NCBI GenBank assembly: GCA_030432595.1
Contig: JAUIGU010000040.1
Span: 1 to 35,397 of the forward strand
Length of the DNA: 35,397 bases
DNA from: Phycisphaerae bacterium
GTDB taxonomy: Bacteria; Planctomycetota; Phycisphaerae; Phycisphaerales; Phycisphaeraceae
Direction: 5' to 3'
Each line of letters starts with the position of its first letter. The stretch's first letter is position 1. Below, in pieces: positions 1 through 35,397 of this stretch. The translations under genes and the position numbers were made by a program. The notes beneath the pieces were generated by a model. It was not told the DNA's origin. It saw nothing but the letters and a program-made list of their open reading frames with translations, and did no database searches.

Positions 1-1505
1 TGCGGTCGGGCGACACCATCCCGCCGGGGGACAGCGTTGCGGGGCCGTTCACCAACGACGTCGCGTTGACGAACGACGGCCTCGCGCTGGTGCAGGCGGC
101 CGTGCCCGACGGCGGCGGGTTTGAGTCGGTGCCGGTGCTGGCGGACGGCGGGGCTTTGTCGGTGGTCTATCGCGTCGACGAGCCGGGGCCCAACGCGGGC
201 GAGACGTTGGTCACAACGTTCCGCCCGGCGATGAATCACGCGGGGCAGGTCGCGTACCCCGCGGTGTATGCCGGCAACCCCGCCAATGCGTATCTGTTCC
301 GGGAAGAAGCCGACGGGACCCGAACGACGTTGATCCAACACGGCGATGCCGCACCGGGCGGCGGAGCGGTGTCGATCCCGGCGCTTGCGCCGGTGATGAA
401 CAACGCGGGGCAGGTCGCTGATGCGTTCGGCGTGGACGTGGGGCTGCCCTCACAGACCGATGTGCTGTTGCGTTTTGATGGAAGCAACACCGTCGAGCTG
501 GCCCGTACGGGAGACGTGGTCGGCGGGGTCTCTCTCCTGGGCTTCTCGTCACAGTCGATCAATGCTGCCGGCAAGGTCGCCTTCCTCTCGACGGGTGAGA
601 CTTTCGGCACGGAAAACTTCTTCATCGCCGACGATGCCGGCGTGACCTTCCTCGGTGACAACACGCTGCCGGTCATCGGCCGCAGCGACACGAGCGGACT
701 CCGCACCCACCACCTCACCGACACCGACCGCATCGTGTTCACCGCGGAAGAAGACGTGCCGGGCTTCGAGGTCCCGCGGCAGGGCCTTTTCGCCATGGAT
801 TCCAGCGGCGTCGAAGCGATCGCCGTCGAGACCGAGGCGCTGCCGGACGGCTCGGGGTTCTTCGCCCAGCGTGGCTTGGGGTCGAACCCGTCTCCGGCGG
901 TCAGCGACAACGGCCGGGTCGCGTTCGTGTCCCGCGTGTCCGACACGCCCGAGGGCAGCACGTCCCACTCCGCACTGTTCGTGTACGACCCTCAAGATGG
1001 TTTGGCCGAGGCGGTCCGCACCGGCGATCCGCTGCTGGGCAGCACCATCACCGGTTTGTTTCTTCAAGGCAACACACTCCGCAGCACGAATTCTCCCAAC
1101 CAGAGCACGCTGAATACGGGGTTGAACGAGCGCGGCGACCTCGCGTTTTTCTTCAACCTCGCCGACGGACGCACCGGCATCGCAAACTGGATCGCCCCGC
1201 TCGCAGCCCTCATCGGCGACTACAACGGCTCGGGCCAGGTCGAGCAGGGCGACCTCGACCTCGTGCTGCAGAATTGGGGGCGCGACACCGTGGCGAACGG
1301 CATCCCTGCGGGCTGGACCCACGATCTGCCCAACAGGCTGATCGATCAAGGCGAACTCGATGGGGTGCTGCTCAACTGGGGGGACACGGCGGTGCCGAAC
1401 TTACGTGGCGCGGCGGGTGTGCCCGAGCCTGCGACGGCTTATCTGGTGCTGATCGCGGCTTTGGGGTTGGGGCGCGGTCGTCGGCGGACAAGGTGCGCTT
1501 CTTGA
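1..1505 (+). CDS. PEP-CTERM exported repeat protein with dockerin-like tail (5' end cut by window)
   Basis: The reading frame is open from the left edge (first full codon at 3), so the N-terminus and signal peptide lie outside the window; the TTG at 66 is not a convincing start. The body is built of repeated segments of the type 'GDxxPG...MNxAGQVAF/VSDNGRVAF', as in the planctomycete/cyanobacterial DUF7453-like choice-of-anchor repeat proteins. It is followed by a dockerin-like pair: GDYNGSGQVEQGDLD...NWG, then a second IDQGELDGVLLNWG. The C-terminus is VPEPATAYLVLIAALGLG followed by an arginine-rich end, a PEP-CTERM sorting tail. Inference: exported, anchored or processed at the cell surface by an exosortase encoded elsewhere. 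The substrate and function of the repeat body are unknown. Confidence 0.85.
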   Translation, partial: RSGDTIPPGDSVAGPFTNDVALTNDGLALVQAAVPDGGGFESVPVLADGGALSVVYRVDEPGPNAGETLVTTFRPAMNHAGQVAYPAVYAGNPANAYLFREEADGTRTTLIQHGDAAPGGGAVSIPALAPVMNNAGQVADAFGVDVGLPSQTDVLLRFDGSNTVELARTGDVVGGVSLLGFSSQSINAAGKVAFLSTGETFGTENFFIADDAGVTFLGDNTLPVIGRSDTSGLRTHHLTDTDRIVFTAEEDVPGFEVPRQGLFAMDSSGVEAIAVETEALPDGSGFFAQRGLGSNPSPAVSDNGRVAFVSRVSDTPEGSTSHSALFVYDPQDGLAEAVRTGDPLLGSTITGLFLQGNTLRSTNSPNQSTLNTGLNERGDLAFFFNLADGRTGIANWIAPLAALIGDYNGSGQVEQGDLDLVLQNWGRDTVANGIPAGWTHDLPNRLIDQGELDGVLLNWGDTAVPNLRGAAGVPEPATAYLVLIAALGLGRGRRRTRCAS

Positions 1506-1602
1506 AAGGCTTGGAGCATCGCCTCGGTGGGTCTGACGGAAGCGCGTCGGCGGCGTGCCAAGGTCGGCCGATCGAACACGGGAGTCCGTCTTGATGCTGT
1601 CT

Positions 1603-1608
1603 TATAGT
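1603..1608 (+). promoter_or_regulatory. -10 hexamer TATAGT of a probable leaderless promoter
   Basis: TATAGT ends 6 nt before ATG 1615, which would place transcription initiation at or very near the start codon. There is no convincing -35. The competing view is that ATG 1594 is used, since a GGAG lies at 1581. Confidence 0.45.
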
Positions 1609-1614
1609 GCGGCG

Positions 1615-3192
1615 ATGCCGCGTTGTTTCTGGGTCTTGGTTGCGTGGGCGTCGGTGTGGGTCGGTGTCGCGTCGCCGACTTTGGCGCAAGCGTCGGAAGC
1701 GTCCGAAGACGTCGAAACCCACGCCGTGGTTGTGGTCGGCGGCGACGTCGGAGATGTGGCGGGCGCGAAACTCGTCGTCCTCAAACACACGCCCGAGGTC
1801 AACGGCCTGCGCAAGCTCAACGACCTTGAGCCCACCTTTGATGCTGCGGGCCGGTGCGAGGTCGCGCTGCCGCCCGGGCGTTACGCGTTCGAGGTGCTGC
1901 ACCGGCCGAACCCGGACACGGTCGTGGCGCTGCGGACGGGCACGACGTGGTTGCGTCGCGCCAAGACGGTGGAGATCGAAGCGAACCCCGCCGTGCCGTT
2001 GCGGGTGACCGCAGAGGGGGCGGCGGTGGATGTCGATGTGCTCTCGGTGCGATCGGCCGCGCTGGAAGGGGCGCTTCTTTGCGAGGCGGAGGGCCGAACG
2101 TTGTCGCTCGTGCTCAGCCCGCGGCAGCGCTACCAATTGGGCGTGCTGGCGCACCACGACGCGACGCGTTACGCGTTCTGGATGCCGGCCCGGACCGACA
2201 AGGCGCACGACCTCGCGCTGCCGGTCGAGCGGGCGCGGCGGGTGACGGTGGCCTGGCGGGACGGAACCACGCAGCGCAACGAAACCGAGCCCGCTCACGT
2301 CGCGTTCTTCTTCCCCGATTCGCGCCTGCGCGTCGAGGTTTCGCCCGACCTGGAGCTGCTCACCAACCGGCGCTACGTCGAACTTACCTACAGCTACCCG
2401 ACGCACGACGGCGGCCGGCTCTACTTCCACAAGCACGGCTACCGCCTCGACCGCGACACCACCGCCCAGATCGGCGGGCCGCTCACCGCGCACGCATACG
2501 TCGGCGTCCACCGGCACTACAACGGCGAGTACGACAGCCGGCTCGCCCACGAGTTCTGGATCGACGACCCCGGCGGGCACACGCTCGACCTCAAGGCCTC
2601 GAAGGTGCAGCACACCCGCAAACTCGTGCGCGTCGACGGCGAACCGTTGCCGCCCAACCCGTTAACGCCGGGCTCGCTGGACCTTTTGCGTCCGTTGTCG
2701 GAGCACTTCCGCGTCGAGGTTTCCTACACGCTCGGCGAAACGGTGGAGGCGTCGCTGGTCCCGGAAGAGCCGGTGGAGATGAAGTCGCGGCACTTCACGA
2801 TGCAGGCCGTGCCCGGCTGGGCGTGGCGCAGCCAGATGTACCTGCTCCGCGCCGAGCGCGCCTACGAACTCCTCAAGCCGATCAGCGTGAACCCTGGCTC
2901 GTCGCAGGTCCGCATCGGCTGGCTCACCAACGACCACCGCGCCCGCGGCGGATGGCGCGGCAAGCGCGTGGGCGCCAAACGCGGCTTCATCAACATGCCC
3001 TTCCTGCGGTACCGGCAGTGCTTCGACGCGTTCGGCCACACGAACTTCCTGACGCACGAGGTCCTTCACACCTACGGCTATGCGCACGGCGACGTCATGC
3101 GGGCCGCGCAGCGCGAGGGCGAACGCCGGTTCCGCGAATTCCGCTGGCACGTCGCCGACCAACCCAACTTCGTCCCCGACGGCGGCTGGTAG
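1615..3192 (+). CDS. secreted metzincin-like zinc metalloprotease candidate
   Basis: 525 aa from ATG 1615. This start gives a clean signal peptide (hydrophobic WVLVAWASVWVGVAS, cleavage after AQA) and lies 6 nt after TATAGT; ATG 1594 would add seven residues. Near the C-terminus (His about 481) is HEVLHTYGYAHGD, fitting the metzincin zinc-binding pattern HExxHxxGxxH. The preceding 450 residues are beta-rich and contain two stretches that look like Ig/carboxypeptidase-regulatory folds (for example VALPPGRYAFEV and LRVEVSPDLELL); I cannot assign them to a named family. It has no PEP-CTERM tail, unlike its neighbours, so it is probably released or periplasmic. Known: HExxHxxGxxH binds catalytic zinc in metzincins. 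Inference: protease acting on cell-surface or environmental protein. The Met-turn cannot be identified with confidence. Confidence 0.75.
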   Translation: MPRCFWVLVAWASVWVGVASPTLAQASEASEDVETHAVVVVGGDVGDVAGAKLVVLKHTPEVNGLRKLNDLEPTFDAAGRCEVALPPGRYAFEVLHRPNPDTVVALRTGTTWLRRAKTVEIEANPAVPLRVTAEGAAVDVDVLSVRSAALEGALLCEAEGRTLSLVLSPRQRYQLGVLAHHDATRYAFWMPARTDKAHDLALPVERARRVTVAWRDGTTQRNETEPAHVAFFFPDSRLRVEVSPDLELLTNRRYVELTYSYPTHDGGRLYFHKHGYRLDRDTTAQIGGPLTAHAYVGVHRHYNGEYDSRLAHEFWIDDPGGHTLDLKASKVQHTRKLVRVDGEPLPPNPLTPGSLDLLRPLSEHFRVEVSYTLGETVEASLVPEEPVEMKSRHFTMQAVPGWAWRSQMYLLRAERAYELLKPISVNPGSSQVRIGWLTNDHRARGGWRGKRVGAKRGFINMPFLRYRQCFDAFGHTNFLTHEVLHTYGYAHGDVMRAAQREGERRFREFRWHVADQPNFVPDGGW

Positions 3193-3397
3193 CCCTCCCG
3201 GCCAATCGTCACGGTTTCATGAATCCCGCCCATCGAGAGACAAAGCGAGGGAAAACCTTTAGCCCGAGCCGGCCCAACCCGGGTATGGTGAAGGCTGCGG
3301 CAAAGGGTTCGGATCAGGCCCGGTGTGTTCCGCTCTGCCGCCGCGACCTCTTCAGTCCGCCGGCTGATTCAAGGCTACCGATTCAAGGAGCGACATC

Positions 3398-4465
3398 ATG
3401 CAAGGGAAGCCCCGTCAACCCCGTCGGTCGGACTCCGTTGGGCCTTGGGCGTTCGCCGGAGCAGGTGCCTGTGCCTTGGCGTTCGTGGTGAACGTGTCGG
3501 CGGGCGACCTTTCGTCCTTCGTCATCGCCGGCTCGAACTACAGCATCGACTTCAACCAGGAGGTCGACGTGCCCTTCAGCGGGTTCGCCGGCGCGTGGTT
3601 CTTCGACACCCGGCTGGCGCACCAGCCCGAGGCCGGCCCGATGATCAAGCGCTTCGAGTCGCCGATCACCGACACGCTGGACCCGATCCTGCTCGACGCC
3701 AACCAGCCGTTCGCGATCCCGATCCAGGAGACGTTCAAGGTCTACGACCCCCCGATCCTTGACCCCGCGGGCGCGGCGGACGCGATCTTTCCCTTCGAGC
3801 CCGTGTACGGCTGGTACGAAGAGATCATGACGCCCGGGTTCATCTGGGTCACGCCTGACGACCCGCGCTACGGGCAGGGGCCGCTGTTCGGCAAGCCGCT
3901 GATCACCCGCAACGGCAACCCGCACCCGTCGTACACCTCCATCCTGCCCGCCGGGTCGCTGGGCCCGGACGACACGCGCCCGCACGTGTACCAGCCCCAC
4001 GTGCTCGCGGTCGAGTTTGCGCGCATCGACATCGGCGAAACGCTCGGCATCAACAAGGCCATGCTCTGGGTCGGCACCGACGGCAACTCCGTCTGGGGCG
4101 ACGACCAACTCGACGACGGCACGCCCTTCCGTGAAGACACCATCCGCGTCTGGGAACACCCCACGAACTTCGGCGAGGTCTACGACGTCGCCGGCAACTA
4201 CGACGCCGACTTCGTCATCGGCCAGGGCGACCTGGACCTGGTCCTGATGAACTGGGGCCGCGACGCCGACGCCCACGGCCTGCCGCGCGGCTGGTTCAGC
4301 TCCCCCGCAGAGGGCGTGATCGACCAGGGCGAACTCGACGCCGTGCTCAAGAACTGGGGAAGGCAGCTCTTCCCGATCATCCCGACGCCGCTGCCCGAGC
4401 CGGGGTCGCTGGCGGTGCTGTTCGGTGTCGGTTGCTTGATGCGGCGCTGCCCGTCTCACGGGTAG
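3398..4465 (+). CDS. PEP-CTERM exported protein with dockerin-like tail
   Basis: 355 aa. The start at ATG 3398 is supported by AAGGAG seven bases upstream. An N-terminal hydrophobic segment (about residues 18-33, AFAGAGACALAFVVNVSA) acts as signal peptide. Residues 36-260 form an unrecognised domain rich in W, F and P. The C-terminal part repeats the local surface module: QGDLDLVLMNWGRD, then IDQGELDAVLKNWG, then LPEPGSLAVLFGVGCLMRR as PEP-CTERM tail. The first EF-hand loop is altered (GNYDADFVIGQGDLD rather than GDYDGSGxVEQ), so calcium binding there is doubtful. Inference: cell-surface protein of unknown function, sharing its anchoring logic with the genes at 1, 4531 and 6789. The 205 bp before it contain no gene. 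Confidence 0.88.
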   Translation: MQGKPRQPRRSDSVGPWAFAGAGACALAFVVNVSAGDLSSFVIAGSNYSIDFNQEVDVPFSGFAGAWFFDTRLAHQPEAGPMIKRFESPITDTLDPILLDANQPFAIPIQETFKVYDPPILDPAGAADAIFPFEPVYGWYEEIMTPGFIWVTPDDPRYGQGPLFGKPLITRNGNPHPSYTSILPAGSLGPDDTRPHVYQPHVLAVEFARIDIGETLGINKAMLWVGTDGNSVWGDDQLDDGTPFREDTIRVWEHPTNFGEVYDVAGNYDADFVIGQGDLDLVLMNWGRDADAHGLPRGWFSSPAEGVIDQGELDAVLKNWGRQLFPIIPTPLPEPGSLAVLFGVGCLMRRCPSHG

Positions 4466-4495
4466 CGGTGCGGCTCGCTTACGGCGGTTTTTCGC

Positions 4496-4524
4496 TTGGA
4501 TTTTCTGGGTGAGCGGATTAAAGT
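4496..4524 (+). promoter_or_regulatory. leaderless promoter TTGGAT-N17-TAAAGT
   Basis: TTGGAT at 4496-4501, a 17-bp spacer, and TAAAGT at 4519-4524, ending 6 nt before ATG 4531. The spacing is that of a sigma-70-type promoter with initiation at or beside the start codon. The CGGAGA just before ATG could also be read as a weak, very close Shine-Dalgarno. Confidence 0.6.
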
Positions 4525-4530
4525 CGGAGA

Positions 4531-5481
4531 ATGGCTGCGACGCATCGGTTTTCGGGGAACGGAAGGCATGACACGCGCGCGGCGCTGCTCGCTTTCGTGG
4601 CCGCGGCGTGCTGGGCGGTGTCGGTGTCGGCATCAATTTCGGGGTTCACTGATTTTTCGCAGTACCCGGACGGCTCGACTTACGGGGCCGGCACCCACGC
4701 GCCCGGCGACAACGTGTTCACCGCGCCGACCACCGACGGCGAGATGGACATCCGCGTTCAACCGCTCGACACCGGCGGCACCACCACGTTCGGCACCGCG
4801 ACCATCGGCGGCTTCACCGAGCCCGCGTTCGGCTGGCTGTCGACCACGCCCAAACCCGCCACCCTCTCGAACCTCCGACTCGACTTCGACCTGCTCTCGG
4901 TCTGGGGACCACAGACCACCTTGTCCGCGAACCTGCTGTTCGCCAACTTCGGCGGCGTCAACAATCTGGTCATCAACGACACCGAGTTGGTCTTCGAAGA
5001 CTTCGCGACGCTGCCCACGACGATCGACGACATCGAGATCGGCGTGACGCTCGAAGAAGAACCCTACCCCGGCGCACAACGCGGCTACCTCTCCGTCTAC
5101 GCCCCGTTCAGCCGGCTGCAGCGCTTCGAGATCGGCGGGCAGGAACTCGGCATCGCGGACGTGTCGTTCTTCGGCGTCGGCGGATTCTTCGGCGACTACG
5201 ACGGCAGCGGCCTGGTCGAGCAAGCCGACCTGGACCTCGTGCTGCTGAACTGGGGACACGACACGGACACGCTCGGCCCGCCGCCGGGCTGGGACCTGCT
5301 GTACCTGCACGACGGCCTGATCGACCAGAACGAACTCGACGCGGTTTTGCTCAACTGGGCGAATTTGACGTCGCCGACCGGCGGAAGCCCCGCCGCGGTG
5401 CCCGAGCCGATCGGCACCGCGCAGCTGGTCGCGACCACGGTGTTTCTCGCCGACCGGCGACGCGATACGCTGGGGCGATGA
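4531..5481 (+). CDS. PEP-CTERM exported protein with dockerin-like tail
   Basis: 316 aa. Signal peptide: AALLAFVAAACWAVSVSAS. Residues about 30-215 form an unrecognised beta-rich domain (ISGFTDFSQYPDGSTYGAG...), possibly of choice-of-anchor or concanavalin-like fold; this is only an impression. The tail holds GDYDGSGLVEQADLDLVLLNWG and a second EF-hand IDQNELDAVLLNW, then VPEPIGTAQLVATTVFLADRRR. The PEP-CTERM hydrophobic segment is less hydrophobic than usual. The stop codon overlaps the start of the NlpC/P60 gene (ATGA at 5478-5481), which suggests translational coupling with that peptidase. Confidence 0.87.
   Translation: MAATHRFSGNGRHDTRAALLAFVAAACWAVSVSASISGFTDFSQYPDGSTYGAGTHAPGDNVFTAPTTDGEMDIRVQPLDTGGTTTFGTATIGGFTEPAFGWLSTTPKPATLSNLRLDFDLLSVWGPQTTLSANLLFANFGGVNNLVINDTELVFEDFATLPTTIDDIEIGVTLEEEPYPGAQRGYLSVYAPFSRLQRFEIGGQELGIADVSFFGVGGFFGDYDGSGLVEQADLDLVLLNWGHDTDTLGPPPGWDLLYLHDGLIDQNELDAVLLNWANLTSPTGGSPAAVPEPIGTAQLVATTVFLADRRRDTLGR
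5466..5471 (+). promoter_or_regulatory. -10 hexamer TACGCT inside the upstream gene
   Basis: TACGCT ends 6 nt before ATG 5478, as in the other candidate leaderless genes here. No good -35 is present and the site lies in the upstream coding sequence, so coupling to the 4531 gene is an alternative explanation for the lack of a ribosome binding site. Confidence 0.35.
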
Positions 5482-6740
5482 ACGCGTCGATCCAACCGAG
5501 CGGCGGCCGGGGCACGTGGGCGATTGTGGCCCGGCCGGTCGCGTTCGTGTTCGCCGAGCCCGGCAACACCACCAACGTCAACACGCAATTGCGCCACGGC
5601 GACGCGGTGGTCGTGCGCGAGACACGCGACATCAACGGCTGTGCGTGGTGCCTCGTCGAAGGCGGCGCGCTGGGCGACCCGGCACGCGGCGAATGCGGCT
5701 GGATCGACGCGGCCGCGCTGGTCCCGGCGGAACAGGCCTTCGGCGGCGGCGTGGATTTGAATACAAGAACCGACACAAACCGTGAAGACCGCTGGCTGCG
5801 CGTCACGTCGCTCGTTGGGCAGTGTTTCGAGGCCGCCTCGCGCAAGCAGGACCCCGCCGTGATCGATCTGCCGGGCGAGGCGTGGCTGCGACGTCTCGAC
5901 ACGGCGACGCAGGCAACAGCGCAAACCAAACCGACCGAACCCAATGATCCGCCAAACGAACAGCCGTCCATCCTCGACGACAACGCCTGGCCGCGCGTCG
6001 CGCTCGCCGACGGCCGCGAGGTGTTCATCCAGGCCGGCGACGTGACCACTAGCGAACTTCCCGCGCTGGCCGACGGTGCGGCGCTGGTGCGCGAAGCACA
6101 CCGGTTGCTCGGCCGCCCTTACGTCTGGGGCGGGAGCTCGACCTTCGGCCTGGACTGCTCGGGCCTGACCGCCCTGCTCGCGCGACGCAGCGCGCTGCGG
6201 CTCATCCTCCCGCACTCGGCGGGGCGTCAGTTCGAAGAAACATGGAATAGCGTCACAAAGATCGGCGACGACCGAACCGTCGATGACGTCGCCCAGGGAA
6301 AGCGCGGCGACGAACACCACCCCGGCACCTCCGCCTGGCGGCTCGCCGAGGACGCCCAACAGCGCTGGGGCGCGTTGCTCCAACCCGGCGACTTCCTCTT
6401 CTTCGCCATGAACGCCCAGCGCGTCGACCACGTCGGCGTCTACGCCGGCCCCCCACCCACCGCCGAACCCGCACCGCCACCTGGCGCTTCGGCTTCGGAC
6501 CTTCGCCTTTCGCCTTTCGACTCCGTCCCCGACTTCATCCACGCCAGCAGCTCCGGCCAACCCTGCGTCAAACGCCAGGGCCTCTTCCACGAAACCCCGC
6601 TCGACACCGGCACCGGCCAACTGTGCGAACCCGAACCCGGCACCGCACGCGACCTCGTCGCCGAAGGCGTCACCACGTCCAAACGCCGCACCCCGTGGGC
6701 GATGCGCATGGTGGGCGTGCGCCGTTTATCTTTGGAATAG
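5478..6740 (+). CDS. NlpC/P60 family cell-wall peptidase
   Basis: 420 aa. The N-terminal half has an SH3b-like segment (VARPVAFVFAEPGNTTNVNTQ ... GDAVVV ... CAWCLVEGG ... GWIDAAALV). The C-terminal half is an NlpC/P60 domain: GRPYVWGGSSTFGLDCSGL with nucleophile Cys227, general-base His318 in VDHVGVY, and third polar residue His355 in FIHASSS; QPGDFLFF precedes His318. Known: such enzymes cut gamma-D-Glu-diaminopimelate bonds in peptidoglycan or recycle wall peptides, and SH3b plus NlpC/P60 is the YkfC-like arrangement. No signal peptide is obvious, which favours a cytoplasmic recycling role or export by another route. An insertion between Cys227 and His318 and the low-complexity stretch PPPTAEPAPPPGASASDLR make it longer than average; the latter coincides with a 7-bp-period repeat at 6486-6526. 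Confidence 0.9.
   Translation: MNASIQPSGGRGTWAIVARPVAFVFAEPGNTTNVNTQLRHGDAVVVRETRDINGCAWCLVEGGALGDPARGECGWIDAAALVPAEQAFGGGVDLNTRTDTNREDRWLRVTSLVGQCFEAASRKQDPAVIDLPGEAWLRRLDTATQATAQTKPTEPNDPPNEQPSILDDNAWPRVALADGREVFIQAGDVTTSELPALADGAALVREAHRLLGRPYVWGGSSTFGLDCSGLTALLARRSALRLILPHSAGRQFEETWNSVTKIGDDRTVDDVAQGKRGDEHHPGTSAWRLAEDAQQRWGALLQPGDFLFFAMNAQRVDHVGVYAGPPPTAEPAPPPGASASDLRLSPFDSVPDFIHASSSGQPCVKRQGLFHETPLDTGTGQLCEPEPGTARDLVAEGVTTSKRRTPWAMRMVGVRRLSLE
6486..6526 (+). repeat. degenerate tandem repeat, period about 7 bp
   Basis: Consecutive units resembling CTTTCGC/CTTTCGA repeat within the NlpC/P60 coding sequence, encoding the low-complexity ASASDLRLSPFDS between the active-site His residues. 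See also 23015 and 24359. Confidence 0.6.
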
Positions 6741-6788
6741 CGGTCGCATCGCCTACCCTACTGTGAGGTTTCATCTCCGGAGGTAGGT

Positions 6789-8636
6789 ATGAATCGTGCT
6801 TGGACATGCCGGCGGTGTGCGGTGGGTTTCGGGGTGGCGCTTCTGGGATGCGCGTACGCCTTGGCCGGCGACCCGTTGCCCGTGGTCACGTTCGAGCGCC
6901 AGCCGTACTCCGGCACAACCTTTGCACAAGACCCGATACTTGGCATCGACCTTGATGCGTACCCGTTCGTGGTGCCCAGCGACGTGCGCGTGATCAATCA
7001 TTCGTTGGCATTGTCCGAGTTGGCGTTCTTGCGCGACTCGGTCGGTCTGTTGACGATTCAACAGCAGTTCGCACGCAACTGGTTCGACGACAACTTCAAT
7101 CGCGACAGCCCGTATTCCGCCACGGACCTCCAGGCACAGACCGTCTCCATCCCAGAGTTGCTGGACGGCGGCTTCGGTGTCAGCGACGACTCGCGCCTGA
7201 TCCTTGGCCGTGGACTCATCGCCCAGCCGGGCGGCGGCCCCAACCCCGGCGACCCGCGCCTCGGCGGCATCTGGCTGAGCACGATCCGCGGCGGGCTGGA
7301 CTACGGCGACAACTACACCGCCTTCGACCTGCCGAGCTGGAACCGCGAGGCGGAGAACGGACGGGTCACCACCGGCCGCGCCGATTTCGCCCTCGCGGAG
7401 ATGACGATCGAGAACGGCCCGCTCAACGTCAACGCCGCGCCCGATGACCAAGGTCGGCCCGGCCAGACCCTCGTCCAGATCAGCAGTTTGCAGGGCTACA
7501 ACTCGCCGCTGCCGTGGGGCATCTCGACCTTCCGCAACGTTACCGTGCCCGATACGGTCCGCATCGACACCTACGACGACTTGATCATCGAGAACGGTCT
7601 GCATCTTGATGGTCAGATCGACTTGGCGATCAATACGGATACGCCGGCCAGTCTGATTCTCCGCGGCGATCAAGTGGTGACCGGCACCGGTTCGATCGTC
7701 GCGCACCCGGACAACCCGAGTGATCTTTACAGTTCAGTCATCACGGAGAGCGGGCACACCACCGTCGGCCCGGGGATCACGCTGGTGACCAACGCGAGGG
7801 ATGGATACCTTCTCGGCGGGCCAAATTACTCTTATGAGACTCCGCTACGCGGAGCCCTGACGATGCAAGGCCGGTGGGAGGCCCGAATGTCGCCGATCAG
7901 CCGCAACCGCATCAACGCCGGCACACTGACGCTGGACGGCGAGATCGATTGGTTTGTCGGACATGTCGATGTTGATGTGGATCGGCTGGTCGTCACACCG
8001 AACGCTCAGCTTGAGCTTGGTGGCCTAGTGCGTTTTGACTACAACGAATCTCAGATTCGGCTCAACATTCTGTTGGAGGTAAGCGGTGAAACGGAATTGG
8101 CGGGCCACCTTGATTTGAAGCTGCACGGCGTAGCGGTCCCAACCGACTATGTGCCGCATCTCGGCGACCGTCGGGTGATCATCGACGCCGCGTCCGTCTC
8201 CGGTGTGTTTGATTCGGTCGCGGTGGAGGCACTGGACGCCGGCGACCCGGTCCCCGAAGGGCTATTGCCGGCGGACGTCACGCTGGCCGTCCTCTACACC
8301 GCAACCAGCGTTGAGGCGGAGCTCGCGCTGATCGGCGATGTCACGCTCGACGGGCAGGTCGAGCAGGCGGACCTCGATGTCGTGCTGCACAACTGGGGCC
8401 GGAACAACTTCGGTGACGGCGGGCCTGGCGTCGGGGACGCGGGCGTGTCGTGGGTGACCGGCGACCTGGACGGCAGCGGCCGGGTCGAGCAAGGCGACCT
8501 GGACGCGGTGCTCGCGCACTGGGGCGGCGTAGCGGCGCCCGACTTCCGCGGGGTGTCCGTGCCCGAACCGGGTGTGCCCGCACTGCTTAGTGTGGTATTG
8601 ACGGCAGGGACCCGTCGCTTACGTTCCGGGCGCTGA
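6789..8636 (+). CDS. large PEP-CTERM exported protein, beta-helix-like, with dockerin-like tail
   Basis: 615 aa. The start has an unusually strong Shine-Dalgarno (GGAGGT five bases before ATG). Signal peptide: CAVGFGVALLGCAYALAG. Residues about 200-480 consist of short beta-strand repeats typical of autotransporter/right-handed beta-helix proteins (for example LIIENGLHLDGQIDLAI, AGTLTLDGEIDWFVG). A dockerin-like region follows with two EF-hand loops, GDVTLDGQVEQADLD and GDLDGSGRVEQGDLD, each ending in HNWG or HWGG; here both loops look competent for calcium. The tail VPEPGVPALLSVVLTAG plus RRLRSGR is a PEP-CTERM signal. Inference: an extended surface protein; its ligand is unknown. Confidence 0.88.
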   Translation: MNRAWTCRRCAVGFGVALLGCAYALAGDPLPVVTFERQPYSGTTFAQDPILGIDLDAYPFVVPSDVRVINHSLALSELAFLRDSVGLLTIQQQFARNWFDDNFNRDSPYSATDLQAQTVSIPELLDGGFGVSDDSRLILGRGLIAQPGGGPNPGDPRLGGIWLSTIRGGLDYGDNYTAFDLPSWNREAENGRVTTGRADFALAEMTIENGPLNVNAAPDDQGRPGQTLVQISSLQGYNSPLPWGISTFRNVTVPDTVRIDTYDDLIIENGLHLDGQIDLAINTDTPASLILRGDQVVTGTGSIVAHPDNPSDLYSSVITESGHTTVGPGITLVTNARDGYLLGGPNYSYETPLRGALTMQGRWEARMSPISRNRINAGTLTLDGEIDWFVGHVDVDVDRLVVTPNAQLELGGLVRFDYNESQIRLNILLEVSGETELAGHLDLKLHGVAVPTDYVPHLGDRRVIIDAASVSGVFDSVAVEALDAGDPVPEGLLPADVTLAVLYTATSVEAELALIGDVTLDGQVEQADLDVVLHNWGRNNFGDGGPGVGDAGVSWVTGDLDGSGRVEQGDLDAVLAHWGGVAAPDFRGVSVPEPGVPALLSVVLTAGTRRLRSGR

Positions 8637-8750
8637 CAGTGACGGGGTGTGCTCGGACGGTGCCGGGAGCGTGAACGACCGGTGGCGTGTGTTCTCCGGC
8701 GTTGAACGCGGGATCGAGCCATCGCGATTCAGACGTAGCGGGCTAGGTGC

Positions 8751-8770
8751 CACGGTCGCTTGCGACCGTG
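8751..8770. repeat. REP-like palindrome, copy a
   Basis: CACGGTCGC-TT-GCGACCGTG is a perfect 9-bp inverted repeat with a 2-nt centre, in the intergenic gap before the desulfhydrase-like gene. Second and third copies are at 8811 and 23805. Confidence 0.75.
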
Positions 8771-8810
8771 TTTCTTGGTCATCCAGAGACGGCAAGACGA
8801 TTGTCAACGG

Positions 8811-8830
8811 CACGGTCGCGAGCGACCGTG
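8811..8830. repeat. REP-like palindrome, copy b
   Basis: CACGGTCGC-GA-GCGACCGTG has the same arms as the 8751 copy with a different centre, 60 bp away, so the two form a BIME-like pair. It lies 30 bp upstream of the putative -10 of the next gene. Confidence 0.75.
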
Positions 8831-8860
8831 ACACCCGCGACGAATCGATACCGTTCGCAC

Positions 8861-8866
8861 TAGCAT
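8861..8866 (+). promoter_or_regulatory. -10 hexamer TAGCAT of a probable leaderless promoter
   Basis: TAGCAT ends 6 nt before ATG 8873 and there is no Shine-Dalgarno sequence. The -35 is unclear. Confidence 0.45.
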
Positions 8867-8872
8867 GCCCTG

Positions 8873-9940
8873 ATGAACATCGCGGCGCGTGTGGACGTGG
8901 AGCATCTCGACGGCGTGCGGTTGCACCCCAAGGAGCCGGGGCGGCTTTCGTTGTGTGCGTTGCCCACGCCGGTGGAGCGGATGACGCGGTTGTTGGAAGT
9001 GCGCGGGCTCGATCCCGAATCACACACACTGCTGGTCAAGCGGGACGACAAGACGGGGCTGGCGGTGTCGGGGAACAAGGTCCGGAAGCTGGAGTACCTC
9101 GCGGCGGACGCGCTCGCGCAGGGGTGCGACACGCTGGTGACGCAGGGCGCGGTGCAGAGCAACCACTGCCGGGCGACGGCGGCGGTGGCGGCGCGGCTCG
9201 GACTGAAGTCGCGACTGTTTCTGCGCGGCGAGAAGCCCACAAATGTCAACGGGAATCTGTTGCTGGATGAATTGTTCGGGGCCGAGTGTTCGTTCCACGA
9301 TGCGCAGGAGTACAACGGCGACCGCGACGCCTTGGTGCAACGCGTGATGGACGGCGTACGTGACGGCGGCGGCAAGCCGTACTTCATCCCGACCGGCGGC
9401 AGCGTGGAGACGGGTTCGTGGGGCTACGTCCGCGCGATGTTCGAGCTGGCGGAGCAGTTGGAAGCGCCGTTCCGGGGGCGTGAAGTCGATGTGTTCTGCA
9501 CGGTGGGTTCGTGCGGGACGCACGCGGGTTGCGTGCTGGGCCGGGCGTTGGCGGGGCTGGACAAGTGGCGCGTGGTGGGTGTACCGGTGGCGGCGACGTC
9601 GGCGAAGATGGCGGCGTGGTCGCGCGAGTTGGTGGACGACACGGTCAAACAATTTGGTTTGGGCTTGAGCGAAGCCGACACGCCGGTCGAGGTGCTCGAC
9701 GGGTTCATCGGCCCGGCGTACGGCGTCCCGACGCCCGAAGGCACGGCCGCGATCCGCGACGCGGCGCGGCACGAGGCGCTGGTGCTCGACCCCAGCTACA
9801 CCGGCAAAACCATGGCGGGCGTGCTGCACGCGATGCAGTCCGGGTTCGTGCGCGACGGCGCGGTGGTCGTCTTCATCCACACCGGCGGGAGCTTCGGGTT
9901 GATGGGCGCGGCCGGGAACGACACGGGCTGGTCGGCGTGA
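8873..9940 (+). CDS. PLP-dependent D-cysteine desulfhydrase / ACC deaminase family enzyme
   Basis: 355 aa, the usual length for this fold-type II PLP family. Motifs: LLVKRDDKTGLAVSGNKVRKLEYL, in which Lys69 of SGNK should form the Schiff base; TQGAVQSNHCRATAAVAARLG, the family's N-x-H-R region; and a glycine-rich phosphate loop at VGSCGTHAG. Known: members convert D-cysteine to pyruvate, H2S and ammonia, or open 1-aminocyclopropane-1-carboxylate. The overall pattern looks closer to D-cysteine desulfhydrase, but substrate choice cannot be settled here. Cytoplasmic. It overlaps the next gene by 4 bp (GTGA), so the two are probably co-translated. Confidence 0.85.
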   Translation: MNIAARVDVEHLDGVRLHPKEPGRLSLCALPTPVERMTRLLEVRGLDPESHTLLVKRDDKTGLAVSGNKVRKLEYLAADALAQGCDTLVTQGAVQSNHCRATAAVAARLGLKSRLFLRGEKPTNVNGNLLLDELFGAECSFHDAQEYNGDRDALVQRVMDGVRDGGGKPYFIPTGGSVETGSWGYVRAMFELAEQLEAPFRGREVDVFCTVGSCGTHAGCVLGRALAGLDKWRVVGVPVAATSAKMAAWSRELVDDTVKQFGLGLSEADTPVEVLDGFIGPAYGVPTPEGTAAIRDAARHEALVLDPSYTGKTMAGVLHAMQSGFVRDGAVVVFIHTGGSFGLMGAAGNDTGWSA

Positions 9941-10230
9941 ACGGTGGGCACGTCTTGCTGGTGTACGCCGCGGCCGTGGCGGTGATGAGCGTCGTGTCCG
10001 CGGTGTTGATCGTGTGGGACAAGCATCGGGCGCGGCGGAACGGTTGGCGGGTGTCGGAACGCACGCTGCATACGTGTGAAGCGCTCGGCGGTTGGCCGGG
10101 CTCGTGGCTGGCGCGGCGGTGGGCGCGGCACAAAACGTACAAACGGTCCTACCGACTCAGGTATGGGTTGATCGTTCTGGTCCACGTCACCGTTTTTTTG
10201 GGCTGCGTGGTGTGGTTCTTCACGCGGTAA
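9937..10230 (+). CDS. DUF1294 family small membrane protein
   Basis: 97 aa from GTG 9937, which overlaps the upstream stop (GTGA). A first membrane segment covers about residues 5-24 (VLLVYAAAVAVMSVVSAVLIV). It is followed by the family signature DKHRAR...WRVSERTLH...LGGWPGSWLARRWARHKTYKRSYR and a second membrane segment (LIVLVHVTVFLGCVVWFF). Known: DUF1294 proteins are small inner-membrane proteins of unknown function, sometimes fused to cold-shock domains. The coupling to the PLP enzyme may be incidental. A T-run (TTTTT at 10248) follows the gene, but the hairpin before it is weak. Confidence 0.88.
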   Translation: MNGGHVLLVYAAAVAVMSVVSAVLIVWDKHRARRNGWRVSERTLHTCEALGGWPGSWLARRWARHKTYKRSYRLRYGLIVLVHVTVFLGCVVWFFTR

Positions 10231-10389
10231 GCCACCGTGGCGGCCTTTTTGCGGAGAGGGGTCCGACAAATCAGGGCGATCCCCAGTAAACCGGTGGGCC
10301 GGTCGGCCGATGAAGGGTCCACGCCGCCGCCGTTGCGTACCCACGGCAAACACGCGGCCACGTTTCACCACCGCGGGGGGACCGCAGGG

Positions 10390-11730
10390 ATGAACACGAC
10401 CACGACCTCGGTGCGCGAGCTGCGCATCGGGCAGGAACTGGAACACGACATCTTCGACACGAACGGCGTGCTGCTGCTCAAGCGGGGGACCGCGGTGACC
10501 GAGCGGTTCGTCGCGGCGCTGCGGGCACGCGGCATCCAGGAAGTCACGCATCAACAGACGGACGACGCGCCGTTGGTTGACGCTTCGGACATGCCGCGCG
10601 AGGCCGGGCCGGCGCGGTCTGACCTGTTCGACCTGACGGTCGGGCCACCGTCGAAGTCGGCGCAAGCGTCCGCGTCGGCACCGGCGACGCCCGTGAAAAA
10701 GAATGTCATCCCGTGCGACCCCGAGGCGTGGTCACACCTGGACGCGTCGGCGCACGAGGAGGCGACGGCGTACCTGCTCGGCGGCCGGCCGCGCCCACCG
10801 ATCGCGCGGCTGGACCCGGACGTCTTCGACGATGCCGTCGCGCAGGCCGAGGCACAGGTCGGCGAGGCGATCGCGCAGTGGTCGCGGGTCGGCGCGGCGT
10901 TGGCCGAGGGCCGACTCGATCACGCGGAGCCGGCGGTCGCGGTCGTGGAGCGGTTGCTGCCGACGCTCGCGGCGGACATCGACCTGGCGTCGGTGATGAT
11001 GCGGCTGCAGGACGCCTGCGGCGCCACGATCTTCCGGCACGGCGTGCGGACGGCGGTGATGGCGATGCACCTGGCGCGGCAGGTCGGGTACGCGCCCGAC
11101 CGCGTGATCGACGCAGGCTTGGTCGCGCTGACGCAGGACGTGGGGATGCTGCGCGTGCCCGACACCATCCGTGATGCGCCGCGCAAGCCGACCGCCGCCG
11201 AGTGGGACGTGATCCGCCGCCACCCCGGCCACGCGTCGAACCTGCTCGAGGGCGTGACGGGCTTGCGCCCCGACATCACCATCGCGGTGTACCAGCACCA
11301 CGAACGGCTCGACGGCTCGGGCTACCCGCAGGGCCGGAAGGGCATGTTCCTGCACCCGCTCGCCAAACTGGTCGCCGTCGCCGACACGTACGCCGCGGTC
11401 ACCGACGCCCGCCCGTACCGCGCGGCACGCAGCGCGCATCAGGCGGTGCGCGCCGTGGCCCAGGGCATCAAGGCCCGCCGGCTCGACGCCGACGCCGGGC
11501 GCGTGCTGATCGAATCGGTCTCGCTGTACCCGGTGGGCACGCGCGTCGTGTTGTCCGACGGACAGCACGCCGAGGTCACCCGCACCCACGACGGCCGACC
11601 GGACCGACCGGTGGTGATGCTCCTCGACACGGACGGCAACCCGACGCGGAAGGTCCGCGACCTCGCGTTCGACGAGAACTTGAAGATCGTGAGCGAGGTG
11701 GAGCCGACGAACGGAGCGTGCGCGGCCTGA
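10390..11730 (+). CDS. HD-GYP-type protein with degenerate HD motif
   Basis: 446 aa from ATG 10390. Upstream in-frame codons are poor starts; MNTTTTSVRELRIGQELEHDIFDTNG is the expected beginning of an N-terminal DUF3391-like domain (residues 1-55). A linker of about 100 residues follows, then the HD-GYP domain from about 200: His217 in FRHGVRTAV, then LTQDVGMLRVPD where the family has LLHDIGKIGIPD, then RRHPGHASNLLEG, then YQHHERLDGSGYPQG (His303, His304) and ADTYAAVTDARPYR. The HD histidine is Gln249 and the lysine of HDxGK is Met253; the rest of the GYP signature is intact. Known: HD-GYP domains hydrolyse cyclic di-GMP. Inference: reduced or absent hydrolysis, perhaps a c-di-GMP sensor. A C-terminal beta-rich segment (SLYPVGTRVVLSDGQHAEV) is normal for the family. 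Confidence 0.88.
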   Translation: MNTTTTSVRELRIGQELEHDIFDTNGVLLLKRGTAVTERFVAALRARGIQEVTHQQTDDAPLVDASDMPREAGPARSDLFDLTVGPPSKSAQASASAPATPVKKNVIPCDPEAWSHLDASAHEEATAYLLGGRPRPPIARLDPDVFDDAVAQAEAQVGEAIAQWSRVGAALAEGRLDHAEPAVAVVERLLPTLAADIDLASVMMRLQDACGATIFRHGVRTAVMAMHLARQVGYAPDRVIDAGLVALTQDVGMLRVPDTIRDAPRKPTAAEWDVIRRHPGHASNLLEGVTGLRPDITIAVYQHHERLDGSGYPQGRKGMFLHPLAKLVAVADTYAAVTDARPYRAARSAHQAVRAVAQGIKARRLDADAGRVLIESVSLYPVGTRVVLSDGQHAEVTRTHDGRPDRPVVMLLDTDGNPTRKVRDLAFDENLKIVSEVEPTNGACAA

Positions 11731-11731
11731 C

Positions 11732-12166
11732 TCACCCCTCGTCGATCACGACCTTCTCCATCGTGTCGCCCTGCTTCACCGCGTCGACGACGTCCTGCCC
11801 TTCGAGGACCTTGCCGAACACGCCGTGCTTGCCGTCGAGCCAGTCGGTGGCGACGTGGGTGATGAAGAACTGTGAGCCGTTGGTGTTGGGGCCGGCGTTG
11901 GCCATGGAGAGCGTGCCCGGGCCGGTGTGTTTCTTCGCCAGCGCGCTGGGCTCGTCGTCGAACTTGTAGCCCGCGTCGCCCGTGCCCGTGCCCTTGGGGC
12001 AGCCGCCCTGGATCATGAAGTCGGGGATGACGCGGTGGAAGGTCAGGCCGTCGTAGAACCCGTCCTTGGCGAGCTTGACGAAGTTGCCGGCGGTTTCGGG
12101 GCAGTCGTCGGTGAACAGCTCGAGCTTGATGTCGCCGCGCGGCGTGGTGATGGTGGCGGTGGTCAT
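11732..12166 (-). CDS. cyclophilin-type peptidyl-prolyl cis-trans isomerase
   Basis: 144 aa, the length of the short bacterial cytosolic cyclophilins. Motifs: [19 protein letters not shown], and [22 protein letters not shown], which holds the active-site M-A-N-A-G-x-x-T-x-G-S-Q-F-F-I series. No signal peptide. AAGGAAG lies eight bases before the ATG as Shine-Dalgarno. Known: catalyses cis-trans isomerisation of X-Pro bonds during folding. It is convergent with the HD-GYP gene, with one base between the stop codons, and divergent from the TPR lipoprotein gene. Confidence 0.95.
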
Positions 12167-12329
12167 GGGGTGGCTTCCTTTTTAACGGGCCGTGTCGGGC
12201 AAAAACCGTGTCGAAGGGGCGAGTGTAGCCCATACCGCGGCTTCGCTTTCGGAAAGTTGAGTTGCGGCGGCGGGATCATTCGGTGGAACGGGCACCCAAC
12301 CAGGCGTCAACGTCTCCCGCCCGCCACCA

Positions 12330-12358
12330 TTGACGCCGGGCCCGCCCTGCGGTACCAC
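12330..12358 (+). promoter_or_regulatory. leaderless promoter TTGACG-N17-TACCAC
   Basis: TTGACG at 12330-12335, a 17-bp spacer, and TACCAC at 12353-12358, ending 6 nt before ATG 12365. The -10 deviates from TANNNT at the last base, but the -35 and both spacings are good. Confidence 0.55.
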
Positions 12359-12364
12359 GGCGGG

Positions 12365-14566
12365 ATGAGCCGCCGCCTGCCGCCCCGCGCCGACGTGATC
12401 CGGGCCCGAACCGTCGCCGCCCCGTGCCGCCCGGGCGTGTGGTTCCTCGTCGTTGCGACCGTCGCCGCCGCCGTCGCGCTCACCGCGTGCGACGATGCCG
12501 GCGCTCCGAGCACGCCCGGCACCAACGCCGCCGGCACCCCGAGCGCGTCCCGCAACGCCGGCTCTTCCGCCGCCGCGCCCGCCGACGACACGCTCGCCCT
12601 CATCCAGACCTGGATCGAAAGCGCCGTCCCCGCCTACGCCGTCACGCGTGAGCCGCCGGTCGTCGTCGGCGTGCCCGCGTTCGACGCCGCGCTCGCCGGG
12701 CTGGCCGAAGCACGCGGCACCGACCGCGCCGCGCTGCGCGAGACCATCGCCGCCTTCGAGAACCAACTCTCCACGCAGCGCATGGTCACCGTCGACGACC
12801 GCTTCTTCATCGCGATGGCCAAGCACGACTTCCGCGAGGCGGCGTACAGCCTCGAGAGCGCCGCCGAGGCCGCCGAGTCCGACCCGGTCAAGGCCGCCGA
12901 CCGCTACCGCTGGGCCGCGCTGGCCTACGTCTCCGAGGGCAACCCGCAGCGCGCCCAAAAAGCACTCACCCGCGCCCGCGAGCTGCTCAACCCCGAGCTC
13001 GCCGATCAGGCCGACGCCTGGGCCCGCGTCGCCCACGAAGAACTGCTCAACCTCTGCCAGTTGAAACAGCCCGAAGACGCCCTCGACCTGGCCCGCAAAC
13101 TCATCGCCCACTACGAGACCAAGCTCGGCTCACGCGACCCGCAGACCCTCCGCGCCCTCAACGACCAGGCCTACCTCAACCGCAAGGCCGGCGAAACCAA
13201 CGTCGCCGAGGTCTCCATCCGCTCCGCCCTCTCCGGCCTCGAAGAACAACAAGGCGCCGACCACCCCGACACCCTCGCCGCCGTCCTCAACCTCGCCGGC
13301 CTCTTCGAACAGAAGCAGGAACCCGACGCCGCCCTCGAACACTACCAACGCGTCCTCACCGCTCGCGAAGCCCGCCTCGGGCCCAACCACCACGCCACCC
13401 TCGCCGCCGCAGGCCTGGTCGCCCGCACCCTCCGCACCCTGGGCCGACGCGACGACGCCCTCCCGCTCTTCGAACGCGCCCACCAGGGCTACCTCGACCA
13501 GCTCGGCGGCGACGCCTTCCCCACCCTCGCCGCCGCCTCCAACCTCGGCGCCATCCTCGTCGAGACCGGCAACGTCGAACGCGGCGAAGAGCTCTTCAAA
13601 CAGGCCGCCACCGGCATGGAGATCACCCTCGGGCTCGAGCACCCCGAGGCCGTCACCGCCCGCATGCAGCTCGCCCAACTCGCGCGCGGCCGCGGCGACC
13701 TGGGCGCCGCGCAAACCGAGTTCGAACGCGCCGTCAAAATCTTCGACCGCACCCTCGGGCCCGACCACGAGCAGTCCATCGCCGCCATGAGCCTCCTGGT
13801 CAACACCCTCCTGGCCCGCGGCCGCGGCGCCCAGGCCGTCCCCTACATCGAACAGCTCGCCCAGCGCACCGAATCCGCGTACGGCTTCGAGCACCCCGCC
13901 GCCCTCGAAGCCACCACCCAGCTCGCCATGGTCCGCTTCCGCACGGGCCGGCTCGACCAAGCCATCGCCCTCATCGACCGCGTCTACGACGCCCGCGACC
14001 GCAGCCTCGGCGCCGACGACCCCCAGACCCTCGGCACCCTCCAGGCCAAGGCCCAGTTCCTCGAGATGGCCGAGCGCTTCCCCGCCGCCGAGGCCGACTT
14101 CCGCCGCGCCGCCAGCACCCTCCGCCGCGTGCTCGGCGCCGACGACCCCCAGGCCCTCAACGCCCGCGCCAACCTCGGCGCCTTCCTCACCCGCCGCGAG
14201 CGCTACGACGAGGCCGAGCCCCTCATCCGCAGCGTCCTCGACGCCTCCACCGCCGCCCTGGGTGCCGACCACCCCGACACCGCCGTCCGCCACTTCCAAC
14301 TCGCCGCCGTTCACCTCGGCCGAAACCAGCTCGACCGCGCCCTGCCCCACCTCCGCGCCGCCGCCGACGGCCTGCTCACCTTCGCCGTCACCACCCAGCA
14401 ACAACACCCCGAACTGGGCAACGTCCTGGGCACCTACAACGGTGCCCTGCTCCACCAGGCCCAGCAAGACGAAGCCATTTCCGAAGACGACGCCAAAGCC
14501 ACCTTCAACCAACTCCTCGAAAAACACGGCCTGACGCGCGAACAGGTGCTCGGCCCGGGGCGGTGA
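12365..14566 (+). CDS. TPR-repeat lipoprotein (kinesin-light-chain-type repeats)
   Basis: 733 aa from ATG 12365. This start gives a signal sequence with lipobox (VVATVAAAVALTAC, lipidated Cys after LTA), so the protein should be membrane-anchored. From about residue 230 there are roughly nine to ten repeats of 42 residues, each with a two-helix TPR followed by LGxDHPxT (for example QGADHPDTLAAVLNLAGL, LGPNHHATLAAAGLVARTL, LGADHPDTAVRHFQLA). This is the TPR_10/TPR_12 type seen in kinesin light chains and many planctomycete proteins. Known: TPR arrays bind peptides and proteins. Inference: surface or periplasmic scaffold; partner unknown. The coding strand is extremely rich in C-ending codons, which creates a long antisense open frame (13130-14602) that is not a gene. 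Confidence 0.88.
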   Translation: MSRRLPPRADVIRARTVAAPCRPGVWFLVVATVAAAVALTACDDAGAPSTPGTNAAGTPSASRNAGSSAAAPADDTLALIQTWIESAVPAYAVTREPPVVVGVPAFDAALAGLAEARGTDRAALRETIAAFENQLSTQRMVTVDDRFFIAMAKHDFREAAYSLESAAEAAESDPVKAADRYRWAALAYVSEGNPQRAQKALTRARELLNPELADQADAWARVAHEELLNLCQLKQPEDALDLARKLIAHYETKLGSRDPQTLRALNDQAYLNRKAGETNVAEVSIRSALSGLEEQQGADHPDTLAAVLNLAGLFEQKQEPDAALEHYQRVLTAREARLGPNHHATLAAAGLVARTLRTLGRRDDALPLFERAHQGYLDQLGGDAFPTLAAASNLGAILVETGNVERGEELFKQAATGMEITLGLEHPEAVTARMQLAQLARGRGDLGAAQTEFERAVKIFDRTLGPDHEQSIAAMSLLVNTLLARGRGAQAVPYIEQLAQRTESAYGFEHPAALEATTQLAMVRFRTGRLDQAIALIDRVYDARDRSLGADDPQTLGTLQAKAQFLEMAERFPAAEADFRRAASTLRRVLGADDPQALNARANLGAFLTRRERYDEAEPLIRSVLDASTAALGADHPDTAVRHFQLAAVHLGRNQLDRALPHLRAAADGLLTFAVTTQQQHPELGNVLGTYNGALLHQAQQDEAISEDDAKATFNQLLEKHGLTREQVLGPGR

Positions 14567-14655
14567 CGTAATTGCTGGCCGCCCGCAGGAGCGGACGTCC
14601 AACCGATTAAACGCGGGCGTCGCCGGTCAACTGCAGCCGGTGGTCAGGTGCGTGT

Positions 14656-15150
14656 TCATTCAAGCCAGTCCAGTTCGCACAAAGTCTTTCGGACTTTGCC
14701 ATGACTGAACAGTCCGACCCCGCAATTGACCTTGAAGTCGCCTGCAACGATTTTGACGCCGTAGAGTATCGATACTTGGACGTTGTCAATCACCGCTCTC
14801 GGGACGAACCAAACCTTCGAGAGACCATTCATCGGCGGCCAAGTAGCATCACTCGTGATCTCTTTTGGCAAATCGCCGATGTCACCGCGGGCAACGCTAT
14901 CGTTCTCGTAAGAATTGCTTTTCTTTACGATGACTGGCTTGCCACCGATCTTCAACCGGAACGATTCAAATGACTGACCGAATTGCGATTCGCTGAACAG
15001 GAAGTAAAAACCATCCCTGCTTGCGACAACGGTTCCAGCATACTCATCAAGGTTCGTGATGGAACCGAGAATGAACTGGCGCGCGATGACAGCGAATCTA
15101 GACAAAGATGAATCCTGGGTGGTACCTGACAGAGATTGAAGAACGTACAA
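14656..15150 (-). CDS. AT-richer orphan hypothetical protein
   Basis: 164 aa from TTG 15150; an in-frame TAG lies two codons upstream, so no earlier start exists and this could also be a 5'-truncated remnant. The composition differs from the neighbours: many A/T-ending codons and residues such as S, N, K and V (for example FRLKIGGKPVIVKKSNSYEND). No signal peptide, membrane segment or family motif was recognised. The regular alternation of hydrophobic and polar residues (GFYFLFSESQFG, VWFVPRAVIDNVQV) suggests a folded beta-rich protein. Inference: horizontally acquired. It lies just beyond the 5' end of repeat copy 1. Confidence 0.6.
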   Translation of the reverse strand: MYVLQSLSGTTQDSSLSRFAVIARQFILGSITNLDEYAGTVVASRDGFYFLFSESQFGQSFESFRLKIGGKPVIVKKSNSYENDSVARGDIGDLPKEITSDATWPPMNGLSKVWFVPRAVIDNVQVSILYGVKIVAGDFKVNCGVGLFSHGKVRKTLCELDWLE

Positions 15151-15300
15151 GTTCTATATCTTGGCAGCGTACCCGCGACGCTTCCGGGAGACAAGGTTTT
15201 TCGACGATTGGAGGTACGGCGTTTGACGTTGGATTTCACCGTCCCGCGTTAAGCGTCTGGTGGATGAGGTCGCCCCCAAGCCCGATCCCTCGTGACCGGC

Positions 15301-15319
15301 CCGCCGACACCGTCGGCGG
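15301..15319. repeat. hairpin at the 5' edge of repeat copy 1
   Basis: CCGCCGAC-ACC-GTCGGCGG is a perfect 8-bp stem with a 3-nt loop. It lies at the edge of the repeat and has no clear counterpart beside copy 2. Confidence 0.5.
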
Positions 15320-16014
15320 CTTTGTGAAGACGCATAGCCCCCGCCGGGAGGCGGGGGTTGGTGATGTCGAATCCACTCGCCAACGTCACCGCGGGCAACC
15401 CCGGCCTTCCGGCCGGGGCTACGGGTCAACGTGTGGTCTGCTTTCCTGCGCACGGTGTGCCCGACACTTCACCGACGCGTGTTGACCCGCGGGTAAAATG
15501 TAGAAGCAGGTGAAGGGCGTGGCCTCCGCGTGGGTGCCAGGTGGGTGAGGGCTTGAGTTCCTTAATCACGAAATGCCGTGTGGCCTTGGACGCGGGTGGG
15601 TCGGGACGGATTCCGACGACGCGCCGCCTCCCGCCGGAACCCCCCGAGTGAGTCCCATCCGAAATGCGGTGACGGCGGGTTGAAAAACCGACGCCGGCCG
15701 GGGGTCTGAATGGATCGTGACGGCGGTCCCGCCCCGGGTTTGTTTTCGAAGTGAGCCGGGGTGTGTCACCCCGGATTTTCGAATGACGGGAACCGGGCCG
15801 ACACGGCCCGGCTCGCTCAGAAGCGCACACGGTGTTCTTTCACAAGTGAATCAGGGGCGTAAGGAGCTCCAAAGAATCTTCCGTGTTTCTTGCACGGATA
15901 GCCGGAACCCGGCGGGTTCCGGACCGGGAGCCGCCGGCTCCCGGCTGAGCGCGCGGGGTGCGCAACGACTCCCCTCCCGCCGGGAGGGGTTGAGGGAGGG
16001 TGCTCGGACGCGTG
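15318..16014 (+). repeat. non-coding structured repeat element, copy 1
   Basis: About 700 bp that match 25188-25893 on the opposite strand, with scattered substitutions and small indels. No conserved reading frame: the copies differ by single-base indels, for example near 15553 (CTTGAG against CTGAG-like sequence in copy 2). It contains at least seven hairpins: 15337-15357, 15398-15417, 15673-15696 (capped by GAAA), 15756-15774, 15794-15814, 15902-15922, and 15971-15989 (CCCCTCCC/GGGAGGGG). A TAAAAT box at 15494-15499 corresponds to TATAAT in copy 2. Several stems show compensatory changes between copies. With the orphan gene and the terminator at 16105 it accounts for most of the gene-free stretch 15151-16380; 16015-16104 and 16134-16380 show nothing recognisable apart from a CAACGCCGC/GCGGCGTTG inverted repeat at 16273-16296. 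Confidence 0.85.
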
Positions 16015-16104
16015 CGCATGGCGTTGGCGGTTTCAGTGTCGATCCTCACGCCGGCCCTATCTCTGCCGGGGAGGTGGAGCAGACAGTGCAGCGCAACGTG
16101 GTAT

Positions 16105-16133
16105 GAAAAAACCCGCGGCGGGGTGCCGCGGGT
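16105..16133 (-). terminator. rho-independent terminator
   Basis: Read on the minus strand: ACCCGCGGC-ACCCC-GCCGCGGGT followed by TTTTT. It lies 250 bp downstream of the pyrophosphatase stop and would end that transcript, or any minus-strand transcript before it enters the repeat. Confidence 0.75.
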
Positions 16134-16380
16134 CGTTTCCTCCCGACCTCTCTTTCCCTCCCGCGGTGCGGGGCGCCTCCGTCCTGCTCCTCCGAATCCT
16201 CCGGGACCTGAACAGACTCTTTTTCCCACCCCCACCCCAAGGGCGGCGGCTTTCTCCTCAGGCGTATGACAACAACGCCGCGCTGGGGCGGCGTTGGGAT
16301 CGAGTCAGGATTTGGTGAATCCACAGAATTGTTGGAGCCGGGCCTTCGCTTGGTTCACGCCCGGCCCGGGAGAACACGAT

Positions 16381-17022
16381 TCAGCCCGCGGCGGCGCTGC
16401 CTTGGGCATTCTCGGCGTCGGTCGGGTCGTCGGTCCGGCGGAGCGTCGGGTACGGCTGGTCCTCGGCCCGGCGGAGTTCGTTCTTTTTCTCGTACCGCTC
16501 GATGCACTCCATGATCTCGGTGTGCGCGAACTCGACGTCGGCCCAGCCCTGGGTCTCGACGTTGTTGTCGTGTTCGAGGGCCTTGTAGGTCGCGAAGAAG
16601 TTTTCGACCTCGCGGAGGTAGTGCTTGGGGACGCGCCACAGCGACTCGAAGTCTTCGTACATCGGGTCGGTGTTGGGGACGCAGAGGATCTTGTAGTCGT
16701 TGTCGCCCTTGTCGGTCATCTTGAACAGGCCGATGGGTCGGGCCTCGATGAGGCAGCCGGGGAAGGTGGGTTCGTTGACCATGCAGAGCACGTCGAGCGG
16801 GTCGCCGTCTTCCGCGAGGGTGCGGGGGATGACGCCGTAGTCGCCGGGGTACATGGCGGAGGAGTAGAGGTAGCGGTCGAGCTTGATGAGGCCGGTGACC
16901 TTGTCGATCTCGAACTTGGAGCGTCGGCCCTTGGGGATCTCGACGATGATGTTGACGACCTTGGGCAGGGCGGACTCGTCGGGCCCGGGCGGGACCTGCA
17001 TGAAGCGGTTGGGCAGCGGCAT
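16381..17022 (-). CDS. ppa: family I inorganic pyrophosphatase
   Basis: 213 aa from ATG 17022 (MPLPNRFMQVPPGP...); the in-frame upstream extension is low-complexity and unlike the family. Motifs: VEIPKGRRSKFEID, MYPGDYGVIPRTLAEDGDPLDVL with the metal-binding aspartates Asp72, Asp74 and Asp77 of D-G-D-P-x-D, then MVNEPTFPGCLIEARPIGLFKM and DKGDNDYKILCVP. Known: hydrolyses PPi to two Pi with Mg2+, driving biosynthetic reactions; cytoplasmic hexamer. The C-terminal 30 residues (AEDQPYPTLRRTDDPTDAENAQGS) are an extra hydrophilic tail. No clear Shine-Dalgarno. Confidence 0.95.
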   Translation of the reverse strand: MPLPNRFMQVPPGPDESALPKVVNIIVEIPKGRRSKFEIDKVTGLIKLDRYLYSSAMYPGDYGVIPRTLAEDGDPLDVLCMVNEPTFPGCLIEARPIGLFKMTDKGDNDYKILCVPNTDPMYEDFESLWRVPKHYLREVENFFATYKALEHDNNVETQGWADVEFAHTEIMECIERYEKKNELRRAEDQPYPTLRRTDDPTDAENAQGSAAAG

Positions 17023-17153
17023 CGTGTGGAGGGTCCGGGTACAGGGTTCAGAGGTGGGGGAAAACAGGCGGCAAAAAGCACGGGTGGGCGGGGGTTGGGG
17101 TCGGCGGCGTCTGGGCGGGGCCCCGGGAGGGGTATCGACGCTGGACGAGACCG

Positions 17154-17159
17154 ACTGTA
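17154..17159 (-). promoter_or_regulatory. possible -10 hexamer of the ppa promoter
   Basis: TACAGT on the minus strand, about 130 nt upstream of the ppa start. The -35 (TGGCTT, roughly 17 bp further) is weak. Confidence 0.35.
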
Positions 17160-17451
17160 GCGGCAATGCCGCCACGAAGCCAGCACTTTTTGAGGGGTCT
17201 TCCCCGCAAGCGTCAAGGTGTCCCACGACCCGAAAACCATTGACGGACCAACGGGCGCGGCTTACGATTTGCAGGGTCATTTCGATGGGAGACGAGGAGT
17301 GAGTTCCAGCCGTGGGTTGATCCCCTGAACGCTTGAGGCGCGTCGCACGACCCGTTCATCGGTCGCTGCGCTTCGGTGCGAAGGTTCTTGGTCCGGTCGG
17401 CCGTGCGGTTGGCGGCGTCTGAAGCGTTTGCATCTCTACGAGGTTCCGAAC

Positions 17452-18156
17452 ATGCAGCAGAGAGTCCATGGTCTTCGGTGGTTCGGGTTGTCCGTCCATG
17501 CTTGCGTGCTCACGGCCTGTCTGGGCGCGGTCACCGCGTCCGCGCAGCTCGTGGCCGGGCCGAACGTCGGCGTGCCGGGGCCGCACGTGACCATCCCGCA
17601 AACATCGATGTCGCACCCCAACTTCGACGGGACCGTCCGCTTCGACTGGGGCGACTTCACGCCCAACGGCGCCAACCCCGTCGCTTACGACGGCAACGCC
17701 GGGCCGCTCGAAAAGTGGCTGACTTTCGATCAGGACCAGGACAACGACGGCGATGTCGATCTTGACGACTTCAATCAACTGATCGCCAACCCGATCACGC
17801 TGCAGGAGAACATCGGGGTCAGCGGGACCACGGCGTGGACCGGCTGGCACGAACGCATCGACACGCCCGGCTGGTCGTGGTTGCCCAACCCGCTGGTCGT
17901 CGGCACGGCCGGCCCCACCAACACCGTGGCCGTCAACACGTCCACGACCATGGACATCACGTTTGACCCGTACCCGCCGGGTGACCTGCTGCGTATCGAG
18001 AAGCAGTTCGTCTTTTCCGCGTCGAACCCCTCGTCGTACGTGAACGATTTCTTTGCGGGGACCCTGATGGTGAAGATCATCGAGTACCCGACGGTGCCCG
18101 AGCCGGCGTCCGCGCTGCTGCTGCTCGGTCTGGCGGCCATCCGGCGGCGACACTGA
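17452..18156 (+). CDS. PEP-CTERM exported protein
   Basis: 234 aa from ATG 17452, with GAGG eight bases upstream. Signal peptide: LSVHACVLTACLGAVTASAQ, cleaved after SAQ or ASA. The mature region has one EF-hand-like loop, DQDNDGDVDLDDFNQLI, which matches a dockerin or calcium-binding loop (D-x-D-x-D-G-x-V-D-x-x-D). It lacks the paired NWG module of the proteins at 1-8636. The C-terminus VPEPASALLLLGLAAIRRRH is a textbook PEP-CTERM tail. The rest (TSMSHPNFDGTVRFDWGDF...) is not recognised. Inference: exosortase-processed surface protein. Confidence 0.87.
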   Translation: MQQRVHGLRWFGLSVHACVLTACLGAVTASAQLVAGPNVGVPGPHVTIPQTSMSHPNFDGTVRFDWGDFTPNGANPVAYDGNAGPLEKWLTFDQDQDNDGDVDLDDFNQLIANPITLQENIGVSGTTAWTGWHERIDTPGWSWLPNPLVVGTAGPTNTVAVNTSTTMDITFDPYPPGDLLRIEKQFVFSASNPSSYVNDFFAGTLMVKIIEYPTVPEPASALLLLGLAAIRRRH

Positions 18157-18195
18157 CCCGGCGCGAAGGCGTGGCGGCTTTACCGGGTTTTGAAG

Positions 18196-18201
18196 TATCG
18201 T
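18196..18201 (+). promoter_or_regulatory. -10 hexamer TATCGT of a probable leaderless promoter
   Basis: TATCGT ends 6 nt before ATG 18208 and no Shine-Dalgarno is present. The gap from the previous stop is only about 50 bp and no convincing -35 is visible. Confidence 0.45.
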
Positions 18202-18207
18202 GGCACT

Positions 18208-18789
18208 ATGGCTTCGGACGCCGACCGACCCATTGACCCGCCGCGAGACCCGGACGCGATGAACGACCCGGCCGACGGTGCCCCGCCGCCTCCGCCACCC
18301 CCGGCGGTGCAGGTCCAGGCCGCGGTGCCGATCGCGACGCACGTGACCTGCCCGAACTGCGGGTACAACCTCACGGGCGTGCCGATCGGCGGGCGCTGCC
18401 CCGAGTGCAGCCTGATGATCGGGCGGGGGACGATCCAGAACCCGAACCTGCCGTCGTCGGGCGAGGCGGTCGCGTCGATGGTGCTGGGCATCGTGTCGAT
18501 CGTGACGTGCTTCGGGTACGGCGTGCTGTCGGTGGTGTGCGGGCCGTTGGCGATTTACTTTGCACGCAGGGCGCGGAAACGGATCAAGGCGGAGCAGTTC
18601 AGCGCGTCGTCGAGCGGCCTGGCGACGGCGGGCTACGTGACCGGGATCATCGGCACGGTGCTGGGGCTGATCGGCGTGCTGTTCCTGGTGTTGATCTTCG
18701 TGCTGCCGCTCCTGTTGGCGCTGATTGCCGCGGGTTCGGGGGCGGGAGCGGGCCCGGGGGTGACGCCCGGGCCGGTGTTCTCGCCGTGA
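18208..18789 (+). CDS. zinc-ribbon, proline-rich, DUF4190-like membrane protein
   Basis: 193 aa. The N-terminus is hydrophilic with a run of seven prolines (about residues 28-34). It is followed by a zinc ribbon CPNCGYNLTGVPIGGRCPEC (two CxxC pairs), then a DUF4190-like pair of membrane segments: ASMVLGIVSIVTCFGYGVLSVVCGPLAIYFARRARKR and TAGYVTGIIGTVLGLIGVLFLVLIFVLPLLLALIAA. The short glycine/alanine/proline tail is disordered. Known: such membrane proteins are common in Planctomycetes and Actinobacteria and have no assigned function; the zinc ribbon should face the cytoplasm. Confidence 0.85.
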   Translation: MASDADRPIDPPRDPDAMNDPADGAPPPPPPPAVQVQAAVPIATHVTCPNCGYNLTGVPIGGRCPECSLMIGRGTIQNPNLPSSGEAVASMVLGIVSIVTCFGYGVLSVVCGPLAIYFARRARKRIKAEQFSASSSGLATAGYVTGIIGTVLGLIGVLFLVLIFVLPLLLALIAAGSGAGAGPGVTPGPVFSP

Positions 18790-18866
18790 CGCGGGTCGGC
18801 TTGGGGGAGGCGACGCGACATATTCGGGTTCGGAGTCGTCGTTGGGCCCAGGACGGTGGCTCGCTT

Positions 18867-18872
18867 TACACT
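18867..18872 (+). promoter_or_regulatory. -10 hexamer TACACT of a probable leaderless promoter
   Basis: TACACT ends 6 nt before GTG 18879. A TTGGGC lies 19 bp upstream as a possible -35. No Shine-Dalgarno. Confidence 0.5.
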
Positions 18873-18878
18873 GCACGG

Positions 18879-19835
18879 GTGGCATCGCCGACGTCCTTGA
18901 AACAGCGTGATGAATCGGGCCTGCGCCGCCGGCCCGCGTGGCTGCGGGCGTTGGGCGACCGGGAGCCGCCGGCGACGCTGACGGCGGGCGGGGTGCCGTA
19001 CCGCCGGGCGGCGGTGTACAAGCACGACGCGTTCGCGTGTACGTGCCGGTACGAGGCGGTGGCCCGGGAACACCCGACCCTCATCGTGAAATTCTGCCGG
19101 ACGCAGTCGGCGTTCGGCGTGCCGTTCGCGTGGCTGGGAGCCCACTTGCGGAACAAGGAAGCGCGGTTCTACCGGGCGCTGCACGATGTCGATGCGGTCC
19201 CGGCCTTGGTGGCGGACATTGAAACGGGCAAACGGGCGTGCCGACATGTCTTGGCCCATGTGTTCGTTGACGGCGAGCCTTTGCAGCCGGGCGTTGAGAT
19301 CGACGGCTCGTTCTTCCCCGCGCTGTTCGCGTTAATCGACACCGTGCACCAGCGCGGCATCGCGGTCGTTGACCTCAACAAGATCGACAACGTCATCGTG
19401 GACAAACTCGGGAAACCGCACCTGCTGGACTTTCAGTTGTCGGTGATGGGCGCGGCGTGGTGGACGTGGAACCCGCTGGGCAAAGCCTGGCTGCGGAGTC
19501 TGCAGCGCAGCGACCGGTACCACCTGGCCAAGCAGTGGCGTCGGTTGCAGCCCGAGGCGTTCGCGGCGTCGGGGATGGACGTGGAGGCGCTGCGGCCGGC
19601 GAGCGTGCGGGTGTGGCGGAAGGTGTGGCGGCCCGTGATCCTGCTGCGTCGGCGGATGTTCGTCGCGCTGGGCGTGCGAAGAAACCGCGGCACGGCCGAC
19701 ACCGAGCTGACGCCCGAGGCGGCGATGCACGCGGCCACCGGCAATCATCGAAACGACGACACGAGAACCAACCCGACTTCGCCGGCGACGGGAGAGACGT
19801 TGCAGCGGACGACGCAACAGGCCCTATCGACATGA
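18879..19835 (+). CDS. protein-kinase-fold protein (Kdo/lipopolysaccharide-kinase-like)
   Basis: 318 aa from GTG 18879, chosen because it follows a TANNNT box by 6 nt and removes a low-complexity extension. The kinase-fold landmarks are in order: Lys71 in LIVKFCR (ATP-binding lysine), Glu94 in NKEARFYRAL (its salt-bridge partner), a catalytic loop VVDLNKIDNVIV with Asp165 where H-x-D-L-x-x-x-N is usual, and LLDFQLS with Asp184 at the DFG position. The HxD histidine is replaced by Val, and Asn and Asp are kept, as in small-molecule or sugar kinases of the Kdo kinase/RIO-like group. The C-terminus is basic (RVWRKVWRPVILLRRR) and could lie on the membrane. It overlaps the LOG-family gene by 4 bp. 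Substrate unknown. Confidence 0.72.
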   Translation: MASPTSLKQRDESGLRRRPAWLRALGDREPPATLTAGGVPYRRAAVYKHDAFACTCRYEAVAREHPTLIVKFCRTQSAFGVPFAWLGAHLRNKEARFYRALHDVDAVPALVADIETGKRACRHVLAHVFVDGEPLQPGVEIDGSFFPALFALIDTVHQRGIAVVDLNKIDNVIVDKLGKPHLLDFQLSVMGAAWWTWNPLGKAWLRSLQRSDRYHLAKQWRRLQPEAFAASGMDVEALRPASVRVWRKVWRPVILLRRRMFVALGVRRNRGTADTELTPEAAMHAATGNHRNDDTRTNPTSPATGETLQRTTQQALST

Positions 19836-20902
19836 ACGAACCGAACCCCCCCACACCAAACCGCACGCCGGCCCCCGACCGCAGCAACGTCCCGGCCGAC
19901 CTCAACCGCCTCATCATCGACGCCGGCGGCGACCCCGACGCCTTCCACGGACGCAACGTCCGCGACGTCTTGCTCACCGGGCTCAAGCTGCTGGGCGACG
20001 GGTCGGACACCGGCGAGGTCAAGCTCATCAACCGCGCGCTCAAGGAACTGCGCTACGCGTTGAAGGTCTTCCGCCCGTACCGCGACACGCCCAAGATCAG
20101 CATCTTCGGCAGCGCCCGCACGCCCGAAGACCACCCCGACTACGTCCAGGCGGTGCGCTTCGCCCGGACCATGGCCGAGTCCGGGTGGATGGTCATCACC
20201 GGCGCCGGCGACGGCATCATGCGGGCCGGTCACGGCGGCGCGGGGCGCGAGGCGTCGTTCGGCGTGGCGATCCGGCTGCCGTTCGAGACCAACGCGAATG
20301 ACGTCATCGTCGGCGACCCCAAGCTCGTCACCTTCCGCTACTTCTTCACCCGCAAACTCATGTTCATGTGGATGAGCCACGCGGTCGCCCTGTTCCCCGG
20401 CGGATTCGGCACGCAGGACGAGGGCTTTGAGGCGCTCACCCTCATCCAGACCGGCAAGGCGCCGCTGGTCCCCATCGTCATGATCGACCCGCCCGGCGGT
20501 GACTACTGGCACCACTGGGACAACTACATCACCAAGTCCCTCCTCGACAAAGGCTGGATCAGCCCCGAGGACAAGAACCTTTATTTCGTGACGGACGACG
20601 CCTCCGCCGCCGCCCGGCACGTCATCAACTTCTACCGCAACTACCACTCGCAGCGCTTCGTCAAGGACAACCTCGTGCTGCGCATCCGCCGGCCGCTCAA
20701 GGACAAGCAGATCGAGGCGCTCAACGACGAGTTCGGCGACCTCGTGGTGGACGGCAAGATCGAGCAATCCGGCCCGCTCGAAGGCGAGAAGATGTTCCCC
20801 GCCCTGCCCCGCCTGCACTTCCACCACACCAAGCACGGTTACGGGAGACTGCGCGCCATGATCGACCGCATCAACGCCGCCGACGCGGAGAACGCGCGGT
20901 GA
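19832..20902 (+). CDS. LOG-family Rossmann-fold protein (TIGR00730-like nucleotide phosphoribohydrolase)
   Basis: 356 aa. ATG 19832 overlaps the stop of the kinase-like gene (ATGA), so translation is probably coupled. After about 80 N-terminal residues comes SIFGSARTPEDHPDY, then TGAGDGIMRAGHGGAGREASFGVAIRLPFE, then the diagnostic FPGGFGTQDEGFEALTLIQTGK (PGGxGTxxE). Known: this family, long annotated as 'lysine decarboxylase', hydrolyses nucleoside 5'-monophosphates (cytokinin-activating LOG, bacterial PpnN). The length and the N- and C-terminal extensions resemble the longer bacterial members. Conserved Arg and Glu of the active site are present. The physiological substrate here is unknown. 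Confidence 0.9.
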   Translation: MNEPNPPTPNRTPAPDRSNVPADLNRLIIDAGGDPDAFHGRNVRDVLLTGLKLLGDGSDTGEVKLINRALKELRYALKVFRPYRDTPKISIFGSARTPEDHPDYVQAVRFARTMAESGWMVITGAGDGIMRAGHGGAGREASFGVAIRLPFETNANDVIVGDPKLVTFRYFFTRKLMFMWMSHAVALFPGGFGTQDEGFEALTLIQTGKAPLVPIVMIDPPGGDYWHHWDNYITKSLLDKGWISPEDKNLYFVTDDASAAARHVINFYRNYHSQRFVKDNLVLRIRRPLKDKQIEALNDEFGDLVVDGKIEQSGPLEGEKMFPALPRLHFHHTKHGYGRLRAMIDRINAADAENAR

Positions 20903-20913
20903 TGGAAAGAAAC

Positions 20914-20943
20914 AAAGCCCGGGGACGGCCGTCCCCGGGCTTT
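20914..20943. terminator. bidirectional rho-independent terminator
   Basis: AAAGCCCGGGGAC-GGCC-GTCCCCGGGCTTT is a 13-bp perfect stem flanked by A and T runs, between convergent genes ending at 20902 (+) and 20970 (-). It should stop both. Confidence 0.9.
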
Positions 20944-20969
20944 ATTGAGGCATCAACAATTGAATTCTT

Positions 20970-21944
20970 TCACTCCCCTTCCACCACCGGCGTGTCGTTG
21001 CGGTTGAGGTATTCGAACATCGATGCGTCGTAGACCACAATGTCTTCGTAGCCCAGTTCGCGCAGCGCGAGGTACGGCAGGGACACGCGCGTGCTGGTCT
21101 GGCAGTAGAGCACGACCGTCTTGTCCGGCGTGATGCCGTGGTCCAGGTGCAGCTCGACGATGCGGTCGGCGGACTGGGTCCGGTGGTCTTTGTCCATCAG
21201 TTCGGCGTAGTCGATGCGGACGGCGCCGGGGATGTGCCCGCCGCGGGTGTTCTTGCGTTTGTTTTCGCCGGTGAACTCGGGCAGCGAGCGCGTGTCGTAG
21301 AACACGACGTTTTCGTCGTCGAGGTGGTTCAGCACGTCGGGCAGGTTCCACACCGCGCCGTCCCGGGGGGTCGCTTCGTAGACGGTGGTGCTGAGTTGCG
21401 TGGGCTCGGCGGTGGTGTCGAAGCCGGCGTCCGTCCAGCGGTCGAGCCCCTGGCCGTCGAGGAAGTGCAGCGACCCGCGGTGCCCGAGCATGTCGAGGAT
21501 CATCAGCGGCACGGTGCCGTCGGCCTTGCCGGCGTGGCTGCCGTAGACCACGACGGTGTCGTCGGCGTCGAGGCCGGCCTGGCTGAAGACCTGCGCGTAA
21601 CGCTCGGCATCGAGCGGCCCGTTCTCGTAGTCGTCGTTGACGCGGAAGAGATACTGGCTGTAGCCCTGGCCGGGCGCGACGGACGGCGTGCGCAGCGACT
21701 CGGGCGGCAGGTTGATCGCGCCGGGGAGGTGCGCGGTCGCGTAGTCGTTGCCGCTGCGCGCGTCGATCACGACCAGGCCGTCGCCGGGTTGGTGCTGTTC
21801 GAGCAGCGCGGCGAGGTCGGCGGGGCCGATGAACGTGCCGCGTTTAGTGTCGGGGGTGGGCGTCTCGCCCCGCGCGGCCCCCGTGAACAACAGGCCGGCC
21901 ATCACGACCGGAAACAACAGGGCGGCGAAGGTTCGACGCGGCAT
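20970..21944 (-). CDS. exported two-domain rhodanese (thiosulfate/3-mercaptopyruvate sulfurtransferase)
   Basis: 324 aa from ATG 21944, with GAGGT seven bases upstream. Signal peptide: TFAALLFPVVMAGLLFTGAARG. Two rhodanese domains follow. The N-terminal one (DARSGNDYATAHLPGAINLP ... TVVVYGSHAGKADG) has no cysteine at the active-site loop and should be inactive, as usual for tandem rhodaneses. The C-terminal one has VLYCQTSTRVS with catalytic Cys281 and the typical DTRSLPEFTG...HIPGAVRIDY. The loop C-Q-T-S-T-R differs from the CRxGx[RT] of classic rhodanese and the CGSGVT of 3-mercaptopyruvate sulfurtransferase, so the sulfur donor is open. Periplasmic by the signal peptide. Confidence 0.9.
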   Translation of the reverse strand: MPRRTFAALLFPVVMAGLLFTGAARGETPTPDTKRGTFIGPADLAALLEQHQPGDGLVVIDARSGNDYATAHLPGAINLPPESLRTPSVAPGQGYSQYLFRVNDDYENGPLDAERYAQVFSQAGLDADDTVVVYGSHAGKADGTVPLMILDMLGHRGSLHFLDGQGLDRWTDAGFDTTAEPTQLSTTVYEATPRDGAVWNLPDVLNHLDDENVVFYDTRSLPEFTGENKRKNTRGGHIPGAVRIDYAELMDKDHRTQSADRIVELHLDHGITPDKTVVLYCQTSTRVSLPYLALRELGYEDIVVYDASMFEYLNRNDTPVVEGE

Positions 21945-22176
21945 GGGGCACACCTCGGTGAATAAGGAAGTGAAAGCGGAATCACGAATCAACCCCCGCG
22001 GGGCAATCAAAACCTCCGGGGGGAAAGTCCGGCGTGATCGTCCCTGATTCGGTGCGCGGTCCCGGGCGTCGTGACGCATCCGTGCCGACGGGGTCTGAAC
22101 CGGCGCTTAGCCAGCGCTTGGTCGGTGGGTCGGTGCGTCCACCCCCGCGCCGGGGCTGCAAACGCGGCGGAAAAAG

Positions 22177-22251
22177 GGTGACCGAGGGGACTCGAACCCC
22201 CGACCCTCGGGATCACAACCCGATGCTCTAACCAACTGAGCTACGGTCACC
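22177..22251 (-). tRNA. tRNA-His (anticodon GTG)
   Basis: On the minus strand the molecule folds as a complete cloverleaf: acceptor GTGACCG with CGGTCAC, D arm AGCTC...GAGC, anticodon arm TCGGG-TTGTGAT-CCCGA (anticodon GTG), T arm CGGGG-TTCGAGT-CCCCT region. The extra G at 22251 (G-1) opposite C73 is the tRNA-His identity pair. The 3' CCA is not encoded (C then a T-run follows). Confidence 0.97.
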
Positions 22252-22294
22252 GTCGCCGCCCGCGGCCGTCGGAAAGCCCGCGGGGGAAAGGAAA

Positions 22295-22323
22295 AAAGTA
22301 CGCGGCCCGGCCCGGCGTGTCAA
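22295..22323 (-). promoter_or_regulatory. sigma-70-type promoter of tRNA-His
   Basis: On the minus strand TTGACA (22318-22323), a 17-bp spacer and TACTTT (22295-22300), giving a leader of about 37 nt before the tRNA. Confidence 0.8.
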
Positions 22324-22488
22324 AGCCCCCGGCCGCGCAAGCGTCTGAAGGCCATCCCGGCGTTGCGGTCCCTGGATCGGGCGGCCGCCTGCATGAAATC
22401 TCAAAATCGGCGACAATGTCTGGCCGCGCCGCACCTGCCCACCGCACCCGAACGCCCGGCCCGGCCGTTGATTTCCCGGAACCCAAAC

Positions 22489-22983
22489 ATGATCGCCGTC
22501 TTCCGATCGATGCCTGGATACGCCCGCCGCCTTGGTTTGGTTTTTCTGCTCGCGCTGGGGTGCGTCGCCTCCGTCGCGATGCCCGGCTGCACCGCGGACA
22601 CCGGACCGCTGCCGGCGCTGGCGTTCAGCGACGACGGCGCGTACCTGCCGCACCAGCTCGCCGAAGGCCTGGTCGTCGATGAGCAATCGCCGATCCCCGA
22701 CGTGCCCAAGCCGCTGCGTTTCGTGCCGGTGCCGTCGCGGTCGTCGTCGAGCTTCGACGGCGCGGCACGGACCGTGACGCACGTGTACCAGGGCCGGTCG
22801 AAGCTCGACGAGTTGGAAACCTTCTACCGCGCCGCCGCCGCGAACCACGGCTGGCGCCCCGCCACCGCCGGCGCCGACGCCGGCCCGATCCTGACCTACG
22901 CCAAGGGCCCGGAGACGCTCCAAGTTGCGCTCTCGCGCGCCGGCGGCGTGTCTACCGTCACCGTACTGATCCGGCCGCGCTGA
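22489..22983 (+). CDS. small lipoprotein, hypothetical
   Basis: 164 aa from ATG 22489, which gives the export signal RRLGLVFLLALGCVASVAMPGC with a possible lipobox (M-P-G-C). The mature part has the form seen in other planctomycete lipoproteins: 'PKPLRFVPVPSRSSSSFDG...RTVTHVYQGRSKLDELETFYRAAAANHGWRP', a proline-led segment, an arginine before a Y-x-G turn and an FYR...GW helix. I know of no function. The Shine-Dalgarno is weak. It is divergent from tRNA-His and followed after 68 bp by the gene at 23052; they may form one unit. Confidence 0.75.
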   Translation: MIAVFRSMPGYARRLGLVFLLALGCVASVAMPGCTADTGPLPALAFSDDGAYLPHQLAEGLVVDEQSPIPDVPKPLRFVPVPSRSSSSFDGAARTVTHVYQGRSKLDELETFYRAAAANHGWRPATAGADAGPILTYAKGPETLQVALSRAGGVSTVTVLIRPR

Positions 22984-23014
22984 CGGCGACACCTTCACGT
23001 TTTGTTTTTTCTTC

Positions 23015-23049
23015 ACCGGCCACCCGCCACTGATCACTGGACACTGCTT
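23015..23049. repeat. degenerate 7-bp-period tandem repeat before a start codon
   Basis: Five consecutive 7-mers of the form ACYSNNC (for example ACTGATC, ACTGGAC) end two bases before ATG 23052. A pyrimidine-rich run precedes them. Confidence 0.7.
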
Positions 23050-23051
23050 CC

Positions 23052-23765
23052 ATGGAACGCGACCCCCACCTGCCCGCCCACGACGAAGAGTTGTCGAACT
23101 TCTTCGACGACCTCCGCAAGTTCTGGGACAACCTGGGCACCCCCATCCTGCTGCTGATCGTGATCGGCTCGTTCGGGTACCTGGCGTGGAGCCTGCTCAC
23201 CTACAACCGCGAGGTCTCGCGCGACGAGGCGTGGACGGACCTGGCCGGCTCGACCTCGCCGGCGTCGTTCGAGCAGGTCGCGGACGACCACGGCAACCCC
23301 ACCGTTGCGCAACTGGCGTGGCTGCGGGCGGCGGACCTGTACCTCGACGAGGCGGCCGACGCGGAGGGCGAAGCCCGGGCCGAGAAGCTCGACGAGGCCG
23401 AGGCGTTGTATCAGCGCGTCGTGGACGAGGCGGAGCACAACGAGTTCAAGATCAACGGGCTGGAGGGCCTGGCCATCGTGGCCGAGGGCAAGCGCGATAT
23501 GGAGTTGGCGCGGCAGCGCAACCAGGCGGTGATCGATCTGGCCAAGGAGATGCCGGGCTTCGACACGTGGTCCAGCCGGGCGGCGGTGCGAATGAGCATC
23601 CTGCCGGACCTCGAAACGCCCGTGCGGTTCGTCGACGACCCCAACGCGGACGCCGGCCAGGCGCTGCTGGAAGACGCCAACGCGATCATCGACGACGCGG
23701 TCAACGCGGCGACCGACGGCGCGGCCGAATCGGCACCGGAAGAAGCCCCCGCACCGGGCGAATAA
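23052..23765 (+). CDS. single-pass membrane protein with TPR-like domain
   Basis: 237 aa. An acidic cytoplasmic N-terminus (HDEELSNFFDDLRKFWDNLG) precedes one membrane segment, TPILLLIVIGSFGYLAWSLL (about residues 31-50). A helical domain with TPR-like pairs follows (AQLAWLRAADLYLDEAAD, ARAEKLDEAEALYQRVVDEA, INGLEGLAIVAEGKRDMELARQRNQAVIDLAKEMPG). The C-terminus is acidic and alanine/proline-rich. The arrangement resembles YfgM, the SecYEG-associated ancillary subunit, and related planctomycete proteins; that is an analogy in layout only. Directly before the ATG there is a 7-bp-period repeat and no Shine-Dalgarno; GACACT ends 6 nt before the start, a near match to the local TANNNT boxes. Confidence 0.82.
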   Translation: MERDPHLPAHDEELSNFFDDLRKFWDNLGTPILLLIVIGSFGYLAWSLLTYNREVSRDEAWTDLAGSTSPASFEQVADDHGNPTVAQLAWLRAADLYLDEAADAEGEARAEKLDEAEALYQRVVDEAEHNEFKINGLEGLAIVAEGKRDMELARQRNQAVIDLAKEMPGFDTWSSRAAVRMSILPDLETPVRFVDDPNADAGQALLEDANAIIDDAVNAATDGAAESAPEEAPAPGE

Positions 23766-23804
23766 AGCACGGGGTTGGACGCTAGAAACCTGGCACGGGG
23801 GGGC

Positions 23805-23824
23805 CACGGTCGCTTGCAACCGTG
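23805..23824. repeat. REP-like palindrome, copy c
   Basis: CACGGTCGCTTGCAACCGTG matches the 8751 copy with one base changed, which breaks one pair of the palindrome. It is intergenic, upstream of the pseudouridine synthase gene. Confidence 0.7.
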
Positions 23825-23892
23825 CTTTGTGGGTCACCGACACCGTCGCACGCACCGGCGGCACCCGACCGGGCGCGGGGTTTCGTTTGCTT

Positions 23893-23898
23893 TACGAT
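23893..23898 (+). promoter_or_regulatory. -10 hexamer TACGAT of a probable leaderless promoter
   Basis: TACGAT ends 7 nt before GTG 23906. No Shine-Dalgarno is present. Confidence 0.45.
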
Positions 23899-23905
23899 TG
23901 CTTCG

Positions 23906-25180
23906 GTGTCCGACGAATCCCCCCAAGCCTCGCGGCGCGACCCGCGCTACCACGCGACCACGCTCGAAGAGCTCGAGGCCCAGGACCCCGAACGCCGGCA
24001 CTGGCGCATCTCCACCGACAGCCAGCAACGCCTGGACAAATACCTCGCCAACCGCATCGGCGGCATCTCGCGGGCGCAGATCCAGAAACTCATCGCGCTC
24101 GGCGGCGTCACCGTCAACGGTCGCGACGCCAAGCCCAGCTACAACCTCAAGGCCGGCGACGAAGTCGAGGTTGTTATCCCGCCCAAGCCCGCGGTGGACC
24201 TTCGGCCCGAGCCGATCCCGCTGAACATCCTGTTCGAGGACGACGACTTCATCGTCATCAACAAGGACGCGGGCATCATCGTCCACCCCGCGCGGTCGTA
24301 CACGCATGGCACGATGGTCAACGCGCTCGCGTGGCACCTCGAGCACGGACAGATGTTCGAGGAAAGAAGCGAGGAGTTAGAAGTTAGAAGCAAGAAGCCG
24401 GGCAAGGGGCGAAAAAAGCTGTCGTCGGTGGGCGCCGAGGCCGCGCGTCCGGGCGTGGTCCACCGCCTCGACATGTACACCACCGGGTGCATCGTCTTCG
24501 CCAAGCAGGATTCCACGCACTGGCTGCTCGCCAAGCAGTTCGAGGACCGCACGAATCTCAAGTGCTACCTCGCGCTCTGTCACGGCTGCCCGGACGGCAA
24601 GCACATCCCGCTCTCGGGCGCGATCGATGCGCCGCTGGGCAAGCACCCGACCATCCGCGAGGGCATGGCCGTCCGCCACGACTCGGGCGGCAAGCCGTCG
24701 CTCACGCTCTACCGCGTCCGCCGGCGCTACCGCGGGTTCAGCCTGATCGAGTGCGAGCTCAAGACCGGCCGCACCCACCAGATCCGCGTGCACCTGTCGT
24801 ACCTCGGCTTCCCGCTCGTCGGCGACATGCTCTACGGCGGCGTGCCCGTGGGCCCCGCGGAACTGGCGACGCCGCCGGAGAACGTGCCAGGGGGACGGCC
24901 CAACCTGACCTACGCGACGCCCAAAGAAGAAGGCAAAAAACTTGAAGCCCTGGCTCTGGAGCGCGAAGCGCGCGGCGAGTCGCCGTTGATGATCCACCCC
25001 GCGCTGCACGCGGGCCTGCTCCAGCTTCAGCACCCGGTCACCAAAGAACGCATGACCTTCACCGCGCCGCTCCACGACCGGATGGCGGAACTCGTGCACT
25101 GGCTCGAAGACCACGGCGACGCCCAACCGGGCATCGACGACGGCACGCACCTCGACCTCGCGGCGGCGCTGCGGCGGTGA
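23906..25180 (+). CDS. RluD/RluC-type pseudouridine synthase
   Basis: 424 aa from GTG 23906 (VSDESPQASRRD...); starts further upstream lie in REP sequence. Domains: an S4 RNA-binding domain (about 40-95: QRLDKYLANRIGGISRAQIQKLIALGGVTVNG), then the RluA-family catalytic domain: NKDAGIIVHPARSYTHGTMVNAL, HRLDMYTTGCIVFAK with catalytic Asp189, and GRTHQIRVHLSYLGFPLVGDMLYGG. Known: RluD/RluC-type enzymes convert specific uridines of 23S rRNA to pseudouridine; the target here is inferred only. Oddities: a lysine/glutamate-rich insertion just before HRLD (EERSEELEVRSKKPGKGRKK) encoded by a 7-bp-period repeat (24359-24400), and a second insertion of about 45 residues (PPENVPGGRPNLTYATPKEE) before HPALHAGLLQLQHPVT. 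Repeat copy 2 begins about 8 bp after the stop. Confidence 0.92.
   Translation: MSDESPQASRRDPRYHATTLEELEAQDPERRHWRISTDSQQRLDKYLANRIGGISRAQIQKLIALGGVTVNGRDAKPSYNLKAGDEVEVVIPPKPAVDLRPEPIPLNILFEDDDFIVINKDAGIIVHPARSYTHGTMVNALAWHLEHGQMFEERSEELEVRSKKPGKGRKKLSSVGAEAARPGVVHRLDMYTTGCIVFAKQDSTHWLLAKQFEDRTNLKCYLALCHGCPDGKHIPLSGAIDAPLGKHPTIREGMAVRHDSGGKPSLTLYRVRRRYRGFSLIECELKTGRTHQIRVHLSYLGFPLVGDMLYGGVPVGPAELATPPENVPGGRPNLTYATPKEEGKKLEALALEREARGESPLMIHPALHAGLLQLQHPVTKERMTFTAPLHDRMAELVHWLEDHGDAQPGIDDGTHLDLAAALRR
24359..24400 (+). repeat. degenerate 7-bp-period tandem repeat inside the pseudouridine synthase gene
   Basis: Six 7-mers related to GAAGTTA (for example GGAGTTA, GAAGTTA, GAAGCAA) run without interruption. 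42 bp equals 14 codons, so the frame is kept. The segment is AT-richer than the gene. Confidence 0.75.
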
Positions 25181-25187
25181 CCCGATC

Positions 25188-25893
25188 GACACGTCCGACC
25201 ACCCTCGCCCATCCCCTCCCGGCGGGAGGGGAGTCGTTGCGCACACCGCGCGCTCAGCCGGGAGCCGGCAGCTCCCGGTCCGGAACCGGCCCAGTTCCGG
25301 CTATCCGTGCAAGAAACACGGAAGATTGTGGGGACGACAACGCCCCTCGGATTCACTTGTGAAAGAACGCCGTGTGCGCATCTCGCGAGCCGGGCCGTGT
25401 CGGCCCGGTGTCCGGACCCCGGCATCCGGGCCGACACGGCCCGGCTCGCTGCGAAACAAACCCGGGGCGGGACCGCCGTCGCGATCCATGCAGACCCCCG
25501 GCCGGCGTCGGCTTTCCAGCCCGCCGTCACCGCGCTTCGGATGGGACTCACTCGGGGGGTTCCGGCGGGAGACGGCGTGCAATCAGGTTCCGTCCTGATT
25601 CACCCGTGTCCAAGGCCACACGACATTTCGTGATTAAGGAACTCTGCCCTCACCCACCTGGCACCCACGCGGAGGCCACGCCCTTCGTCTGCATTTACAT
25701 TATACCCGCGGGTCAAGGCGCGACGGCGAAGTGTTGGGCGGACCGTGCGCAGGAAAACGGACCACACGAAACCCAATAGCCCCGGCCGGAAGGCCGGAAG
25801 GCCGGGGTTGCCCGCGGAGAAGCTGGCGAAAGATTTCGACATCACGAATCCCCGCCTCCCGGCGGGGGCTAAGCGGGCGCACATCAAGCCGCG
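25188..25893 (-). repeat. non-coding structured repeat element, copy 2 (inverted)
   Basis: Reverse-complement counterpart of 15318-16014; it fills the gene-free stretch 25181-25921. Paired hairpins include 25426-25444, 25280-25300, the GGAA-capped stem around 25503-25527, and the CCCCGCC/GGCGGGG stem at about 25850-25870. The second hairpin carries an extra 8-nt duplication compared with copy 1. The TATAAT box (minus strand) lies in the segment corresponding to 15494 of copy 1. An additional GCCGGGCCGTG/CACGGCCCGGC-like palindrome is present twice (25389-25408 and 25426-25444). Confidence 0.85.
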
Positions 25894-25921
25894 TGTGAGG
25901 TGCGGCACCCGGAACGAGCGT

Positions 25922-26401
25922 TCACATACCCAAAAACGTGAAGAAGACTTCATCGTGTTCTGCGTTGGTGATCACGGTCCATGTGTCGATGTCGCCTGCG
26001 TGCCAGACTTCGAGGTCATCGCCTAACACATCGGGCGTCCACCACTTAAAGTCGGTATCGCGACGCAGTTGGCGCGAGAACAAGCTTGGGTCCTCGAGTT
26101 CCAGATTCCATCTCTGAACGATTCGGTCAAAGTCTTTGGAATCGATTCTAAAATGAAGCTGGGCGGAAACGTCCTCCAACGCCCCGCCGTGGTTCCATTC
26201 GTGCTGGTTCAGCACGACGACGGAAGCGGGCCTCGGATCGAGCACGTAACGCTCGAAGACCGTCGATGGGTCCGGCGGAATCTTCACGAAAAAGACGACC
26301 AGAACGGCCAGCACAAGCCAGCCAATCACCAGGCACGGGATGCCGACGAACACGCCTAAAAGCACACGCCGGAACCACTTCGAACACGTCGTACCCGCCA
26401 T
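25922..26401 (-). CDS. single-pass membrane hypothetical protein, AT-richer orphan
   Basis: 159 aa from ATG 26401. This start places a strong membrane segment near the N-terminus (VLLGVFVGIPCLVIGWLVLAVLVVFFV, residues about 12-38); the in-frame extension upstream is low-complexity. The rest is a soluble domain (PASVVVLNQHEWNHGGALEDVSAQLHFRIDSKDFDRIVQRW ... VWHAGDIDTWTVITNAEHDEVFFTFLGM) with no recognised motif; the W/H-rich C-terminus has the form of small planctomycete hypothetical proteins. Composition is AT-richer than the neighbours, like the gene at 14656. Its stop is about 30 bp from the end of repeat copy 2. Confidence 0.75.
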   Translation of the reverse strand: MAGTTCSKWFRRVLLGVFVGIPCLVIGWLVLAVLVVFFVKIPPDPSTVFERYVLDPRPASVVVLNQHEWNHGGALEDVSAQLHFRIDSKDFDRIVQRWNLELEDPSLFSRQLRRDTDFKWWTPDVLGDDLEVWHAGDIDTWTVITNAEHDEVFFTFLGM

Positions 26402-26448
26402 GCGTGGCGATACGCGACCAACGCGGATTAGGTTCTTTCGCACACGTC

Positions 26449-26476
26449 TTGCACCCCCCTTTCCCCCCGCTACAAT
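26449..26476 (+). promoter_or_regulatory. promoter of the sulfhydrylase gene, TTGCAC-N16-TACAAT
   Basis: TTGCAC at 26449-26454 and TACAAT at 26471-26476, spacer 16. Predicted start near 26483 leaves a leader of about 200 nt. Confidence 0.6.
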
Positions 26477-26482
26477 CGTCGA

Positions 26483-26682
26483 TTCGCCCCGTCCCGTCGC
26501 AACCTGTCGCGGCGGGATGACCCAGTTTCGGCCCTCCGGCCCCACCATTCGACGGCTTCCGCCACCCACCTGCGCCGGGCGACGCGGGACGACCACGCCC
26601 CCGGGAAAACCGGGAACCTCCAGCCGAGGGAAGGCGTGCAGCGGGGTGTTTGAAGCCCGAGAAGACACGGAGACTCTCCATC
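26483..26682 (+). promoter_or_regulatory. long structured 5' leader
   Basis: About 200 nt without a gene. It contains a 9-bp hairpin at 26492-26517 (TCCCGTCGC with GCGGCGGGA, one G-U pair) and a second at 26600-26614 (CCCGG-GAAAA-CCGGG). It matches no riboswitch consensus I know, but its position before a methionine/cysteine pathway gene makes a regulatory RNA plausible. Confidence 0.35.
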
Positions 26683-28011
26683 ATGTCCGACGCTTCCCCG
26701 ACCTTCGGCCTCGGTACGCTCGCCTTGCACGGCGGCCAGGAGCCCGACCCGACGACCAAGTCGCGGGCCGTGCCCATTTACGCCACCACCAGCTACGTCT
26801 TCGACGACACGGACCACGCCGCGCGGCTGTTCGGGTTGCAGGAGTTCGGCAACATCTACAGCCGGCTTATGAACCCCACCGTCGACGTCCTCGAGAAGCG
26901 CCTCGCGGCGATGGACGGCGGCGTCACGGGCCTGTGCTTCGCCTCGGGGCAGGCGGCGATCACCGCGGCGTGCCTGACGATCTGCCACAGCGGGCAGAAC
27001 TTCATCTCGTCCAAGAGCCTGTACGGCGGGACGTGGACGCTGTTTACGCAGACGTTCAAGCAGCTGGGCATCGAAGTGCGCTTCTTCGAGGCGGACAAGC
27101 CCGAGCAGATCAAGGACCTCGTGGATGAGAACACGCGGTTTGTCTACATGGAGTCGATCGGCAACCCCGCGCTGGGCGTGCCGGACTTCAAGGGCATCGC
27201 GGACGCGGCGCACTCGGCCCCGCACGGCGCGATCCCGGTGATCTGCGACAACACGGTGATGACGCCTGTGCTGCTCAACACGTTCAAGCACGGCATCGAC
27301 ATCAACGTGTACTCGACGACGAAGTTCATCGGCGGGCACGGCACGCACATCGGCGGCGCGATCGTGGACTCGGGCAACTTCAAGTGGACCGACCAGCGCG
27401 AGAAGTGGCCGGAGTTCTGCGGCCCGGCGCCCAGCTACCACGGCGCGGTGTTTGCCGACCACCTCGAGGCGATGGGGAACATCGCGTACAACGTGTACAT
27501 CCGCACGCACTGGCTGCGGGACACGGGCGCGTGCATGTCGCCGTTCGCGGCGTTTTTGTTCCTGCAAGGATTGGAGACGCTGCACCTGCGGATGAAGCAG
27601 CACAGCGACAACGCGCTCAAGGTCGCGGAGTTCCTCGAAGGGCACGACGCGGTCGAGTGGGTGAACTACCCGGGGCTTAAGTCGCACGAGGATCATGCGA
27701 ACGCCAAGAAATATCTGCCGGACGGGCAGGGCGCGATCCTGGGCTTCGGCATCAAGGGCGGCGCCGAGGCCGGCCGGAAGCTGATCGAGTCGTGCGAGCT
27801 GTGCAGCCACCTGGCGAACATCGGCGACGCGAAGACGCTGGTGATCCACCCGGCGAGCACGACGCACTCGCAGCTGAGCGAGGAAGAGCAGGCGCAGACC
27901 GGCGTGACGCCGGAGTACGTGCGCGTGTCCACCGGCATCGAGGACGCGGACGACATCATCGCCGACCTCAAGCAGGCGCTGGAGAAGGCGGCGGTGCCGG
28001 TGCCGGCGTAA
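26683..28011 (+). CDS. O-acetylhomoserine sulfhydrylase-like PLP enzyme
   Basis: 442 aa, close to the 425-445 aa of O-acetylhomoserine (thiol)-lyase and longer than the usual cystathionine gamma-synthase (about 380-400). Motifs of the Cys/Met-metabolism PLP family: TLALHGGQEPDPTTKSRAVPIYATTSYVF, NIYSRLMNPTVDVLEKRLA, ASGQAAITAA, YGGTWTLF, NPALGVPD, DNTVMTP, and the Schiff-base Lys214 in VYSTTKFIGGHG. C-terminal VRVSTGIEDADDIIADLKQAL is standard. Known: makes homocysteine from O-acetylhomoserine and sulfide. GGAG lies ten bases upstream. The usual order IRLSVGIE is VRVSTGIE. Substrate could also be methionine gamma-lyase-type, but the length and LALHGGQ start favour the synthase. Confidence 0.88.
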   Translation: MSDASPTFGLGTLALHGGQEPDPTTKSRAVPIYATTSYVFDDTDHAARLFGLQEFGNIYSRLMNPTVDVLEKRLAAMDGGVTGLCFASGQAAITAACLTICHSGQNFISSKSLYGGTWTLFTQTFKQLGIEVRFFEADKPEQIKDLVDENTRFVYMESIGNPALGVPDFKGIADAAHSAPHGAIPVICDNTVMTPVLLNTFKHGIDINVYSTTKFIGGHGTHIGGAIVDSGNFKWTDQREKWPEFCGPAPSYHGAVFADHLEAMGNIAYNVYIRTHWLRDTGACMSPFAAFLFLQGLETLHLRMKQHSDNALKVAEFLEGHDAVEWVNYPGLKSHEDHANAKKYLPDGQGAILGFGIKGGAEAGRKLIESCELCSHLANIGDAKTLVIHPASTTHSQLSEEEQAQTGVTPEYVRVSTGIEDADDIIADLKQALEKAAVPVPA

Positions 28012-28043
28012 AGCCTTGATGGCTTGATTGATTCGATACCCGG

Positions 28044-28076
28044 AGCCCACGTTCTCAGAACGTGGGCTTCTTTTTT
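28044..28076 (+). terminator. rho-independent terminator
   Basis: AGCCCACGTT and AACGTGGGCT arms around CTCAG, followed by TTCTTTTTT. It ends the sulfhydrylase transcript. Confidence 0.9.
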
Positions 28077-28102
28077 GCGTCCGGATGGTCGTCCGCGTGT
28101 CC

Positions 28103-28108
28103 TAAGCT
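28103..28108 (+). promoter_or_regulatory. -10 hexamer TAAGCT of a probable leaderless promoter
   Basis: TAAGCT ends 6 nt before ATG 28115, directly after the terminator. No Shine-Dalgarno. Confidence 0.5.
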
Positions 28109-28114
28109 GCGGGC

Positions 28115-28609
28115 ATGAAGAACACGAAGCAGGTGACCGGGCGGCGCGAGCTGCGTTTCGACAGTTTCGACGACGTGCTGGCCGACGCGGAGCAGGTCAC
28201 GTTCCAGCCGCACCACACGCTGGGCAACTGGACGGCCGCGGAGAACCTCGACCACATGGCGATCCCGATCGAGTGGGCGACGGACGGCTACCCGGCCGGG
28301 ATGTCGGCACCACTGTTTTTCAAGGTCGTCGGGCCGATGCTCAAGGGGCGATTCCTCAAGAAGGGGTTCCCGGCGGGGATCGAGCCGCCGCCCACGATGG
28401 CCGGGTTCGGCACGCCGCGCGAGAACGTCTCGCTCGAAGACGCGATGCAACGGCTGCGCACCGCGATCGAACGCTTCAAAGCAAACGGCACCATCGAGAA
28501 GAACCTGCTGGTCGGGCGCATGAGCAAGCCACAGTGGGAGCAGTTCAATTGCCGGCACTGCGAGCTGCATCTGTCGTTCATCGTGCCGGGCGATTCGGCG
28601 AAGGCTTGA
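28115..28609 (+). CDS. DUF1569 (DinB-superfamily) protein
   Basis: 164 aa. The sequence RRELRFDSFDDVLADAEQV...HHTLGNWTAAENLDHMAIPIEWATDGYP is the DUF1569 signature; it continues with LLVGRMSKPQWEQFNCRHCELHLSFIVPG, which ends in the H-x-x-x-H-x-x-F histidine pattern of the four-helix DinB fold (here NCRHCELHLSF). Known: DinB-like proteins bind a metal through histidines and some act as thiol-dependent transferases; DUF1569 itself has no assigned role. The DUF ends at the convergent minus-strand gene with a 31-bp gap. No signal peptide. Confidence 0.85.
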   Translation: MKNTKQVTGRRELRFDSFDDVLADAEQVTFQPHHTLGNWTAAENLDHMAIPIEWATDGYPAGMSAPLFFKVVGPMLKGRFLKKGFPAGIEPPPTMAGFGTPRENVSLEDAMQRLRTAIERFKANGTIEKNLLVGRMSKPQWEQFNCRHCELHLSFIVPGDSAKA

Positions 28610-28640
28610 CCACAAAGATTGCAGGATTTCGCACCCGGCG

Positions 28641-29375
28641 TTAGCTCGCGACTTGTGTCGCCCACTGTCGGCGTCGCGCCCAGGTGAGCGCGGCGAGGAC
28701 GAGCGCGAGGACGGCGGTGAGGCCCATGACGACCGCGGCGCCGTAGATGCCGAACAGGCCGGACTTGACCAGGTCGAAGGGGACGTGGCCGACGGCGACG
28801 ACGCGGCGGTGTTCGTGGGTCGCAGCCGGTGCCGCGGTTTCGTCAACTTCCGGGGGCCAGGGCTGGGCGAGCGCGAGGCGGTAGGTGCCGGGCCCGGGCA
28901 GGTCGAGCGTGCCGAGGCTTTCGCCGACGTAGGGCGGGACGTGGTAGACGAGCGAGCTGCTCTCGCTGCCGGTGCCGGCCCAGGGGCGCAGTTCGACGGC
29001 GGTGCCGGGCTCGGTGCCTTCCACGTCGGCGGCGACGGCGCGGAGGGCGGGGGCGTCCCAGCGCATCGGGGTTTCGAAGCGCGTCTTCGGTGCGTCGGCG
29101 TGGTCGTTGGCGTGGTGGTCGGCGGCGACTTCGCTGCGTTTTTCGTAGTACAGCGTGACGGGCCCGGGCGCAACGGCACGGAAGGTCGCGTCGCCGGGCA
29201 CGACGACGCGTTGCAGTTCGAAGACCGCATCGCGGACGGCACGGCGGGCCGGCAAGACCGTGCCGGCGAACACCGAAAAGCCCACGACCAGCAACACCGC
29301 CGCGGCCGCGTAGCCCGCGCGCGACGGTTTGTTGAGAGCGAGGACATGCCGACGGGCGGAAGGCGTTTCGGTCAC
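28641..29375 (-). CDS. membrane protein with two transmembrane segments, hypothetical
   Basis: 244 aa. The N-terminal membrane segment is AGYAAAAVLLVVGFSVFAGTVLPA (about 19-42). Residues 45-205 form an extracytoplasmic beta-rich domain (VVVPGDATFRAVAPGPVTLYYEKRSE ... LPGPGTYRLALAQPWPPE). The C-terminal membrane segment is IYGAAVVMGLTAVLALVLAALTW followed by ARRRQ. I recognise no family. The start overlaps the stop of the next upstream gene (ATGA at 29372-29375), so the two are probably co-translated and may form a complex. It is the third gene of the gyrB unit. Confidence 0.8.
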   Translation of the reverse strand: MTETPSARRHVLALNKPSRAGYAAAAVLLVVGFSVFAGTVLPARRAVRDAVFELQRVVVPGDATFRAVAPGPVTLYYEKRSEVAADHHANDHADAPKTRFETPMRWDAPALRAVAADVEGTEPGTAVELRPWAGTGSESSSLVYHVPPYVGESLGTLDLPGPGTYRLALAQPWPPEVDETAAPAATHEHRRVVAVGHVPFDLVKSGLFGIYGAAVVMGLTAVLALVLAALTWARRRQWATQVAS

Positions 29376-29920
29376 GGGTTCGCGGGGCCCTGGGCCTGGG
29401 GCGACGACTCGACGAGCGCCTGCACGAACCGGTGGTCGCCGTCGTTCTCCATGGACAGCGGGAACGACACGCTGTCGCCGTCGCTGAGTTCGACGAAAAT
29501 CATGCTGTCGGTCATCCAGTTGTCGGACCAGTAGCCGTCCACCGAGGTGATGTCGTCGAAGTCGACTTCGAGCATCGGCGTTTCCCAGGACTCGTTGTAG
29601 AGCACGAGACGTTGGTCGGTGAGCAGGTAGCTGCCGGCGCGCGGGTCGAACATGGCGTCGGAGTAGAAGAAGCGGAGCGTCTCGTCGTCGCCGAGCGCGC
29701 CGATGTCGCGCAGGTCGTCAAGCACGTGGCCGGGGACCTGGTGGCCGTCCTGCACGAAGGTTTCGAGCCCGTTGCTGCCGACGTACATGAGCCCGCCGAC
29801 GCAGGTGATCAGCGACAGCACGACGACCGCACCCAGAACGATCAAGACCCAGGCCCACACGGGCATGCCCGAACGCGGCGGTTTGTCGAAGCGCGGGTCG
29901 TGCGTGGGGTAGGCGGTCAT
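29372..29920 (-). CDS. single-pass membrane protein with PH-like domain
   Basis: 182 aa. Membrane segment: MPVWAWVLIVLGAVVVLSLITCVGGLMYVG (about 19-48). Residues about 85-175 have the bacterial PH-like (bPH) pattern: ETLRFFYSDAMFDPRAGSYLLTDQRLVLYNES...MLEVDFDDITSVDGYWSDNW...IFVELSDGDSVSFPLSMENDGDHRFVQAL, with the typical 'LTDQRLVLY' strand. Known: bPH domains occur in membrane-associated bacterial proteins of unclear function. It follows gyrB after 24 bp and overlaps the downstream membrane protein gene by 4 bp. No Shine-Dalgarno is clear. Confidence 0.83.
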   Translation of the reverse strand: MTAYPTHDPRFDKPPRSGMPVWAWVLIVLGAVVVLSLITCVGGLMYVGSNGLETFVQDGHQVPGHVLDDLRDIGALGDDETLRFFYSDAMFDPRAGSYLLTDQRLVLYNESWETPMLEVDFDDITSVDGYWSDNWMTDSMIFVELSDGDSVSFPLSMENDGDHRFVQALVESSPQAQGPANP

Positions 29921-29944
29921 GGGCGAAGGTCCAGCGGTGGAGGA

Positions 29945-32716
<2,772 letters not shown>

Positions 32717-32813
32717 TCACCGCAGAGGTGGGTTCCGGGGCAGTTTTTCTCGTCGCCGTTCGGGCCGGCGGCGCGGGTGCCGAGCCGGCCTGAACCGGGC
32801 CGCGCGGCGCGGC

Positions 32814-35397
32814 TTACTGCGCGGGCTCAGCGGGTCCGGCGGGTTGGGCCTGGGCGGTGGCGGGCGGGGGCTGGGGCGCGTCGGCGTCGCCGTCGGCGGG
32901 CGGGTCCTGGGCGGGGGCGACGGGGACGTCGCCGGCGTCGGGGCCGCGCTCCAACGCGTCGAGCTTGGCGGTGGTGCGCTTGGTGATGGTGGCGGTCTCG
33001 GGGTCCATGTCGGCGCTGGCCCGACCGGCGGGCGTATCGACCAGCGTGCGGGCCTGCTTCCACAGGTCGGCGGCCTCGTCGGACTTGCCCTGCTGGTACA
33101 GCGCGTCGCCGAGGTGGTCCAGCAGCACGGGTTCCTGCCCGCCGGGCGCGGCGATCGCGCGGCGCAGCCAGGCCTCGGCCGCCGCGAAATACCCGCGCTT
33201 GTAGAGCACCCAGCCCATCGAATCGAGGTAGGCCGCGGAGTCGGGCTCGGCCTGGACGGCGGTCTCGATCATCGCCTGCGCGTGCTCGAGGTTGCGCCCC
33301 TGGTACGCCCACATGTACCCGAGGTGGTTGCTCAGTTCGGGGTCGTCCGGGCGCTCGGTGAGCAGGGCGAGCAGCACCGGGTCGATGTCCTGCTCCCGAC
33401 CGGCACGCGTGTACTGCTCGGAGAGCACGAAGCCCAGCCAGCGCCGCGCGTCGAACTCGTAGCGCTGGTCTTTCACCATGTCGGAGAACACCGGCTCGGT
33501 CTTCTCGAACGGCGCTTCGCCGAGGAAGGCCAGCACCACGGTCTGCATCACGCCCACGTGCTGCTTGGGCTCGGCGTGGGCGAGCGCGTCGTCGAAGAGC
33601 CCCAGCGCGTCGTCCCAGCGCTCGGCCTCGCCGAGCACCTTGATAAGGCGGAGGTTGCGCGGCAGCGAGTCGGGCTGGGAGCGCAGCCAGCGCTCCTCGA
33701 TCTCGGCCAGCCGTTCCGCCTTGCCGGTGCGGGCGAAGTGGGTGCGGGCGGCGTCGATCACCTCGGCCTGGTTGGGGTGTTCGGCGAGCAGCGCTTCGAC
33801 CAGGGCGTCGGCGGCGTCGGGGCGGTTGGTCTTGTGGTAGACGTCGACGAGGATGATGCGAGCCTCGACGTCGCCGGGGTCGCGCTCGAGCAGGGCGTCG
33901 AGCAGTTTCTCCGCCTGGTCGTAGCTGCTGCGGACCTCCAGCAGGCCGGCCAGCGCGAGCTGGAACGTGCGGGAGGCGGGCACGTGCTTGCGCATCTCGC
34001 CCAGCAGGTGGAGGTAGGACTGTTCGGTGTTTTCGAGCTTGGTGCCGGCGTGGTCGTAGAGGCGGAGCAACTCGGCGTAGTAGGCCTCCTGCCTGGGGTC
34101 GCGCTGGAGGGCGTCCATGAGCGTGCGTTCGGCGTCGGGGGCGCGGTCGCGGCGAACGAGCAGGCGGGCCTTTTCGAGGACGAACCAGGGGTCGGCGGGG
34201 TAGTCGTGGGCGAGCGTGTCGAGCAGGCGGGCCGCCTCGTCGTGGCGGTCGAGGTTGATGAGGATGCCGACGCGCAGCCGGCCGAGGCGGGGGTCGTCGA
34301 CGTCGTCGCCGAGCGTGGCGAGCATGGCGTCGGCGCCGGCGTAGTCGCTGCGCAACGCGAGCAGGCGGGCCTTCTCGATGCGCGCCAGCGGCGGCGGGTC
34401 GGGCGCGGCGAGCACGCGGTCGAGCAGGTCGGACGCGGCGTCGTGGTCGCCGGCCTCGAACCGGATCACGGCCTCGAGCGTGAGCATCTCGGGGCGCTGC
34501 CGCTGCTCCGGCGCGAGCCCGTCGAGCGCGGCGAGGAGCGGCGCGGGGTCGGGGGCCATGGCCAGCAGCGCGCCGGCGCGGCGGGACGCGCGGGCGGGGT
34601 CGTGGGCCATCGCGTCGGCGGCGCGGCGCAGCGCGTGGGCGCGGTCGTCGGTGGTGGCGTCTTCGCCGGCGAGCAGTTCGACGAGGCGGTCGTAGACGCG
34701 GACGTCGCCCGGGGCGGCGTCGAGGTGCTCGCCGAGCAGGTCGATCGCGGGTTGGCGCGGCATCGCCGAGGCCAGCGCGAGGGTCACGGCCTCGGGCCCG
34801 TCGGCGGTCTGGAGGCTCGAGCGCAGCGCGGCGACGATGGGCCCGGCGGCGACGCCCTGAGCGACGGCGTACTCGACCAGCGCGAGCGCCGCCGGGGCCC
34901 CGTCGGTCGTGCCGACCAACTCGACCACGCGTTGGCCTGCCTGGTCGAGGCGGCCGAGACGCAGGTCGGCGTAGACCACGCGGCGGATCATGTCGGCGCC
35001 CTTGCCGCCGGCGAACTCCGCGGCGGCGTAGGCGCGGCGGGCCGCGAGCGGGTCGCCCAGCCGGCTGTGCATGTCGCCCAGCACGACCGCGTGCGCGGCG
35101 CGCTGCCGATCGACGAACACCAGCTCGGCGCCGTGGCGCGTGGGGCGCAGGCCTTGCCGCGGGCCTTCGAGGAACGCGCGGAGCTGCGCGATCGCCGCCG
35201 AGAGGTAGCCCGCCTGCCGCAGCCCGGCCGAGAGGTAGAACCGGGTCAGCCAGGGCAGCGCCGCGTCGTCGTCCGCCAGCGCGGCTTCACGGTCCAGCAC
35301 GTCCAGCAGCAGCGCCAGGCCCGCGTCGGACTGGCCCGACTCGATGCGGAACCGCCCGAGCAGCACGGCGCTTTCCAGGTCGTCGGGGTTGGCGGTA
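32814..35397 (-). CDS. large TPR-repeat protein (5' end beyond the window)
   Basis: At least 860 aa; the frame is open to the right edge (codons before the GTG at 35366 read ...ANPDDLESA), so the start is missing. It consists almost entirely of helical repeats: DPRLGRLRVGILINLDRHDEAARLLDTLAHDYPADPWFVLEKARLLVRRDR, LDALLERDPGDVEARIILVDVYHKTNRPDAADALVEALLAEHPN, and a C-terminal TPR set LSNHLGYMWAYQGRNLEHAQAMIETAVQAEPDSAAYLDSMGWVLYKRGYFAAAEAWLRRAI, a motif typical of tetratricopeptide proteins in exopolysaccharide or outer-membrane biogenesis. The last 50 residues are proline/alanine-rich and disordered. Known: TPR arrays are interaction scaffolds. Without the N-terminus, localisation is unknown. 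Confidence 0.9.
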   Translation of the reverse strand, partial: TANPDDLESAVLLGRFRIESGQSDAGLALLLDVLDREAALADDDAALPWLTRFYLSAGLRQAGYLSAAIAQLRAFLEGPRQGLRPTRHGAELVFVDRQRAAHAVVLGDMHSRLGDPLAARRAYAAAEFAGGKGADMIRRVVYADLRLGRLDQAGQRVVELVGTTDGAPAALALVEYAVAQGVAAGPIVAALRSSLQTADGPEAVTLALASAMPRQPAIDLLGEHLDAAPGDVRVYDRLVELLAGEDATTDDRAHALRRAADAMAHDPARASRRAGALLAMAPDPAPLLAALDGLAPEQRQRPEMLTLEAVIRFEAGDHDAASDLLDRVLAAPDPPPLARIEKARLLALRSDYAGADAMLATLGDDVDDPRLGRLRVGILINLDRHDEAARLLDTLAHDYPADPWFVLEKARLLVRRDRAPDAERTLMDALQRDPRQEAYYAELLRLYDHAGTKLENTEQSYLHLLGEMRKHVPASRTFQLALAGLLEVRSSYDQAEKLLDALLERDPGDVEARIILVDVYHKTNRPDAADALVEALLAEHPNQAEVIDAARTHFARTGKAERLAEIEERWLRSQPDSLPRNLRLIKVLGEAERWDDALGLFDDALAHAEPKQHVGVMQTVVLAFLGEAPFEKTEPVFSDMVKDQRYEFDARRWLGFVLSEQYTRAGREQDIDPVLLALLTERPDDPELSNHLGYMWAYQGRNLEHAQAMIETAVQAEPDSAAYLDSMGWVLYKRGYFAAAEAWLRRAIAAPGGQEPVLLDHLGDALYQQGKSDEAADLWKQARTLVDTPAGRASADMDPETATITKRTTAKLDALERGPDAGDVPVAPAQDPPADGDADAPQPPPATAQAQPAGPAEPAQ

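Follow-up and report, generated by a model that had tools for sequence, protein, structure and literature searches.

The window, by which we mean the whole stretch of 35,397 nucleotides of Phycisphaerae DNA analysed here, contains two copies of a repeated element that looks like the gene of a real RNA rather than junk repeats and that has 44 copies in the 4.4 Mb host genome. We propose that these copies probably form a family of stand-alone genes for a structured, trans-acting RNA, which would have spread as non-autonomous mobile DNA and been homogenised within species. Host copies were located with a 34-nt block (Table 1), allowing up to three mismatches; 38 matched exactly, five with one mismatch, one with two and none with three, and the reversed pattern gave no match in the same search. 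With the 697-nt element as query, at least 40 places with the core were recovered in the host genome (40 of 146 candidates scored). A preliminary description of this DNA had placed two copies at 15318-16014 and 25188-25893; both were found, in opposite orientation (copy 1 plus, copy 2 minus) and 85% alike overall, and with 44 in total the element is no mere pair.

In a pile-up of 40 copies (the four of the 44 that are cut by contig ends are left out of this and all other 40-copy counts), conservation in 20-nt bins is mostly 0.7-1.0 inside ~15443-15957, with one dip to 0.46, and 0-0.52 outside; the highest bins (0.95-1.0) lie at 15528-15567 and 15628-15707. Of the extent originally given for copy 1, the ~515 nt inside these limits make up the conserved unit (in copy 2, ~25253-25757), and the flanks at 15318-15442 and 15958-16014 fall away as REP-like hairpins present in only some copies. 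The RNA-like gene within the repeat is ~430 letters long. Elsewhere in the window, positions 13085-14291 hold an array of 126-nt periodic repeats (42 codons) within an 879-aa ORF (11927-14566).

Table 1. Features of the two copies of the element, in coordinates of the window.
Feature	Position	Strand	Basis
Copy 1 conserved unit: upstream box, promoter-like region, RNA core, peripheral hairpins, 3′ tail	15443-15957	+	conservation profile, 40 copies
Upstream box TTCCTGCGCACG...CTTCACC, putative regulatory/promoter element	15443-15476	+	spacing to 34-mer
-10-like box TAAAAT	15494-15499	+	TANAAT in 44/44 copies
RNA core domain, predicted transcript start ~15506-15508	15508-15741	+	alignment A1, structure counts
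34-nt block	15519-15552	+	exact in 38/44 copies; pattern search
Long arm: H1 15526-15531/15664-15669; H2 15540-15545/15654-15659	15526-15669	+	pairing in 40 copies
P0 15555-15561/15636-15642, closes three-way junction	15555-15642	+	pairing in 40 copies
P1 hairpin CACG/CGTG	15567-15580	+	160/160 cells paired
P2 hairpin; distal helix 15600-15605/15612-15617, hexaloop 15606-15611 (ANGGAN)	15588-15631	+	240/240 distal cells paired
P3 hairpin, GNRA tetraloop, 2-nt 3′ bulge	15673-15696	+	U-A 30 / C-G 10 at one pair
P4 15698-15703/15732-15737; P5 15712-15718/15723-15729, loop GACG	15698-15737	+	loop 40/40
Two peripheral palindromic hairpins, REP-like (15756-15774, 15793-15811)	15756-15811	+	swapped out in 5 copies
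3′ block GTTCTTTCACAAGTGAATC and hairpin GGGGCGTAAGGAGCTCC	15834-15870	+	common to sister species
3′ tail hairpins 15880-15898, 15902-15922, 15924-15944, REP-like	15880-15944	+	missing from short-type copies
Copy 2 conserved unit	25253-25757	-	model R1 match 25456-25694 minus, 280 bits
Copy 2 34-nt block, exact	25646-25679	-	pattern search
Copy 2 -10-like box TATAAT	25699-25704	-	sequence

In the predicted core fold, P1, P2 and the end of a long arm (H1, H2 and P0) would meet in a three-way junction, with P3 and then P4/P5 coming next. Across the 40 copies (alignment A1), 98.6% of the 1,673 cells of the 42-pair named structure pair, compared with 39-51% when the partners are slid; with H1, H2 and P0 added (61 pairs), 97.5% of 2,433 cells pair, compared with 41-48%, in keeping with the claim of a structured RNA of several hundred nucleotides. 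Ten pairs of the smaller structure are changed on both sides, in 71 cells against 18.6 ± 5.2 in shuffled alignments (0 of 500 as high), and 11 pairs of the larger one, in 75 cells against 19.2 ± 5.8. The number of further pair types is no higher than in shuffles (425 and 243 of 500 as high for the 42- and 61-pair structures). In the distal helix of P2 all six pairs change on both sides with pairing kept in every cell, where 100 tree-based null alignments gave a maximum of two double-changed pairs per stem. An R-scape-like test of single columns under the tree null, by contrast, found no true base pair at E<0.05, the best pair (258-265 of that alignment) having E=0.225. Covariation is above chance at the level of helices.

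The remaining helices vary in different degrees. H1 and H2 pair in 100% and 99.6% of cells, with one-sided changes only within the host genome, and P0 in 87.1%, because one position is A.C in 36 of the 40 copies; one P0 pair is double-changed in four copies, and the other changes are consistent with G-U. Two pairs of the fully paired P1 are double-changed, in six copies each, and the lower part of P2 is broken in three variant copies. The P3 stem, for which a T:A to C:G change beneath a GNRA loop had been noted between the two window copies, shows that same alternation throughout the family (Table 1), with a GNRA loop in 40/40 copies (GAAA 22, GCAA 15, GGAA 3), and the end pair of P5 is U-A in 22, C-G in 11 and U-G in seven. 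The ANGGAN loop of P2, the GACG loop of P5 and several junctions, GGGUGCCA among them, are the same in all 40. All three hairpins named in the preliminary description (15673-15696, 15756-15774 and 15902-15922) lie where it put them. The paired changes it relied on are real, but the palindromic hairpins at 15756-15774 and 15793-15811 are weaker evidence than P2, which it did not mention, since hairpins of this type also match other genomes by themselves.

Cells of the G-U type outnumber those of the A-C type by 105 to 10 in the 42-pair structure, and the plus strand of copy 1, with the minus strand of copy 2, is therefore taken as the RNA sense, as had been proposed. The folding energy of the plus strand (-169.1 kcal/mol, z -1.65, 8 of 100 shuffles as good) is modestly low and constitutes modest evidence for structure; that of the minus strand is -140.9 (z -0.64). 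Judged from the comparison of copies, both the structure and the RNA sense are well supported.

The same copies carry no sign of coding. A six-frame substitution test on the 32 gap-free copies of the 40 gave a synonymous share below expectation in five frames and, in the sixth, above expectation within one standard deviation, and the junction at A1 columns 202-209 breaks the frame, being 6, 7 and 8 nt long in 23, 6 and 11 of the 40 copies, respectively. The substitution pattern and these frame-breaking indels rule out an intact or decayed protein-coding gene, a reading left with barely any probability, and the earlier statement that no reading frame is conserved holds on the same two grounds. 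One minus frame, which speaks for coding, is open for at least 105 codons in 33/40 copies and is taken as a by-product of high G+C. Fourteen pattern matches in viral contigs were followed up as minus-strand protein relatives and none was confirmed.

Each copy would possess its own promoter-like region, the core fold of ~230 nt and a variable 3′ part with hairpins. The TAWAAT box reported upstream is present in both window copies (Table 1), and TANAAT is found in 44/44 copies (TAAAAT 37, TAGAAT 4, TACAAT 2, TATAAT 1), 19-21 nt ahead of the 34-mer. A -35 hexamer at the usual spacing was not found in the 44 copies, and TTGAC, 80-91% conserved per position, lies just 7 nt upstream of TANAAT. The distance from the start of TGCGCA to GGNTANAAT is 44-47 nt in the 38 of 44 copies in which the script matched both, and the exact long form of the upstream box occurs at 12 of 223 loci, always 73-75 nt before an element 34-mer. 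From these spacings and boxes we infer that the region is a promoter, from which the RNA would be transcribed.

The copies are essentially intergenic. Based on a codon-usage gene finder, any overlap with a predicted gene is at most 20 nt for 42 of the 44, and the other two share 22 and 25 nt with one at their assumed 3′ end. Of 37 genes next downstream of a copy, 28 are convergent with the element (p=0.0026) and only nine same-sense, the background for these loci being 38 convergent spacers out of 259; on the upstream side 21 of 44 genes are same-sense. These orientation counts carry some error because the gene finder, home-made and imperfect, missed at least one real gene, the A+T-richer reverse transcriptase (RT) gene upstream of copy C19_103459. 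Window neighbours include, by Pfam, an inorganic pyrophosphatase and a pseudouridine synthase, and the other two neighbours tested had no Pfam match. A cis-regulatory leader or riboswitch of the next gene would also be structured and intergenic, and riboswitch junctions are conserved to a degree comparable with those of the element. However, the downstream gene mostly faces the element, which is therefore not a leader, and the flanking proteins are mostly unrelated, apart from one group of eight with local similarity that lie on either side of it. With so few same-sense downstream genes the leader or riboswitch was rejected, and we give it very little probability.

The 5′ boundary of the unit is constant and its 3′ ends are of several types. 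The peripheral domain, which consists of two palindromic hairpins in most copies, is swapped for unrelated sequence in C27_37208, C30_26662, C32_34558, C52_13561 and C64_50198, and the 3′ end, as judged by eye, is usually either of a long type with REP-like hairpins or of a short type that has a purine-rich linker plus a hairpin resembling a terminator. Since the core is unchanged by these swaps, they fit an RNA with tolerant peripheral helices. No fixed 3′ terminus was recognised among the copies, nor, by eye, any terminal inverted repeat or target-site duplication. Strong hairpins lie within 200 nt upstream of 20 of the 44 copies, the farther-upstream DNA used for comparison being largely coding. 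A REP-like hairpin of another type, around CACGGTCGCTTGCGACCGTG, is found in the window at 8746-8778 and 23800-23832 and also upstream of some element copies. In C8_22245, C19_103459 and C37_10923 (loci L099, L135 and L120, respectively) an identical sequence, perhaps the end of an insertion sequence, begins at one spot within the 3′ tail hairpin, each time near a contig end; the shared starting point suggests an insertion element that targets this hairpin.

The periphery invites the view that the whole is a DNA repeat of the REP/BIME or MITE kind, the hairpins of which work as DNA (terminators, or gyrase or transposase sites), so that covariation would reflect maintenance of palindromes and not RNA. 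As in REP, BIME and REPIN families with a RAYT, the element is intergenic and hairpin-rich, its flanks, peripheral domain and 3′ tail are palindromic or REP-like, and there are Y1_Tnp matches in the host genome. Pieces of it also match other genomes: the whole-element query found matches in 13 of 61 genomes (at most nine candidates scored per genome), which outside the host were pieces of only 24-71 nt among those listed. The periphery thus fits membership of this class, but the core of ~230 nt does not. It has long-range helices, with P0, H1 and H2 joining distant segments, its G-U-type changes follow one RNA sense, it is preceded by a promoter-like box, several of its junctions are invariant, and H2 covaries between species as described below. 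We consider the DNA-repeat reading improbable.

Variation among the copies is mosaic. Copies differ by a mean pairwise distance of 0.09 over the core, 0.024 over columns 97-140 and 0.52 over the promoter spacer (ungapped comparison); in a gapped alignment the whole upstream block gives 0.30. Across 72 biallelic sites, linkage (r2) declines from 0.44 at 1-5 nt to 0.32 at 6-15, 0.08 at 16-30 and 0.045 at 31-60 nt, and beyond 60 nt it is 0.027-0.029, compared with 0.026-0.027 when permuted; base pairing explains part of the short-range linkage, and the presence or absence of hairpins also creates some. With linkage near the null value beyond ~30-60 nt, variants have been shuffled among the copies. 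Blocks are almost uncorrelated in the relationships they show; of 15 Mantel coefficients only two, 0.26 and 0.25 (p=0.015 each, uncorrected), exceed 0.11. The two-pair form of P1, for example, is present in six of the 40 copies, four with one type of 3′ block and two with the other. Multi-base variants in different combinations are poorly explained by recurrent mutation, and short-tract recombination between copies is therefore the probable cause of the mosaic.

The genome of a sister species in the host's genus (G001) has its own diverged multicopy family, which was reached through two short matches to the 3′ block. A sample of 60 stretches taken by contig number (674 kb) contained seven places, six of them with a 5′ end, which scales to ~40 copies in 4.4 Mb; the counts are few and contig ends split several copies, so this estimate is rough. 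Diverged homologues were seen at loci L224-L226, L230, L239, L247, L248, L263, L266 and L287, and those at L226, L247 and L263 have an extra hairpin inserted after ACGGA. A TGCGCA box stands exactly 27 nt ahead of GGGTAGAGCCGG in six of eight G001 five-prime ends, the other two having one GGCGCA and one shifted box. The window RNA and that of G001 have in common the CCGCG and GGCGGG arms, CCCGTC-CGAA-CGCGG and the block CTTTCTTTGACAAGTGAATCAGGGGCGT, features that point to homology between two sets of copies whose sequence similarity is almost gone. One pair of H2 is U-A in 40/40 host copies and C-G in all five readable G001 copies, a compensatory change. In the G001 stretches beside orthologues of the genes that flank the window copies, where synteny is partial, no copy of the host or the G001 type was found.

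The 40-copy model (R1) matched no copy in nine G001 loci, with a best score of 12 bits in a stretch aligned with pseudouridine synthase, and it matched one of 301 genomes of the order and one of 397 of the class (overlapping sets), in both cases the host. These genome negatives are weak because the filters were strict, only 5-7 candidates were scored per genome and the G001 family was missed. Searched as DNA, the conserved core matched two of 51 genomes of the family, the host and one other with a 32-nt piece taken as chance. In genome contigs a 23-mer pattern had no match and 60 loci with a 17-mer pattern were judged to be chance, the best of these by R1 (L152, 15.5 bits) overlapping frames that by eye resemble a repeat protein. 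Plasmid and phage searches gave no match, and patterns run on viral contigs gave no accepted relative. At gathering scores Rfam recognises only a tRNA gene, at 22177-22250 (minus), in the whole window. For positions 15250-16150 the best of 15 Rfam matches at E<=10 has 19.4 bits against a threshold of 77.5 and lies in the flank, which agrees with the initial failure to assign the element to a known class. Searches of the open-licence PMC library returned nothing recognised as this element.

Candidate partner proteins were sought in the host genome. TnpB gave no match and neither did RRXRR (IscB), for which control genomes likewise gave none, so that this second negative carries no weight. Y1_Tnp gave three matches, two of them over the cut-off, and a fourth, weak Y1_Tnp protein below the curated cut-off lies beside copy C15_26627. 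The one RVT_1 match (L135 3618-4898, G000:C19) is the RT gene directly upstream of copy C19_103459. A GIIM domain and a YIDD motif are present in the RT, which scores 189 bits against a group II equivalog cut-off of 300 and has group II intron-like 4 RTs as its best PDB matches; PMC12337344 gives YIDD as a feature that distinguishes G2L4 RTs. The RT gene has a G+C content of 49%, compared with 67% in the element part and 62% in the whole of locus L135. Just upstream of the RT gene is a direct repeat (L135 3057-3167 and 3440-3552; 107 of 113 aligned positions identical). Adjacency to the RT concerns one of 44 copies and would occur by chance in ~2% of cases (~81 neighbour genes, ~3,800 genes assumed), before allowing for the four families tried, and we treat it as a lead and not as a link.

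These proteins bear on the idea that the RNA serves only the spread of its own element, a selfish RNA-bearing mobile element mobilised in trans by the RT, a Y1/RAYT transposase or another enzyme, the RNA being likened to retroelement RNAs or standalone guides. Such an element would leave dispersed copies at sites that differ, as seen in two species, and the sole RVT_1 match of the host, of group II type, and the weak Y1_Tnp protein each adjoin a copy. Against this stand the chance estimate for the RT, the absence of TnpB matches, the lack of recognised fixed termini and the few decayed copies found (the 34-mer is blind to heavy decay, and 40 BLAST candidates were scored). Nor does either RNA end have a locus-specific, guide-like segment; by eye both ends are a few recurring variants, and a locus-specific guide RNA was rejected on that basis. 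We regard the selfish element as possible though rather doubtful. A related thought, to which we attach only a slight probability, is a SINE-like bacterial family, in which a reverse transcriptase of the cell, perhaps the one group II-type RT beside a copy, would act in trans to copy tens of non-coding RNA genes per genome and keep them alike; cDNA made from the RNA would replace short tracts in other copies and give concerted evolution within species and rapid divergence between them.

A different role, as a decoy for CsrA/RsmA, would follow if the hexaloop of P2 on its stem bound CsrA and 44 gene copies served to titrate it. The ANGGAN loop sits on a fully paired stem in all 40 copies. Decoys of the CsrB/RsmZ type carry several such motifs, however, and one was seen in the core, the conservation of which lies for the most part elsewhere than in the P2 loop; in G001, ACGGA or ATGGA is present outside any predicted hexaloop. 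The hexaloop is of the type of the RsmZ-2 site bound by RsmN (PMC3791407), and PMC10729762 states that CsrA is conserved in Planctomycetes. On this evidence the decoy is unlikely.

Among known systems, group II introns come to mind through the RT with its GIIM domain beside one copy and through P3, which resembles domain V in its GNRA loop and its 2-nt bulge on the 3′ side. The lower helix of domain V is ~9 bp, whereas that of P3 is 5 bp, the element contains no conserved ORF, and group II intron RNA was rejected, Rfam having matched no intron within the element or near the RT. HEARO/omega RNAs (RF02033) resemble the element in being structured RNAs of several hundred nucleotides with many dispersed copies per genome, and a standalone multicopy case exists among them. 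RF02033, however, is not among the Rfam matches of the element, no 5′ guide segment was seen and the host has no TnpB match; omega-type RNAs carry a reprogrammable 5′ spacer (PMC9755519). Mobile or repeat candidates of structured-RNA surveys often occur with transposase, integrase, nuclease or helicase genes, according to PMC11109978. Here the flanking proteins, a minority of which were annotated, are mostly unrelated to one another. GOLLD, ROOL and OLE are not known to us as dozens of dispersed copies per genome, and the element has no Rfam match. It shares with them a large, elaborate non-coding fold of unclear function, as they are characterised in PMC12286853.

We therefore return to the stand-alone, trans-acting RNA gene. 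Its RNA would most likely be bound by protein, with the loop GGGUGCCA, the GNRA loop and the ANGGAN loop as candidate contact sites. The gene would spread as DNA, as a non-autonomous mobile unit, into intergenic sites, preferably just past the 3′ ends of convergent genes; the mobility suggested in the preliminary description finds its support in copy number, dispersion and differing sites, not in a defined transposition mechanism. Likeness within the genome would be kept by selection on the fold together with short-tract recombination, and copies homogenised within a genome would, for that reason, diverge quickly between species.

Should the RNA be made, 44 genes of a 4.4-Mb genome would encode a single structured RNA not described before, and the estimated number in the sister species is comparable, although hardly any sequence similarity is left between the two sets. 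To our knowledge, dozens of copies combined with a conserved fold, mosaic variation and concerted evolution are rare for a bacterial non-coding RNA. Because the 40-copy model failed to find the sister-species family, homology search can miss such families even within a genus. The family would open the questions of how dispersed bacterial RNA genes become homogenised and of the job done by an RNA that is needed in such numbers.
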